DNA of 64,000 bases, from NCBI RefSeq assembly GCF_030814135.1, contig NZ_JAUSUQ010000001.1, positions 434,001-498,000 of the forward strand, given 5' to 3'. The DNA comes from Caldalkalibacillus uzonensis (GTDB lineage Bacteria > Bacillota > Bacilli > Caldalkalibacillales > Caldalkalibacillaceae). This document shows positions 1 through 64,000 of the stretch, in pieces; positions within the stretch are counted from its first letter, which is position 1; the number at the start of each line of letters is the position of its first letter. Below the pieces are notes generated by a model. The model was not told where the DNA came from. It did no database searches and was given only the letters and a program-made list of their open reading frames with translations. The translations under genes and the position numbers were made by a program.

Positions 1-99
1 TCCGGAAAACACTGATTGCGGTGCAAGCCACGTATTAAAAATGGTGACCAGCCCCACAGACAGAAGTGTGGCAATGATTAAGCCTCTGGCTACCTTCAA
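1..99 (-). CDS. N-terminus of unidentified membrane-anchored or secreted protein (partial)
   Basis: Only the first 33 codons are inside the window; the gene runs off the left edge. A TTG codon at 99-97 follows a GGGAGGG ribosome-binding site. The translation begins LKVARGLIIATLLSVGLVTI, a short basic stretch and then one hydrophobic segment, which suggests a signal peptide or membrane anchor. I do not recognise the family. In other Bacillus genomes hepS often follows mtrB, but this N-terminus does not look like HepS. It lies downstream of the mtrB terminator, so it probably has its own promoter. Confidence 0.45.
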   Translation of the reverse strand, partial: MKVARGLIIATLLSVGLVTIFNTWLAPQSVFSG

Positions 100-154
100 G
101 ACAATCCCTCCCTCACTTATATCTATTCCATCTCACTGAGGAAAAGAAGGGATA

Positions 155-190
155 AAGAAAAAGGCCGTCTCAAGTGTGTGAGACAGCCGT
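155..190 (-). terminator. Rho-independent terminator after mtrB
   Basis: On the minus strand GGCTGTCTCA and TGAGACGGCC form a 10-bp stem (one G-U pair) around a 6-nt loop and are followed by TTTTTC. It closes the hup-folE-mtrB block. Confidence 0.8.
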
Positions 191-244
191 TCTGGACACA
201 ATCGACCTGGGGATGAATCTGAAAAGCATCTTCTTTGGTCTAGC

Positions 245-469
245 TTATTCGACGTCATCGGTATGCAGGGTACCGTAGCGTGACATAATCACGGCTTTGC
301 CCCGAACTTTAACAGCCGACGTGTGCTCCGTGAATTGAGCCAACATCACTTCGCCTTTGTCCAGTTTTTCAGAGTGATGGAAACGGGTATCCTTACCTCT
401 GGTCAAACCGATTACGTTAACGCCATTCTCTTTCGCTTTAATGATAAAAAAATCATTCACTTGATTCAT
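245..469 (-). CDS. mtrB: Tryptophan RNA-binding attenuation protein (TRAP)
   Basis: A 74-aa protein of the TRAP family. TRAP forms an 11-mer ring that binds tryptophan and then wraps GAG/UAG-repeat leader RNA to switch off trp genes. Visible family signatures are the block from [10 protein letters not shown] to [12 protein letters not shown] and the RNA-binding K-V-R-G strand near residues 55-58. The open frame extends 13 codons upstream, but the ATG at 469 has a GGGGGG ribosome-binding site seven bases away and gives the normal length, so I chose it. It lies 41 bp after folE, the folE-mtrB order known from B. subtilis. No trp biosynthesis genes are in the window; trpS here uses a T-box instead. 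Confidence 0.93.
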
Positions 470-510
470 GGTTGCCCCCCATTCTTTTCTGTATTGTTCT
501 TTTAACACCG

Positions 511-1140
511 TTAGCCTTTAATCAAGCTAAACACTTCGGCCCGGGCCGCAGCATCATGTTCAAAACACCCACGAACAGCGGATGTCACCGTTTTGGCTCC
601 CGGTTTTTTAACCCCTCTCATCGTCATACACATATGCTCTGCTTCCACAACGACGACCACGCCGTGGGGATTTAACTTCTCCATCATGGTATCGGCAACG
701 GTCGAGGTAATCCGCTCTTGCAACTGCGGTCTTCTGGCCACGGCTTCAACCGCCCGGGCCAATTTACTGAGCCCAGTCACCCTTCCTTCCCTGGGAATAT
801 AAGCCACATGTGCCTTACCAAAAAAGGGGACTAGATGGTGTTCACACATGGAGAAAAAAGGGATGTCTTTGACCAAGACCAATTCCTCATGATCCTCCCC
901 AAAAATCACATTAAAAAATTGGCCCGGATCCGTGCGCATACCGGAAAACACTTCTTCATACATGCGAGCCACCCGCTTCGGTGTGTCCAAGAGTCCCTCC
1001 CGGGCAGGGTCTTCTCCGATCGCTTCTAAAATCATGCGCACTGCCTTCTCAATTTTGACTTTATCCACTTCCTGCTTAGTAAAATGGGGATCTATGTGAG
1101 CATGGGTTTGTGCGTCTGTTTTCACATCAGCCTTTGACAT
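511..1140 (-). CDS. folE: GTP cyclohydrolase I
   Basis: A 209-aa GTP cyclohydrolase I, which converts GTP to 7,8-dihydroneopterin triphosphate, the first step of folate synthesis. Seen: the zinc-site segment [14 protein letters not shown], the block [20 protein letters not shown], and the C-terminal HMCMTMRGV motif with the second Cys ligand. About 25 N-terminal residues, rich in His and Asp, precede the conserved domain. The ATG at 1140 follows AAGGAGG with a nine-base spacer. It sits between hup and mtrB in the standard Bacillus order; it probably shares a transcript with mtrB. Confidence 0.96.
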
Positions 1141-1202
1141 ACCTGAGTGTCCTCCTTGTTTCGACTCATTACAGAAAATATAGCATAATTATCTCCCATA
1201 AG

Positions 1203-1240
1203 CAAAAACAAGAGTTGTGTGCAGCACACAACTCTTGTTC
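1203..1240 (-). terminator. Terminator after hup: near-perfect palindrome
   Basis: A 33-bp palindrome centred on position 1223 (arms 1207-1222 and 1224-1239, exact complements) is followed on the minus strand by TTTTTG. It lies between the hup stop and the folE start and should separate hup from folE-mtrB transcription. Confidence 0.75.
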
Positions 1241-1267
1241 GTTCCGTCATCATGACTATGTAAGAAC

Positions 1268-1540
1268 CTACTTAATACCTTCCTTCAATCCTTTACCAGG
1301 TTTAAAAGCAGGCACTTTGCTGGCAGCGATCTCAATTTCTTCACCGGTTTGAGGATTGCGTCCTTTCCTGGCGGCTCTTTCACGCACCTCAAAGTTACCA
1401 AAACCGATAATTTGGACTTTTTCCCCTTTTTGCAGTGCTTCCGTAATGGCATCAAAGACAGCATCCACTGCTTTGGCCGCATCTTTTTTGGTCAGCTCTG
1501 CTGATTCAGCCACTTTAGCTACCAATTCCGTTTTATTCAT
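1268..1540 (-). CDS. hup: DNA-binding protein HU
   Basis: A 90-aa histone-like HU protein (hbs in B. subtilis), which bends and compacts DNA as a dimer. It starts [12 protein letters not shown] and has the [21 protein letters not shown] beta-arm typical of HU and an AFKPGKGLK end. The open frame is 14 codons longer, but the ATG at 1540 follows AAGGGGGTG and gives the exact HU length. It is flanked by terminators on both sides, so it is likely monocistronic and strongly expressed. Confidence 0.96.
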
Positions 1541-1700
1541 GTCTGTCACCCCCTTCCACAAGGCTGTCTTATTTTCCTTCATTACCCGATTTAATTGTTT
1601 TTATACATGCTGAAACTGATTTATCAGCATTTATCTGGCTTTATGGTAATACAGACCAATCAAAAATGCAATAACGAGATGCCATTTTTTTCTGCACAGC

Positions 1701-1725
1701 AAAAAAGCCTCCACTAATGGAAGCT
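1701..1725 (-). terminator. Terminator after spoIVA
   Basis: On the minus strand AGCTTCC and GGAGGCT (one G-U pair) enclose a 6-nt loop and are followed by TTTTT. It lies 15 bp beyond the spoIVA stop codon. Confidence 0.7.
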
Positions 1726-1739
1726 CTTTAAGGCTATCT

Positions 1740-3218
1740 TTACAGGATGATGGCTATTAATCCGCCAGATCCCTCGTTAATGATTCTCTCTAATGTCTCT
1801 TTCAATTTATAACGGGCATTTTCAGGCATGCCGGCCAGTTTGGCCGCGATACCTTCTCTGACGATGGAATGCAGCGAACGGCCAAATACATCTGATTGCC
1901 AAATGGCCAGCGGGTTGTCTTCGAAATCTTGCATCATGTAACGGATCAGCTCTTCGCTTTGTTTTTCTGTGCCGATAATCGGGGCAAATTCCGACTCCAC
2001 ATCAACCTTGATCATATGAATGGACGGTGCCGTTGCTTTAAGGCGGACACCAAACCTTGAGCCTTGGCGAATAATTTCCGGCTCATCAAGGGTCATATCC
2101 TCCAGCCGCGGCGGCGCAATGCCGTAGCCCGTCTGATTCACCATCTTCAGCGCTTCGGCAATGTGGTCGTACTCCCGTTTGGCGATGGCAAAGTCCTGCA
2201 TCAGCTCCAGCAAATGATCCTTGCCTCTGATCTCAACCCCTACAATCTCTTTTAACACTTCATCATACAGTTGGTCCGGGGCACTTAAATCAATATCGGC
2301 CACACCAGTGCCCATATCCATACCTGCCAAGGCCGCTTCTTCGATAAAGTCAAAGTCATTAAAGTAGCCGATGACCCGGTCCACATCCCTCAGGCGGCGA
2401 ATATCTTTGACGGTATCTCTGACGGCTTCCTCATAGTTTTGGCGCAGCCAGTGATCCTCTTTCAGCACCATCACCCAGCTGGGCAAGTTGACGTTCACTT
2501 CATGAACAGGGAATTCAAATAATACCTCACGCATCACATCGGTAAAGTCACGCTCATCCATCTGCTCCACACTGGTGGCCAGACACGGAATGTCGTATTT
2601 TTCAGCCAATTCATTTCTTAGCGCTTCCGTTTCCGGGCTGTGTGGCTGTGTGGAGTTGATCAGCAAAATGAACGGTTTACCTACTTCTTTCAATTCATTG
2701 ACAACACGTTCCTCAGCTTCCACATAATTTTCCCTGGGTATGTCGGCAATTGTTCCATCCGTGGTGACCACAACCCCTAATGTGGAGTGTTCTTGGATCA
2801 CTTTCCGGGTCCCGACCTCGGCCGCTTCCTGAAACGGAATGGGCTCTTCATACCAGGGAGTAGTAATCATGCGGGGGCCGTTTTCATCTTCATATCCCTT
2901 GGCACCGGGCACCACATAGCCGACACAATCGATCAGACGGACGTTAATCTTCAAACCTTCGGCAACGTGAATTTCCACCGCCTGATTGGGCACAAATTTT
3001 GGTTCAGTGGTCATAATGGTCCGTCCGGCCGCACTTTGGGGCATTTCATCCTGGGCCCGGATCCGGTCCGATTCTGAAGCGATATTGGGAATGACAACCT
3101 GCTCCATAAAACGTTTGATAAAGGTTGATTTTCCCGTGCGAACAGCCCCAACAACACCGATATAAATATCGCCCCCTGTCCGTTCCGCGATGTCTTTAAA
3201 AATGTCCACCTTTTCCAC
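1740..3218 (-). CDS. spoIVA: Stage IV sporulation protein A, spore coat morphogenetic ATPase
   Basis: A 492-aa protein, the normal SpoIVA length. SpoIVA is made in the mother cell, hydrolyses ATP and polymerises over the forespore surface as the base layer of the coat. Visible: Walker A GAVRTGKST near residue 25, the switch-like LIDCVGYVVPGA, the NxxQ-type LINSTQPHS region, and a hydrophobic C-terminal end (GGLIAIIL) of the kind that contacts SpoVM. The start is GTG at 3218 behind AGGAGGGG. The neighbours hup downstream and YphF-like upstream match the B. subtilis order. A possible sigma-E promoter lies about 90-120 bp upstream. Confidence 0.96.
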   Translation of the reverse strand: MEKVDIFKDIAERTGGDIYIGVVGAVRTGKSTFIKRFMEQVVIPNIASESDRIRAQDEMPQSAAGRTIMTTEPKFVPNQAVEIHVAEGLKINVRLIDCVGYVVPGAKGYEDENGPRMITTPWYEEPIPFQEAAEVGTRKVIQEHSTLGVVVTTDGTIADIPRENYVEAEERVVNELKEVGKPFILLINSTQPHSPETEALRNELAEKYDIPCLATSVEQMDERDFTDVMREVLFEFPVHEVNVNLPSWVMVLKEDHWLRQNYEEAVRDTVKDIRRLRDVDRVIGYFNDFDFIEEAALAGMDMGTGVADIDLSAPDQLYDEVLKEIVGVEIRGKDHLLELMQDFAIAKREYDHIAEALKMVNQTGYGIAPPRLEDMTLDEPEIIRQGSRFGVRLKATAPSIHMIKVDVESEFAPIIGTEKQSEELIRYMMQDFEDNPLAIWQSDVFGRSLHSIVREGIAAKLAGMPENARYKLKETLERIINEGSGGLIAIIL

Positions 3219-3308
3219 ACGATCCCCTCCTGTTTGTTCTCAAAAACGCTCTCCCTTGTGCCAATATGCTCTCATTTACTGCCTTGTACATGGACTTAGG
3301 ACAGTATA

Positions 3309-3337
3309 AATATATGAGCCGCCCCATCATTTATGAC
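3309..3337 (-). promoter_or_regulatory. Possible sigma-E promoter of spoIVA
   Basis: On the minus strand GTCATAAAT (-35-like) and CATATATT (-10-like) are about 13 bp apart, resembling sigma-E promoters. It lies about 90 bp ahead of spoIVA, whose orthologues are known to be sigma-E dependent. Spacing and sequence are imperfect. Confidence 0.35.
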
Positions 3338-3435
3338 AAGATTTCATTCTTTGCTGACGCTTGGCAAGACAAGGCATCTTTAAGATAAACATATGAGCCC
3401 AAATTGAAATTATGCTATATTCCTGCCTCCCTATA

Positions 3436-3470
3436 CATAAAAAAACCTGTTGATCTCGAGATCAACAGGT
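3436..3470 (-). terminator. Terminator after the YphF-like gene
   Basis: A perfect 26-bp palindrome (3445-3470, CTCGAG centre) is followed on the minus strand by TTTTTTTA. It separates the lipoprotein gene from spoIVA. Confidence 0.8.
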
Positions 3471-3481
3471 GATACGGGCGG

Positions 3482-4210
3482 TTAACGGTACCTTTTCCAG
3501 CTTTCAATAAAGACCGGTTCCCCATCCTCCAATGTATACGGGAAGGAATGAGCAGGCACAAAAGGAGAGATATCAGTCAGCACAAAACGAATGTCTTCCC
3601 CTTCTTGAAGCTGATGTACATCATCCCTGTTTTCTAAAGCCTGGTACAGATCGATACGATAGTCGATACCAACCTGTCCCCTCTGGTCAACAATCAAAGG
3701 CAGAGACTGCTGAGAGTAGGGGCTTTCCACTGTGGGCGGGCTTTTCAGTCCAAGTTTTTTATAGTCAAGAGTAAAGTAGCCTCCCTCCAGCATTTGATCA
3801 ATGGGCAGATAGGGATTGCGGCTTAAATAATAGTTAACCCGCCGTTGCAAATCAGCCACTTTTTGGGACAGGCGCAGATCAATCAGCTTCACTTCCGGCT
3901 CTGTTTCCACATTGATCAGCACATAACGGTAATGACCGCCTCCTTCATATGAATGGACGGGTGGTTCGCTCATGTAACGGGGAATCAGCTGGCCAAAGTC
4001 TATCACATATTTGTGGTAGATGGGCGTATCCGCTTCAGTGGTATAAATGGGGAGCACCCCTGTCTCTGCCCGAAACTGATTTACGCTTTGCTGCACCGCC
4101 TCCATTTGTTGTGGATGGGGAGGAGCCTGCTTTACTTTATGTTCGTAGGGATACATACAGCCGCTGAGAAGCACAACAAACAGCAGGATCCAAGTGTATT
4201 TCACCTTCAT
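3482..4210 (-). CDS. yphF: YphF-like lipoprotein
   Basis: A 242-aa predicted lipoprotein: signal peptide MKVKYTWILLFVVLLSGC with lipobox LLSGC at Cys18, then a soluble domain exposed outside the membrane. It is tentatively equated with YphF because it lies between spoIVA and a DUF2768 (YphE-like) gene exactly as yphF does in B. subtilis. Function is unknown. I see no catalytic motif. It is acidic, with many Tyr and Pro residues. The ATG at 4210 follows an AGGGAGGAATAGTC ribosome-binding site. Confidence 0.7.
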   Translation of the reverse strand: MKVKYTWILLFVVLLSGCMYPYEHKVKQAPPHPQQMEAVQQSVNQFRAETGVLPIYTTEADTPIYHKYVIDFGQLIPRYMSEPPVHSYEGGGHYRYVLINVETEPEVKLIDLRLSQKVADLQRRVNYYLSRNPYLPIDQMLEGGYFTLDYKKLGLKSPPTVESPYSQQSLPLIVDQRGQVGIDYRIDLYQALENRDDVHQLQEGEDIRFVLTDISPFVPAHSFPYTLEDGEPVFIESWKRYR

Positions 4211-4234
4211 GACTATTCCTCCCTGCCACTTGCG

Positions 4235-4420
4235 TTAAATGGAAAATATAACGGCCACGATCATGAGTAAGGATAATCCTAGCAAAAGATAGGCGAAAAC
4301 AGAAAACAGGAATTTAAAAAAACCTTTTAATTTCTTACGGGCCGTCAGAATCAACATGTTGGCCATAAACATAGTAATCATGGACAAGAGAGCAATCAGC
4401 ATCTTTGTTAACGGATCCAT
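4235..4420 (-). CDS. yphE: DUF2768 (YphE-like) small membrane protein
   Basis: A 61-aa protein with two hydrophobic segments (about residues 6-26 and 36-60) joined by a basic RKKLKGFFKF loop. This is the DUF2768/YphE architecture, and its position directly upstream of the yphF-like gene supports that. Function is unknown. The AAAGGAGT ribosome-binding site is about 11 bases from the ATG. It is 24 bp ahead of the lipoprotein and probably cotranscribed with it. Confidence 0.65.
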   Translation of the reverse strand: MDPLTKMLIALLSMITMFMANMLILTARKKLKGFFKFLFSVFAYLLLGLSLLMIVAVIFSI

Positions 4421-4516
4421 TCTATCAGGTTCACTCCTTTAGATTCCGTCAGCTATTATACCATATCCAGGTGCAGGAACAGAATAAGATATACGGACAT
4501 ATGCTGGAGTATAGAC

Positions 4517-4539
4517 CATGATCTTGCCCGTAGATCATG
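4517..4539 (+). repeat. Short inverted repeat ahead of the orphan gene
   Basis: CATGATCT and AGATCATG are exact complements separated by 7 nt (TGCCCGT). It lies directly before the AAAGGAG ribosome-binding site of the 4559 gene, so it could be an operator or a translation-controlling hairpin. Confidence 0.5.
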
Positions 4540-4558
4540 TCCAAAGGAGATGAGTGTC

Positions 4559-4960
4559 ATGTCCGTTCAACGTCATCTTGGTCGGAACCAGACCCCTGCC
4601 AGCCAGCACAGGTCAACCTCCCATCCGAACGAATCGCACCATTACGCCGAGCAGGTCTATCAAACCTTGGTCGAGCTGGAACAGGCCATGAAGAATGTGC
4701 AAGAGGCCGTTTATCTGTTGCACCAAAGCGGCCTCATGCAGGGGCTAAAGGGGGGATCAGGACAAAACTTGTTGGCCCAGCTGGCCGCAGGATTGAAACA
4801 CATTGATCTAAGGCAAATCAAGGCACTGCTTCAATCTCCGTTTATCCAGCGAATGTTGACCGATCCGGAGTTTTATCAGCTTTTTGCACCCGACACGGGA
4901 CAAACGCCCGGTACCCAGGCCAAATTATATCCAGGACATGAGCAAACAGCAACAGTATAA
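4559..4960 (+). CDS. Uncharacterised 133-aa protein
   Basis: Not recognised. The N-terminal 35 residues are polar and low in hydrophobics (His, Ser, Gln rich). The rest looks all-helical: a heptad-like helix from YAEQVYQTLVELEQAM to VYLLHQSG, then LLAQLAAGLKHIDLRQIKALL and a short DPEFYQLF element. There is no signal peptide or membrane segment. An upstream ATG at 4550 abuts the AAAGGAG ribosome-binding site, so the second ATG at 4559, nine bases away, is the better start. It stands alone on the plus strand between two minus-strand blocks, with a hairpin just upstream. It converges with the PCYCGC gene. Confidence 0.65.
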   Translation: MSVQRHLGRNQTPASQHRSTSHPNESHHYAEQVYQTLVELEQAMKNVQEAVYLLHQSGLMQGLKGGSGQNLLAQLAAGLKHIDLRQIKALLQSPFIQRMLTDPEFYQLFAPDTGQTPGTQAKLYPGHEQTATV

Positions 4961-4997
4961 ATAAATCCCCCGCCGGCAGCCACAGCATCTGACAGAA

Positions 4998-5039
4998 AAT
5001 CCGGTCAGTGCAGGAGACCGACAGGGGACGATCCGGATT
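4998..5039 (-). terminator. Possible terminator after the PCYCGC lipoprotein
   Basis: Right at the TAA stop, AATCCGG and CCGGATT (minus strand) can pair across a loop that contains an alternative CGGTC/GACCG hairpin, followed by TTCTG. The T-run is short, so this is weak. Confidence 0.4.
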
Positions 5040-5517
5040 ATGACTTTTCTTCAGGGGGATAAGGTGTAGGGGTCGGTTCCCCCCCAAAACGGGAATAGGT
5101 TTCATCGATATAGTCGCGAATCTCACTCAGTGAATACCCTTGTTCAAGTCCTGCTTGCACATCCAGTGCAATGTTAATGCAAATGCCTCATCCAGCACCA
5201 TGATCGTCATAAACGATCATCTCATCTGTGCTTTGTTCCTCATCAAAAAAACAATCCAGATTACTCCGGTGGTTGATAGATTCCACATGACACCCACAGT
5301 AGCAAGGAAAATATTTTAAAACATCCCTCGCCTCGGTGGCAAAGGCATAGGCATGGGGGGCGTTAGGAATTTGAGCAAAAACAAAATCAGGAAACTCATA
5401 GATCTCGCCATCAAGTTCAAAACTTTGCAGTTCCTGCTTGTCTTGACATCCGGCTAAAAGCAGAAAGATGCCAAGTACAACAATGATGAGCGTTGTTTTG
5501 GGAAATTTGTTTGCCAT
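5038..5517 (-). CDS. PCYCGC-family lipoprotein with in-frame UGA: candidate selenoprotein
   Basis: A predicted 159-aa surface lipoprotein if the TGA at 5190-5188 is read through as selenocysteine. The signal peptide ends in lipobox LLAGC (Cys24). The PCYCGC motif is at 71-76 with a following SNLDC (Cys89). Then DDHGAG is followed by UGA (codon 110) and GICINIALD. In this family that position is normally Cys, giving a CGxC pair, so the gene would encode Sec-x-x-Cys (U110, C113). The same frame continues 49 codons with the family's usual ending (YSLSEIRDYIDETYSRFGG, then a PTPTP tail) to TAA at 5038. A start at 5517 has SD AGAGGT six bases away. A hairpin of bSECIS-like geometry follows the UGA. 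I recall an NCBI family name of the type 'CYCXC family (seleno)protein', so family precedent may exist. The alternative is a nonsense mutation or sequencing error. The function is unknown; thiol/selenol redox is inferred. Confidence 0.72.
5155..5171 (-). other. Candidate bacterial SECIS hairpin
   Basis: In the mRNA, 16 nt after the UGA, UUGCAC and GUGCAA form a perfect 6-bp stem closed by the loop UGGAU. The apical loop starts 22 nt after the UGA and has G at loop positions 2-3. As I recall, bacterial SECIS elements need an apical stem-loop roughly 16-37 nt downstream with a conserved G early in the loop. No folding energy was computed. Confidence 0.5.
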
Positions 5518-5616
5518 GTTGTGACCTCTTTCCATGTAACTAAGAACAGCCTCTGTCCCTGCCTCCATTGTATTAGAAGTGGACAGACACGGCAAGAGTG
5601 TTCATAAAATCGTCAG

Positions 5617-5663
5617 ATAATAAAGCTGCCCCGGAAGTGCATCAGCACCCTGCGGGGCAGCCC
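5617..5663 (-). terminator. Terminator after nrdJ
   Basis: On the minus strand GCTGCCCCG and CGGGGCAGC pair (9 bp) around a loop containing a nested GTGC/GCAC hairpin, followed by TTTATTAT. It ends the nrdJ transcript before the PCYCGC gene. Confidence 0.65.
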
Positions 5664-5720
5664 GTTTTCGGAAAGGCACTCATATTAACAAACACATTTA
5701 CAGGCGAGCGGATAACAAGC

Positions 5721-8306
5721 TTACAGTCCGCATTTCAACTGGGCTCCGCAATTGTTGCACGTGTTGCAGCCACCGATCTCCTCTACTGTTCCTTTGCGGC
5801 AAATGGGACAAGTTTCTCCAATTTCGGTCCCATAGGTCACCTTAGTGGCTTTTACGTCCGGAATTGTTTCAACGACGTATTGCTTTTTGCTTTCTTCTTT
5901 TTCCCAATCTTCAAAGAGGGATTGATTTTCTTCAAAGGTTTGGTCCTCAGGCGTTAAAGTGAGCACTTGAGCATCGCGGGAACCGTCCACATACACGGTG
6001 CCACCTTTGGCTCCACCTTTATGCAGGCGTTCATAAATGGTTTGCACCTGCTGAACCGTATATCCTTTGGGCGCATTGACCGTTTTGCTTAAAGAGCTGT
6101 CCACCCAGCGCTGGATCACACATTGTACATCCGCATGTTGTTCCGGTGTCAGATCCATCGCTGAGACAAACCACTCTGGCAGATTATTCGGGTCGGCTTC
6201 TGGATGACGTTCAAGGTACTCCTGCACAATGTCCGCTTTCACTTCAATAAATTTGCCCAGACGCCCAGAACGGTAATAGGTAAAGGAGTAATAGGGCTCT
6301 AAGCCCGTGCTGACCCCGACCATCGTTCCTGTCGAACCTGTAGGGGCTACGGTTAACAAATGGGAGTTGCGGATCCCGTACTTAAGGATGTCCTGGCGGA
6401 TATGTTCGGGCATGCGTTTCATGTAGCCCGTGTTAATAAACGCTTCCCTCAGCTTCCGGGTTTCTTCTTCCGTTTGACCCACTAAATATGGAAAGCTCCC
6501 TTTTTCTTTGGCCAGTTCAATGGAGGCTTCGTAGGCTGTGACAGCAATCGTTTCAAAGATTTTATCCACAATTTGGTTGCCTTCTGCTGAGCCGTACACT
6601 TTTTCCATATAAATTAATGCGTCGTGCAGCCCCATGACCCCCATGCCGATGCGGCGCTCACCTTTGGCTTGCTTGGTGTTCTCCTCCAGGAAATAGGGGG
6701 TGGCATCGATCACGTTATCTTGCATACGAATACCGGTGCGAACTGTCTTTTTCAACTTTTCATAATTAAACTGTTTCGTGTCCTTGTCCACCATTTGTGC
6801 CAAATTAACAGCAGCAAGGTTACAAACACTGTACGGGGCCAACGGCTGCTCCCCACATGGATTAGTGGCCACCACTTTTTGGCCATAAGCTTTAGCATTG
6901 GTCATTTCATTGGCATTATCGATGAAGAAAATACCCGGTTCAGCCGAATAGGTGGCGCAGATGTTGATCAGCTTCCACAGTTCTCTTGCTTTAATCCGCT
7001 GATAGACACGGGTTTTATAGCCCCGTGCTTCCCATTCTCTGACGTCCCCCATTTTATGCCATTCGCGATTGTAAATGTCCATTTCTTCGTCGCTCATATT
7101 TTCAATGTCCGGGAAGCGCAGTTCGTACTCCGCATCCTTCTCAACAGCTTCCATAAACTCTTTGGTCAGACAGACAGAGATATTGGCCCCTGTGAGAAAG
7201 TCGGGATTATGTACGTCATAGACGCCACCATCCGCCAGCTTTCTCTCCACATCTTCAATGATCTCCCGGCTGAACGGGGAATCCTCCGCTTCCCTGTGAA
7301 TAGCCAGGATCTTTTCGTACATCTCCACTTCGGTCGGTTTAAGTGGGGTAAATTTTAATTTTTCTTTGGCTGTCTTTTTGATGCGCGGGTCTTCAGCCTT
7401 TTCGATAATAAAACGCAGCACACGCGGATTTTGCATTTTGGAGATAATAAATTCAATGATATCAGGATGCCAGTCGGCCAGCATAATCATTTGAGCTCCC
7501 CGGCGGCTTCCTCCCTGCTCCACCAGGTGAGTCAGTTTAGCAATATCATCCAGCCAGGATACAGAGCCGCTTGATTTGCCGTTCACACCTTTACATAAAG
7601 CCCCTCTCGGGCGCAAAGTGGAGCCGTTTGTGCCCACTCCGCCGCCGCGGCTCATGATTTCCATCACTTTTTTGCGGTGTTCAGCGATGCCTCCGCGGGA
7701 ATCATGCGGGAAAGGCATCACATAACAATTGAAGAATGTGACGTCAATATCCGCCCCTGCACCGTACAGGACACGGCCGGCCGGAACAAAATTCATATTG
7801 ACCAGTTCCTCGTAAAAATCATGAAAAGCTTTCTTTTGTTGTCCCGGATCCGTCTCAACAGCCGACAGTCCCGTAGCGACGCGCTTGGCAATTTGTTCAT
7901 AAAAAATTTCCAGCGGCTTTTCCACCACATCAAGGGAGACCTCAATAATGCCGGTTTCCATTTCTTGCGGGTCTTCCAGCACACCGCGGAACGATTCATC
8001 CACGCAAACTTTGGCCACCCCCCGGCTCCGGTCAAAATCCAGAACAAAACCATAGCCCCGAGCCGGAAATTTAGGATCCTCCTTTACTGTTAAAACAACA
8101 AAATCACCTTTTTTCAACGTACGCTTTTCGATGTCTTTAAAAGCATAGCGGTCCAGCATCACCAGCCTGGAGACCCCTTTTAAGGTGCGGTGCATGTCTG
8201 GCGTAATGGGGTGAACCTGTGGGAATTGCTTGATATCCTCGTTCAGACGGGCTGTATTGATTTGCATATCTTCCCCTTGTGCTGATGTGATCAGCATGGT
8301 ACTCAT
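5721..8306 (-). CDS. nrdJ: Adenosylcobalamin-dependent (class II) ribonucleoside reductase
   Basis: An 861-aa class II ribonucleotide reductase, which makes deoxyribonucleotides with a B12-derived radical and without oxygen. Seen: GGGVGTNGSTLRPRG, the NPCGEQPLAPYSVCNLAAVN active-site segment with catalytic Cys and Glu, and APTGSTGTMVGVSTGLEP. The C-terminal tail contains CPICRKG and CNTCNNCG, a zinc-ribbon and redox tail typical of NrdJ. A TTG at 8312 is possible, but the ATG at 8306 is seven bases after AAAGGAGG. The long, divergently shared upstream region has two NrdR-type boxes. I see no cobalamin riboswitch there. The window's other B12 enzyme is methylmalonyl-CoA mutase. Confidence 0.95.
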   Translation of the reverse strand: MSTMLITSAQGEDMQINTARLNEDIKQFPQVHPITPDMHRTLKGVSRLVMLDRYAFKDIEKRTLKKGDFVVLTVKEDPKFPARGYGFVLDFDRSRGVAKVCVDESFRGVLEDPQEMETGIIEVSLDVVEKPLEIFYEQIAKRVATGLSAVETDPGQQKKAFHDFYEELVNMNFVPAGRVLYGAGADIDVTFFNCYVMPFPHDSRGGIAEHRKKVMEIMSRGGGVGTNGSTLRPRGALCKGVNGKSSGSVSWLDDIAKLTHLVEQGGSRRGAQMIMLADWHPDIIEFIISKMQNPRVLRFIIEKAEDPRIKKTAKEKLKFTPLKPTEVEMYEKILAIHREAEDSPFSREIIEDVERKLADGGVYDVHNPDFLTGANISVCLTKEFMEAVEKDAEYELRFPDIENMSDEEMDIYNREWHKMGDVREWEARGYKTRVYQRIKARELWKLINICATYSAEPGIFFIDNANEMTNAKAYGQKVVATNPCGEQPLAPYSVCNLAAVNLAQMVDKDTKQFNYEKLKKTVRTGIRMQDNVIDATPYFLEENTKQAKGERRIGMGVMGLHDALIYMEKVYGSAEGNQIVDKIFETIAVTAYEASIELAKEKGSFPYLVGQTEEETRKLREAFINTGYMKRMPEHIRQDILKYGIRNSHLLTVAPTGSTGTMVGVSTGLEPYYSFTYYRSGRLGKFIEVKADIVQEYLERHPEADPNNLPEWFVSAMDLTPEQHADVQCVIQRWVDSSLSKTVNAPKGYTVQQVQTIYERLHKGGAKGGTVYVDGSRDAQVLTLTPEDQTFEENQSLFEDWEKEESKKQYVVETIPDVKATKVTYGTEIGETCPICRKGTVEEIGGCNTCNNCGAQLKCGL

Positions 8307-8423
8307 GAACAAGCCTCCTTTAAATTAAGCAGATAAGAATAAATCAGGTGATTGTAGCATATGATTAGTAAATTATGTACAAATTCATGTTGTGTCTTCT
8401 ACATTATCATAGTTTAGAACGAA

Positions 8424-8470
8424 ACACAATATATTGTGTGTTATTTTTTTAGAAATACAACATGTTGTTG
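8424..8470 (-). promoter_or_regulatory. Tandem NrdR boxes upstream of nrdJ
   Basis: ACACAATATATTGTGT at 8424-8439 matches the NrdR box consensus and is a perfect palindrome. A second, weaker palindrome, ACAACATGTTGT, lies at 8457-8468. Their centres are exactly 31 bp apart, about three helical turns, the usual spacing of paired NrdR sites. They lie about 120 bp before the nrdJ ATG, close to a possible promoter, and should mediate repression when dATP is abundant (family knowledge). Confidence 0.75.
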
Positions 8471-8623
8471 TATGGATCATATTTTGATTCATTCGTCCAC
8501 TCTTCAAATCGTTCATTTTTAACGGTTAGCATGCTCATTAATCGGCCAAGCTCCCTCATGCTTCATTTTTTGCATCATTTTAAGCCTTGCATTTTTTATC
8601 TTTTTAAGATAGGACATTGCCGG

Positions 8624-8652
8624 TTTTCAATTTTTATTCTTTTGTGTAAAAT
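8624..8652 (+). promoter_or_regulatory. Possible sigma-A promoter of dat
   Basis: TTTTCA, 17 bp, then TAAAAT. It is about 28 bp before the dat start codon; the -35 is a poor match. Confidence 0.35.
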
Positions 8653-8679
8653 AGATGATATCGATAGGAGGGGTAACAA

Positions 8680-9555
8680 GTGAGCGAAACCGATATTGTT
8701 TTGTTAAATCAATCCTATGTCTCCCGCCAAGACGCCAAAGTGGATATTGAAGACCGAGGCTACCAGTTTGGCGATGGGATCTATGAGGTGATCCGGGTTT
8801 ATGGGGGACAAGTATTTTTGATGGATCAGCATCTGGAGCGTTTGAAACGAAGCGCAGCTGAGATTCAATTAAAGCTTTCTTTATCTTTGCCGGAACTAAG
8901 ACAGCGCCTGCTTGATCTGGTTGAGCGCACAGACCTGGCTGAAGGAATGATCTATGTCCAGTTGACCAGAGGAGTGGCACCGCGCTATCACGGGTTTCCC
9001 ACTCCGGAGGTTGAAGCCCAATTGGTGGCCTACACCAAGCGTATGGAACGGCCGCTCAAACAGCAGCATGAGGGCGTCAAGGCCGCCCTGGTGGATGACA
9101 TCCGCTGGCTGCGCTGTGACATTAAAACGGTTAATTTGCTGCCAAATGTGCTGGCTAAACAAAAAGCCACGGAGAATGGGGCGTTTGAAGCCATCCAGCA
9201 CCGGAACGGAACTGTGACCGAAGGAAGTTCATCCAATGTGTTTATGGTTAAACAGGGTGTGTTATATACCCACCCAGCAACCAACCTGATCTTAAATGGG
9301 ATTACCCGCCAATACATCATTGATTTGTGCACCAAACTCAATTTTACTCTACACGAACAAACGTTCTCTGTCAATGATTTGTTACAAGCAGATGAGGTAT
9401 TTATTACCAGTACCACAAGTGAGATTATCCCCATCGTTCAAGTAGACGAACAAACAATCGGAAATGGCCAGCGGGGCCAGATCACACAGGAGCTGCAGCA
9501 GGCTTTCGACCAACAAATTTCCAAATTAAGACAAAGCAGCAAGGTAGGCTCATAG
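8680..9555 (+). CDS. dat: D-amino-acid aminotransferase (class IV PLP enzyme)
   Basis: A 291-aa fold-type IV aminotransferase, most like D-alanine aminotransferase, which interconverts D-amino acids and oxo acids and supplies D-Glu/D-Ala for the cell wall. Seen: DRGYQFGDGIYEVIRVYGG near the N-terminus, the PLP-lysine segment DIKTVNLLPNVLAKQ, the GTVTEGSSSNVF phosphate-binding segment, and ITSTTSEIIPI. The start is GTG at 8680, six bases after AGGAGGGG. A branched-chain aminotransferase or aminodeoxychorismate lyase is less likely given the IYEVIRVYGG and TSTTSE motifs. It is a single gene bounded by a terminator that overlaps its last codons. Confidence 0.88.
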   Translation: MSETDIVLLNQSYVSRQDAKVDIEDRGYQFGDGIYEVIRVYGGQVFLMDQHLERLKRSAAEIQLKLSLSLPELRQRLLDLVERTDLAEGMIYVQLTRGVAPRYHGFPTPEVEAQLVAYTKRMERPLKQQHEGVKAALVDDIRWLRCDIKTVNLLPNVLAKQKATENGAFEAIQHRNGTVTEGSSSNVFMVKQGVLYTHPATNLILNGITRQYIIDLCTKLNFTLHEQTFSVNDLLQADEVFITSTTSEIIPIVQVDEQTIGNGQRGQITQELQQAFDQQISKLRQSSKVGS

Positions 9556-9565
9556 AGCCTACCTT
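9541..9565 (+). terminator. Terminator overlapping the end of dat
   Basis: AAGGTAGGCT and AGCCTACCTT are exact complements around a 5-nt loop that includes the end of the stop codon; a weak T tract (TTTCCTG) overlaps its end. Confidence 0.6.
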
Positions 9566-9644
9566 TCCTGTTGCCCGCTATTATTCCGATCTGCCAATCC
9601 CTAGTAACTTCAGTTTCTGAACACCAGTTTCATGTGTCAGCTTG

Positions 9645-10484
9645 CTATCTTCTAAAATTCCACTCATCTTGGCCATACTTGTCCCGGATCAAGGTATGGG
9701 CCAGCTTCTCTTCCTCCCTGCTTAATCCATCCTCCTCTAACCGGATATTCAAAGCTTCCGTAAACCCGGCCTTAAAAGCCTCCTTCACCTCTTCCATAGA
9801 AGCAGGATCTGTCCGTAATTGGTTGATAGCTACGGCTTTGTGTAAAAATTGCTGCTTGAGGCGTTCTTTCACCCGCTCATTGGCAAAATTGAATACCTCA
9901 AACAACAGGTCCACATCTACATCAAGCAGAATGGAGCCGTGTTGGAGAACAACCCCTTTTTGCCTGGTCTGGGCACTTCCAGCCACTTTGCGTCCTTCAA
10001 CAACAAGCTCATACCATGATGGACTGTCAAAGCAGACACTGGAACGGGGATGCCTTAACTCATTTTTCTCTTCTTCCGTTTGCGGGGTAGCAAAATAAGC
10101 GTTCAAACCCAGCCGTTTAAATCCCAAAAGCAAGCCGGTGCTGAGTACCCGGTAGGCCTCTGTGACCGATGACGGAATGAGGGGATGACTTTCTTTAACC
10201 ACCACACTATACGTTAATTCTTGATCATGAAGAACGGCCCGCCCTCCCGTGATACGCCGCACAAAGCCCAAGCCATGCTGGCGGACCGCCTCCATGTTGA
10301 TTTCCTTCTCAACCTTTTGGAAATAACCAATCGACAAGGTGGGTGGCTGCCAGGTATAAAAGCGGATGGTGGGAGGCACTTTGCCTTCCCCGTGCAAAAG
10401 CAGTACCGCTTCATCAAGGGCCATATTGGTGGCCGGGTCTAGACCCGGGGTATCCAAGAACCGCCATGTTTCTTTTCCAGACAT
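9645..10484 (-). CDS. lipM: Octanoyltransferase LipM
   Basis: A 279-aa LplA/LipB-fold transferase. LipM moves octanoyl from acyl carrier protein to the glycine cleavage H protein, the first step of lipoate assembly in Bacillus. Seen: [20 protein letters not shown], and [20 protein letters not shown] with the acyl-accepting Cys found in LipM, followed by the lysine-containing [20 protein letters not shown]. The open frame is 31 codons longer, but the ATG at 10484 has a GGAG/AGGAGC ribosome-binding site and gives LipM's normal length. It is downstream of gcvPB, which fits its GcvH substrate. It is distinct from LipB at 35281. Confidence 0.9.
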
Positions 10485-10545
10485 GATTGCTCCAGCTCCT
10501 GTATTTTGCCAGAATTTAGGGCGATGCTTAGACGGATGTTGATCT

Positions 10546-12021
10546 TTAATCCTGTGCAGCAGGATACCAGCGGACAACCGGTTTCCGCGCTGCAGTCACT
10601 TCATCCAGCCGGCGGACAACCGTATGATGAGGCGCCTCCTGCACGATCTCAGGTTTTTCTTCAGCTTCTTTGGCAATCTGGATCAGCGTATCAATAAATT
10701 CATCCAATGTCTCCTTCGACTCTGTTTCCGTTGGTTCAATCATCAAACATTCTTCCACAATGAGCGGGAAGTAGATGGTTGGCGGATGGAAACCAAAGTC
10801 AAGCAAACGTTTGGCCATGTCCAACGTCCGCACACCCAGTTTCTTCTGCCGCTTGCCGGAGAGCACGAACTCATGCTTGCAATGCTGGTCATAAGGCAAG
10901 TCAAAATAAGGAGCCAGCTTGCGCATCATGTAGTTGGCGTTAAGGACAGCGTACTCCGATACTTTGCGCAAGCCTTCGTCTCCCATGGTACGGATATAAG
11001 CATACGCCCGCACATTAATGCCAAAGTTGCCGTAGTAAGCCTTAACACGCCCGATAGAGTGGGGCAAATCATAATCAAATGTATAGCGGTCACCTTCTTT
11101 TTTCAAGACTGGAACGGGCAGAAAGGGGACCAGCTCCTTTTTCACACCAACCGGCCCGGAACCCGGTCCTCCCCCGCCATGGGGTGTGGTAAAGGTTTTG
11201 TGCAGGTTGAGGTGCACCACGTCAAACCCCATATCACCCGGCCGTGCCTTGCCCAAAATGGCGTTGGCATTGGCCCCGTCATAATAGAGCAAGCCGCCAG
11301 CAGCATGCACCAAATCAGCAATCTCCACAATTTCCGTTTCAAACAGTCCCAAGGTGTTGGGATTGGTTAACATCAATGCTGCTGTATCAGGTCCCAGTGC
11401 TTGTTTCAAAGCTTCAAGGTCCACCAACCCTTTGTCATTGGACGGGATGGTCACCGTTTCAAACCCGGCCATCTTGGCGCTGGCCGGGTTGGTGCCATGG
11501 GCTGAGTCGGGGACAAGCACTTTGGTCCGCTGCTCTCCCTCGCCACGGGACTGGTGATAAGCCCGGATCATCATCAATCCGGTCCACTCTCCCTGGGCGC
11601 CTGCAGCCGGCTGCAAAGTAACTGCATCCATTCCTGTAATTTCCTTCAGGTATTGCTGCAGTTCATACATCAGCTGTAAAGCCCCTTGCACACTTTCCTC
11701 AGGCTGATAGGGGTGGATGCGGGCAAAACCGGTATAACGGGCCACATCCTCATGCACTTTGGGATTATACTTCATCGTGCATGATCCAAGAGGATAAAAT
11801 CCGGAATCAATTCCGTGGTTGCGGCGGGACAGCTCAGTGTAGTGGCGAATCAATTGCAGTTCCGACACCTCAGGCAGCTCAGCCGGCTTCTGGCGCAAGA
11901 ACTCGGCAGGAATCACTTCGGTGATGTCCACTTCAGGCACATCATTCTCCGGCAAGGAATAGGCCACACGCCCTTCTTGGCTCATTTCAAAAATGAGGGC
12001 TTTTTCTCCTGATTTAACCAT
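10546..12021 (-). CDS. gcvPB: Glycine dehydrogenase (decarboxylating) subunit 2
   Basis: A 491-aa subunit of the glycine cleavage P protein, which decarboxylates glycine with PLP and passes the aminomethyl group to lipoylated H protein. Seen: [10 protein letters not shown], the glycine-binding [15 protein letters not shown], and the PLP-lysine segment [17 protein letters not shown]. The start ATG at 12021 overlaps the end of gcvPA by 8 bp, so the two halves are translationally coupled. It is part of the riboswitch-controlled gcvT-gcvPA-gcvPB transcript. Confidence 0.96.
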
Positions 12022-13372
12022 TAATCATCCCTCCCAGTACCGCAGCAAACCGGTCAATCTCTTCCCGGGTTCTGATTTCTGTCACAGCAACCAGCATGTG
12101 GTTCGCCAATTCAGGATAATCACGTCCCAAGTCATAACCACCGATGATGTCATGTTCCAGCAGTTCGCTGTTCACCTCAGCCACCGGACGGGGCAGCTTA
12201 AGCACAAACTCGTTAAAGAAGGGCTGGTCGAAGGCCGGTTGTACTCCATCCACTTCACTCAGTTTCAGTTTGGCATACTGGGCTTTTTGAATATTGAGCA
12301 GGGCCATCTCTTGCACGCCTTTTTTCCCCAGCGCAGACAAGGCCACTGAAGCCGCAATGGCATTTAAGGCCTGATTGGAACAAATGTTAGAAGTCGCTTT
12401 ATCACGGCGGATATGCTGTTCTCTGGCCTGCAGGGTTAAGACAAAGCCCCGTCTTCCCTCTTCATCTGTTGTTTGACCGACCAGCCGGCCGGGAATCTTA
12501 CGCATGAAAGACTTGGTCACGGCAAAGTAACCGCAGTGAGGACCCCCAAAACTGGACGGGATGCCAAACGGTTGCACATCCCCGACCACCACATCAGCAC
12601 CGTATTTACCAGGTGGTTCCAAGATGCCCAAAGCCAGGGGATTGGAACTGACCACCATTAACCCCTTTTTGATACTGTGGGCAATGCTTTCCACCCGTGC
12701 CAAATCTTCAAGGTACCCTAAAAAGTTAGGATGCTGCACAATCACAGCAGCCGTGTTTTCATCCACTTGCTTGGCCAATTCATCCAGATCGGTCACTCCA
12801 TTGACTAAGCCGATTTCAACAATCTCCATACCCAATCCTGTGGCATAGGTGTGCAAAATGTGGCGCGACTCGGGGTGCACACCACGGGAGATCACAATTT
12901 TGTCGGCCTTGCCAAATCCAAAGGCCATGGCCGCTGCTTCAGCCAGCGCAGTGGGACCGTCATACATGGAAGAGTTGGCCACATCCATGCCGGTCAGTTC
13001 ACAAATCATCGTCTGAAATTCAAACACAGCCTGCAATTCACCTTGGCTGATCTCCGGCTGATACGGGGTATAAGCTGTGTAGAATTCAGACCGGGAAATC
13101 ACATGGTTCACGACGGCAGGAATGTAATGCTCATAAGTGCCAGCACCTAAAAAAGAGGTATACTTCAACTGATGGGCATTTTGTTCAGCCAATCTCATCA
13201 TGTGTTTGGTTAACGCAGTTTCATCCATGGGCTTGGGGAGATTCATCTTGCCCTTAAATCTCACTTGTTCAGGAATGTCCGAGAACAATTCCTCTACGGA
13301 GCTAACCCCAATGTCCTCTAACATCTGGCGCTTATCCTCTTCTGTCATTGGCAGATAGCGGAACTTCACCAT
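12014..13372 (-). CDS. gcvPA: Glycine dehydrogenase (decarboxylating) subunit 1
   Basis: A 452-aa N-terminal-half subunit of the split P protein; it pairs with GcvPB to form the active decarboxylase. Seen: [20 protein letters not shown] start, [33 protein letters not shown] and [17 protein letters not shown]. It lacks the PLP lysine, which lies in GcvPB, as expected for the split form. AAGGAGG lies four bases before the ATG. It is 87 bp downstream of gcvT. Confidence 0.96.
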
Positions 13373-13459
13373 AAACCCTCCTTCAGCTCACCGTTTAAAT
13401 TTAAAGCCGTCTGTGCTGCGAAGCTCCCTTTAACACAGGGCTTCATTGGTTTGGCATTA

Positions 13460-14563
13460 TTATTGTTTTGGCCGCTGGTAAAACGGGGTTTTCACCACTT
13501 TGGCCGGAATGCGCTTGTGGCGGATCTCAACCTCCACTTCCTGTCCCAGATCAGCATACGCTCTGTCTATAAGAACCAGCCCTACATTCTTCTTCAAAGT
13601 AGGGGATTGGGTCCCGGTGGTGACATGGCCAACTTGTGTCTCCCCAACGAAGACCGGATAACCATGACGCGGGATGCCCCTTCCGATCATCTCGATTCCG
13701 ACCAGTTTGCGGGGGGCCCCGTTTTCTTTCTGGTCTTTGAGCGTCTCTTTGCCGATAAAATCAACCTCTTTGTCCACCTTTACGGCAAAGCCGATCCCCG
13801 CTTCAATCGGCGTAATATCCGGGCCCAGTTCGTTGCCGTACAGAGGCAGACGAGCTTCAAAGCGCAAGGTATCCCTGGCGCCCAGCCCACAGGGCAGCAC
13901 CCCATGATCCTTGCCGGCTTCCATAATCTTCTCCCACAGATCGATGGCATCCCTGGAGTCCAGGTAAATTTCAAAGCCGTCTTCTCCCGTATACCCGGTA
14001 CGGGACATAAGGGCCTTAACACCATCTAAATCGACGTCTTCTTTAAAGCGAAAAAATTTAATTTGGCCTAAGTCTTCTTTTGTTATCATTTGCAAAACAG
14101 ATTCAGCCACCGGTCCCTGCAGCGCCAGTTGGGCCACTTCAGCCGAAATATTTTTGATTTCAACGTCGCTTTCCACATGTTTTTGTAACCAATCCACATC
14201 CTTCTCAATGTTGGCTGCATTAATCACCAGGAGGTAATCATCCTCTGCCTTGCGGTAAATCAGCAAATCATCCACAGTTCCTCCGTCAGGATAACACATG
14301 GCCGTATACTGTGCTTGACCGTCAACCAGGCGGGAGACATCATTGGTCACCATCTTCTGCAAAAAGGTCAGGGCATCCCGTCCCTTGACCGTCACCTCAC
14401 CCATATGGGATACGTCAAACAACCCCGCTTTGGTACGTACCGCCTCGTGCTCCTCTTTGATACTGCTAAATTGGACAGGCAATTCCCAGCCACCAAAATC
14501 AATGGTTTTAGCACCATATTTCTCATAAATTGGATAGAGTGGCGTCCTGCGCAAACCAGCCAC
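13460..14563 (-). CDS. gcvT: Aminomethyltransferase (glycine cleavage T protein)
   Basis: A 367-aa T protein that releases ammonia from the aminomethyl-H protein and moves the C1 unit to tetrahydrofolate. Seen: the block from [18 protein letters not shown] to [35 protein letters not shown] and [15 protein letters not shown]. An earlier GTG at 14572 overlaps the ribosome-binding site AGGAGG, so I chose the GTG at 14563, eight bases after it. It is the first gene of the gcv operon, preceded by a tandem glycine riboswitch. Confidence 0.95.
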
Positions 14564-14644
14564 AGCATCCACCTCCTATATTCTGCTCATTGTAATAACT
14601 CTGCTCTTTTTCCTCATTCCCCTTTATCCCTGTTGATTGCACAG

Positions 14645-14702
14645 AAAAAGGACAGCACAACCAAGCCCTTAACGGATGAAGGGTAACTTGGTCTCTGTCC
14701 TT
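14645..14702 (-). terminator. Terminator of the glycine riboswitch expression platform
   Basis: AAGGACAG pairs with CTGTCCTT and the inner ACCAAG/CTTGGT and CCCTT/AAGGG pair too, followed by TTTTT on the minus strand. The 5' arm is also the 3' end of aptamer 2 (GGACAGAG), the classic overlap that lets glycine binding prevent termination. Confidence 0.85.
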
Positions 14703-14935
14703 GAACCTGAGAGTTTGCCCTGTTACCGGGTTTCCCCTTTGGTGGTTCAGCACCTGCTTGTAAGACAGCTTGCTGTAAACTGGCCTGGATAAATTGGTCG
14801 GGTGGGTGGCTTTAAACGGTGCTGAACGCTCTCCAGAGATGCGTCCTGTAAGAGTCTTTTTGCCTGAGAGATTCACCCGGCCGGGCTTGCTCCTTCGGCG
14901 CTACCCTAAGGTAGTCTCTCCCCTTACAGTCATTC
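14650..14935 (-). promoter_or_regulatory. Tandem glycine riboswitch (gcvT element)
   Basis: Two glycine aptamers in series on the minus strand. The first runs from GGGGAGAGACTACC through GGAGCAAGCC and AATCTCTCAGGCAAAAAGACTC to TCTGGAGAG. The second, joined by a short linker, contains CACCAAAGGGGAAACCCGG and AACTCTCAGGTTCAAGGACAGAG. The order, conserved CTCTCAGG cores and terminal terminator match the known class. Glycine should turn on gcvT-gcvPA-gcvPB. Confidence 0.93.
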
Positions 14936-15070
14936 GCCCATTTGAACTTGTTATAAGTATCAGATGTTCCGTTTATACTAAGTGATACCTGTCTGTCAGA
15001 GTTCTATGTTAATCGTACCACGATCACAACAAGATTTCCACCTCAAAAGTGATAAGGGGAGTGGACACAG

Positions 15071-16777
15071 ATGAACATCCCCATCTATTTTAAACATGAC
15101 TGGCTTCCTACCTTGGAACAGAAAATCAAGGATGATGGACCCTGGGATAAGCTTGATTTGTTCCAACTGGCCTTACAAGCTGAAAAAAGCTTAATGATTC
15201 CTGACTTTGATTCTCTGGCTTGTCTCGATCATCTGCCCAATTTAACGCCTTACCCCCACCAGATAGAGGCAGCCAAAAAAGTGTTGACCGAGATGCATGG
15301 CCGGGCCATTTTGGCTGATGAAGTGGGACTGGGCAAAACGATCGAGGCCGGGTTGATTTTAAAAGAGTATATGGTGCGGGGGCTGGTCAAAAAGGCCCTG
15401 ATTCTCGTGCCCGCCTCCCTGGTCATCCAATGGACCAAGGAATTGACCCAAAAATTGGCCATCCCAGCCGTAGCCCAAAAAAAGGAGTATATGTGGAAGC
15501 AGTGTGATATTCTCGTCGCTTCGATTGATACAGCCAAGCGTCCTCCCCACCGTGAGCATGTCCTGGAGCAGGAATACGACATGATCATTGTTGATGAAGC
15601 CCACAAGCTTAAAAACCCAAAATCTAAGAATTATGAGTTTATGCTGCAGTTAAAGAAAAAATATTGTCTATTGCTCACTGCCACCCCTGTCCAAAATGAA
15701 ATAAGCGAGTTGTTTCACCTGGTCTCCCTCCTGCGCCCTGGTGTTTTGGGTGATGCTCCGGCTTTTCAGAAACATTATGTAAAGGGCAAACGCCAAACCA
15801 AAAACAACGAGCAACTGCAAGCGCTGCTCTCTAAAGTGATGATCCGCAACATGCGCAAGGACGGAGGGGTCCATTTTACCAAGCGGTTTGTCCATAATAT
15901 TTACCTGGATCTCTCTCCTGAGGAAAAAACATTGTATGATGCCGTCACCCGTTTTGTACGGGAACATTATCAGCAGGAATTGGGCATCGCCAACATTTTT
16001 TCCTTGATCACACTCCAAAAAGAAGTCTGCTCCAGCAAAGAAGCTACGTTCCTTACCTTGTACAACATGTTTCAAAAATGCGGCGAACTTTCTCCCTTAC
16101 GGCAAAAAATCTGGGAGCTTATTTCATTAATCAAAAAGATTGAAACCCATACCAAAGCCCAGAAAATGGTCGAGCTAATTAAGGATATTGGGGATAAAGT
16201 GATTGTCTTTACCGAATACCGGGCCACACAAGACTACCTGCAACGCATCTTGTATGAACACGGCATTACATCAGTCCCCTTCAGGGGTGGTTTCAGGCGC
16301 AACAAAAAGGATTGGATGACCGAGTTGTTTGAAAAGCGGGCTCAAGTTTTGATTGCCACCGAAGCTGGTGGTGAAGGCATCAACCTGCAGTTTTGCAACC
16401 ATATTATTAATTACGACCTCCCGTGGAATCCCATGCGTGTTGAACAACGAATTGGACGGGTGCACCGTTTAGGCCAAAAAAGGGATGTGTACATCTACAA
16501 CCTGTCCACCAAAGGTACCATCGAAGCGTATATTTTACATTTACTGTACGAAAAAATTAATCTGTTTGAAATGGTGATCGGGGAGCTGGACGAGATCATT
16601 GACCGTCTAGAGCTCAATCAATCCCTTGAGGATAACTTGACCGATATTGTCTTGAAATCAGAATCCACACGTGAAATGGAAATAAAATTAGAGAACTTGT
16701 CTCATTATATCCAATCGGTTCAAGGCAGAATCAAAAACCAAGCACAAATAAGTGCAGAACAGGGGGAGTCTGTATGA
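15071..16777 (+). CDS. yqhH: SNF2/RapA-type helicase, YqhH-like
   Basis: A 568-aa superfamily 2 DNA-dependent ATPase. Domain 1 has motif I LADEVGLGKTIEAGL, DEAH box IIVDEAHKLKN and LLLTATPVQN. Domain 2 has EAGGEGINLQFC and ERIGRVHRLGQKRDV (motif VI arginines). In B. subtilis, yqhH lies divergent to gcvT with yqhG behind it, as here. Its cellular role is unknown; remodelling of protein-DNA complexes or stalled RNA polymerase is inferred from the RapA-like core. AAGGGGAG lies close before the ATG. Its stop overlaps the yqhG start (ATGA). Confidence 0.88.
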   Translation: MNIPIYFKHDWLPTLEQKIKDDGPWDKLDLFQLALQAEKSLMIPDFDSLACLDHLPNLTPYPHQIEAAKKVLTEMHGRAILADEVGLGKTIEAGLILKEYMVRGLVKKALILVPASLVIQWTKELTQKLAIPAVAQKKEYMWKQCDILVASIDTAKRPPHREHVLEQEYDMIIVDEAHKLKNPKSKNYEFMLQLKKKYCLLLTATPVQNEISELFHLVSLLRPGVLGDAPAFQKHYVKGKRQTKNNEQLQALLSKVMIRNMRKDGGVHFTKRFVHNIYLDLSPEEKTLYDAVTRFVREHYQQELGIANIFSLITLQKEVCSSKEATFLTLYNMFQKCGELSPLRQKIWELISLIKKIETHTKAQKMVELIKDIGDKVIVFTEYRATQDYLQRILYEHGITSVPFRGGFRRNKKDWMTELFEKRAQVLIATEAGGEGINLQFCNHIINYDLPWNPMRVEQRIGRVHRLGQKRDVYIYNLSTKGTIEAYILHLLYEKINLFEMVIGELDEIIDRLELNQSLEDNLTDIVLKSESTREMEIKLENLSHYIQSVQGRIKNQAQISAEQGESV

Positions 16778-17586
16778 CCAGTGAAGAGCTGTATCGCTAT
16801 GTGGAGCAATATGTACAGGCACAAGAATGCACCATTATTGACAAAGGGCCTGCCCATCTGACCGTTCAATTGTCTGTGCAGGCCGATAAGGATATTATGG
16901 AACGTCATTATTATTGGATGTTTGTGGAGCGGACCGGTGCTGAACCGGAACCGATGACCATCACCTTCTGTTTTGATCCGGAACAGATGCCAGATAACAC
17001 CGGCAGCCGCACCGAATTGATTCATTTCGGGTGCTGGCGCCTGCATCAGATCTTTCAGTCCTGTCAAAAGCACGGCCAGTTTATCCGCCTGTATGAAGAA
17101 GTATCACAATCCTCTTCCACCCGCGGACTCACCCCGTGGATTTGTATCAATTATAAAATTTCTTTTATCAGTGATCAGAAAAAAGATTTATTTTATCCCC
17201 TGGGCTTTAACCTGATCAACGGGGAAATTATGGCCCCCTTTGACCAAGTGCTGGATCAATACCGTTTAACACCCAAAATTCCTGACTACCATTTTACAAT
17301 AACGCCCATTTTTTCCCTTAAGTCTGCGCTGAAGCGGATTGAAATGTATCTCCATGATTACCTTGATTGCCTGGACAAAACATGGGCCCAAGAGGCCAAC
17401 GCACGCTTAGATAACGAGGCACAACTGATCCGTACTTTTTTCCAACAAAGCCATCATGAGGAAGAAGTGTTACAGAGGCGGTTGGAGGAAATTGAGGAAT
17501 ACCGACCCAAAATTGAAGTGATTCCTATTAATATGGGCTTGTTTTACCTGAAAACCCATCCCCGAACAAAGCTGAATGTCATATGA
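16774..17586 (+). CDS. yqhG: YqhG-like protein
   Basis: A 270-aa soluble protein, translationally coupled to the helicase by a 4-bp ATGA overlap. It is called YqhG mainly on synteny (gcvT / yqhH-yqhG) and general composition. The N-terminal half looks alpha/beta (LTVQLSVQADKDIMERHYYW). A charged helical stretch (QQSHHEEEVLQRRLEEIEEY) lies near residue 225. There are no catalytic motifs I recognise. It probably works with YqhH. Confidence 0.75.
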   Translation: MTSEELYRYVEQYVQAQECTIIDKGPAHLTVQLSVQADKDIMERHYYWMFVERTGAEPEPMTITFCFDPEQMPDNTGSRTELIHFGCWRLHQIFQSCQKHGQFIRLYEEVSQSSSTRGLTPWICINYKISFISDQKKDLFYPLGFNLINGEIMAPFDQVLDQYRLTPKIPDYHFTITPIFSLKSALKRIEMYLHDYLDCLDKTWAQEANARLDNEAQLIRTFFQQSHHEEEVLQRRLEEIEEYRPKIEVIPINMGLFYLKTHPRTKLNVI

Positions 17587-17611
17587 ACTAAAAGGTCTCG
17601 AATTCTGTCCA

Positions 17612-17663
17612 TAAAAAAGAACAGGACACACCGGGATAACATGTTCCCAGAGGGGTCCTGTTC
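17612..17663 (-). terminator. Terminator after yqzE
   Basis: GAACAGGAC and GTCCTGTTC are exact 9-bp arms, with an inner GGGA/TCCC pair, followed by TTTTTTAT on the minus strand. It lies between convergent yqhG and yqzE. Confidence 0.75.
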
Positions 17664-17667
17664 ATGC

Positions 17668-17892
17668 TTATGCTTTTAACCATTTATTCAAGGGAGGCAT
17701 TTTACCCACAAGCTGTACCAGCGGACGCAACAACATGTTTAAAGCAGCCGGAACCATGCCAAACCAATGGACATGCCACTCGCCACGCTGCACCTTCCGC
17801 ATGTGCTTCCGTTTCTTCCGTTCATCGCTGGGAGTGTCCATATACTTCACCAATGTTTGGGTTAAAAATTTAATGAGTTCCTGCGAGGACAT
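17668..17892 (-). CDS. yqzE: YqzE-family protein
   Basis: A 74-aa basic protein: SQELIKFLTQTLVKYMDTP, then a run of Lys/Arg (RKKRKHMRKVQRG) and a hydrophobic end (WFGMVPAALNMLLRPLVQLV). This is the YqzE pattern, a family found beside comG in Bacillus. The function is unknown. The ATG at 17892 follows GAAGGAGGG with a good spacer and was preferred over the longer frame. It is 52 bp after aroK. Confidence 0.8.
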   Translation of the reverse strand: MSSQELIKFLTQTLVKYMDTPSDERKKRKHMRKVQRGEWHVHWFGMVPAALNMLLRPLVQLVGKMPPLNKWLKA

Positions 17893-17944
17893 GCTGTCAC
17901 CCTCCTTCATTATCAGCATACCCCGACACGGTTCCAGTTATACG

Positions 17945-18481
17945 TCAGCTTGATCGCCAGTGACGAATCGCCGCCGCGATGTCTTGGACGATCTCTTCCA
18001 CAGATTTGCCTTGGGTTTCAATGATCACATCTGCTTGACGGTAGTAGGGCAAACGGGCTTCATATTTGCACTTCATGGCCTCAAGCTGGGTACCGTCCCA
18101 TAACGGGCGCTGACTGTCCCTCTTCAGCCTGTCGACAATGGTATCAAACGGAACGTGCAGGTAAATGCTGATGCCTAATTTTTTTAACCAACGCCGGTTT
18201 TCTTCCTGAATGGGCATACCTCCACCCGTCGTTATAACCAACAGTTCAGACGCTGGTTGGTTCCGCTGGACTTGGTGCCACAAATCCTCTAAAAACTGGG
18301 TCTCCAACTGCCGGAAGTAACTTTCCCCATAACGTTGAAAAATGTCGGGTATGGTTAGTTTTGCTTGTTTTTCAATTTCCGTATCGCTGTCAATCCATTT
18401 CCAGGCATATCTTTGGGCCAAGGCCCGGCCGATCGTACTCTTGCCAGCTCCCATAAATCCCCAGATAGTCATACAGTTCAT
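17945..18481 (-). CDS. aroK: Shikimate kinase
   Basis: A 178-aa kinase that phosphorylates shikimate in aromatic amino acid synthesis. Seen: P-loop GFMGAGKSTIGR, substrate-binding WIDSDTEIEKQ, TTGGGMP, and the LID arginine region RDSQRPLWDG. The open frame reaches 18544, but the ATG at 18481, seven bases after AGGGG, gives the family length. It lies between yqzE and a divergent threonine ammonia-lyase, in the comG-associated block. Confidence 0.9.
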   Translation of the reverse strand: MNCMTIWGFMGAGKSTIGRALAQRYAWKWIDSDTEIEKQAKLTIPDIFQRYGESYFRQLETQFLEDLWHQVQRNQPASELLVITTGGGMPIQEENRRWLKKLGISIYLHVPFDTIVDRLKRDSQRPLWDGTQLEAMKCKYEARLPYYRQADVIIETQGKSVEEIVQDIAAAIRHWRSS

Positions 18482-18630
18482 AACAAAACCCCTTTTCCTG
18501 GGCCATGCGGACAGGTGATAGGCCCTCGTCTTTTTGAACCCCAAAAGTGCCTCTTGAGTAATCTATAACAGATCCGATAATATTAATAAAGTAAAAATAA
18601 AAAAACGTAAAGGATTGCGAGGGATCCCTT

Positions 18631-19839
18631 GTGCTGTCCCAAGAGGATATTAAAACTGCCCGTCAAGTGGTGAGTGCCATTGCCCATACGACCCCCCTTG
18701 ATTTTTCACATACATACAGCACATTGACCAATAACGAGGTTTATTTAAAATTGGAAAATTTACAAAAAACTGGGTCATTCAAGATCCGAGGGGCCTACAA
18801 CAAACTGATGTCATTGACAGCAGCGGAAAAAAAACGGGGAGTGGTGGCTGCTTCAGCCGGCAATCATGCTCAAGGGGTAGCCTATAGCAGCAGCCGGGCT
18901 CAAATCAACTGTACGGTAGTGATGCCGGAAGGTGCCCCTTTGGCCAAGGTGGAAGCCACTAAAAACTACGGGGCTAACGTGATTTTGCATGGGCACACCT
19001 TTGATGAAGCCCTTGCTTTTGCCCAGATGCAACAGCAACAAACAGGCGCTGTGTTTGTTCACGCCTTCGATGACCCCCACGTCATCGCTGGTCAGGGAAC
19101 CATTGGACTTGAAATTTTGGAGCAGCTTCCCAATGTGGACAGCATCGTCTGCCCCATTGGAGGCGGAGGGCTTATTGCGGGTATTGCCCTTGCGGTAAAA
19201 GCATCTCATCCTCACATTAAGGTGTACGGTGTCCAAGCAGCCCAGTGTCCCAGCATGCTCTCGTCACTGAATGCCCAGCAGCTTGTGCAAGTCACCACCC
19301 AAGGGACGATCGCCGATGGCATCGCAGTCAAAAGACCTGGGAAATTAACTTTTGACCTTGTACAACAATATGTAGACGATGTGGTGACCGTAAGTGAAGA
19401 TGAGATCGCCCGTACCATGCTGTATTTGTTGGAGAGGAGCAAATTACTGGTTGAAGGCTCCGGTGCGGTGAGTTTGGCGGCCCTGTTAAACGGTAAGCTC
19501 AACCTAAAGCAACAAAAAGTGGCTGTGATTATTAGCGGCGGCAATGTGGATATTACTTTTGTCTCCCGGATAATTGAACTGGGACTGATTGAAGCGGGGC
19601 GTTATCTCAGTATTGTTACAGTTGTACCGGACCGGCCCGGAAACCTGAGCCGCCTGCTGACCCTGTTGGCGGACCTGAAAGCAAACGTCATCTCCGTTAA
19701 CCATTATCGTATCAGCCCCCGTCTCAAACCTGGCCAAACAGAAATTGAGATCGCTATGGAGACAAGGGACCATAAGCATATCAAGGCGATCGAGACTAAG
19801 CTTACTGAAAGTGGCTATCATTTCATAAAGAAAGTATAA
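18631..19839 (+). CDS. ilvA: Threonine ammonia-lyase with C-terminal ACT domain
   Basis: A 402-aa PLP enzyme that converts threonine to 2-oxobutyrate. Seen: the PLP-lysine segment KTGSFKIRGAYNKL, SAGNHAQGVAYSS, glycine-rich CPIGGGGLIAGIA and a C-terminal ACT domain (IVTVVPDRPGNLSRLLTLLA). At about 400 aa with a single ACT domain it resembles the TdcB-like forms more than the 500-aa biosynthetic IlvA, so the symbol is approximate. GTG start at 18631 behind GAGGGA. It is monocistronic, divergent from aroK, and convergent with comGG. I found no T-box in the 86-bp upstream gap. Confidence 0.88.
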   Translation: MLSQEDIKTARQVVSAIAHTTPLDFSHTYSTLTNNEVYLKLENLQKTGSFKIRGAYNKLMSLTAAEKKRGVVAASAGNHAQGVAYSSSRAQINCTVVMPEGAPLAKVEATKNYGANVILHGHTFDEALAFAQMQQQQTGAVFVHAFDDPHVIAGQGTIGLEILEQLPNVDSIVCPIGGGGLIAGIALAVKASHPHIKVYGVQAAQCPSMLSSLNAQQLVQVTTQGTIADGIAVKRPGKLTFDLVQQYVDDVVTVSEDEIARTMLYLLERSKLLVEGSGAVSLAALLNGKLNLKQQKVAVIISGGNVDITFVSRIIELGLIEAGRYLSIVTVVPDRPGNLSRLLTLLADLKANVISVNHYRISPRLKPGQTEIEIAMETRDHKHIKAIETKLTESGYHFIKKV

Positions 19840-19868
19840 TGGATGAGTTGACCTCATTTAGTTCTGTG

Positions 19869-20285
19869 TTACAAATTTCGCCAGGCGGTGATTTCCCCTG
19901 TTCCAAGATCAACAGTCACTCTCACTCTCCTTTTGACGTCACTGTCTTTGACCTGTGCTTCAACGGTGAGGACCACATCCTCACCAATCTCTGTTACTTG
20001 ATTAATGGTTACTGTGCCATCTTCCAGATCGATGACCCTCTCCGTTATCCTTGCTGTGCTATTACCTGCTTGATTTTGACGCTCTTCCGCTGTCCAGATC
20101 ACCACTGCTGATAAAACCATATTTTGCGCTCGCACATCCAGTTCCTTAGCCCGGATGATCTGCGCTTGATAAACATGGGTACTAAGCAGATGGGTGAGAA
20201 TAAGAAACAAGAACAGGGAAGCGACCATGACCCAATATAAAGCATAACCTTCTTCCTTGTTCCAGCTCACACTTCCCATTGTCAT
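19869..20285 (-). CDS. comGG: ComGG-like minor pseudopilin
   Basis: A 138-aa protein with one N-terminal membrane helix (about residues 15-35) after NKEEGYALYWVMVASLFLFL. It is the last gene of the comG operon, where B. subtilis has comGG. The prepilin motif is degenerate, as is usual for ComGG. It is a probable minor subunit of the DNA-uptake pseudopilus. The ATG at 20285 immediately follows the comGF TGA, with AGGGG five bases upstream. Confidence 0.75.
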   Translation of the reverse strand: MTMGSVSWNKEEGYALYWVMVASLFLFLILTHLLSTHVYQAQIIRAKELDVRAQNMVLSAVVIWTAEERQNQAGNSTARITERVIDLEDGTVTINQVTEIGEDVVLTVEAQVKDSDVKRRVRVTVDLGTGEITAWRNL

Positions 20286-20783
20286 TCATTCCCCTTTTAC
20301 CGCTCGTAATCCTATCCAGCGTTGGGTGTGAAACAGCTGTCCATCCTTCTCTAGAGTTATATCAATGCTAAAGAGTTGGTTGTTAACCGGCGAAAATGAA
20401 ACTTGCTTGACAAATTGACACATCACAACATGCCCCTCACTATTTAATTGGCGTCTGATCACATCACCATGCTTTTCATAAGTGATCCGGTCACTTTCAT
20501 CGAAGAAAAGTATACGCTGACCTTCTATACTGTACTCCTGTGCCTGCTGTACTTCCCGTTCAAACTGCTGAAAGAAAATTTGGGCCTCCCTTTCTAAAGG
20601 CAATGCACTCTGCCATGATTGGGACACGGCAAGAAAATAATTCAACACTGGAAATACTAATAGACACACAATGCCAAGCAACCCCATATACACCATCAGT
20701 TCAATTAAGGTTAATCCTTGCTGTTTCTGCAGACAACAAACACTAACCTGTTCTTGTTCCCTGCCTCTCCCAGCGTAGTCCAC
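20286..20783 (-). CDS. comGF: ComGF-like pseudopilin
   Basis: A 165-aa prepilin-like protein: cleavage motif QQGLTLIELMVYMGLLG, one membrane helix and a soluble tail with WQSALPLEREAQIFFQQFEREV, as in ComGF. The assigned start is GTG at 20783, which gives a long 23-residue leader with two Cys. A non-standard CTG nearer the motif (LQKQQG) is possible, so the start is uncertain. It overlaps the 3' end of comGE. Confidence 0.8.
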   Translation of the reverse strand: MDYAGRGREQEQVSVCCLQKQQGLTLIELMVYMGLLGIVCLLVFPVLNYFLAVSQSWQSALPLEREAQIFFQQFEREVQQAQEYSIEGQRILFFDESDRITYEKHGDVIRRQLNSEGHVVMCQFVKQVSFSPVNNQLFSIDITLEKDGQLFHTQRWIGLRAVKGE

Positions 20784-21079
20784 TCAATCTCTACCTTTCC
20801 TTCTTCCCAATTGACCTGCTTGTCCAGGTGCCACCTAACCTGAAACTGATGCTCCTGAAGTATAATCTCCCGTTCTGTTTCCTCGTCATCAATAAAACCA
20901 GCTCGAAAACGCTCCATCTCATTTTGGGCTATATCAAGTGCTAAACTCTTGTGCTGCTGTTCGATTCTTTTTTCCTGCAAAACTTGCCACATCGGAAACA
21001 GCATGGCACAGACTAGGGAAAAAACGAACAAGGCGATGATCACTTCAACCAGAAAAAAACCCTGTTGGCGACGCGCCAC
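20711..21079 (-). CDS. comGE: ComGE-like pseudopilin
   Basis: A 122-aa prepilin-like protein with leader MARRQQG and helix FFLVEVIIALFVFSLVCAML. The open frame extends to 21196 inside comGD, but a GTG at 21079, seven bases after GGAG, starts the protein just after comGD ends and gives the typical ComGE size. It is a minor pseudopilin of the competence DNA-uptake machine. Confidence 0.8.
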   Translation of the reverse strand: MARRQQGFFLVEVIIALFVFSLVCAMLFPMWQVLQEKRIEQQHKSLALDIAQNEMERFRAGFIDDEETEREIILQEHQFQVRWHLDKQVNWEEGKVEIEWTTLGEAGNKNRLVFVVCRNSKD

Positions 21080-21083
21080 CGGC

Positions 21084-21539
21084 TTACTCCACCCGATAAC
21101 GCCCCGAGGCCAGTTGAAAAATATATGTCCTTGTTTCCGTCCCGTTTGGCGTTTCATAGTGGAAAAACAACCGTCCTCCCTGGCTGATGTGTCCATGCCG
21201 ATTAAAATGGAAACGATTGCGGGAAAAATTGGTGCTTAAGGAAACCCCATCTGGAAATCTGCGCACAACAATGGTATCCCCATCCCTATAGCGAACAAGA
21301 TAAAGCCTGTTCACCGGGTTAAACTCCAATTCAACAACACGCAGCTCTGTTATCGCTGCCTGTTGGGCGAGTACCAAGTCATTCTCCAGCTGTTGAAAAA
21401 ATTCTTCCTTCTCCAGACGCTGGTGGGGAGAATGATACGCCGGAATAACCATCATGATAAGGATTGAAAAAATAGCCAAAACCATCAACATCTCCGCTAG
21501 GGCTAAACCGTCCTGGGATAAAGGTCTTGCTTTAAGCAT
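21084..21539 (-). CDS. comGD: ComGD-like pseudopilin
   Basis: A 151-aa prepilin-like protein with a leader ending QDG, then LALAEMLMVLAIFSILIMMVIP. The usual Phe at +1 is replaced by Leu. The body contains LENDLVLAQQAAITE and a beta-rich C-terminal half. The operon position matches comGD. It is a minor pseudopilin. Confidence 0.82.
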   Translation of the reverse strand: MLKARPLSQDGLALAEMLMVLAIFSILIMMVIPAYHSPHQRLEKEEFFQQLENDLVLAQQAAITELRVVELEFNPVNRLYLVRYRDGDTIVVRRFPDGVSLSTNFSRNRFHFNRHGHISQGGRLFFHYETPNGTETRTYIFQLASGRYRVE

Positions 21540-21565
21540 GGGTATCGTTTAACCCCCGATTGAAT

Positions 21566-21928
21566 CTATTCGCCATTAGTTGACTTATCGTGATATGCAC
21601 ACGTTACGCTTCCATCCTCGTTAATGGAGTAAGCCGTCGTATCTTCCGGTTTAAGCGGACATCTGGGAATTTCTTTAAGATAATTGCTCTGAACCAAATC
21701 ATTCACCGAAGGATACTGATGATTATTTTCCAGATAGTACGTCTCTGCTTGTGCTTCAATCATCTGCTTATTGGCATCACATGCCTTTTGCTGGGCTTGG
21801 ACACCTGAATCGGTTAAGTTGGGAATAATAACCAGCAACAAGGCACCAATAATAAACAAAACGATCAACATCTCAATTAAGGTAAACCCCCCTTCCTTAT
21901 GCCTTGAACCGATTCTGTTCAATTTCAT
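21566..21928 (-). CDS. comGC: ComGC major pseudopilin
   Basis: A 120-aa major competence pseudopilin. The prepilin peptidase motif EGGFTLIEMLIVLFIIGALLL is complete, with Glu at mature +5. Two Cys (CDANKQ region and RCPLK), plus a third at VTCAYHD, can form the intramolecular disulfide known for ComGC. It forms the shaft that crosses the cell wall to bring in DNA. Confidence 0.92.
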   Translation of the reverse strand: MKLNRIGSRHKEGGFTLIEMLIVLFIIGALLLVIIPNLTDSGVQAQQKACDANKQMIEAQAETYYLENNHQYPSVNDLVQSNYLKEIPRCPLKPEDTTAYSINEDGSVTCAYHDKSTNGE

Positions 21929-21989
21929 CTCTCAACACTCCCATTGATTCTTAATGAAATAGCTAGATTAAGATTAACTCCCTTTCACT

Positions 21990-23033
21990 TTACAAGGCTT
22001 CTATTAACTGAAAGACAGGTCTAAACAAAGCCAGAAACAAATAGGAGGTCACCAAGCCAACCACTAAGAGTAATACAGGTTCAATCCACTTTAGCTGCTC
22101 CAGCCAACGGTCAAGCACCTCCGATTCCAAATATTGTCCGTAAGTAACCAACTGCTGGGCCAATTGTCCATTTTTCTCCGCATGATAGACAACTGCACTT
22201 AACTCCGGAACAAACAAACTTTCCTGTTTCAAAGCTTCAGACAAGCGTTTTCCCTGCATCAATGCTTCCTCAATGTGTTTCAGTGTTGTTTTAAGGTGTT
22301 GTGAACTTGTTGTATGTATCACTTTGTGTATAGCATGAAAAAGAGGGACATTGGCTTGCAATAAATAACCTAGCTGGCTGCAAAACATAATGGTAAAAAA
22401 GATCTTTGACCAGCGCTTGATCCTTGGACAGCGGGCCACGGCCTGGGCCATTCTGTCTTGTACCACTCCCTTTTTCCAGCTGATCAGCACAGCACTGAAA
22501 ACAAGCAACAGGCTGAAAATAATAGGAACAAAATGCTGTTCCACAGTGCCGACAAAAGAGAGGATGATTGTGGTAGACATGGGCACGTCAATATTATAGA
22601 CATCAAACATATATGAGAATTGTGGAATGACCACTTGAAAGAGAAGATAGGCAATTAAAAGGAGTACAACAAACAAGATAAACGGATATGTTAATGCTTT
22701 ACGCAGCTCAGCTTTAAACCGGAGTTGACGCCGTTTCCACTCACTGGCCTTCTCAAGTGCATGAGCTAAGTTGCCATGTGTCTCTGCCTGGGCAATCATC
22801 AACACCACATCTGTGGAAAATGAACTTTTGTGAAACGCCTCCATTAAAGACATCCCGGCTGAGATCATGTATTCTAACCGTTTGATGACATCCCTTTCCT
22901 TACCTTGGCATGAAGAAAACATAACATCCAAGGCTTGCAAAAAGGAATAACCCTGACTCAGCAATTGCCCCAGACGGGTTAAAAGTCTCTCCTGCTCCTT
23001 TAAGGAAAGACGTTGATCATTCCTGGCAAACAT
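21990..23033 (-). CDS. comGB: ComGB-like pseudopilus assembly membrane protein
   Basis: A 347-aa GspF/PilC-family inner-membrane platform protein: two T2SSF repeats, with GQLLSQGYSFLQALDVM early in repeat 1 and LGYLLQANVPLFHAIHKV in repeat 2, and three hydrophobic segments. The frame begins at 23063, but the ATG at 23033 has GAGGTG six bases away and is preferred. It overlaps the 3' end of comGA by less with this start. Confidence 0.88.
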   Translation of the reverse strand: MFARNDQRLSLKEQERLLTRLGQLLSQGYSFLQALDVMFSSCQGKERDVIKRLEYMISAGMSLMEAFHKSSFSTDVVLMIAQAETHGNLAHALEKASEWKRRQLRFKAELRKALTYPFILFVVLLLIAYLLFQVVIPQFSYMFDVYNIDVPMSTTIILSFVGTVEQHFVPIIFSLLLVFSAVLISWKKGVVQDRMAQAVARCPRIKRWSKIFFTIMFCSQLGYLLQANVPLFHAIHKVIHTTSSQHLKTTLKHIEEALMQGKRLSEALKQESLFVPELSAVVYHAEKNGQLAQQLVTYGQYLESEVLDRWLEQLKWIEPVLLLVVGLVTSYLFLALFRPVFQLIEAL

Positions 23034-23043
23034 GTCCCGCACC

Positions 23044-24285
23044 TCACACTTGAAACGTGCCATGAAAATGTTGATCTGCTAACAAGGATCCCCAACACTC
23101 TTCTGTTGTCGTCAAATCTATGGCCTGATAACGGATCAATTGCTGCCCAAGAGATGCTATTTTTAGCTGAGCAGCAGCCTGGCGCAGACGCTCCTCTTCT
23201 CCCCCTTGATGGATGACTATTCTGATTTCCTTTAAAATTGGGAGCATTTCAAAAACCCCCCTGCGGCCATAGTAACCTGTATAAAAACATTGATAACAGC
23301 CTTGGCCATAGCAAGTTAAGCACCGCAGCCGAAACAATCGTTGGGAAATTACGCCAATCAGAGCACTAGCCACATAATAAGGTTTGATACCCATTTCCAG
23401 CAAGCGGACAATTGCTCCCACGGTGTCATAAGTATGAAGCGTGGACAGGACGAGATGACCTGTAAGGGCGGCACGAACCGCAATTTCTGCTGTTTCTTCA
23501 TCCCTGATTTCGCCCACAAAGATCACATCAGGATCTTGGCGCAACATAGCCCGTAACCCTTTGGCAAAAGTCAAACCGTAGTGAGGATTGACTTGCACTT
23601 GTGTCAAGCCCGGAATTCGCATTTCCACCGGATCTTCCAGACTGCAAATATTCTTGTCTTTTTGCTCCGCTAACACTTCAAGGATTTTATACAAAGTGGT
23701 GGTTTTTCCCGATCCCGTTGGCCCGGTAATTAGAAAAAGACCATGTGGAAGCTGAATGAGACGCTTAAGGTGTTCATACTGCTGAGGTGTAAATCCCAGG
23801 TGAGCTAAGGCGAGGCGTTCTTGCTGCAGAGGAAAAATACGGATGACCAGTTTCTCGCCATAAATAGTGGGCATGGTGGATAATCTGAGCTGAAGCCGGT
23901 CTTGGTTAAAAGTATGATACAACGCACCATCCTGGGGAACTCTTGTTTCACCAATATCCATGTCGGCGATAAATTTCAGTCTGGTGACCATGGCTTTCAA
24001 CTGCTCTAGCGTGATGTTTTGCCAAAAGATCAAACGGCCGTCAATCCGAAACTTGATCTGCGCTTGATTTTCCTGAGGCTGCAGGTGAATATCACTTGCC
24101 CTGCGCCGAATAGCCATATCCAGCATCTTGTTGACGGCATGACTAATATCTACTCCATCCCCATCCCTCCTTCCTGACTGTACTAAAAATAGTTCTTTCG
24201 ACGCATAATCCCATTTTCCTTCAACAATTCGTATATTTTTTAAATTTTTTCCACAATATTTTTCGACAAAAGGAGAGTAGTTCAC
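23044..24285 (-). CDS. comGA: ComGA, competence traffic ATPase (start uncertain)
   Basis: A GspE/PilT-family ATPase that powers pseudopilus assembly. Seen: RRASDIHLQPQENQ, Walker A TGPTGSGKTTTLYK, Asp box LEDPVE, Walker B VGEIRDEETAE, and His box LSTLHTYDTVGA. A Cys4 zinc site (CLTCYGQGCYQC) is present, as in GspE. Conserved sequence begins near residue 45 of the open frame. The 44 residues before it come from AT-rich DNA and do not look like ComGA. The only strong ribosome-binding site (AAGGAGGG) precedes ATG codons at 24164 and 24158 that are out of frame and meet TAG at 24150. So the true start is unresolved. Confidence 0.85.
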   Translation of the reverse strand: MNYSPFVEKYCGKNLKNIRIVEGKWDYASKELFLVQSGRRDGDGVDISHAVNKMLDMAIRRRASDIHLQPQENQAQIKFRIDGRLIFWQNITLEQLKAMVTRLKFIADMDIGETRVPQDGALYHTFNQDRLQLRLSTMPTIYGEKLVIRIFPLQQERLALAHLGFTPQQYEHLKRLIQLPHGLFLITGPTGSGKTTTLYKILEVLAEQKDKNICSLEDPVEMRIPGLTQVQVNPHYGLTFAKGLRAMLRQDPDVIFVGEIRDEETAEIAVRAALTGHLVLSTLHTYDTVGAIVRLLEMGIKPYYVASALIGVISQRLFRLRCLTCYGQGCYQCFYTGYYGRRGVFEMLPILKEIRIVIHQGGEEERLRQAAAQLKIASLGQQLIRYQAIDLTTTEECWGSLLADQHFHGTFQV

Positions 24286-25193
24286 TTAGACATTGCATTA
24301 GCCGGTAATTTTTCTTCCTTTGTCGTTAAATAAATAGCAATTAATACAAATCCTATCCCCATTAGATGGTAATATGAAAAAATTTCTTTTAAAAAAAAAG
24401 CCGAAAGAATGACCGAGCTTATAGGTAATGCACTCGTTAGTACACCCACTTTATTTGCAGGTATTTTTTCAATGCCTTGATACATAAGAATAAAAGCCAA
24501 AACGGTTACAATAATACCAAAATAAAGGATAAGCCCCCACTCTTTAAAAGAAATATTATAAAAATTTGTCCGATTAATATCATAAAGAGCCAATGGAAAA
24601 AACAGGATAGTCCCAAAAACGGATACATACGTAGAAATTGCTAGCGGGCTTAACCTCTGTGAAACTGATTTACCTAAAATAATAAATAAAGCTTCTCCAA
24701 TTACGGCACCGATAATAAGGGTATTACCCAAGATTGGGAGTGCCCCCCGTTCTAATTCTGTAAAAACATCAGAAATATTAAGAATCAACACTCCGGAAAC
24801 AGCAAACAAAATACCAATGACAGTATGACTATTCAGCTTTTCCTTTAGAATTAGCAAACTCAAAAGAGCAACAATAGCGGGCAATGCACTTGTAATGATG
24901 CCTGCTTCCATTGCCGTTGTAAACTTCAAGCCATAAAGCATAAAAATACTAAATAAAAATACACCTGTTAGAGATTGTAAAAAGAGAATGAATAAATCAT
25001 TCTTATTTACCAAGGGAATACCCTCTTTTACAATCAATAATGGAACTAGTATGATTGATGCAACTAAAAACCTTAATTCTGAGGCAATAAATATAGGGAT
25101 ACTTTGTACCATGACTTTTCCTGCCACAACTGAGCTGCCAACAATAACCATAGCAGTCATCACTTTGAAATATGCTATAGCTCTATCGCTCAT
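24282..25193 (-). CDS. EamA/DMT-family transporter
   Basis: A 303-aa drug/metabolite-type transporter with about ten membrane helices in two EamA repeats; repeat features include PALPAIVALL-like ITSALPAIVALLSLLILKEKL and TSALPISSVILSAFFLKEIF. The substrate is unknown; amino acid or metabolite export is typical of the family. The ATG at 25193 has AAGGTG six bases upstream; an ATG at 25208 is also possible. The stop overlaps the extended comGA frame. Its DNA is clearly more AT-rich than its neighbours, suggesting separate ancestry. Confidence 0.85.
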   Translation of the reverse strand: MSDRAIAYFKVMTAMVIVGSSVVAGKVMVQSIPIFIASELRFLVASIILVPLLIVKEGIPLVNKNDLFILFLQSLTGVFLFSIFMLYGLKFTTAMEAGIITSALPAIVALLSLLILKEKLNSHTVIGILFAVSGVLILNISDVFTELERGALPILGNTLIIGAVIGEALFIILGKSVSQRLSPLAISTYVSVFGTILFFPLALYDINRTNFYNISFKEWGLILYFGIIVTVLAFILMYQGIEKIPANKVGVLTSALPISSVILSAFFLKEIFSYYHLMGIGFVLIAIYLTTKEEKLPANAMSK

Positions 25194-25257
25194 GAGATTC
25201 ACCTTCATTCTTCAATAATAACGATCGGCTTCAATGATAGAGGTGTTTTTTTTCAAA

Positions 25258-25600
25258 TTAAAGGAAGGAAAGTATTAGTTCATAAATTTTTGGACTCGGC
25301 TTATATGTTCTTACTTGTTCAGCTGAAAAAATATAATCAAAAGCAATACCGAAATGTACTTGCATTTACAAATAATGCGTAGTCCAGAGTTTTCCTTGTT
25401 ATTTCTTCAAAGCTTATGAACTCTTTTTCTAATGAATTATGAATAATCATGTATTCATATTGTTTACTTCTCCATGTCTGAAATATGGATCTTAAATCTT
25501 TACCATGGAGTTCCTCAATTTTTTGCATCATTGGTAGAAAAGTACCTTGAATATCACCAAGAGCACTAAAAACATCAAACGTAATAAGACGATATTTCAT
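25258..25600 (-). pseudogene. Decayed HAD-family (haloacid dehalogenase-like) gene
   Basis: Frame 1 starts at ATG 25600 (AGGAGAG upstream) with MKYRLITFDVFSALGDIQG, an HAD motif I region (DxFxxL-type nucleophile Asp). It runs to a stop at 25337. The minus-strand sequence then continues in a second frame with FGIAFDYIFSAEQVRTYKPSP and KIYELIL, which is HAD motif III and its surroundings, ending at TAA 25258. The segment that should join the two parts is missing, and so is the C-terminal third. It is therefore a frameshifted, internally deleted remnant. It lies in the AT-rich patch with the adjacent transporter. Confidence 0.75.
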
Positions 25601-25620
25601 ATTCCTCTCTCCTTTTTCCA

Positions 25621-25735
25621 ATTAATTTTGTCAAGTAAATGGGATATTCTTATAGGTTCTTTTACTAGGTAACAGTTACCATAAATGTTATCACATTTCC
25701 TATTGAGATTTGAAACGACACATGCCAGCCGATGG
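25621..25735. other. Non-coding gap with a small palindrome
   Basis: There is no gene in this stretch. The one structure seen is GGTAAC-A-GTTACC at 25668-25680, of unknown meaning. Confidence 0.3.
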
Positions 25736-26590
25736 TCATACTCTTAACATGACTATACCTGCCATCACGCAGGTTAGAGCCCCAACCTGCAGCAGAGACA
25801 AACGCTCTCTTAATAACCAAACGGATAAAATAGCAACAACCATGCTGTTGGTGGCAAACACAGGAGATACAATGCTGGCCGGTCCGGTGGATAAGGCATG
25901 GGCATATAACTGCATTCCTGCAAACGAAAAAATGCCTGCCACCATACCACAATAAAAACCAAACCGTGTGAGCCGGTTATCATCGTCAAATCCCCTTTGT
26001 TCCCGCTTCATCATCCACCACGACCACAAGGTACCGAACAAGTAAGCGTAAAAGAGAACCAGCGTGTTGTTTAAATCCCACTCTTCCGTTATTTTTAATC
26101 CCCCGTTCCGTAAAAAGAAAAGCAAAGTGGCCAGGAAGACCAGCCCATACCACCTCCTGTCTCTGATAGACAGGGACTCCTGTGGATCAAGGGGCAGCAA
26201 GCTGACGGCCACGACCAGCAGCAAGATGGCGGCCACTTCAAACACGGATAACACTTCATCATAAACCCAAACGGACATGATGACCACCCAGACAATGTTC
26301 AGATTTACGAAGGGTGAGGTTAAACTGGCCGGGCCCAGCTCCAGGGCTTTCATAAACAACCAATTCCCCCATGTTGAACCAATACCAACCACTAGGCCAG
26401 CAAGGATCAGCCAGCCGTTGAGGCTGAATTTCCCATCAACCGCCATGATGAAAGCAAAGCCCATACTTCCGCTTAGATACAGTCCAAATAATAGATGGTT
26501 CAAAGCGGCGTGGCGGGTGGAACCAAATTTCATGGTGAATCCGGCTAAACCAAAAATGAGAGCACTTAACAAAGCAGCAACGAACCACAT
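25736..26590 (-). CDS. EamA/DMT-family transporter
   Basis: A 284-aa multi-pass membrane protein with two EamA halves, about ten helices; LGPASLTSPFVNLNIVWVVI in the first half mirrors LSTGPASIVSPVFATNSMVV in the second. The substrate is unknown. The frame is 29 codons longer, but the ATG at 26590, eight bases after AAGGG, begins right at the first helix (MWFVAALLSALIFGLAGF). It is unrelated in sequence style and base composition to the transporter at 24282, so it is not a recent duplicate. Confidence 0.85.
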   Translation of the reverse strand: MWFVAALLSALIFGLAGFTMKFGSTRHAALNHLLFGLYLSGSMGFAFIMAVDGKFSLNGWLILAGLVVGIGSTWGNWLFMKALELGPASLTSPFVNLNIVWVVIMSVWVYDEVLSVFEVAAILLLVVAVSLLPLDPQESLSIRDRRWYGLVFLATLLFFLRNGGLKITEEWDLNNTLVLFYAYLFGTLWSWWMMKREQRGFDDDNRLTRFGFYCGMVAGIFSFAGMQLYAHALSTGPASIVSPVFATNSMVVAILSVWLLRERLSLLQVGALTCVMAGIVMLRV

Positions 26591-26827
26591 CTGCAAAACC
26601 CTTCCTAATCTATACTGAGACCATATATTTATGCAGAAATCACGACCACTGCCTGCTTCGTCTAAAGGCAACCACATTCATTAGTAAAACATATGGAATA
26701 TTTCCCGAGCAAGCGCAAAAACTGCATTATTTCGCCATGCTTTCACCATTGGTTAACACAAAATATGTATAATCATGTCAATGCCTGACAAAACTAGGGG
26801 GAAAATACGTATGAAAGGATGATAAGT

Positions 26828-27178
26828 ATGAGCAGACGTCTGTGTTGTTTATTGGCAACTCTCTTGTTTGGCTTTGTCCTGATCACATGTAACCTAACTG
26901 TGGCCCATGCGGAAAAGGATCAACATCAAGCTCAGCAGGAGCAAGATTATGAAAAATGGGGACGTTTGGCTGTTGAAGTTATCAAGGATGCTTACCCCCA
27001 GGCTGAACTTGTGGACTACCAATACATCGGGCGGGAAGATATCTCTCCCACCATTGAACAACAATCATTTAAACTGGTGCTTAGACAAAACGGAAGGGAA
27101 TTCCCCATTACAGTCAAAATTCAGTATGAAAAAGAGACCGAACGAGTGACTTCCATCACCTTTGAGCAAGCTCAATAA
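26828..27178 (+). CDS. DUF3889-family secreted protein
   Basis: A 116-aa protein with a signal peptide (MSRRLCCLLATLLFGFVL to about residue 28, AHA cleavage). The mature part contains YEKWGRLAVEVIKDAYPQAE and FPITVKIQYEKETERVTSI, the DUF3889 pattern seen in secreted Bacillus proteins. The function is unknown. The ATG at 26828 is nine bases after AAAGG; an earlier ATG at 26819 overlaps that site. A four-codon ORF (ATG AAA GGA TGA) ends just before it. A perfect TATAAT lies about 60 bp upstream. Confidence 0.75.
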   Translation: MSRRLCCLLATLLFGFVLITCNLTVAHAEKDQHQAQQEQDYEKWGRLAVEVIKDAYPQAELVDYQYIGREDISPTIEQQSFKLVLRQNGREFPITVKIQYEKETERVTSITFEQAQ

Positions 27179-27212
27179 CACCAATAAGCACCAATCAAAC
27201 CGAAAGGACTAT

Positions 27213-27249
27213 AAAAATGCCTGCGGATCATGGATCCCAGGCATTTTTT
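27213..27249 (+). terminator. Terminator after the DUF3889 gene
   Basis: AAATGCCTG and CAGGCATTT are exact 9-bp arms around a 14-nt loop; the T run TTTTTTG follows on the plus strand. Confidence 0.85.
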
Positions 27250-27335
27250 GTCTAACATTCTTCGGCAGTCATTCTTCCAGCAGTGAACGTTTACATGAAA
27301 AATTATGGCCTGGCACCCTTTATTTGCATTCCTCT

Positions 27336-29470
<2,135 letters not shown>

Positions 29471-29497
29471 ATATTCTACTAAAGGCGTTGAAAAAAA

Positions 29498-30622
29498 TCA
29501 AGTATCCGATAATTCCTGCACAATGGCCACGAACAGCTCAGCAGCTTTATTTAATTCCTCAATGGGCATCCGTTCCTGTTTCGTATGTATGTTTTGGTAC
29601 CCAACAGCCAGGTTGACAGTGGGAATGCCGTAACCGGAAATCACATTGGCATCAGATCCTCCCCCGCTCTCGATCAACTTGGGTGTCCGGCCTATTGTTT
29701 GCACTGCTTTTTTTGCCACTTGAACCACAGGATCTGCCTCACTAAAACGGAAAGCAGGATACATAATGTCAATGTCCACATCTGCAGTGGTGCCATTGGC
29801 TTGTGCTGCTTCTTCAAAACAACGTTTCATGATTTGCACCTGTTTGTCCAGTTTTTCCGGCTGCCGGCTGCGGGCTTCCGCTAAAATATGCACCAGATCA
29901 CAGACCACATTAGTGGCTTGACCGCCTTCAAAGCGGCCGATATTAGCTGTGGTTTCATGGTCAATCCGCCCCAGAGGCATCTTGGCAATCGCCTGGCTGG
30001 CCACTTGGATGGCACTGATACCATCCTCGGGATTAACCCCGGCATGAGCCGATTTACCATACACGGTGACATGCAGCTTGGCCTGAGTGGGTGCCGCGAC
30101 AATGATGTTACCTACTGGACCGTTACTGTCCAGGGCAAAACCAAAGTCAGCGCGGAGCAAACTGGTGTCCAGGGCCTTGGAACCGACCAAGCCCGATTCT
30201 TCGCCCACTGTCAAAACGAATTGGATCTCGCCATGGGGAATGTTGTTTTCTTTTAACACTTTTATTCCTTCCAGTAAAACAGCCAGGCCTGCTTTGTCGT
30301 CACTGCCCAAAATCGTTGTTCCGTCACTGACCACATAGCCATCTTTTACGGAAGGCTTCACACCTTTGCCTGGTGCCACCGTATCCATATGTGCTGTAAA
30401 GTAGATGGTGGGCAGCGGGCCAGCCGCGGTTCCTTTCAGTGTGGCCACTAAGTTTCCAGCGCCATGTCCCGTTACTTGTTGGCTGTTATCTTCCACTACA
30501 TCCAAACCCAGAGCAGCCAACTTCTTTTTGAGCACATCACAAATCTGGCGTTCGTGCTTGGTCTCACTGTCGGTTTGCACCAGTTCCAAAAACTCATTTA
30601 ACAAACGGGTTTCATTGATCAT
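29498..30622 (-). CDS. M20-family metallopeptidase (PepT/YqjE-like)
   Basis: A 374-aa zinc aminopeptidase of the tripeptidase-T/YqjE type. Seen: FTAHMDTVAPG (metal His and catalytic Asp), LGSDDKAG (bridging Asp), GEESGLVGSKAL (catalytic base Glu and next ligand), ALDSNGPVG, and SGGGSDANVISGYG. The N-terminal 44 codons of the longer frame are dropped because the ATG at 30622 follows AGAAGGAGG. The neighbours (carboxyltransferase upstream) echo B. subtilis yqjD-yqjE. It probably cleaves small peptides in the cytoplasm. Confidence 0.88.
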   Translation of the reverse strand: MINETRLLNEFLELVQTDSETKHERQICDVLKKKLAALGLDVVEDNSQQVTGHGAGNLVATLKGTAAGPLPTIYFTAHMDTVAPGKGVKPSVKDGYVVSDGTTILGSDDKAGLAVLLEGIKVLKENNIPHGEIQFVLTVGEESGLVGSKALDTSLLRADFGFALDSNGPVGNIIVAAPTQAKLHVTVYGKSAHAGVNPEDGISAIQVASQAIAKMPLGRIDHETTANIGRFEGGQATNVVCDLVHILAEARSRQPEKLDKQVQIMKRCFEEAAQANGTTADVDIDIMYPAFRFSEADPVVQVAKKAVQTIGRTPKLIESGGGSDANVISGYGIPTVNLAVGYQNIHTKQERMPIEELNKAAELFVAIVQELSDT

Positions 30623-30854
30623 CCTGCTGCGCCTCCTTCTCTTGCCGTGCTTCCTTGCTGCGCTTCCGGCGGCGCTCCAGGTGCTGTTTGCTGCAACCCA
30701 GCAAAGTTTTTCGCCCCGTGTGGCGCCACGACGTTTGTTCATTGGGATTAACAAGAAAACTAACCTGATATTTATTCAACAATTTAGGGAGCGGAACTTG
30801 TGAGCGTTCCCTCCCAATATAGTAGACCATGAGTGGTTTTTTGGGCAACTCCAA
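30612..30854 (-). CDS. Unrecognised small basic ORF filling an operon gap
   Basis: An 80-aa ORF (TTG start at 30854; an ATG at 30830 gives 72 aa). It begins 8 bp after the carboxyltransferase stop and its TGA overlaps the peptidase start by 11 bp, so it fits the gap exactly. The C-terminal half is strongly charged (HLERRRKRSKEARQEKEAQQ). One feature is a VYYIGRERSQVPLPKLLNKY segment. There is no signal peptide or known motif. The peptidase's ribosome-binding site is inside it, which allows coupling. It could still be a chance ORF; the weak start (GGTG) is the main doubt. Confidence 0.5.
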   Translation of the reverse strand: MELPKKPLMVYYIGRERSQVPLPKLLNKYQVSFLVNPNEQTSWRHTGRKTLLGCSKQHLERRRKRSKEARQEKEAQQDDQ

Positions 30855-30862
30855 TCACCTGC

Positions 30863-32443
30863 TTATAAAGGAATATTGCCATGTTTCTTGGCGGGGCGGG
30901 ATTCCCGTTTGTTTTTCAACATTTCCAGACTTTCGATCAGTTTGAGGCGGGTCTCCCGGGGATCAATCACGTCGTCCACCATACCGTAAGCGGCAGCAAT
31001 GTATGGGTTGGCATAGCGCTCCCGGTATTCGGCTATTTTCTTGGCCCGTGTTTCCGCCGGATTGTCGCTGTTTTGAATCTCCTTGGCATAGATAATATTG
31101 GCCGCCCCCTCCGGTCCCATCACCGCAATTTCCGCATTGGGCCAGGCATAGACAATATCGGCACCGATCGCTTTGCTGTTCAGGGCCACATAAGCACCGC
31201 CGTAGGCTTTGCGCAGGATGACCGTAATTTTAGGTACGGTTGCTTCTGAATAGGCGTACAAAATCTTGGCCCCGTGGCGGATAATGCCCCCGTGTTCCTG
31301 GTTGACCCCTGGGAAGAAGCCGGTCACATCTTCAAACGTGATCAAAGGGATGTTAAAACAGTCGCAGAAGCGGATAAAGCGGGACAATTTATCGGATGAA
31401 TTAATGTCCAATCCCCCGGCCATCACTTTGGGCTGGTTGGCAATGATGCCCACGGACTGCCCCTGAATACGGCCGAAACCTATCACAATATTTTTTGCAA
31501 AATCAGGCTGGACTTCCATAAAATCTTGATCATCCACAATTAACTCAATCAGCTGGCGCACATCGTAAACCTTGGTCCCTTCAAAGGGCACAATCTCTTT
31601 CAATTCCTCAATCCAGCCCCGGTCATCCTTGCTGTAGATGCGAGGCGGGTCTTCTTCGTTATTTTGCGGCAGGTAGCTGATCAGACGCCGGACCTGATCC
31701 AGCACTTCCGGCTCACTGGATGCAATAAAGTGGGCATTGCCGCTTTTGGAGGCATGCACCCGGGCCCCGCCCAGCTCTTCGGCACTGATTTTCTCACCAG
31801 TGACCGATTCGATCACCTTGGGGCCTGTAATAAACATTTGGCTTGTTTTTTCCACCATAAAGACAAAGTCCGTAATGGCCGGAGAATAAACCGCTCCCCC
31901 GGCGCAAGGGCCCATGATGACCGAAATCTGGGGAATGACACCAGAGTAAATGGAGTTGCGGTAAAAGATATGCCCGTAGCCGTCCAAGGAAACCACCCCT
32001 TCCTGGATCCGGGCCCCGCCCGAGTCATTGAGGCCAATTATCGGTGCTCCGTTTTTGGCAGCCAAGTCCATCACTTTAACAATTTTTTGGGCGTGCATTT
32101 CTCCCAGGGCTCCGCCAAACACCGTAAAATCCTGGGCGAAAACATAGACCAGCCGGCCGTGAATTTTACCGTAACCGGTGACCACGCCTTCTCCTGGCGC
32201 TTCCGCATCCAGTCCCAAATGATGAGCGCGGTGCTCCACAAACGCATTCAGTTCCACAAAGGTGTCATCATCCAATAATAAATGGATCCGTTCCCGAGCG
32301 GTCAGTTTGCCTTTATCATGCTGAGCTTGGATCCGCTTTTCCCCACCGCCCAACTCAATTTTACGTTTCCGCTCATACATCTCCTCTATTTTTGCATCCA
32401 TTGGTGCCAATTGGGTGTACGTGTGAGTATGACGGTTGCTCAT
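30863..32443 (-). CDS. Acyl-CoA carboxylase carboxyltransferase / methylmalonyl-CoA decarboxylase alpha-type subunit
   Basis: A 526-aa carboxyltransferase (PccB/MmdA/YqjD family). Seen: ERIHLLLDDDTFVELNAFVE, the N-terminal oxyanion hole GLNDSGGARIQEGV, GPCAGGAVYSPAITDF, and the C-terminal half ITFEDVTGFFPGVNQEHGGI with RKAYGGAYVALNSK. It moves CO2 between biotin and propionyl-CoA/methylmalonyl-CoA. No biotin carboxylase or biotin carrier is adjacent, so partners must be encoded elsewhere. The ATG at 32443, behind GAGGGGG, lies 1 bp past the upstream gene's stop. The longer frame is spurious. Confidence 0.9.
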   Translation of the reverse strand: MSNRHTHTYTQLAPMDAKIEEMYERKRKIELGGGEKRIQAQHDKGKLTARERIHLLLDDDTFVELNAFVEHRAHHLGLDAEAPGEGVVTGYGKIHGRLVYVFAQDFTVFGGALGEMHAQKIVKVMDLAAKNGAPIIGLNDSGGARIQEGVVSLDGYGHIFYRNSIYSGVIPQISVIMGPCAGGAVYSPAITDFVFMVEKTSQMFITGPKVIESVTGEKISAEELGGARVHASKSGNAHFIASSEPEVLDQVRRLISYLPQNNEEDPPRIYSKDDRGWIEELKEIVPFEGTKVYDVRQLIELIVDDQDFMEVQPDFAKNIVIGFGRIQGQSVGIIANQPKVMAGGLDINSSDKLSRFIRFCDCFNIPLITFEDVTGFFPGVNQEHGGIIRHGAKILYAYSEATVPKITVILRKAYGGAYVALNSKAIGADIVYAWPNAEIAVMGPEGAANIIYAKEIQNSDNPAETRAKKIAEYRERYANPYIAAAYGMVDDVIDPRETRLKLIESLEMLKNKRESRPAKKHGNIPL

Positions 32444-32444
32444 G

Positions 32445-33278
32445 TTAATCCCCCTCTGTTTCCTGAGCATATTGGCACAGTTCCAGTAATACGCCCCCTG
32501 TCGCTTTGGGGTGCAAAAAAGCAATTTGAGCAGCATGCGCCCCTTCTTTGGGCTGCTCATGAATCAACTGTACGCCGTTTTCTTTTAGTTGCTTCAGGCG
32601 GTCCTCAATATCCTCCACTTCCAAAGCGAGGTGGTGAATCCCTTCTCCTTTGTTGGCGATATATTTGGCAATCGGCCCGTCGGGAGAAAGTGATTCCAAG
32701 AGTTCAAGGCGTGTTTCACCTGCCTTAAGGAAAGCCACTCTGACCTGCTCCGACTCCACCGTTTCAATGCCTTCCAACGGCAAGCCAAGCTGCTGCTGAT
32801 AAAAGGGAAGGGCTTCTTCAATTGACTTGACAGCGATACCGATATGGGCAATTTTTTTGGGTGGAGCGACCTGCTGTTCCCCTTTTCGCTCCTTGAGGGC
32901 AAAACGGATAAAATCAGCAATGTCTTTGGTGGGTGTGCCCGGGGTAAACACTCTGGCTATCCCCTGGCTCTCCAAGTAGGGAATATCTTCTGCCGGGATC
33001 ACCCCGCCCCCGATGACCAGCATGTCATCAGCCCCTTGTTCTTGCAACAGACGAACCACCTCAGGGAACAGCTCATTGTGGGCTCCTGATAAACAGGATA
33101 AGCCGATGCAGTCCACATCCTCCTGGATGGCGCTGGCGACAATTTGTTCCGGCGATTGCCTCAGCCCGGTATAAATGACTTCCATCCCTTGATCCCTCAG
33201 GGCCTGGGCAATGACCAGTGCCCCGCGGTCATGGCCGTCTAATCCTGGTTTGGCGATTAAGACACGAATTGTTTCCAT
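32445..33278 (-). CDS. Fusion: methylmalonyl-CoA mutase B12-binding domain + methylmalonyl-CoA epimerase
   Basis: A 277-aa two-domain protein. Residues 1-132 are a cobalamin-binding Rossmann domain: [12 protein letters not shown] (DxHxxG, His is the lower axial cobalt ligand), [17 protein letters not shown]. Residues 140-272 are a vicinal-oxygen-chelate epimerase: [33 protein letters not shown] and GVLLELCQ, with the metal His and Glu. Together with the next gene it makes a complete mutase plus the racemase that feeds it (2R)-methylmalonyl-CoA. ATG 33278 follows AAGGGGG. It is 39 bp after the mutase large subunit. Confidence 0.92.
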
Positions 33279-33317
33279 CTTGATCCCCCTTACGTTAAGG
33301 TTGGCGCTTAACAGTTT

Positions 33318-34970
33318 TTATCCCTGGTATTCACCAAATTCCTGGCGCAGTACATTGCAAATCTCCCCGATGGTGGCATAGGCCCGGACTGCATCCAATA
33401 TGAGCGGCATCAAGTTCTCGGTGCCCCGTGCTCCTTCTCTGAGCCGGGTCAGTGTCTGTTCTACTTTGGCGGCATTACGATTAGCTCTCAAGCGGTTTAA
33501 CTTTTCTTTTTGTTTTTCGCCCAGTTTGGGGTCTACCCGCAAAATCTCAGGTTGAGGTTCATCATCGATTTGGAACTTGTTCAATCCGACAATAATGTCT
33601 TCTCCTGACTCTACTCTTTGCTGTGCCTCATAAGCGGCTTTGTGAATTTCCCGTTGCACATAACCCTGTTCAATCGCTTTAACTGCGCCGCCCAATTGTT
33701 CAATTTTCTCCAAATAGCGGTATACTTCTTCCTCTATTTTATCGGTGAGGGCTTCCACGTAATAGGAGCCGCCAAGAGGATCAACCGTGTCCCCCACACC
33801 GCTTTCATAAGCGATAATTTGTTGGGTTCTTAAAGCAATGCGGGCTGATTCTTCCGTTGGCAGGGCCAAAGCTTCATCCCTGGAATTAGTATGCAAGCTT
33901 TGTGTTCCGCCTAACACAGCGCTCAATGCTTGAATGGTGACGCGAACAATATTATTGTCCGGCTGCTGGGCTGTCAAGGTGGAACCACCGGTTTGCGTGT
34001 GGAAACGCAGCTGCCAAGACTTCTCCTTTTTGGCCCCGAAACGTTCTTTCATCAGTTTGGCCCAAATGCGCCGCCCAGCGCGGAACTTGGCAATTTCTTC
34101 AAAGAAATGATTATGAGCATTGAAGAAAAAGGCCAGCCGCGGGGCAAACTGGTCAATGTCCAAACCCGCTTCTAGAGCCGCCTCTACATAGCTGATGGCA
34201 TTGGCCATCATAAAGGCCAGCTCTTGCACGGCTGTTGCACCTGCTTCACGGATATGATAACCGCTAATACTGATCGTATTCCATTTGGGTACATGCTCGG
34301 CACAATAGGCAAAAATGTCCGTGATCAGACGCATGGAGGGCTGGGGTGGAAAAATATATGTTCCCCGGGCAATATATTCTTTTAAAATATCATTTTGGAT
34401 GGTGCCGGACAGTTTCTGTGAGGGCACTCCCTGCTTTTCTGCCACGGCGATATACATGGCTAACAAAATGCTGGCCGGGGCATTGATGGTCATGGATGTG
34501 CTTACTTTGTCCAAAGGAATGCCAGCTAAGAGGGTTTCCATATCTTCCAAAGAATCAATGGCCACACCTACTTTGCCCACTTCTCCCCTGGCCATGGGAT
34601 CATCCGAATCATAGCCGATCTGGGTGGGCAAATCGAAGGCGACACTGAGACCTGTCTGACCTTGTTGCAGTAAATAGTGGAAACGTTTATTGGTCTCTTC
34701 CGCTGAACCAAAACCGGCATATTGGCGCATGGTCCACTGTCTGGCCCTGTACATGGTAGGATGAATGCCTCTGGTAAATGGGTACTGGCCTGGAAACCCG
34801 AGGCGTTCCACATAGTCCTGGTCCAATTGGTCCGGCAGGTACAGCAGCTCGACCGGAATGCCGGAGGAAGTCAGAAATTCTTCTTTTCTTTCAGGAAACT
34901 TGGCAATCAGTTCTTCTGTTTTCCGTCGCCATTCTTCGTATAATTTCTGAAACTCTTCTTCTTTAGACAT
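33318..34970 (-). CDS. mcmA1: Methylmalonyl-CoA mutase, catalytic (large) subunit
   Basis: A 550-aa TIM-barrel catalytic subunit that interconverts succinyl-CoA and methylmalonyl-CoA with adenosylcobalamin. Seen: [67 protein letters not shown] and [17 protein letters not shown]. It lacks the B12 domain, which is supplied by the following gene, so the holoenzyme is split. AAAGGAGT precedes the ATG at 34970. No MeaB-type chaperone gene is nearby. Confidence 0.95.
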
Positions 34971-35112
34971 TTCAATTCACTCCTTTAACTTTTGCTTATA
35001 CATCTTCCTTTATTTCACTTGATGAGATTATTGAAAAGGGCTAAGGTTTTCCGTTATCATATATAAAAGAGTGACAAACGACTAGACTATGATGATTGAA
35101 GGAGGTATCCTC

Positions 35113-35208
35113 ATGCTGCCTAAAAAACTGGTTAAAACCGTTGTCTACATTGTGATTGTGGCACTCATACTCTCCACGCTGCTGATGGGCGTTGGGCTGT
35201 TTATCTAA
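35113..35208 (+). CDS. prli42: Stressosome-associated membrane peptide Prli42
   Basis: A 31-aa peptide: MLPKKLVKTVVYIVIVALIL then STLLMGVGLFI. A short Lys-rich cytoplasmic head and one membrane helix are the Prli42 pattern. In Listeria, Prli42 anchors the stressosome to the membrane and is needed for oxidative-stress sensing. A strong GGAGG site lies seven bases before the ATG and a good terminator follows. It is transcribed alone, opposite to its neighbours. The family call rests on size, head-helix layout and S-T-L-L-G-like end. Confidence 0.82.
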   Translation: MLPKKLVKTVVYIVIVALILSTLLMGVGLFI

Positions 35209-35260
35209 CAAAGATCATCATAGCACGAAGCATTATGAAACGCTTTCAACATAGAGGAGG

Positions 35261-35297
35261 AGATAACCAGATCAGCCGATCTAGGTTATCTTTTTTA
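35261..35297 (+). terminator. Terminator after prli42
   Basis: GATAACC/GGTTATC with an inner AGATC/GATCT pair around AGCC, then TTTTTT on the plus strand. It overlaps the 3' end of the convergent lipB. Confidence 0.85.
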
Positions 35298-35976
35298 TAT
35301 CATGCAGCTCAAACTGAAACTCCTCCACAAATATGTTTTGGTAGAGATTGATGACTTCCTCCAGGTCTACCGAACGCCCCAACAGTTTGGACATGGAGGT
35401 TACCCCGTAGTCGCGGATGCCACAAGGGATAATGGATTCAAACATCGACAAATCGGTGTTGACGTTGAGAGCAAAACCATGACTAGTAATAAAGCTTTTG
35501 GACTGGCGGCCACGATTAAATTTAACACCAATCGCCGCTACTTTTTCATCCTGCACCCACACCCCCGTATAGGGCGGTTTGCGTCCCGCTTCAATGCCAT
35601 AGTGGGACAGTGTTTTAATGATGGTTTCTTCCACCATGCGCAAATAAAGATGGGCATCATTTTTCCAGCGATTAAGCAGGATCAGAGGATAACCGACCAG
35701 CTGCCCGGGGCCGTGATAAGTAATATCCCCCCCGCGGTCAATATAGGCCAACTCAATCCCCCGTTGCTTGCACATCTCTGCGGAGATTAACAGATGCTCC
35801 TGTTGACCGCTGCGCCCAAAGGTGTAAACATGGTTATGTTCCAAGAGTAGCAGAGACGGCAGCCGTTCATGCCGGTCAATTTGAGCGACCCATTCCTTCT
35901 GTCTGTCCCACATAGGAAAATAGGGCTGTCTTTGTTTAAATATGTGTATTTCCAGCCTCTGTTCGTTCCAATTCAT
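35281..35976 (-). CDS. lipB: Octanoyl-[acyl-carrier-protein]:protein octanoyltransferase LipB
   Basis: A 231-aa LipB: LEHNHVYTFGRSGQQEHLL, the signature RGGDITYHGPGQLVGYPLI, KVAAIGVKF with the catalytic-region Lys, SHGFALNVNTDLSMFE, and IIPCGIRDYGVTSM with the acyl-carrying Cys. It attaches octanoate directly to E2 or GcvH. A GTG at 35994 is possible; the ATG at 35976 was preferred. It sits beside the bkd operon, whose E2 needs lipoate. The promoter carries a palindrome shared with the adjacent tetR gene. The genome also has LipM. Confidence 0.94.
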   Translation of the reverse strand: MNWNEQRLEIHIFKQRQPYFPMWDRQKEWVAQIDRHERLPSLLLLEHNHVYTFGRSGQQEHLLISAEMCKQRGIELAYIDRGGDITYHGPGQLVGYPLILLNRWKNDAHLYLRMVEETIIKTLSHYGIEAGRKPPYTGVWVQDEKVAAIGVKFNRGRQSKSFITSHGFALNVNTDLSMFESIIPCGIRDYGVTSMSKLLGRSVDLEEVINLYQNIFVEEFQFELHDIKKIT

Positions 35977-36021
35977 CCTGTATTCTCTCCTCACAGACCA
36001 GTCATCAGCAACGTTATCTTC

Positions 36022-36056
36022 ATTATACCTTGTGACAACTAAACCGACTAGTCCGT
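36022..36056 (-). promoter_or_regulatory. lipB promoter with TetR-type operator
   Basis: On the minus strand a perfect TATAAT (36027-36022) lies 46 bp before the lipB ATG. The palindrome ACCGACTAGTCCGT (36043-36056) covers the -35 position. The same palindrome, with one base changed, overlaps the start region of the tetR promoter. Confidence 0.65.
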
Positions 36057-36078
36057 CTACTTATCCGCAAAACATTTC

Positions 36079-36711
36079 TTATGATTTTTTGACCTTCAAG
36101 AACAAACGGGCATACTCCTCCTTCCGCCGGGCTTCCTCGGTCAGGATGGAATGAAGCACAAGATCGGCAAACATATCAGCAATTTGCCTGATGGTGTACG
36201 GACCATTTTCCCTATACCATTTATACGTCCAGTTGATCATGCCAAAAATGGCCATCGATGTGATCGGCACAGGCACCTCAGGACGAAACTCCCCTTGCTC
36301 AATCCCATCCTGAATCACCTTAAACATCATCTGTTTATACCGGTCCCGCTTCTGTTTGATTTTGTCAAAGTAGTCAGGGGCCAAATACAAATTTTCTTGA
36401 TAAAAAACCGTGACATGGGCCCGGTAGTGCTCAAACATCATCACAAATGATCTGACGATGGCAGACAATCGTTCCGTGGGTGTGTGCCATTCTTCGTAAG
36501 CCTGCTGTGCTTTGTCCAGCACGTAGGTAATAAATGAATCATGAATCATATATAATAACTCATCTTTTGACTTAAAGTTGTGGTAAAATCCCCCTTTAGA
36601 CGTTCCACTCTCCTGAACGATTTGATCCACGGTTACCCTGTGATAACCATGTGCTTCAAAGAGCTGCAAAGCGGTTGCCATAATCCGCTCCTTTGTTGAT
36701 CTCTGTGGCAT
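36079..36711 (-). CDS. TetR-family transcriptional regulator
   Basis: A 210-aa TetR regulator. The N-terminal HTH is RIMATALQLFEAHGYHRVTV with recognition helix TSKGGFYHNFKSKDELL. The ligand domain resembles fatty-acid/acyl-CoA-responsive members (FadR/YsiA type), but the ligand cannot be read from sequence. The ATG at 36711 follows GGAGGAGT; the 40-codon extension is rejected. Palindromic sites sit at its own promoter and at lipB's promoter, so autoregulation plus control of lipB is likely. Confidence 0.85.
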   Translation of the reverse strand: MPQRSTKERIMATALQLFEAHGYHRVTVDQIVQESGTSKGGFYHNFKSKDELLYMIHDSFITYVLDKAQQAYEEWHTPTERLSAIVRSFVMMFEHYRAHVTVFYQENLYLAPDYFDKIKQKRDRYKQMMFKVIQDGIEQGEFRPEVPVPITSMAIFGMINWTYKWYRENGPYTIRQIADMFADLVLHSILTEEARRKEEYARLFLKVKKS

Positions 36712-36806
36712 CTCTATACTCCTCCACTTTATTTGCGCTCTGTAAAAATGGCATGATATTAGCTTGATCCCGCAGATACGCCAGGCCACTGGAAAAAATC
36801 GAACGG

Positions 36807-36860
36807 ACCGACTAGTCAGTACTATGCTCAAATTTTATAAATAATAATAAGATTTGTCAA
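36807..36860 (-). promoter_or_regulatory. tetR promoter with overlapping operator
   Basis: TTGACA (36860-36855), exactly 17 bp, TAAAAT (36837-36832) on the minus strand, an excellent sigma-A promoter. The palindrome ACCGACTAGTCAGT (36807-36820) covers the transcription start region. Confidence 0.8.
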
Positions 36861-36878
36861 GTTTGGGCTTCAAAAAGA

Positions 36879-36902
36879 AAAACGGGCTCGTTGGCCCGTT
36901 TA
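36879..36902 (-). terminator. Terminator of the bkd operon
   Basis: AACGGGC and GCCCGTT pair around a 6-nt loop, beginning at the bkdB stop codon, followed by TTTTCTTTTT on the minus strand. Confidence 0.85.
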
Positions 36903-38222
36903 GTACAAACTCATTCCCTCGCCCATGGCTTCTAGTTTGTGTTTGATGCTTTGCAGGAAGCGGCCGCAAATGAGGCCGTCCAGAAGGCGGTGGTCTAAAG
37001 AGAGGCACAGGTTGACCATGTCACGCACGGCAATCATGTCGTTTTTGACCACAGGGCGTTTGACGATGGCTTCCACACTCAGAATGGCGGCTTGCGGGTA
37101 ATTGATAATAGGCTGAGACAGAACGGAGCCAAAGGAACCGGTGTTGTTCACGGTAAAGGTGCCACCTTGCATGTCCTCCTGCGTCAACTTGCCTTCCCGG
37201 GTGCGGCGGGCCAAATCATCGATGGCCCGGGCCAGGCCCAGAATGCTTTTTTCATCGGCATGTTTGATCACTGGCACAAACAGGGCGTCTTCAGTGGCCA
37301 CGGCAATGGAAATATTGATCTCCTGCTTCTGAATAATCTTATCCCCCGCCCACTGGGAATTGATCATGGGGAATTCTTTCAGTGCCTCCACTGTGGCTTT
37401 AATAAAGAATGGCAGGAAGGTGAGGTTAACACCTTCTTTTTGCTTAAACTCCTGCTTCACTTTTTGCCGGTATTTGACCAACTCTGTCACATCCACTTCC
37501 ACCATGGTCCAGGCGTGAGGCGCTTCATGTTTGCTTTGCACCATCTTGTTAGCAATGGCCCGGCGCACTGCACTGACCGGAATCTCCTGGTCCCCAGGTC
37601 TGGTTTGGATCTTGGCCGGCTGGGCAGCCCGTTGCTCAGGCTGGTAAGCAGCAGCTGCCGGTTGAACGGCGGGCTGTTCTGCTCGTTCCGCCTGTTCTGC
37701 AGGTGCTGCCTTTGCTTCTGTGGCCGGGCGGCCATCTTTGGTGGGAATGTTGCCGCTTTCGATCAGCTTCAGCAGATCTTTACGGGTAATGCGTCCCCCG
37801 CGTCCGGTTCCTTCCACCTGCTCCAGGTCAATGTTATGCTCCTGGGCCAGCTTCAAGACAGCAGGGGAGTAGCGGCGCTTCATGCTTGCCTCATCTCCGC
37901 TGTCTTTCTCCTCGCCGGTCTTTGCTTGTTGATCTGCTTTACTCTCTGCTTCTTCAGCAGCTTCCTGATCTGCACCAGCATTTCCATCTTCTTCTATGTA
38001 GCAAATCAGGCCGCCCACTTCCACTGTTTCCCCTTCCTGGGCCACAATCTTGGAAACAGTGCCGTTGTAGGAAGAGGGCACTTCCGCATTCACTTTATCC
38101 GTGATCACTTCACACAAGGGATCATATTTATTGACATGGTCCCCTTCCTTGACCAGCCACTTGCCTATCGTTCCTTCAGTCACACTTTCACCCAATTGGG
38201 GCATCGTCACTTTCGTTGCCAT
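36900..38222 (-). CDS. bkdB: Branched-chain 2-oxoacid dehydrogenase E2 (dihydrolipoyl acyltransferase)
   Basis: A 440-aa E2 core. An N-terminal lipoyl domain carries the lipoyl Lys in EVITDKVNAEVPS. Ala/Gln/Glu-rich linkers follow. The peripheral-subunit-binding domain is near 115-150 (SPAVLKLAQEHNIDLEQVEG). The catalytic domain ends with LSLDHRLLDGLICGRF (His-Asp active site). It makes branched acyl-CoAs from valine, leucine and isoleucine, precursors of branched fatty acids. It is the last gene of the sigma-54 driven bkd operon. Confidence 0.95.
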   Translation of the reverse strand: MATKVTMPQLGESVTEGTIGKWLVKEGDHVNKYDPLCEVITDKVNAEVPSSYNGTVSKIVAQEGETVEVGGLICYIEEDGNAGADQEAAEEAESKADQQAKTGEEKDSGDEASMKRRYSPAVLKLAQEHNIDLEQVEGTGRGGRITRKDLLKLIESGNIPTKDGRPATEAKAAPAEQAERAEQPAVQPAAAAYQPEQRAAQPAKIQTRPGDQEIPVSAVRRAIANKMVQSKHEAPHAWTMVEVDVTELVKYRQKVKQEFKQKEGVNLTFLPFFIKATVEALKEFPMINSQWAGDKIIQKQEINISIAVATEDALFVPVIKHADEKSILGLARAIDDLARRTREGKLTQEDMQGGTFTVNNTGSFGSVLSQPIINYPQAAILSVEAIVKRPVVKNDMIAVRDMVNLCLSLDHRLLDGLICGRFLQSIKHKLEAMGEGMSLY

Positions 38223-38254
38223 GGTATCCCTCCTTCTTCTGATCCTGTCACTGC

Positions 38255-39238
38255 CTAAAATTCAGCCAAATCACGAATGGCGCGTTCAATTTTATCCACA
38301 TTGGGCATAAAGAATTTTTCCAAAGTGGGGGCATAGGGCATGGCCGGCACATCAGGGCCTGCCAGGCGCTGAATGGGAGCATCCAGGTCAAACAGGGCTT
38401 TTTCGGCGATGATCGCTGCCACTTCGCTCATCACACTGCCCTCTTTGTTATCTTCCGTAATGAGCAACACTTTGCCCGTTTTAACCGCAGCTTGCACAAT
38501 AGACTCTTGGTCCAAGGGATACAGGGTTCTCAAATCCAGGACATGGGTGCTGATGCCTTCCTTTTCCAGCCGTTCAGCAGCTTGCAAGGCATAGTTCAGC
38601 ATCAATCCGTAAGCAATTACGGTCACATCCTCCCCTTCCCGCTTCACATCCGCTTGGCCGATGGGCAGGGTGTAATCTTCTTCAGGCACCTCCCCCTTGA
38701 TTAAGCGGTAGCAGCGTTTATGCTCAAAAAAGAGGATGGGATCATCGGAGCGGATCGCCGCCTTCAACAATCCTTTCACATCGTAAGGCGTGGACGGTGC
38801 CACAATCTTCAGTCCAGGCGTGCTGTTAAACATAGCTTCCACGCTTTGGGAATGATACAAGGCACCGTGTACCCCTCCCCCATACGGGGCCCGCACTACA
38901 AGAGGGCAGGTCCAGTCATTGTTGGACCGGTAACGGAACTTGGCCGCTTCGTTCACGATTTGGTTCACCGCAGTCATAATAAAGTCAGCAAACTGTATCT
39001 CAGCAACGGGTCGCATGCCATAAGCCGCAGCACCAATGGCCACACCAACAATGGCCGATTCGGCCAGGGGCGCATCGATGACCCGCTCTTCCCCAAACTG
39101 CTCATATAGTCCTTCTGTCGCGCGGAACACACCCCCGCGCTTGCCCACGTCTTCCCCAAGCACAAATACTTTGGGATCCCGTTCCATCTCTTCTTTTAAG
39201 GCTTGTGTCACAGCATTGATATACGAAATGACCGCCAT
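38255..39238 (-). CDS. bkdAB: Branched-chain 2-oxoacid dehydrogenase E1 beta
   Basis: A 327-aa E1 beta subunit: VLGEDVGKRGGVFRATEGLYEQFG, TPLAE-like DAPLAESAIVGVAIGAAAYG, QIVNEAAKFRYRS and the C-terminal transketolase domain with VLDLRTLYPLD. It forms an alpha2beta2 TPP enzyme with BkdAA. It is 14 bp downstream of bkdAA and 32 bp upstream of bkdB. Confidence 0.95.
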   Translation of the reverse strand: MAVISYINAVTQALKEEMERDPKVFVLGEDVGKRGGVFRATEGLYEQFGEERVIDAPLAESAIVGVAIGAAAYGMRPVAEIQFADFIMTAVNQIVNEAAKFRYRSNNDWTCPLVVRAPYGGGVHGALYHSQSVEAMFNSTPGLKIVAPSTPYDVKGLLKAAIRSDDPILFFEHKRCYRLIKGEVPEEDYTLPIGQADVKREGEDVTVIAYGLMLNYALQAAERLEKEGISTHVLDLRTLYPLDQESIVQAAVKTGKVLLITEDNKEGSVMSEVAAIIAEKALFDLDAPIQRLAGPDVPAMPYAPTLEKFFMPNVDKIERAIRDLAEF

Positions 39239-39252
39239 ACTTTGATTCCTCC

Positions 39253-40248
39253 CTATTCCTCGGCATAAACGTACTTCAAGGCATATTCAGGATCGGCATA
39301 AGGGGCATTTTCAGCATATTCAGTGGCTTCATCCACTTCTTGTCTCACCCGGGCTTCGATGGCTTCCACTTTTTCTTCCGTTAACGTTCCCGACTCTAGC
39401 AGATAAGTTCTGAACTTTCCGATCGGATCCCGTTTTCTGGCTTCTTCCACCTCTTCTGGATCACGATAAGTCCGGTCATCGTCATCACTGGAGTGGGCCG
39501 TGAAGCGGTAAGTGGTCGCTTCAATCAGGGAGGGCCCTTCTCCGCGGCGGGCACGGTCAGCCGCTTCTTTGACCACTTTGTAGACCTCCAGCGGGTCTTC
39601 GCCATCTACCTGCACACCGGGCATCCCGTATCCACCAGCCCGGTCAGCCACGCTTTCACAAGCGATCTGTTTGGAGACGGGCACAGAAATGGCGTATTTA
39701 TTATTTTCACAGAAGAAAATCACAGGCAGTTTGTGCACCCCGGCAAAGTTTAAACCTTCATGAAAATCGCCTTGGTTACTGGAACCTTCCCCAAAGGAGG
39801 TAAAGGCGACAATATCCTTGCCTTCCATTTTGCTGGCCAGAGCAATCCCTACGGCATGGGGCACCTGGGTGGTAACAGGTGAAGAGCCGGTGACAATCCG
39901 GTACTTTTTAGAACCGAAATGTCCGGGCATCTGCCGCCCCCCGCTGTTGGGATCTTCCGCTTTGGCGAATGCGGACAGCATCAGGTCCCGGGCGGTCATG
40001 CCAAAGGCAATGACGACTCCCATATCCCTGTAATAGGGCAGCACGTAATCCTTGGAACGGTCCAAGGCAAAGGTGGCCCCTACCTGGGCGGCTTCTTGCC
40101 CTTGACAAGAAATCACAAACGGAATTTTGCCTGCCCGGTTCAATAGCCACATTCTCTCGTCAATTTTGCGAGCCAAGAGCATGGTATAATACATCTCCTG
40201 CATATCTTGCGCCGTTAAGCCCAGCGCTTCATGACGTTTCTCAGTCAT
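39253..40248 (-). CDS. bkdAA: Branched-chain 2-oxoacid dehydrogenase E1 alpha
   Basis: A 331-aa TPP-binding E1 alpha. Seen: GQEAAQVGATFAL, the TPP motif from FGEGSSNQGDFHEGLNFAGV to the NN of ENNKYAISVP, and the phosphorylation-loop-like RFTAHSSDDDDRTYRDPEEV typical of BCKDH E1 alpha. It decarboxylates branched 2-oxoacids from Val, Leu and Ile. It is preceded by lpdV with a 53-bp gap. Confidence 0.95.
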   Translation of the reverse strand: MTEKRHEALGLTAQDMQEMYYTMLLARKIDERMWLLNRAGKIPFVISCQGQEAAQVGATFALDRSKDYVLPYYRDMGVVIAFGMTARDLMLSAFAKAEDPNSGGRQMPGHFGSKKYRIVTGSSPVTTQVPHAVGIALASKMEGKDIVAFTSFGEGSSNQGDFHEGLNFAGVHKLPVIFFCENNKYAISVPVSKQIACESVADRAGGYGMPGVQVDGEDPLEVYKVVKEAADRARRGEGPSLIEATTYRFTAHSSDDDDRTYRDPEEVEEARKRDPIGKFRTYLLESGTLTEEKVEAIEARVRQEVDEATEYAENAPYADPEYALKYVYAEE

Positions 40249-40301
40249 TCTATAACCTCCTCGCCAGGATAGTGATGACTTCCTAGGATAATTAAAACCG
40301 G

Positions 40302-41729
40302 TTAGGAATGAATTTCCAGCCCTTCCACAGCCAGAGCCGCTTCACCAATGGCTTCAGATAAGGTGGGATGAGGATGGATGATTTGAGAGAGTTCCCACGG
40401 CGTGGCATCAAGCACTTTGGCCAGGCCGGCCTCGGAAATCAGGTCGGTCACATGGGGGCCGATCATGTGTACGCCGAGCAAATCCTGGGTGTTGGCATCC
40501 ATCACCACTTTGACAAAACCAGATGCATCCCCCTGGATCAGCGCCTTACCCACCCCTTTGAAGGAAAACTTACCTGTCTTCACCTGATAGCCTTGCGCCT
40601 TGGCTTCCTCTTCAGTCAGACCAATACTGGCCACTTCAGGACGGCTGTAGGTGCAGCGGGGCACATGGTTGGGATCAACAGGGGCCGGATCATGCCCGGC
40701 GATGTGCTCCACGGCGACAATACCTTCATGGGAAGCCACATGGGCCAGCTGCAAACCGCCGGTTACATCACCGATGGCATAGATGTGAGATTCGGCTGTT
40801 TGTCCGTATGCATTGACTTGGATAAATCCTTTTTCCAGTTTAATATCTGTATTTTCCAGGCCGATGTCTTCAGTATTGGGCACCCGTCCCACTGAGACCA
40901 GCATCTTGTCAGCGGTATAGGTCTCCTCTTTGTCACCCCGCTTTGCTGTGATAGCAACTTGGCCCTTGTCAACGGACAAGGTTTCCGGCAAGACTTCAGC
41001 ACTGGTAACCACCTTGACCTTGCGCCGCTTTAATAACCGCGCCATCTCTTTGCTGATTGCTTCATCCTCCTGGGGCAAAATCCGCTCGGCATACTCAAGC
41101 ACCGTCACTTGGACGCCAAAATCACTCAATAAAGACGCCCATTCTATGCCAATCACACCGCCGCCAACAATGATCATTGATTCCGGCAGCGACTCAAGTT
41201 CCAAAGCTTCGTCGCTGGTCAGGACATGGGTGCCGTCAATCTCCAGCCCAGGCAAGGTTCTTGGCTTGGATCCTGTGGCAATAATCAGATTTTTGGGCAC
41301 CAGCATCTCATTCTCTTCACCGCCCGCCTTTTCCACAGAAACCGTTCCTGCCGTGGGCGAAAAGATGGAAGGGCCCAGAATGCGGCCATAGCCATGGTAG
41401 ACATCTATTTTGTTCTTTTTCATTAAATACCGGATGCCCTGATGTAATTGATCCACAATTTTTTGCTTGCGTTGATTCACTTTTTGGAAGTCAAAGCCTA
41501 CGCCCTGAGCTGTAATTCCAAAGCTTTCCCCATCCTCTTTCAAGGTGGCATACACCTCGGCACTCTTCAGCAAAGCCTTGGAAGGAATACAGCCTTTATG
41601 CAGACACGTGCCGCCTAGCTTCTGAGCTTCGACAAGAGCGGTGGAGAGCCCCAGCTGGGCAGCCCGGATCGCAGCCACATAACCTCCGGGCCCACCGCCC
41701 AGAATGACCAGATCATACTCTTTGGCCAT
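40302..41729 (-). CDS. lpdV: Dihydrolipoyl dehydrogenase E3 of the bkd complex
   Basis: A 475-aa FAD flavoprotein: dinucleotide motif [21 protein letters not shown], redox disulfide [16 protein letters not shown], second Rossmann motif [17 protein letters not shown], and the C-terminal [15 protein letters not shown] His-Glu active site. It reoxidises the E2 lipoamide with NAD+. The ATG at 41729 overlaps the end of buk by 17 bp. Confidence 0.95.
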
Positions 41730-42861
41730 TGGTCTTTTCCCCCTTTAAAATTTGTTCCACTTCTTTTGCTCCTGTTTGATCATTAGGATAGGTCTTGGCT
41801 TCTTCTTCACCGCGCAAGACACGCAAGCCGCCTTCAGCCAGCGCTTGCAGTTCGTTTTCCCCGGCGATCACTTTCACCGGTGCAATCCATTCCACCCGCT
41901 TCTTGATCATGTCCACAAACTGGTCGCCATAGGCCAAGCCGCCGGTTAAGATGATGGCATCCACATCCCCTTCCAGCACAGCAGCGCAGGAGCCGATCTC
42001 TTTGGAGACCTGGTAAGCCATCGCCTCATAGACCAATTTGGCTTTTTCATCTCCTGCCGCGATCATCTCTTCCACCTTGCGGGCATCATTGGTGCCCAAA
42101 TAAGCGACCAGACCGCCCCGGCCGACCAGTTTTTTAAAGATTTCGCCAGAGAAGTATTGTCCCGAAAAACTGAGCCCAACCAAGTCGCCCGCAGGAACAG
42201 TTCCTGCCCGTTCAGGCGAAAAGGGACCATCTCCATGCAAGCCGTTGTTCACATCAACAACCCGGCCATAGCGATGGGCTCCCACAGTGATACCGCCCCC
42301 CATGTGGCTGACGATCAAGCGCATCTTTTCGTACGCTTTCCCCTGCTTTTTGGCATAACGACGGGCCACTGCTTTTTGGTTCAAGGCATGAAAGATGCTG
42401 CGGCGGGGGATTTCGGGGACCCCCGAGATCCGGGCCACAGGATCAAGTTCATCCACCACAACCGGATCGACAATGAAAGCGGGAATGTTTAACTGTTGGG
42501 CAATTTCATTGGCAATAATAGCCCCTAAATTGGAAGCGTGTTCCCCGAAGCGGCCGCTTCTCAAATCTTGCAACATGTCTTCGTTAACAAGGTAGGTCCC
42601 GCCGGGAATCGGCCTGAGGACACCACCCCGCCCCACAACAGCCGCCAGTTTCTGCAGGTTGATTCCCTCTTTATTCAGGGTCTCCAGTATGATTTCTTTA
42701 CGGAACTGATATTGATCCATCACACTGCGGTATTTATTGAGTTCTGTGGTATCATGGCGCAGTGTTTCTTCAAAGATGGGCCGTTCATTGTCATAGATGG
42801 CAATCTTGGTGGATGTAGAGCCTGGGTTAATGACCAATAAGCGGTATGTTTTTTGCTCCAT
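41713..42861 (-). CDS. buk: Butyrate kinase
   Basis: A 382-aa acetokinase-family enzyme, which makes ATP from branched or straight butyryl-phosphates. Seen: [59 protein letters not shown] and [16 protein letters not shown]. With ptb it can turn branched acyl-CoAs into acids plus ATP. It is the third gene of the bkd operon. ATG 42861 follows a GGAGTGGAGG stretch. Confidence 0.94.
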
Positions 42862-42892
42862 AAACCTCCACTCCTGTTCCTGTCTTTCCGCT

Positions 42893-43990
42893 CTATTCTT
42901 TCATATTCAAGATGCTTTTCGGATTTTGCAAGAAGGTGCTTCTGGCATTCTTCATGGCTTGAATGCGTTCCTCCGCCATCCGGTCAGCCGCCCGGTAAGT
43001 TGGAATATTGTCGCGGCGGGAAATCTCAAACACTTTTTCAATATTGTCATAGATGGTCTCCACCTTCCTCATCGCCCTGTCCCGGTTATAGCCTAACAGC
43101 TCATCGGCCACATTGATCAGACCGCCGGCATTAATCACGTAATCAGGGGCATAGTAGAAGCCCAGCTCATGAATTTGGTCTCCGTGGCGCTCTTCACGCA
43201 GCACGTTGTTGGCCGCCCCGGCAATGACGCGCGCTTTGAGCTGGGGAATTGTTTCATCATTGATCACACCACCCAGCGCACAAGGGGCAAAAATATCACA
43301 CTCCACACTATAGATCTCATTGGGATCCACAGCACGAGCCCCAAACGCTTCCACAGCCCGTCTGACCGCCTCCTGGTTAATGTCGGTCACAATCAGCCGG
43401 GCCCCCTCTTCATGAAGGTAACGGCACAGATTGTAGGCCACATTGCCTACACCTTGCACAGCAATGGTTTTCCCTTCCAGAGAGTCATCTCCCCATGCTT
43501 GTCTGACTGTTGCTTTCATACCCTTATAAACACCATAAGCGGTCACAGGGGAAGGATTGCCACTGGAGCCAAACGCCGGAGAAATACCTGTCACATAGTC
43601 GGTCTCTTCATGAATGAGATCCATATCTTCCACGGTAGTGCCTACGTCTTCTGCGGTGATGTAACGGCCATTAAGCCCTTGCACAAAACGGCCGAAGGCA
43701 CGGAACAGAGCTTCACTTTTATCCTTGCGTGGATCGCCGATAATGACCGATTTTCCTCCCCCTAAGTTTAAACCGGCGGCCGCTGCCTTGTAAGTCATCC
43801 CCCGGGCCAAGCGCAGCGCATCTTCAATAGCCTCTTCTTCCGAATCATAAGTCCACATCCTGCATCCGCCCAATGCGGGTCCAAGTGTCGTGTCATGGAT
43901 GCAAATAATCGCCTTTAAACCGGATGCTTTGTCCTGACATAACAACAGCTCTTCGTAATCATATTTTTCCATATACTCAAACAGTTTCAT
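42893..43990 (-). CDS. bcd: Leucine/branched-chain amino acid dehydrogenase
   Basis: A 365-aa Glu/Leu/Phe/Val dehydrogenase that oxidatively deaminates Leu, Val and Ile with NAD+. Seen: [20 protein letters not shown], the catalytic-Lys region [28 protein letters not shown], the NAD-binding [16 protein letters not shown] and AGAANNVL. It supplies the 2-oxoacids for the bkd complex. It is the second gene after ptb. Confidence 0.94.
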
Positions 43991-44046
43991 ATTAAATCCC
44001 TCCTGAGAAAGAAAAACTGATTGGGAGTTGTCTAAACCAAACTGGT

Positions 44047-44946
44047 TTAATTCATGTGGGTCACACAGGCGGCCAAGGCAATGGAATATAATTTGTCCTC
44101 CATGCTATCCGCCCTAGAAGTGAGGATGACTGGAACTTCAGCCCCCACCACGACGGCTCCTACCTTGGCCCGGGCAAAGTAAACCAAGGACTTATACAGC
44201 ACGTTGCCAGTTTCAATATTGGGGACAAGCAAAATGTCCGCTTTTCCGGCCACAGGAGACTTAATCCCTTTGTGCTGGGCAGCTTCTACGGATACCGCAT
44301 TGTCCAATGCTAAAGGACCTTCTACCTCACAATCTGTGATTTGCCCCCTGCTCGCCATCACGGTTAAACTGGCGGCATCCAGGGTGCTCTGCATAGCCGG
44401 ATTAACCACCTCCACCGGTGCCAAAACAGCCACTTTGGGACGTTCAACGCCGGCTGCACGAGCCACCTGCACGGCATTCTGAATAATCTCCCCTTTTTGT
44501 TTGAGATCAGGGGCAATGTTCATAGCCGGGTCGGTGACAAAGATCAGCCGCTCATAGCCCGGCACTTCAAAAGCAGCCACATGGCTTAATAAACGACTTC
44601 GTTTTAGCCCGCTTTCCTTATCCAGCACAGCTTTTAACAGATCGGCCGTAGGTACAAGCCCTTTCATGAGTGCGTTGGCCTTCCCCTCCTTAACCAGCTG
44701 CACGGCCCGGCGGGCGGCTTGCCCAGAGGAGGACTCATGCACCACCTGCAGATGGTCCACTTCCAATTCAACCCACTCGGCTTTTGCTTTGATCTCTTGC
44801 TCATCACCGATGAGATAAAAGTGGGCCAAATGCCGCCTAAGTCCCTCACGCACGGCTCTTAATACCTCTTCATCACCCGCCTGAGCTACAGCAATGGTTT
44901 GTTTCCCATACTGGGTTGCTTTGTCTACAAGATCTTCCAGTTTCAT
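44047..44946 (-). CDS. ptb: Phosphate butyryltransferase
   Basis: A 299-aa phosphate acyltransferase that exchanges CoA and phosphate on (iso)butyryl groups. Seen: [79 protein letters not shown] in order. It is the first gene of the bkd operon and starts about 90 bp after a near-consensus sigma-54 promoter. Confidence 0.93.
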
Positions 44947-45034
44947 TTTGTCACTTCCATCCTGCCAAAGTTAGTAATGTGTTTTCTTAGTATGGCTTAC
45001 TGCTGCAAAATTAGCAGCACATCCATCATATCAC

Positions 45035-45051
45035 ATGCAAATTTCATGCCA
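45035..45051 (-). promoter_or_regulatory. Sigma-54 (-24/-12) promoter of the bkd operon
   Basis: On the minus strand TGGCAT-GAAAT-TTGCAT, a close match to TGGCAC-N5-TTGCA with the essential GG and GC. The placement ahead of ptb and just downstream of the sigma-54 activator gene bkdR agrees with bkd regulation in B. subtilis. Confidence 0.88.
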
Positions 45052-45160
45052 TTTACTCAATAAAATCAGAAAGGACAATCAGCTGGAAATGTAAGCGTTT
45101 TATCCTTAACGATTTAAAAATTTTTTATCAGGGGAAAGCTAAGCAGTGAAGGAAAATGCT

Positions 45161-45190
45161 ATCTGCAAAGACCTGCATTCAATTGCAGAT
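45161..45190 (-). promoter_or_regulatory. Candidate BkdR upstream activating sequence
   Basis: ATCTGCAA and TTGCAGAT form an exact inverted repeat with a 14-bp spacer, about 125 bp upstream of the sigma-54 promoter, a normal enhancer distance. Nothing else obvious fills the 45060-45284 gap. Confidence 0.5.
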
Positions 45191-45284
45191 CGTGCATAAT
45201 TTTGCTTGATAAAACTTGCATATCTCTCTAAGGTGCCCTGGGCAGCCTGCCAGCCACATGAAGATTCATATTACACCTGAAAAA

Positions 45285-47363
45285 TTAATGCAAGCCATAT
45301 TTCTGTAATTTATAGTACAGGTTGCGCACGGAAATCTTTAATTTTTGGGCTGCTTTAGTTTTGTTACCATTACATTGTGACAACACCTGCTGTATATATG
45401 TTTTCTCCCATCTGCCCACGACCTCGTCCAGGGGCAGGATTTTTCCGTCAAAGATCGGATGGTGAGCCCTGGCCCACTCGCTCTGCTCCTGCTTTCCACT
45501 GTCATACCGCTTTAACTGCAAGGGAGGCAAATGATGAAGCTCCAGCCGCTCCTCATTAAAGCGCATATGGATGATAGCCCGGCTGATCACATTTTCCAGC
45601 TCCCGCACATTTCCCGGCCAATGGTAAGCTTTCAAGTACTCAATCACCTCATCGGCAACAGAAGCAATATGCCGCCCATATTCCATATTTAACTTAGCAA
45701 TAAAATGCTCCGCTAACAGGCGGATATCGTCATCCCTGTAACGTAGCGGCGGAATAATGATAGGCAGTACATTGAGACGGTAATACAGGTCTTCACGGAA
45801 CTTTCCTTGCCAAATGGCTTCCTCCAAATTGATATTGGTCGCGGCAATGACCCGCACATCGACAGGGATCGCTTTTGTTCCTCCGACACGGACAATTTCT
45901 TTCTCCTGCAATACACGGAGCAGCTTGGCCTGGGTACTCAGGGAAATTTCTCCGATTTCATCCAAAAAGATGGTTCCCCCATTGGCTTCCTCAAACAACC
46001 CTTTTTTGCCACCCTGTTTGGCACCAGTAAATGCCCCTTCTTCATAGCCAAATAATTCACTTTCCAATAATTGTTCAGACAAGGCGGCACAATTAACCCG
46101 CACAAACTGGTTAAATTTCCGTTCGCTCTCATTGTGAATGGCATGGGCAAACAGCTCTTTACCCGTGCCGGATTCACCCCTCAGCAAAACGGTCGCCGGC
46201 GTGTAAGCGGCTGTTTTGGCCTGTTCAATAGCCGTTTTGACCGGTTCACTCTCTCCGACAATATCTTCAAACGTATACTTTGCTTCCAGGGTGCGAATGA
46301 TGCGTCTGGCCCGGTCCAATTCTCTTGTCAGTTTTTTTATTTCAGAGATATCATGAATGATACCCACACTGCCCTTCAGTTCACCATCCACGATTATCGG
46401 TGCCACGTTGACGACCACATCTTTGCGGTATTTGCCCACTTTCATGGGCACGCCCCGAACTGGTTTCTTGGTTTTTAGCACCTGCATGTGCATGCTTTCC
46501 CCCTCGGAAATATCCACATCCGCCGGCTTGCCGATCACATCCTCCACATTTAATCCTGTCAGGCGGGTATAGGCTGGATTGATCATTAAGCCAATACCGT
46601 TCTGGTCCACCACTGAAATAGCATCTTCCGAAGAATTGATAATCGCCTCCAGCAGGCTGCGTGTCTCTTTTAAATCAAGCACCTCTTCTGCCAGAGTGGT
46701 CACATCGGTGATATCCCGGAAAACGGCAACAGCACCAATCACTTCCCCTTCTTCCGAGATGACGGGCACGCGGTTGGTGATGATTCGTCTGTCATTATTC
46801 AGCCACTGTTCCTGATGCAATTCAGGCTGTCCTGTTTGCAGCACGATATTAAGCCGGCTGTTGGGAATCCACTTTGTCGCTGGCTCTCCCAGGACATCCT
46901 CCGCTCTTAAGCCGATGATTCTTTCAGCCGCACGGTTAAAGAGGGTAATAATTCCCTCTTTGTTGACGGCCAGCATGCCGTCATGGGTAGAGTTTAAAAT
47001 GATGTCCAATTCATGCTGGTGATGGCGCAACCGCTGAATCAAGTTTTCTTTTTCCTCAATCAAACTCATTATGATTCGGGCAATACTGCCTGGAATAACG
47101 GTTGCATGTTGGGGTTTGATCTGGCGTAAATGGTGAAAAACACCCTCATCTCCAGTAGCCTCAATAATCACTTCTACATCATGGCTGATCATCCGGGTAT
47201 AATCCGTTCCAGTTGGGATACCGTACTTGCGGGCCTCCTTCATGCCCGGCGCATTCACATTGCGGTCCGATACCCCAATGACTTTAAGGGATTCCATATT
47301 CTGAAAAGTTTTAAGCAGGGCTGTACCGCCACTGCCTGCACCAACCAGAAAAATTTTTCTCAT
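45285..47363 (-). CDS. bkdR: BkdR, sigma-54-dependent activator
   Basis: A 692-aa regulator. Domains in order: an NAD(P)-binding Rossmann-like segment ([16 protein letters not shown], residues 1-100); two PAS domains (about 118-225 and 235-345); an AAA+ domain with Walker [12 protein letters not shown], the sigma-54-contacting GAFTGA loop, and Walker [12 protein letters not shown]; and a C-terminal Fis-type HTH ([20 protein letters not shown]). It activates the bkd operon, which starts 340 bp downstream. The Rossmann domain suggests sensing of a nucleotide or acyl metabolite (inference). No sigma-54 promoter was noticed for bkdR itself. Confidence 0.94.
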
Positions 47364-47510
47364 TTCGGATCCCCCGCTATCCCTCTCTGAAAAATTTTGC
47401 AGATACTCCCATTGTATCGGTTTTCCAGACCGTTTGCAACGAAAGTGTTAGACAATCCCTGCGATTTTGGTTACAGTATTAAAGAAAAGAGAGCGGAAAG
47501 GAAGAAAAGC

Positions 47511-47756
47511 ATGAAGATCCAACGCTTGATTTCTGTCCTGATTCTGGTGATTCCAGGGGCAATAGGGGTCTATGGCTGGACATTGATGCGGGAAGCGTTT
47601 TTCACGAACTTTACACCGGAAGGTTTCCACTGGGGGATGTTTATGATGGGGCTTGTCTTATTTATCTTCGGGGTAGCTTTTGTGGGGGGATTCATTTTTT
47701 ACCGGGATAAAAAGAGACGCTATGGCCGGCGGTTCAAGGATGATCTGGACGAATAG
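47511..47756 (+). CDS. yqzF: DUF2627-family (YqzF-like) membrane protein
   Basis: An 81-aa protein with two membrane helices (ISVLILVIPGAIGVYGWTLM and MFMMGLVLFIFGVAFVGGFI) and a basic C-terminal tail (RDKKRRYGRRFKDD). In B. subtilis the DUF2627 protein YqzF is next to bkdR, as here, divergent. The function is unknown. The ATG at 47511 follows AAAGGAAG; the 38-codon extension is not supported. Confidence 0.82.
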   Translation: MKIQRLISVLILVIPGAIGVYGWTLMREAFFTNFTPEGFHWGMFMMGLVLFIFGVAFVGGFIFYRDKKRRYGRRFKDDLDE

Positions 47757-47759
47757 CCT

Positions 47760-48608
47760 CTATGATTTGTCCACCAGACCCCAACGGTCCCATTTGGCCA
47801 GCCAGCCGTGTTGTTCAATCCAGGTAGTTAAACTGATGCGTTCTGCGGCAATGGTTAGCCCTAAGAAAAAGAAAACCAACACGGCCACCATAAACAAAGG
47901 GGCATGGGCAATCAGCTGAAAGCCAAAAGTTCCCCCCAAAGCCATGGACCCAGTATCACCCAGCATAGCCAATTGCCGACGGTCATAACGGAAAAGCATT
48001 AAAGTGGAAAAGAAAACAGGAATGACTAAAAATAAAGCTGTGCCAATTGACAGAAAAGGAACCACGGCTGCTGAGAAAACCCAGTAACTTTTCAGCGCCC
48101 GTCCTGGCCGCACATCAAGCAAATTGAAAATATGCATACTAAGCGCCATCGCCATGGAAAACAAGATAAATTCTGCCCAAGATGAACTGAGCTGCCAACT
48201 GACCATAAGGGCAACAACAAGCCCAAACACGGCCTTGGCCAGTCCAGTGGTCACATGCCTGTCCCTAATCAGCCGTCCAAAATGTCCTCTGAATCCTTTC
48301 ACCTTCTGGTCTCCCCAGCGGTCATCAATCCAGCCCAGCAAGGTCAAACAGAACAACATCATACTGAACAAAACAAGGGTAGCTGGCAGGGTGATATTTA
48401 CTGCTGCCGTAGGTGCTAAGCCAAGAGTGTAAACAGTGAACATCATACCAAGAAAGAGGAGATAATGAATAAAAAGATTGAGACCAAATCCTTGAACAAT
48501 CACTTCCTGTTTGTAATTAATGGCTGTCCAGCCTTGCTTACGAAACAGCAGGTAAAAAGCGTCAGTGATGAACCAGATCAAAAACAGATAAATCATGAAG
48601 CTAATCAA
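47760..48608 (-). CDS. MraY/WecA-like glycosyl-1-phosphate transferase homologue
   Basis: A 282-aa integral membrane protein with about nine helices. It has the family's cytoplasmic motifs: CLTLLGWIDDRWGD (the DD-type Mg site), FNLLDVRPGRALK (the N-x-x-D site) and LAMLGDTGSMALGG (the GDxGS loop). These fit a polyprenyl-phosphate sugar-1-phosphate transferase, but it is shorter than MraY or TagO. The start is uncertain: TTG 48608 is far from the AAAGGGGG site, and an ATT codon nine bases after that site is an alternative. It is downstream of a GT2 gene, so they likely act together. Confidence 0.75.
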   Translation of the reverse strand: MISFMIYLFLIWFITDAFYLLFRKQGWTAINYKQEVIVQGFGLNLFIHYLLFLGMMFTVYTLGLAPTAAVNITLPATLVLFSMMLFCLTLLGWIDDRWGDQKVKGFRGHFGRLIRDRHVTTGLAKAVFGLVVALMVSWQLSSSWAEFILFSMAMALSMHIFNLLDVRPGRALKSYWVFSAAVVPFLSIGTALFLVIPVFFSTLMLFRYDRRQLAMLGDTGSMALGGTFGFQLIAHAPLFMVAVLVFFFLGLTIAAERISLTTWIEQHGWLAKWDRWGLVDKS

Positions 48609-48635
48609 CCATCCGCTAATCGCTCCATTCCCCCT

Positions 48636-49310
48636 TTAAACAATCCCATCTTTTCTCAATTTCAAAGCCTGCTTGACAGCCAGGCCTTGTTTAAAACGGT
48701 GCCAGAAGCCGTCCACTGTTTTACCCCTTTCACGATGCGTAAAAGGAACCTCCACTTCCTGGATGACGTAACCAGCTTGTAAGTAGTCAATGGTTAGCCC
48801 CACTTCAAAGCCAAAGCCTTGGTCACCCCTATAACTGCTTAAAAAATGTTTTTTGCGGACAGCCCGCTGCCCTGATAAGGGAGCCTCCAACCACACTCCG
48901 GTTTGCCTGTAAATCCCCCAGCTGGCAAACCGTTTGACAAGACCAAGTCCCCCCTGTTTGGTTCGGGGTAAAACAGCAATGGTCATATCAGCAGCTTGAT
49001 TTTGAACAGGCTGGAGCAACAATTTAGCAAGGTGGGCACTGTTACCCAAATCAGCATCAAGAAAAACTAAGATCGAGCCTCTAGATTGATACACACCAGT
49101 CATCATTGCCGCAGACTTTCCTTTATTACCCGACAGACGAATGACATGAGGGGTATAGACCCGTGCTTGATGAAAGGTATTGTCGTCACTTCCGTCATCA
49201 ATAACAATAAGTTCTTTAAACCAGTCCCCGCTGCCCACCAGGGTTGAGAGGGTTTGCCCAATATACTGTTCTTCGTTATAGGCCGGAATAATGATACTGA
49301 CTTGATCCAC
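48636..49310 (-). CDS. Family 2 glycosyltransferase
   Basis: A 224-aa GT-A enzyme: VSIIIPAYNEEQYIGQTLST, ELIVIDDGSDD, GNKGKSAAMMTGV, and LVFLDADLGN (the DxD metal site). It has the size of DPM1/polyprenyl-phosphate mannosyltransferase-like or short wall glycosyltransferases; there is no membrane domain. GTG start at 49310, eight bases after AAGGGGG. It is translated between the SteA-like gene and the MraY-like gene and probably uses a lipid-linked acceptor. Confidence 0.85.
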   Translation of the reverse strand: MDQVSIIIPAYNEEQYIGQTLSTLVGSGDWFKELIVIDDGSDDNTFHQARVYTPHVIRLSGNKGKSAAMMTGVYQSRGSILVFLDADLGNSAHLAKLLLQPVQNQAADMTIAVLPRTKQGGLGLVKRFASWGIYRQTGVWLEAPLSGQRAVRKKHFLSSYRGDQGFGFEVGLTIDYLQAGYVIQEVEVPFTHRERGKTVDGFWHRFKQGLAVKQALKLRKDGIV

Positions 49311-49324
49311 TTGTCAAACCCCCT

Positions 49325-50410
49325 TTAATGTGTATGGTGTTCGAGACAGGCATCCGAAACGGAAAGGGGTGAGGAGATCCTGGAATGAGGTTTTCGGAGA
49401 CACAAATGATGAATACCCTTGGCATCAACCAGCTTACCCCCTAATTTCATACGCACTAGAAGGGTGGAGGCCATGCCCTGCCGCCCCTTTTCCAAAAAAT
49501 CAAGCATATGGGTGTGGCTGCCCACAGATACAATTAGCCGCGCCCCTGCCTCATCGGCAAGCAGATGGGCGGCATCTTCACTTGTGCCAAAGCAGGGGAA
49601 AATATGAGCGGAGATCCCTAATCTGTGCACGACATTCAAGCCAGGTGCTTGCCCGGTTTTATAGGCGTGAACCACAATTTCAGCTCCTGAACAGAGGGCA
49701 GTGTGGGAAATACTGTCCATGTCTCCAAAGATGAGATGAGGTTTCAACCCGCATTCCAGAATGGCGTCTGCCCCTCCATCCACGCCAATTAAGACAGGCT
49801 GAACTTCGGCAATATAGTCCTTGATGGCCATTAAATCCTCCATATAACCACTCCCTCTGGTCACCACGACCACATGCCGGTCACGCATGTTCAATTTTAA
49901 CTTGGGAATGGGAACCGGTTGCAAAATCTCAGGCAGTTCTTGTAGAGCATAGGTTAGCGTGTTCTCAACAAATTTTTGCAAACGGTCTTTCAAATTGGCT
50001 TGGGCCAGCTTCAACTTAAGCAAAATATCCCGGTCAGTATAGCGGGTTAATGAACTTAAAAAAGAGGGTCCTTGCGGTTCTTTCAGCCACAATTGCCGGC
50101 CGTCGATGTGGATGGTATGCCCCTGGCGCAGCACCTGCTTCACTCTTTGAGGATCATCAATATCATATACCGGCACCCCATGTTCAATCAGGCGGATCGT
50201 TCCCAGGCTAGGATAGTCCCCTGACATGGAAGGGGCATAGTTTAAAACACCTTTCACATTTTTATCAATCAGGGCCAGAGCGGCCATCTCATCAATATCT
50301 TTGTGTTCAATTAAGGCATAAGCTCCTTCAGGTATCCATCGCACAAGCTGTTTGGTTCGGTTGTGAAAGTAAACAGGTCCATAACCTTGACTTGCCACAT
50401 TGTTATCCAT
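49325..50410 (-). CDS. steA: SteA-like protein (TPP-kinase-fold, putative cytokinetic ring protein)
   Basis: A 361-aa protein. The N-terminal half has ALALIDKNVKGVLNYAPSMSGDYPSLG, typical of SteA-like proteins. The C-terminal half has a thiamin-pyrophosphokinase-like fold with PVLIGVDGGADAILECGLKPHLIFGDMDSIS. In corynebacteria SteA works with the membrane protein SteB in septal wall division. No SteB-like gene is here. Start at ATG 50410 after AAGGAG. The C-terminal 60 residues have no clear TM helix. Its role in this organism is not known. It is directly downstream of spo0A, behind a terminator. Confidence 0.75.
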   Translation of the reverse strand: MDNNVASQGYGPVYFHNRTKQLVRWIPEGAYALIEHKDIDEMAALALIDKNVKGVLNYAPSMSGDYPSLGTIRLIEHGVPVYDIDDPQRVKQVLRQGHTIHIDGRQLWLKEPQGPSFLSSLTRYTDRDILLKLKLAQANLKDRLQKFVENTLTYALQELPEILQPVPIPKLKLNMRDRHVVVVTRGSGYMEDLMAIKDYIAEVQPVLIGVDGGADAILECGLKPHLIFGDMDSISHTALCSGAEIVVHAYKTGQAPGLNVVHRLGISAHIFPCFGTSEDAAHLLADEAGARLIVSVGSHTHMLDFLEKGRQGMASTLLVRMKLGGKLVDAKGIHHLCLRKPHSRISSPLSVSDACLEHHTH

Positions 50411-50472
50411 GTTGGTCGCTCCTTGAGTTGTCTTTTCTTCTTTAGTATGGTCAAATCTTAAGCAGAACACAC

Positions 50473-50502
50473 AAAAAAAAGAAGAGAGTTGTTACAACTC
50501 CC
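50473..50502 (-). terminator. Terminator after spo0A
   Basis: GAGTTGT and ACAACTC pair around one base on the minus strand, followed by TCTTC and eight T. The tight loop is unusual but the T run is strong. Confidence 0.7.
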
Positions 50503-50527
50503 TCCTGTCTCTTTCTTCCTGTTCCTT

Positions 50528-51328
50528 TCAACCGGCTTTATATTCCAGGCGTAATTTATCAGCGACCATGGCAATAAATTCTGAATTGGTAGGTTTGGCT
50601 TTATTGCTGTTAACCGTATTGCTAAACATTTTATTGATCGAATCAATATTGCCCCGGTTCCAGGCCACCTCAATGGCATGGCGAATGGCTCGCTCCACGC
50701 GGCTTGGCGTTGTGTTGTATTTTTTGGCAATGTCCGGATACAAAATTTTGGTAATAGAACCCAACAACTCAAGATTGTGGTATACCATGGTGATCGCTTC
50801 ACGCAGGTAAAGATAACCCTTAATATGGGCCGGGACGCCAATTTCGTGGATAATGCCTGTAATCCGTTCATCCAGACTTTTCTGGCCATAGGAAGGTCTG
50901 GTAGTTACAGTCTGGCTTTTATAGGAAGACGCAGAGGTCGTTCCCGGTGTCTTGCTCAACATCAGCTGCCGGATTCGCTGAGCCAGGATATCCATTTCAA
51001 ACGGTTTTAAGATATAATAAGAAGCTCCCAATTCCACCGCCCTTTTAGTAATATCCTCCTGGCCAAAAGCCGTTAACATGATCACTTTTGCTTGTGGATG
51101 AAGATTTTCACTGCGCAATTTTTCCAATACAGCCAAACCATCCAAGTGAGGCATAATGATATCTAATATGATGACATCAGGTTCTTTCTTCTCCAGGATG
51201 TCTAAGATCTCAACACCGTTATACCCAAGTCCCACCACTTCCATATCATTTTGCTGGGAAAAATAATCATTCATTAGCTGAACAAATTCGTGATTGTCAT
51301 CTGCCAGGACAATTTTAATACGCTCCAC
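50528..51328 (-). CDS. spo0A: Spo0A, master regulator of sporulation
   Basis: A 266-aa response regulator. The receiver domain has [17 protein letters not shown] (acidic pocket), phosphoryl Asp in [13 protein letters not shown], and LTAFGQE and YILKPFE. The C-terminal DNA-binding domain has the strongly conserved [19 protein letters not shown] recognition helix. The GTG at 51328 follows GGAGGAG. The longer TTG-start frame overlaps that site. Two 0A boxes lie upstream. spoIVB precedes it, as in all Bacillus. Confidence 0.97.
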
Positions 51329-51374
51329 ACATAACTCCTCCTCCAACGATGCAATAATTTAACCTTATTCCTGT

Positions 51375-51470
51375 TTCGACATGAAACGTTCACTTCCTGC
51401 CATCTCCTGCAGGTTTTCAAAAAAAAAATAATTTCCCTGTTATTTCGATTAGATTCCTTTCCATTCGACA
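51375..51470 (-). promoter_or_regulatory. Two 0A boxes upstream of spo0A
   Basis: TGTCGAA occurs on the minus strand at 51381-51375 and 51470-51464, 89 bp apart, both in the spoIVB-spo0A gap. They match the Spo0A~P core and suggest autoregulation. Confidence 0.65.
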
Positions 51471-51489
51471 CCAAAAAAGAAACCAAGGC

Positions 51490-52767
51490 TTAGCTTGCCT
51501 TTGGTTTCTGTTCAGACTGGTCCACGATTCCTGCATCATTCAGCATCCATTCAATAAACAAACCATATCCACTGGTGGGATCATTAACAAACACATGGGT
51601 GACGGCGCCAACCAGTTTTCCATCTTGGATAATGGGACTACCGCTCATGCCTTGCACAATTCCCCCGGTTTTTTCCAATAAATCAGGATCCGTCACTTTG
51701 ATAATCAATCCTTTGGTTGCTGGAAATTTCTGTTCCATGATTTCCACAATCTCAATATCGAACAGCTCCACTTTTTGGCCTTCGACCACTGTCAAAATTT
51801 GGGCCGGACCCTTTTTTACTTCTTCACTTAAGGCGACGGGAATAGGCTCATCAATCACACCATTTTTAATCGGTCCCTTCATATGGCCGAAAATGCCAAA
51901 GGGCGTATTCTTCTTGACATCACCAAGCACTTTGTTATTGTGTATCTGGCTCAGCTTTTCACCTGGACCTCCGCGAACACCTTTTTCAATGGCATTCACA
52001 TTAGATTCCAAAATGGCCCCTTCTCCGACCACAATAGGTTTTTGGGTATCCACGTCGGTAATCACGTGACCCAATGCCCCGTAGGCACCACTTTCAGGGT
52101 GTATAAACGTTAATGTGCCCACACCAGCAGCCGAATTACGAATATAGGCACCTAAACGGTATGTTTTCTCTCTTTTATCAAATACAGGTTTAACATTCAC
52201 ATTCAGTGTTTCTTTTCCCCGTACCAGTTCAACCTCTAGCGCCTCACCATTTTCACCTGCTCTGTTTACAAATTTACCAATTTCATCCAGAGTTTTAATG
52301 GATTGGCCATTAATTTTGACAATCATATCCCCTATGCGCATATTGGCTTCCTCAGCCGGGGATACTTTCCCTTCATCTGTCTCGATAAAATGATGTCCGA
52401 CAATAAGTGGTCCCACCGATTGTAATTGGACGCCGATGGATTGCCCGCCGGGATATACTTTCAAGTCAGGAAGAACATTTACTTTTACCTTTTTAATGGG
52501 GAAGTTTCCCACTTTCACTTGCAGCTCTGTCGTCCCAGATCCAATCGCCTGTATAACATTTTCTTCAATGTCAGCAACTTCCGGGTTACTACTTTCGACC
52601 TCTCCGCTGACAGGCAGGGCAGAGGGGAAGCTGAAATGTTTGCCTTCAAAAAGACGAATTTCATCGGGAATGGATGCAAAGTCTTGAAACGGTGTTGATG
52701 TGACGACGAAAAGCGTTAAGGCCACTAAACAAAGCCCAATTATTTTTATCTTTTTCTGGAACAACAC
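51490..52767 (-). CDS. spoIVB: SpoIVB, sporulation signalling serine protease (S55)
   Basis: A 425-aa forespore-secreted protease that cleaves SpoIVFA to start sigma-K processing. It has an N-terminal membrane anchor, and a PDZ domain near 120-200 (GQSIGVQLQSVGPLIVGHHF to VKINGQSIKTLDEIGKFV). The S55 peptidase region has His in GYGALGHVI-like SGAYGALGHVITD, and catalytic Ser in GMSGSPIIQDGKLVGAVTHV. GTG start at 52767 after AGGAGA. It is directly upstream of spo0A. Confidence 0.95.
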   Translation of the reverse strand: MLFQKKIKIIGLCLVALTLFVVTSTPFQDFASIPDEIRLFEGKHFSFPSALPVSGEVESSNPEVADIEENVIQAIGSGTTELQVKVGNFPIKKVKVNVLPDLKVYPGGQSIGVQLQSVGPLIVGHHFIETDEGKVSPAEEANMRIGDMIVKINGQSIKTLDEIGKFVNRAGENGEALEVELVRGKETLNVNVKPVFDKREKTYRLGAYIRNSAAGVGTLTFIHPESGAYGALGHVITDVDTQKPIVVGEGAILESNVNAIEKGVRGGPGEKLSQIHNNKVLGDVKKNTPFGIFGHMKGPIKNGVIDEPIPVALSEEVKKGPAQILTVVEGQKVELFDIEIVEIMEQKFPATKGLIIKVTDPDLLEKTGGIVQGMSGSPIIQDGKLVGAVTHVFVNDPTSGYGLFIEWMLNDAGIVDQSEQKPKAS

Positions 52768-52859
52768 TGATCACTCTCCTGCTTCCCTACCTACACCTCC
52801 ACATGACTTATCTATAATGTTGCCTTTGGCCTTTTCAAATATAACTTGGCCGCCGTAAA

Positions 52860-52879
52860 AAAGCTATCCTCATTTGGAT
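52860..52879. repeat. 20-bp direct repeat, copy 1
   Basis: AAGCTATCCTCATTTGGATA is repeated exactly at 53196-53215, which overlaps the 3' end of recN. This first copy lies in non-coding DNA upstream of spoIVB and the two bracket the yjcZ-like gene. Confidence 0.7.
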
Positions 52880-53084
52880 AATGCAGGGCACTTGAACAAA
52901 TGTGATCAACCTTCAAAAACGAATAAATGTTCTTTATTCCCCAAGAAATTAATTCCATGGTCTAGAAATTTTCTTGCCCGATTTTTAGAAAAGCAAGACA
53001 CGTATCCATGCGCTTCCAATTCTTAAAACATAATTTAAAGTGTAGGGCTAGGACTACAGAAATTTTCTAAAAGGAGGTACCCCA

Positions 53085-53174
53085 ATGTTCGATAATTTTG
53101 CTTTGATTGTTGTGCTGTTCATTCTGTTGATCATTATTGGATGCTTCTGTTTCTTACCGACAAAGCATTGTTAA
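53085..53174 (+). CDS. YjcZ-like sporulation peptide
   Basis: A 29-aa peptide: MFDNFALIVVLFILLIIIGC followed by FCFLPTKHC. The FALIVVLFILLIIIG core matches the YjcZ family of very small sporulation membrane peptides. The ending differs: the usual Gly/Ala-rich tail is replaced by a Cys-containing one (three Cys). AAGGAGG lies eight bases before the ATG. A CATAATTTA element about 55 bp upstream resembles a sigma-K -10. It stands alone on the plus strand between spoIVB and recN. Confidence 0.75.
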   Translation: MFDNFALIVVLFILLIIIGCFCFLPTKHC

Positions 53175-53195
53175 AGATGCTCCGCTGACTATAAG

Positions 53196-53218
53196 AAGCT
53201 ATCCTCATTTGGATAGCT
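53196..53218 (-). terminator. Inverted repeat at the end of recN; holds copy 2 of the 20-bp repeat
   Basis: Arms of at least GAAGCTATCC/GGATAGCTTC around a 6-nt loop; the recN TGA lies in the loop. There is only a short T stretch (TTCTTAT) on the minus strand, so terminator strength is unclear. It could also stop the yjcZ-like transcript. Confidence 0.5.
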
Positions 53219-54947
53219 TCTCCTTCAGGTCAGCTTTAATGTTTTCGGCTTGTTGGACCAGTTCCTGAACATGTTCCTTAGTCGCCTCCGTTAAGTGATG
53301 GCCGCTGATCATGCGGGCTATTTCCATCTGGCGCTCCTCACGGTCCAAAGGAACCACTGTAGTCTCTGTGCCCCCCTCGTTTGTTTGTTTGTGGATATAT
53401 AAATGATGATCGGCCATAGCTGCCATCTGAGGCTGGTGGGTAATACATATCACTTGGCGGTTCAGGGAGATGGTGTACAGCTTTTCAGCCATGGCCTGTA
53501 CCACACGCCCGCTAACACCTGTATCAATTTCGTCAAAAATCAATGAGGTGACCGGCTCTAGTTTAGCAAAAACTGTTTTTAGAGCCAAAAGCAGGCGGGA
53601 CAACTCCCCTCCGGAAGCAATTTTAGCCAGCGGCTTGGGCGGTTCGCCCGGATTGGGAGCGATCAGCCAGTCAATTTGATCCCATCCTTCCTGGCTGATC
53701 CAGCGCTTCCCTCCCCGGTGTTCCACTTGATCACTTCCCGCGCTCAATGGAGAAAAACGCATTTCTATTTCTGTCTGATCCATATACAGCCCGGCTAACT
53801 CTTGTTTAATGGCTTGGATTAAATCCTGGGCCACTTCTTTGCGAATCCGGGTTAAATGTTCCGCTTCAACGGCCAGATCAAGCAATATATTCTGTTTTTG
53901 CTCCATTAGCTCTCTCGTCCGCTCTTCCCTGTGTTCCAAAGTGTCAAGCTCTTCTTCAATTTTGGCCGCATACGCCAGGATCTCTTCCACCGTCTGGCCA
54001 TATTTTCGTTTTAACTGTTCAATTTGCACCAGCCTGGACTCAATATGGTTCAGCCGTTCAGGGTCAAACTCAATGTTCTCGGCGTACTTGCGGCATTCGT
54101 GAAGGATATCTTCCACTTGATAATATAAGGACTCCAGTTTTTCACTGTAGGGCTCTAAACTCTCATCGATTGCCGCACATTCCTGCAGTTCGTTCATAGC
54201 CACAGCAAGGGAATCCAGGGCCCGTCCATCCCCATATAGGGCAGCGATGGTTTGTTCCATCCCCTGGTACAGCTTTTGGGCGTGTCCTTTAATTCGCTTT
54301 TCTTTTTCCAGCTCTTCATCTTCTCCCGGCTCCAGTTGGGCCGCGGCAATCTCCTGATATTGATAGCGAAACAAGTCAAGCCGCTGGGCCAATTGCTGTT
54401 CATTTTCATTCAGCTGTTTAATGGCGCGATTTAATTTCTTTAATTCATGAAACAAAGTCACATATTCCTGTTTATGGGGACTGATCTTTCCTTTGCCATA
54501 TTCGTCTAGAAGAGGTAAATACCGGTCTTCAACCAGTAAATGCTGGTGTTCATGTTGACCTTGAATATCCACTAACAGCTGTCCCACTTCCCGGAGCACA
54601 GCCAGGGTAACCAGTTTGCCGTTGATGCGGCAGATGTTCTTTCCCTTGGTACTGATGTCGCGGCGTAAAATCAGCATGTCATCTTCAAGTTCAATGCCCA
54701 GCTCAGAGAGGAGTGAGCGGGCAGGATGGTTGTCGGGAATACTGAACAATCCTTCTATTTCAGCCTTTTGATGTCCATGGCGGACATAATCAACAGAGGC
54801 CCTGCCTCCCACCAACAAAGAAATGGCATCAACGATCATTGATTTTCCAGCACCTGTCTCCCCTGTAAGCACATTGAAACCTGGTTCAAGGGTGACGGTT
54901 AAGGAAGGAATCAGGGCAAAATTGCGCATCGACAACTCCACTAACAT
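53205..54947 (-). CDS. recN: DNA repair protein RecN
   Basis: A 580-aa SMC-like ATPase in double-strand-break repair. Seen: Walker A FNVLTGETGAGKSMIVDAI, a long coiled-coil centre (about 160-370), the ABC-like signature KIASGGELSRLLLALK, and Walker B SLIFDEIDTGVSG. ATG at 54947 after a GGGAG site. The order argR-recN-spoIVB-spo0A is the standard Bacillus one. Confidence 0.96.
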   Translation of the reverse strand: MLVELSMRNFALIPSLTVTLEPGFNVLTGETGAGKSMIVDAISLLVGGRASVDYVRHGHQKAEIEGLFSIPDNHPARSLLSELGIELEDDMLILRRDISTKGKNICRINGKLVTLAVLREVGQLLVDIQGQHEHQHLLVEDRYLPLLDEYGKGKISPHKQEYVTLFHELKKLNRAIKQLNENEQQLAQRLDLFRYQYQEIAAAQLEPGEDEELEKEKRIKGHAQKLYQGMEQTIAALYGDGRALDSLAVAMNELQECAAIDESLEPYSEKLESLYYQVEDILHECRKYAENIEFDPERLNHIESRLVQIEQLKRKYGQTVEEILAYAAKIEEELDTLEHREERTRELMEQKQNILLDLAVEAEHLTRIRKEVAQDLIQAIKQELAGLYMDQTEIEMRFSPLSAGSDQVEHRGGKRWISQEGWDQIDWLIAPNPGEPPKPLAKIASGGELSRLLLALKTVFAKLEPVTSLIFDEIDTGVSGRVVQAMAEKLYTISLNRQVICITHQPQMAAMADHHLYIHKQTNEGGTETTVVPLDREERQMEIARMISGHHLTEATKEHVQELVQQAENIKADLKEKLSK

Positions 54948-54975
54948 GTTTCTCCCCCATTTACGTTTTGGGTTT

Positions 54976-55425
54976 CTACAACATGTCTACTATTCGCTCG
55001 ACCACTTGCGGTGCCTCTTCCTTCTGTCTGCAAATAATTAAGATCGTATCATCGCCGCTAATATTGCCCAGCACTTCCGGCCAATCGAGATGATCGATTA
55101 GTACACCGATTGTGTTGGCATTTCCAGGCAATGTTTTGAGGACAATCAGGTTTTCCGTATGATCAATGCTGACAAAACAATCCACCAAAACCCGCTTCAG
55201 TTTCTGCAAGGGATTGTAGCGCTGATCCGCTGGCAGGGAGTACTTGTAACGTCCATCAGCCATAGGCACTTTGATCAAGCTTAACTCCTTAATATCCCTG
55301 GAAACAGTGGCCTGTGTAACTTGAAAACCTTCTTCCCGCAGTCGCTCAACCAGCTCATCCTGTGTTTCAATATCATATTTGCCGATGATTTCACGAATGC
55401 GTAAGTGACGTTGTCGTTTGTTCAC
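54976..55425 (-). CDS. argR: Arginine repressor
   Basis: A 149-aa ArgR/AhrC. N-terminal winged [23 protein letters not shown] to [20 protein letters not shown]. The C-terminal hexamerisation domain has [31 protein letters not shown], with the arginine-contacting GDDT. It represses arginine synthesis and activates catabolism. It is followed closely by recN. Confidence 0.96.
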
Positions 55426-55445
55426 CTATTTTGGCCCTCCTTATA

Positions 55446-56309
55446 TTAATCCATCCCCTGGTGAAATTTGGCACGGATTACATCAAAAAATGCCCGGTCT
55501 TTCCATTTGATCAAGGTGGTTGAGTAGGGGGAACGGCGGATCCTAATCTGGTCAAACACTTCCAACTGATAGCCGATTTGACCGTCCACAGACAACCCGA
55601 TTTCCTGATGGGTGGCACTTACTTCGATCGTAATTTCTTCATCGGCAGACAAAATGATGGGCCTGGCGGTTAAGCTGTGCGGGCAAACAGGTGTAATCAA
55701 TAGTGCTTTCATATTAGGCGCCAAGATCGGCCCTCCCGCCGACATGGAATAGGCCGTTGATCCAGTGGGGCTGGAGATGATCAATCCATCTCCAAACAAC
55801 GTATTCATCACTTTATTTTGCATAAAAATTTTACAAGTGATCATGCGGCTGTACGATCCTTTGGCAATCCCTATATCGTTCAGGGCATGCCATGTTTCGA
55901 TTTTTTCGCCATTTCGAATAAGATCTGCCTGCAGCATCATCCGGTCTTCAGTCTCATACCGGCCTTCCAACAGGGCATCAACCACTTCAGGTAAATCATC
56001 CGGTTCAGCTTCGGATAAAAAACCCAAGTTACCCAGATTAATGCCTAAAATAGGAAGATCATAAGGGGCAAAGTCCCTGGCGATGCCCAGAATGGTGCCA
56101 TCTCCGCCAAAGACGAACAAAATGTCGGCATGCTTGTCAAAGTCATGGTACGGAACGGAAAGATCTTGACGATCCAAATAGGCAGCCACCCTCTGTTCCA
56201 GACAGACCCTGATTCCCCTCTTCTCCAAATGGGGTATCAGTTCTCTGGCGACAATCAGCGCTTTCGGTTTACCACGGTTAATGGCTAAACCAATGCTTAT
56301 TGTTTCCAT
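55446..56309 (-). CDS. nadK: NAD kinase
   Basis: A 287-aa NAD kinase, making NADP+. Seen: LFVFGGDGTILGIAR (GGDGT), GINLGNLGFLSE, GLIISSPTGSTAYSMSAGGPI and DGQIGYQLE. A frame start at 56363 exists, but the GGAGG site at 56314-56318 fits the ATG at 56309 best (an ATG at 56312 is too close). This gives the normal length. It is between tlyA and argR. Confidence 0.93.
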   Translation of the reverse strand: METISIGLAINRGKPKALIVARELIPHLEKRGIRVCLEQRVAAYLDRQDLSVPYHDFDKHADILFVFGGDGTILGIARDFAPYDLPILGINLGNLGFLSEAEPDDLPEVVDALLEGRYETEDRMMLQADLIRNGEKIETWHALNDIGIAKGSYSRMITCKIFMQNKVMNTLFGDGLIISSPTGSTAYSMSAGGPILAPNMKALLITPVCPHSLTARPIILSADEEITIEVSATHQEIGLSVDGQIGYQLEVFDQIRIRRSPYSTTLIKWKDRAFFDVIRAKFHQGMD

Positions 56310-56352
56310 CATGTCCTCCACTTTCTCCTCTTTTTGTTCTCCGGTCTTCACT

Positions 56353-57198
56353 CTATAAGGCATGGTGGGCCTGCTTTACAACCTGGCTGATGACCGGCCG
56401 CCACACAGCCATCTCCTGATCTGTCTTTTCCACTTTTTCCCCCTCAGTTCTGATTAGAGCGGCCAAGAATTCGATATTGCCTTCCCCTCCCGTGATAGGT
56501 GAATAGTCAAGTCCCTTGATTAAAAACCCCAGGTCAAGGGCTTGGTGCAAAACCTTGTTCAGCACTTCCTCATGCACAAGGGGATCTTTGACCAGACCTT
56601 TTTTACCCACTTTTTCTTTTCCCGCTTCAAATTGGGGCTTGATTAGCACCACGGCCATACCATGTGGTTTAAGGATATCATACAACACAGGTAAAATTAA
56701 TCCCAAAGAAATAAAGGAAACATCAATAGTAGCCAAGTCGGGCTGCCCATATGGAAAATCTTCCGGTTTCGAGTAGCGAAAGTTTGTTCGTTCCATGACG
56801 ATGACCCGATCATTGTTACGTAAGGACCAATCTAACTGACCATAGCCCACATCCACAGCATAAACCAGTTTGGCCCCGTGTTTGAGGGCGCAATCTGTAA
56901 ACCCCCCTGTGGAGGCACCAATATCCAGCACAATTTTATCCTGCAGGTTGAGCTGAAAGGACTGAATCGCTTTTTCCAGTTTAAGTCCGCCACGGCTCAC
57001 ATAAGGAACGGGAGAGCCTTTAACTGTGAGCAGCGTATCCACAGGAATTTTAATTCCTGGTTTGTCAATTTTTTCCGACTGAGAAAAAACCAAACCCGCC
57101 ATAATGGCACGTTTGGCTTTTTCACGGCTGTCAAAATATCCTTTTTGGACAAGCAATGTATCGACACGTTCCTTTGGAGTGTTTTGTTTCGGTTCCAT
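56353..57198 (-). CDS. tlyA: TlyA-family rRNA 2'-O-methyltransferase (YqxC)
   Basis: A 281-aa protein with an N-terminal S4 RNA-binding domain (RVDTLLVQKGYFDSREKAKR) and an FtsJ-type methyltransferase domain with the SAM motif VLDIGASTGGFTDCAL. Catalytic K-D-K-E features include MERTNFR and VLIKPQFEAGKEKVG. TlyA methylates 16S and 23S rRNA in mycobacteria, while the Bacillus homologue is also called a hemolysin-like protein without proof. It begins 1 bp after the dxs stop. Confidence 0.92.
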   Translation of the reverse strand: MEPKQNTPKERVDTLLVQKGYFDSREKAKRAIMAGLVFSQSEKIDKPGIKIPVDTLLTVKGSPVPYVSRGGLKLEKAIQSFQLNLQDKIVLDIGASTGGFTDCALKHGAKLVYAVDVGYGQLDWSLRNNDRVIVMERTNFRYSKPEDFPYGQPDLATIDVSFISLGLILPVLYDILKPHGMAVVLIKPQFEAGKEKVGKKGLVKDPLVHEEVLNKVLHQALDLGFLIKGLDYSPITGGEGNIEFLAALIRTEGEKVEKTDQEMAVWRPVISQVVKQAHHAL

Positions 57199-57199
57199 C

Positions 57200-59092
57200 T
57201 TATGCCCTTTGCACTTTCCTTTCTGTCACATGAAGTTGTTTCACATGGTGAACAATATTGTCAACCGTCAAACCCACCTCTTGCCGCTGATCAGCCACGC
57301 TGCCGTGCTCGACAAATACTTCTGGAACGCCCAGGCGTCTGACCGTGACATGATCATAGCCCTGTTCATTGAAAAATTCAAGTACAGCACTGCCAAATCC
57401 ACTTGTCACGGCATGTTCTTCAACGGTGAGGAATTTTAAGCCTTGATCTGCCAACTCTTTCAACATCTTTTCATCCATGGGTTTTATGAAACGGGCATTG
57501 ACCACATAAGGTTTAAGTCCTTCTTTAGCCAGTTGGTCCGCTGCTTTTAGAGCAAGCTGGACCATTGGGCCTACAGCTAAAATGGCTACATGATGACCGT
57601 TTTCTAAAATTTCCCATGTGCCCAGCTCAATCAGCTTAAACTCACCGATGGGAACACCAACGCCGTTTCCACGCGGGAAACGCACAGCAGTAGGACCTTT
57701 CAGATGTAAGGCGGTGTACAACAGATTGCGAAACTCATTTTCATCCTTACCCATCATAATCTTAATGTTGGGCAACAGGCGCAAATAACCGATATCATAC
57801 ACACCTTGATGGGTTTCACCGTCACCGCCCACAAATCCGGCCCGGTCAATAGCCAGACAGACATCAAGGTTCTGGCGGACAATATCATGCACCACCTGAT
57901 CATAGCCCCGCTGCAGGAAGGTGGAGTAAATGGCACACACCGGTTTCATGCCTTCGACGGCCAGTCCACCACTCATGGTCACGGCATGCTGTTCAGCGAT
58001 ACCCACATCATAAAAACGATCAGGGAACCGTTCGGCAAATGAATTAAGCCCCGACCCGGACGACATGGCCGGGGTGATGGCCACAATGCGTTCGTCCCGC
58101 TCAGCCAGTTCAATCATGGCTTGTCCAAAGACATTTTTATAATTGGGTGGGCCTCCTACCGATTTGATTAACTCACCTGATTCAATTTTGTATGGGCCAG
58201 CACCATGCCAGGTATCTGAATCGGCTTCGGCCGGTGCAAAACCTTTCCCTTTTTTGGTGACCACATGCATGAGTACAGGCCCTTTGGTACGCTTCGCTTG
58301 CCGGAAACAGGTCTCTAACTCAGAAACGTTATGCCCGTCAATAGGACCCAAATAGGTGTAGCCCAGTTCCTCAAAAAAGATGCCAGAAACGAGCAAATAC
58401 TTCAGGCTGTCTTTGACCCGTTCGGCTGTCCGGGCCAGGGTGCCACCAATAGCGGGGATTTTCTTGATCAAATATTCAATTTCCTCTTTGGCCCATTTGT
58501 AATGTTTGGCCGTGCGCAGTTTACCCAAATGATTGTGCAAAGCACCCACATTAGGTGAGATAGACATCTCGTTGTCATTCAAAACCACGATAATATCCTT
58601 TTGCTCATGACCAATATGGTTAAGTGCTTCCAGAGCCATACCCCCTGTTAAAGCACCGTCCCCAATAACCGCCACAATGTGGTGATCGAGCCCCCGTACA
58701 TCGCGGGCGATGGCCATACCCATAGCTGCAGACAGGGATGTACTGCTGTGCCCCGTCTCCCAGATATCATGCTCGCTTTCACTCCGTTTTGGAAAACCGC
58801 ACAAACCTTTGTACTGACGCAGAGTATCAAACTTGTCCATTCTGCCGGTTAATATTTTATGTATGTAGGCTTGATGCCCCACGTCCCAGATAATTTTGTC
58901 CTTGGGTGAATCAAACAATTTATGCAGCACCAAAGTCAGCTCCACGACACCCAAGTTAGGGGCCAAATGGCCACCTGTTTTGGACAATTTTTCAATCAGG
59001 AATTGCCGGATTTCGGCAGCCAGCTTGTTGAGCTGGTCCGGGGAACAACTTTTCAATTGCTGTGGACTGTGAATATCCTTGAGGTGCATCAT
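57200..59092 (-). CDS. dxs: 1-deoxy-D-xylulose-5-phosphate synthase
   Basis: A 630-aa TPP enzyme, first step of the MEP isoprenoid route. Seen: [38 protein letters not shown] motif [20 protein letters not shown] ending in NDNEMS, and the transketolase domain with [18 protein letters not shown]. Start could be ATG 59092 or the next ATG at 59089, which suits the GTGAGG site better. It is in the operon with OLE RNA, oapA, ispA and tlyA. Confidence 0.96.
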
Positions 59093-59104
59093 AACGCCTC
59101 ACTT

Positions 59105-59746
59105 TCATCGCGCATTTCCGTTTCCACCGCTTCCATTTAAGTAACCATTGCGGCGGCGCTTTTTCTTCTTAGTTTTTCCATTAAATAAGGAAATATGAAA
59201 TTTTTTATTCATATAGTAAAACACTTTGCCTACAGCCAATAGAATTGGGGTAGAAAAATGGATGGCGAATGACTTTCCCAAAGCCTTTCCGCCAACGGTT
59301 AAAGCCGCAACCAAACTGGTAAAGACCACGCCGACCAGCATATGGAAGTAAGAATCTTCGGCATATCCCAGTTCATAGACCAGCTGTAAAATGACAATGG
59401 CACTGGCTGTTCCGCTGACAATACCACTGATATCACCGATGACATCGTTGCAAAAACTGGAAAAACGATCCGCATTGCGGCAAATATAGAGCGCTTCTTT
59501 AGCCCCTTTAACTTTATTGGAGGCCATGGACTGAAACGGCACTTCGCTGGCAGCGGTTGCAGCAATGCCAATGGCATCAAAAACAATCCCGATCAAAACG
59601 ATGACGATGACCACCAGCATACCGATGGCCAAAGGAGCACCGCTTAGGATCAAAGAGGACACAATTGAGAAAATTGCCGCTAACACCAGGGTGATAACGG
59701 CAATGGCTGTACTCCAGTTCAGGGCATGCTTCCATGAAAATTTCAT
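59105..59746 (-). CDS. oapA: OLE-associated membrane protein OapA
   Basis: A 213-aa protein with about four membrane segments (around 15-35, 38-62, 105-125, 135-165). It has a conserved cytosolic loop SEVPFQSMASNKVKGAKEAL to FCNDVIGDISGIVSGT, and a very basic C-terminal tail (GKTKKKKRRRNG) suited to RNA contact. It lies directly downstream of OLE RNA and upstream of dxs, the context known for OapA, which binds OLE RNA and brings it to the membrane. The loop looks somewhat like DUF21/CNNM Mg2+ transporters (my impression). The link to cold, alcohol and Mg2+ stress is from the literature. Confidence 0.88.
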   Translation of the reverse strand: MKFSWKHALNWSTAIAVITLVLAAIFSIVSSLILSGAPLAIGMLVVIVIVLIGIVFDAIGIAATAASEVPFQSMASNKVKGAKEALYICRNADRFSSFCNDVIGDISGIVSGTASAIVILQLVYELGYAEDSYFHMLVGVVFTSLVAALTVGGKALGKSFAIHFSTPILLAVGKVFYYMNKKFHISLFNGKTKKKKRRRNGYLNGSGGNGNAR

Positions 59747-59832
59747 CGCTTCCCTCTTGTCTTAAAATATTAAGTCCGTCCTAATTATAGTAAATCATAA
59801 TCTCTGTCAAACCAAAAAAAACAAAGTTATGT

Positions 59833-60450
59833 AAAAAACCGGAGGGTGGTCGCATGATAGGTAAACATTACGGCTTAGGTCCAGTAGGTTTTCCCAAGCA
59901 GACACCGCCCTGTCGCCAGTGCGGCGGTTTCCCTTTAAGTCCGCTTCAACGCTGTCACCAGACGTTGGACTGGATTACCACTTAGTCCGTACTCTAATCC
60001 CCATCATGCGTCGCCGGAGCGAACAGTCTAGGAGATTTCCTCAACAATCCTTAACTTTTTCCTAGCCTCTTTTGCAGTGCAAGTTTCAAATAGCTGGGGT
60101 TTTAACCTATTGGCCATATAGGTTAAAACCCTTTAAAGCTATTATCCCCTTACACCACTCAAGGCAGGCTACGCTGCCATCATAACCGTCCTCAACGGCC
60201 TGATAGGCAGGTTTTCCCTAAGCCATACTCGTTTGCGCAATAAAGCATGGACTTAGGTCTCCGCGGAGGCAGGGTCAACGCCCACATGCCTTTGTGGATC
60301 GCCCTACCACCTTAACTCCCAGCATCGACCCCCGACTGGGCGTCGAAAGCCGACACAAGGAACTTCATCGATGTGCCCTTTGACGGATTTTTAGGCCCGT
60401 CTTCAGAAAAAGAGGATTGACTAGAATACTGCACCACCCTCTTCTAGCGT
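59833..60450 (-). ncRNA. ole: OLE RNA (ornate, large, extremophilic)
   Basis: About 615 nt of non-coding minus-strand sequence between ispA and oapA, the known place and size of OLE RNA. The ends pair: GAGGGTGGT (60441-60433) with ACCACCCTC (59850-59842), a perfect 9-bp closure 600 nt apart, followed by CGGTTTTTTA. Internal hairpins include a 14-bp perfect stem (arms 60097-60110 and 60118-60131, loop 7 nt) and CCACA/TGTGG. A sigma-A promoter lies just upstream and oapA just downstream. I identified it by context, size and structure, not by covariance search. OLE is known to bind OapA at the membrane. Confidence 0.9.
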
Positions 60451-60456
60451 ATAGTG

Positions 60457-60485
60457 ATTATAACACATTATGCTGCTGGGCTCAA
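60457..60485 (-). promoter_or_regulatory. Sigma-A promoter of OLE RNA
   Basis: TTGAGC (60485-60480), exactly 17 bp, TATAAT (60462-60457) on the minus strand, with a TGTGT upstream of the -10. The expected start is at about 60450. It gives OLE its own transcript inside the ispA-dxs operon. Confidence 0.8.
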
Positions 60486-60503
60486 TGTGAATGTAAGGAA
60501 AGC

Positions 60504-61391
60504 TTAATATTCCCTGCTCACCATAAAATCTGCCAAAGCCAAGAGCAGATCTGGTTTCACTCCGGCTGCCTGCACCGCCTGTTTAGCAAGAGCCACGTGT
60601 TCACTGAGAGCTTGTTTAGCGCCTTCCAGCCCCAGCAAGGAAATATAGGTGCTTTTCTGATTGCCGCGGTCACTGCCCACCTGCTTTCCTAATTTTTGTT
60701 CATCCCCTATCTCATCCAATATGTCGTCCTGAATTTGAAAAGCAAGACCGACTTCCCGGGCATAACGTGTCAGATGAACCAGCTGATCCTCACTGGCTCC
60801 GGCCACATAACAGCCCAGACGGACGGCACAAACAAGCAAATCCCCTGTTTTGTGAGCGTGGATATAAGCCAGCTGATCAAAGGAGAGACGGGCGCCCTCC
60901 CCCAGCACATCGGCCGTTTGCCCCCCGACCATGCCTGCCGGACCTGCCCTTAGAGCCAGCTCTTTTATCATCATTAACTGTTGTTCGGGCTTAAAGCTTT
61001 GAGCGGCATCAGCCAGGACAAAAAAGGCATGGGTTAAAAGGGCATCACCAGCCAAAATGGCCAGTGCTTCACCGAATACCTTGTGATTCGTCAATTTGCC
61101 GCGGCGATAATCATCATCATCCATGGCCGGCAAATCATCATGAATAAGAGAATAAGTATGTATCATTTCCAGAGCGCAGGCTGCCGGCAGGCCCTGTTCA
61201 ACTTTTCCGCCGAGGGCATCAATGGTGGCCAGCAAAAAGAGGGGGCGAATCCGTTTCCCCCCTGCCAGCAAAGAATAGGCCATTGCTTCTTTCAATTGGG
61301 CCGGTGCCTCCACCTGCTCAATATAGTGGCGCAAGGCGTCCTCTACCTGCTGTTTATGCGTATTTAGGAAGTGCTCTAAGTGTTGATTCAC
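60504..61391 (-). CDS. ispA: Polyprenyl (farnesyl/geranyl) diphosphate synthase
   Basis: A 295-aa prenyltransferase that builds C15 diphosphate from IPP and DMAPP. Seen: the first Asp-rich motif LIHDDLPAMDDDDYRRG, GGKRIRPLFLLA, and the second motif LAFQIQDDILDEIGD. GTG start overlaps the xseB stop by 4 bp. It is upstream of OLE RNA; dxs downstream belongs to the same pathway. Confidence 0.95.
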   Translation of the reverse strand: MNQHLEHFLNTHKQQVEDALRHYIEQVEAPAQLKEAMAYSLLAGGKRIRPLFLLATIDALGGKVEQGLPAACALEMIHTYSLIHDDLPAMDDDDYRRGKLTNHKVFGEALAILAGDALLTHAFFVLADAAQSFKPEQQLMMIKELALRAGPAGMVGGQTADVLGEGARLSFDQLAYIHAHKTGDLLVCAVRLGCYVAGASEDQLVHLTRYAREVGLAFQIQDDILDEIGDEQKLGKQVGSDRGNQKSTYISLLGLEGAKQALSEHVALAKQAVQAAGVKPDLLLALADFMVSREY

Positions 61392-61666
61392 TCACTTTCC
61401 TCCTCAATTTGAAACGCTTTTTCCACCAGCTGTCCTTCTTCCTCCAGCAAGATGTTGACCTGCTGCTCCACTTTTTTCAATTTGTCATGACAGACGTTGG
61501 ACAAGCGCATCCCTTTTTGAAACAGTTGGATGGCTTGCTCCAAAGGGACATCACCTGATTCCAGCTGCTCTACAATGGTCTCCAGCTGCCCGATTGCTTC
61601 CTCAAAAGATAAGGTTTCTTCTTCTGTTTTCTCTTGCAGTTTATCATGTTGCTGTGTATCACTCAT
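61388..61666 (-). CDS. xseB: Exodeoxyribonuclease VII small subunit
   Basis: A 92-aa small subunit: LSFEEAIGQLETIVEQLESGDVPLEQAIQLFQKGMRL is the family signature, in a helical hairpin. It binds XseA; the complex degrades single-stranded DNA. Its ATG overlaps the xseA stop by 8 bp. It is a little longer than usual, with charged extensions at both ends. Confidence 0.94.
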   Translation of the reverse strand: MSDTQQHDKLQEKTEEETLSFEEAIGQLETIVEQLESGDVPLEQAIQLFQKGMRLSNVCHDKLKKVEQQVNILLEEEGQLVEKAFQIEEESE

Positions 61667-63014
61667 GACGTTCTTCCTCCTTTATTCCCCACACATGACA
61701 GTCCAGCTGCCCATCCTGCATGCGGACACGAATCACTTCCCCAGGCTGAACATCTTTCACTGATTTATACAGTTTGGTCCCTTCATGTCCATAGACAAGG
61801 GAGTAGCCTTTGGTCATGATTTTGAGTGGACTTAAAGCATCTAATTTGGAGATGGAGAGATCCAACCGGGCCCTCCTGACTGACACATAATGCTTCATCA
61901 CTTTGGTCAAAGCTTCGGTTAAGCGCCGGTTCTCTTTGGTGTATTGAAGGATGACCCCTTTGGGATGGGCCTGGCGCAGACGGTGGTGTAGAGCAGTCAG
62001 GTCTTGCCGCTTGTCCTCAATATAGCGGTGCATATATTTGTGTAAACGGTCAATGGTCTGGTCCAGTTCTTGCTCCTTTTGCCTGAGCAGAGTCTTGGGA
62101 TATTTAAAGGCATAACTTTGGCGCAGCCTGCTAAGCCGCTTCTGTTCATCATTTAGCTGTCTGCCAATCTGATTGACCAACCGTCTTTTCAACTGCCGGA
62201 TATTTTCTTCCAACTCCGCTAACTTAGGCGCTGCCAGTTCAGCCGCAGCAGTAGGTGTCGGGGCACGTAAATCGGCTACAAAATCAGCGATGGTAAAATC
62301 CGTTTCGTGACCCACAGCGGAAATAATGGGAATGGTCGCCTCATAGATCGCACGAGCGACCACCTCCTCGTTAAAGGCCCATAATTCCTCGATTGATCCC
62401 CCGCCCCTCCCCACAATGAGCACATCCAAAGGATAGCGGTGGGCCAGGCGGATGGCCCGGGCCACACTGGTTGCCGCTTGTTCTCCCTGTACCTGGACTG
62501 GAATCAGCAAGACATGGGCGATGGGAAAGCGGCGCCTGATGGTGGTTAGAATATCCCGGATGGCAGCGCCGGTCGGGGAGGTAATCACCCCAATTGTTTG
62601 GGGCACCTTGGGAATCGCTCTTTTCTTGTTCGGGTCAAACCAGCCTTTTAAGCGCAGACGCTCTTTTAGCTCTTCATAGGCCTGATAAAGGGCGCCAATA
62701 CCATCCGGTTGCATCTCTTTGACATATAATTGATATTGTCCGTCCCGTTCATAGATATTGACTTCTCCCCGGACCAATACTTTTAGGCCATTCATCGGTT
62801 TAAACTTTAACCAGCGGTTATGGCTCTGAAACATTACTGCACGGATCTTAGCCGCTTCATCCTTCAGTGTAAAGTACATGTGGCCGCGGCTGTGGTGGGT
62901 AAAGTTAGAGATTTCTCCCCTGACCCAGATATTGCGCCATGATTCGTTCTGCTCAAAACAGCGCTTAATATCCCGTGTCAGTTCTTTGACTGTGATAATC
63001 GATTGTACAGCCAA
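61659..63014 (-). CDS. xseA: Exodeoxyribonuclease VII large subunit
   Basis: A 451-aa catalytic subunit. The N-terminal OB fold covers NIWVRGEISNFTHHSRGHMYFTLKDE. The nuclease core has GVITSPTGAAIRDILTTIRRR, VGRGGGSIEELWAFNEE, and ISAVGHETDFTIADFVADLRAPTPTAAAE, then a long coiled coil. The TTG at 63014, eight bases after GGAGG, gives the usual length; the TTG at 63029 lies within that site. Confidence 0.94.
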   Translation of the reverse strand: MAVQSIITVKELTRDIKRCFEQNESWRNIWVRGEISNFTHHSRGHMYFTLKDEAAKIRAVMFQSHNRWLKFKPMNGLKVLVRGEVNIYERDGQYQLYVKEMQPDGIGALYQAYEELKERLRLKGWFDPNKKRAIPKVPQTIGVITSPTGAAIRDILTTIRRRFPIAHVLLIPVQVQGEQAATSVARAIRLAHRYPLDVLIVGRGGGSIEELWAFNEEVVARAIYEATIPIISAVGHETDFTIADFVADLRAPTPTAAAELAAPKLAELEENIRQLKRRLVNQIGRQLNDEQKRLSRLRQSYAFKYPKTLLRQKEQELDQTIDRLHKYMHRYIEDKRQDLTALHHRLRQAHPKGVILQYTKENRRLTEALTKVMKHYVSVRRARLDLSISKLDALSPLKIMTKGYSLVYGHEGTKLYKSVKDVQPGEVIRVRMQDGQLDCHVWGIKEEERHE

Positions 63015-63082
63015 AATGCCTTCCTCCAATAATTAATTCATTTTTTGATTCACTGTCACTGTCGGGGCAATGAAAGGCCGTA

Positions 63083-63946
63083 TCAGTTCATTTGTAGCCG
63101 GGCTGCCAGCTTGGCCGCTTCAACGGTATTAAATAAAAGCATGGTAATGGTCATCGGACCTACACCTCCAGGAACGGGAGTGAGATAACGGGCTATATCC
63201 TTTACTTCCTCAAAACGGACATCACCGACCAATTTACCTGCTTCTGTCCGGTTGACCCCCACATCGATGACAATCGCCCCTTCAGCCACATGTTCCCGGC
63301 CAATTAATTGCGGAGAGCCGCAGGCCACCACCAAAATATCAGCCTGATTGGTAATGCGGGACAAGTCCCTGGTTCTAGAGTGACAGATCGTCACTGTGGC
63401 ATGTTCCCTTAAGCATAACATCGCCATCGGTTTACCGACAATGTTGCTGCGCCCGATGACAACCACGTGTTTGCCTGCCAGCGTTTCACCGGTAGATTCA
63501 ATCATCTTGATAATGCCATGCGGGGTACAAGGAATAAACCCCTTATCTCCAATCATCAAGTTGCCCACGTTAACCGGGTGAAAACCATCTACATCTTTTT
63601 CAGGAGCGATGGTATTAATCACCGCTTTTTCAGAGATATGAGGCGGCAAGGGAAGCTGAACTAAAATGCCGTGTATCTCCTCTTGTTGATTTAAATCTTC
63701 AATATGTCTAAGCAGCTCCTTTTCCGTCGTCTCTTCCGGAAGCCACAGGATATCGGAGTAAATGCCGATCTCCTGGCATGCTTTGGCTTTGGCTTTGACA
63801 TAGGAAACCGAGGCGGGGTTTTGACCGACGATAATGACCGCCAGCCCCGGTGTCACTCCCTTCTCTTTCAGCCCGTTGATTTCCCTCTTTAATTCTTGGC
63901 GTAAGGTTTGGGCCAATGCCCTGCCATCGATAATGGTTGCAGTCAT
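63083..63946 (-). CDS. folD: Bifunctional methylenetetrahydrofolate dehydrogenase / cyclohydrolase
   Basis: A 287-aa FolD, interconverting methylene-, methenyl- and formyl-THF. Seen: SYVKAKAKACQEIG with the catalytic Lys, GILVQLPLPPHI, the NADP-binding VVIGRSNIVGKPMAMLC, and PVPGGVGPMTITMLLFNTV. ATG 63946 after AGAGGGGGA. It links C1 units from the glycine cleavage genes to biosynthesis. Confidence 0.96.
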   Translation of the reverse strand: MTATIIDGRALAQTLRQELKREINGLKEKGVTPGLAVIIVGQNPASVSYVKAKAKACQEIGIYSDILWLPEETTEKELLRHIEDLNQQEEIHGILVQLPLPPHISEKAVINTIAPEKDVDGFHPVNVGNLMIGDKGFIPCTPHGIIKMIESTGETLAGKHVVVIGRSNIVGKPMAMLCLREHATVTICHSRTRDLSRITNQADILVVACGSPQLIGREHVAEGAIVIDVGVNRTEAGKLVGDVRFEEVKDIARYLTPVPGGVGPMTITMLLFNTVEAAKLAARLQMN

Positions 63947-64000
63947 TACTGTTTCCCCCTCTGTGCGCTGTTAACAACAGTGTACCGTGAAAGGAGGGAG
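63947..64000. other. Right-edge sequence, no gene assigned
   Basis: These 54 bp hold the folD ribosome-binding site and a GCTGTTAACAACAG palindrome-like stretch. Too little remains to assign the upstream gene (nusB in B. subtilis). Confidence 0.3.

Follow-up and report, generated by a model that had tools for sequence, protein, structure and literature searches.

This locus raises the question of whether an in-frame UGA codon, lying within a lipoprotein gene on the minus strand, ends a short protein or is read as selenocysteine (Sec). The gene occupies 5038-5517 of the window, by which we mean the whole 64,000-nucleotide stretch of Caldalkalibacillus uzonensis DNA that was analysed.

The lipoprotein gene, its UGA codon and the machinery of its genome

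Read through the UGA, the minus-strand frame runs from an ATG at 5517 to a TAA and encodes 159 residues (MANKF...MIVYDDHGAG-U-GICINIALD...PTPTPYPPEEKS*), the sole in-frame stop before the TAA being the UGA at 5190-5188, codon 110. An AGAGGT resembling a ribosome-binding site was seen by sequence inspection directly 5' of the ATG (5524-5529, minus strand), and a terminator-like stem with a T-rich tail, detected by a consensus scan only, lies directly 3' of the gene (5004-5022, minus strand). The signal peptide (5446-5517) contains LLLAGC, with the lipobox LAGC and a predicted lipidated Cys24, which is invariant in alignment A1. The PCYCGC motif with its three invariant cysteines follows at residues 71-76 (5290-5307), and the proposed Sec (5188-5190) is the first residue of a UGIC motif, at an invariant Cys/UGA column. 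The 49 codons past the UGA (5041-5187) supply the partner Cys of this UxxC, two C-terminal helices and a PTPTP tail.

We found that the PF13798 (PCYCGC) profile spans the UGA, matching residues 40-154 with an E-value of 7.4e-32 and 110.8 bits, against a gathering cut-off of 25. The window protein, the product of the only PCYCGC gene in its genome, shares with this family the domain across the UGA, the lipobox, the PCYCGC motif and all the further conserved cysteines; it differs in having Sec for the first Cys of the CxxC, and in showing no match to the first 40 positions of the profile, which the canonical proteins of Bacillus and Paenibacillus do contain. C72, C74, C76, C89, U/C110 and C113 were invariant in the alignments. 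The first-pass annotation had described the frame, the UGA and the 49 codons up to the TAA, and the frame and translation agreed with it throughout. It had also placed the UGA at the family's conserved Cys and taken the continuation for the family's normal ending; the column is indeed Cys, the first of the CxxC, in all non-UGA relatives examined, and the PF13798 match lies on both sides of the UGA, with the PTPTP tail present and homology stopping at the TAA. Its statement that ordinary gene calling would lose the motif was right in that the CxxC would go, along with the helical C-terminal part, but PCYCGC lies upstream of the UGA and is kept.

The frame was then compared with that of a congener (L063). 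The 49 codons past the UGA gave pN 0.11, pS 0.42 and a dN/dS of about 0.2. For the 60 codons upstream of the UGA, pN was 0.11 and pS 0.76, and since the latter is saturated, no dN/dS ratio was taken from them. Beyond the TAA, identity with the congener drops to 33%. This purifying selection past the UGA, together with the end of homology at the TAA, indicates that the frame after the UGA is maintained as protein.

The Sec machinery, named beforehand as a check, was found complete in the source genome (3.88 Mb, estimated completeness 100%). A tRNA-Sec with anticodon UCA is present, selB lies approximately 1.1 kb from it, selA is on the same contig, and a Sec-containing selD is also encoded. In this SelD (L050; C9, 182097-183026) the catalytic position is encoded by UGA (GGUGCK), and by sequence the protein is a selenoprotein too. 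In a formate dehydrogenase-like gene (L178; C8, about 161.3-162.0 kb) the canonical Sec site, HARIUHSS, is likewise encoded by UGA, with a possible hairpin 3' of it whose loop contains GGUC. Since the UGA codons of both genes stand at canonical sites, at least two well-known selenoproteins appear to be made by Sec decoding in this genome.

UGA, SelB and a SECIS-like hairpin among relatives

Among 121 genomes of relatives, 55 have a PCYCGC gene, and in 12 of these it takes the UGA form. SelB was found in all 12, as compared with 9 of the 43 genomes with a Cys form (Fisher p 7e-7, in a test that ignores shared ancestry). Wider samples added four UGA genomes within the class and two outside it, again with SelB in all, so that the UGA form amounts to at least 19 genes in at least 18 genomes. 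In all 19 genes the UGA aligned to the same invariant Cys column, and SelB was encoded in 18 of 18 genomes. Because the same column holds UGA in at least 18 sampled genomes, among them the congener with 71% protein identity, the placement of the codon is not due to chance. Scattered stops past this point, which had been named as evidence against the Sec reading, were absent from the relatives; the column contained only Cys or UGA. No relative was found among viral contigs. Bacilli are not generally counted among the selenoprotein-rich groups, and the earlier remark that selenoproteins are rare in Bacillales needs qualifying, as selB occurs in 38 of the 121 genomes.

A tree was built from 96 proteins. 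It placed every one of the 19 Sec genes in a single branch of 27 members (support 100/100), and a second branch of 69 members, including the canonical Bacillus and Paenibacillus proteins, was entirely of the Cys form. At least three changes between Sec and Cys are required on this tree, the deep forks of which are uncertain because the alignment is short. The Cys form of a Kyrpidia MAG (G058; L059 / L140) is nested inside the Sec branch; SelB was not found in this 86% complete genome, and the gene is a probable Sec-to-Cys reversion.

The first-pass annotation had further suggested a search for a SECIS element at 5140-5200, and comparison of the UGA genes yielded a conserved, covarying SECIS-like hairpin. 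In the window it reads UUGCAC-UGGAU-GUGCAA (5155-5171, minus strand), with the apical loop 22 nt after the UGA and a G at loop position 2. The published bSECIS model (PMC13188914) describes a hairpin 16-37 nt after the UGA and a G within the first two positions of its loop; the window hairpin, with its distance of 22 nt and its loop UGGAU, agrees with that description. A hairpin of 5-7 bp with a 5-nt loop starting 21-22 nt past the UGA was present in all 19 UGA genes, those of the window and the congener L063 being offset by one base from the others. Stems of 5 bp or more thus occurred in 19 of 19 genes, as compared with a mean of 3.5 and a maximum of 11 under a synonymous-codon null (20,000 draws); with one gene per lineage, the figures were 14 of 14 and a null maximum of 9. 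In all 17 genes of the common register the two wobble-wobble pairs were Watson-Crick, and each occurred as several pair types (GC 10, AT 4 and CG 3 for the first; CG 9, AT 6, GC 1 and TA 1 for the second). The covariation score of 13 sequences was 0.62, as compared with 0.24 after shuffling and no more than 0.17 when the partners were slid. Five Cys-form genes, pooled, showed no folding excess over the synonymous-codon null, and an Rfam search with the hairpin element gave no meaningful match. The RNA evidence is comparative, since the window hairpin by itself is not unusually stable (z -0.10 over 54 nt; codon-null fraction 0.18).

Three other readings of the UGA were tested against the relatives, SelB, the hairpin and the selection on the frame, and were rejected. 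This genetic code ordinarily uses UGA as a stop, and the gene might accordingly be a nonsense-mutated pseudogene or encode a deliberately short protein of 109 residues. One relative (G603; L155), considered as a further Sec gene and rejected as such, does hold a decayed PCYCGC copy, with a UGA at another position, an intact CxxC and no SelB. As an account of the window gene, a true stop is nevertheless very improbable in view of the same UGA in genomes of other orders and even outside the class, all with SelB, the single UGA in the frame, the purifying selection beyond it and the conserved hairpin. Near-cognate decoding as Trp or Cys would suit the Cys found there in relatives, but it leaves aside the complete Sec machinery, the SelB of every UGA genome and the SECIS-like hairpin with a G in its apical loop, and we regard it as more improbable still. 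A sequencing or assembly error, conceivable in a draft of 53 contigs, has a negligible chance, as the congener and many separately assembled genomes carry the same UGA.

Taken together, the position and conservation of the UGA, the hairpin, the machinery and the purifying selection, each established computationally, lead us to predict that UGA-110 is read as selenocysteine, with a probability of about 0.94, and we infer that Sec is inserted there in vivo. SelB and tRNA-Sec would decode the codon under the direction of the hairpin, which lies within the coding sequence, and the product would be a PCYCGC-family lipoprotein anchored in the membrane and exposed outside the cytoplasm.

A probable Sec branch of a known selenoprotein family

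The PCYCGC family corresponds to one first reported as OS_HP4, reportedly from a deltaproteobacterial symbiont of Olavius. OS_HP4 is listed as a selenoprotein family with a UxxC motif (PMC9312934), and OS_HP4 / CYCXC, again with UxxC, has been assigned to PF13798 (PMC13188914; NF041379), so that the first-pass annotation was right to mention the family as a possible selenoprotein family. Since OS_HP4 had already been listed with this motif, the window gene is a further Sec instance of a known family, with which it shares, as compared by model and listed motif, the homologous domain and the UxxC (UGIC here). The Cys form, with seven conserved cysteines, has been described in the Parageobacillus lipoproteome (PMC13068155). 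Sec forms of this family from Bacilli were not described in the literature searched, most subscription papers being outside the search. New here are the breadth of the Sec form in Bacilli, a SECIS hairpin that covaries, and a weak signal of a CcmH-like fold.

The model NF041379 (CYCXC family (seleno)protein) matched all 17 members of alignment A1; the window protein gave an E-value of 2e-19 and 69.4 bits, short of the 90 bits set as the curated cut-off, and databases therefore probably contain the products of such genes in truncated form. In many Bacilli, a conserved lipoprotein of the cell surface, from an uncharacterised family, is predicted to use selenium. The occurrence of Sec at one specific cysteine, with close relatives having Cys, points to a catalytic residue and can be tested directly.

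Predicted fold, possible function and other features of the window

A likeness to CcmH had been suspected because of the ending GKSxxEIRxYIxxxYG, ahead of the structure model. The AlphaFold model, made with Cys substituted for Sec, was confident (pLDDT 90, pTM 0.79). In it the signal helix is followed by a small beta hairpin and by helices that run into PCYCGC; after a long loop comes a helical pair, which opens with the CxxC. Foldseek returned no match for this model at an E-value of 0.001 or better. A second structure comparison ranked structures of CcmH, which has a three-helix fold, second and third, with scores that are middling by the tool's own note: Z 4.4 over 74 residues (rmsd 3.6) for P. 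aeruginosa CcmH 2hl7 and Z 3.6 over 71 residues (rmsd 3.5) for E. coli CcmH 2kw0, values within the range reachable by common helical arrangements. In hhalign, the C-terminal helical pair aligned with 12 CcmH/NrfF sequences at probabilities of 76% and 44% over 28-35 columns, these being single comparisons rather than database searches, and one PCYCGC family member had a weak CcmH match in Pfam (E 0.035). The resemblance to CcmH / NrfF (PF03918) is one of weak similarity in the C-terminal helical pair and in the predicted fold, whereas the window family lacks LRCxxC (alignments A1, A2 and A4), has another Cys layout and is without a ccm operon. Together, these signals form a lead, and do not amount to membership. 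The sole match in a profile search of solved structures, a saposin fragment (E 0.004), was taken as a chance helical CxxC match.

Two thiol centres would be present in the product: PCYCGC, accompanied by a further conserved His and Cys, and the UxxC. At a helix start, the UxxC could form a selenenylsulfide. The protein may act in extracytoplasmic thiol/selenol redox chemistry, with selenium raising the reactivity of the attacking residue of the UxxC. Sec in a UxxC is the usual redox pattern, and mainly for this reason we consider a redox role somewhat more probable than a purely metal-binding one.

One possible alternative, which competes only with the functional half of our best explanation, is that the selenoprotein mainly binds a metal or metalloid, for instance as a soft-metal trap or chaperone, without thiol-disulfide chemistry. 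Its seven invariant or nearly invariant Cys/Sec/His ligands would fit such a role, as would a heavy-metal P-type ATPase near 12 of 97 loci and an ArsR-type regulator near 8 of 97, both named by sequence inspection. These neighbours are, however, inconsistent, and none of the metal genes flanks the window gene; the UxxC pattern and the weak CcmH-like signal also speak against metal binding alone, to which we assign an appreciable but smaller likelihood. No conserved operon or consistent neighbour pointing to a function was found across the 97 loci, at which cytochrome c oxidase-like subunits (near 4) and two-component systems (near 12) also occurred. A bolder form of the redox reading would make the PCYCGC proteins as a family lipid-anchored thiol/selenol oxidoreductases that act outside the cytoplasm, built on a CcmH-like helical core and bearing two thiol centres; their Sec branch would extend across many families of Bacilli and would have been overlooked because gene callers truncate at the UGA. 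This bolder reading is speculative and rather unlikely.

Other features were noted in the window, all on the minus strand. At 5619-5661, GCTGCCCCG...CGGGGCAGC followed by TTTATT is likely the terminator of a ribonucleotide reductase-like gene that lies upstream (5721-8312). A tandem glycine riboswitch, the second aptamer being the weaker, lies at 14692-14933, 5' of glycine cleavage genes. A complete OLE RNA, a large RNA of extremophilic Bacillota, is found at 59830-60453 (Rfam RF01071, 578 bits).
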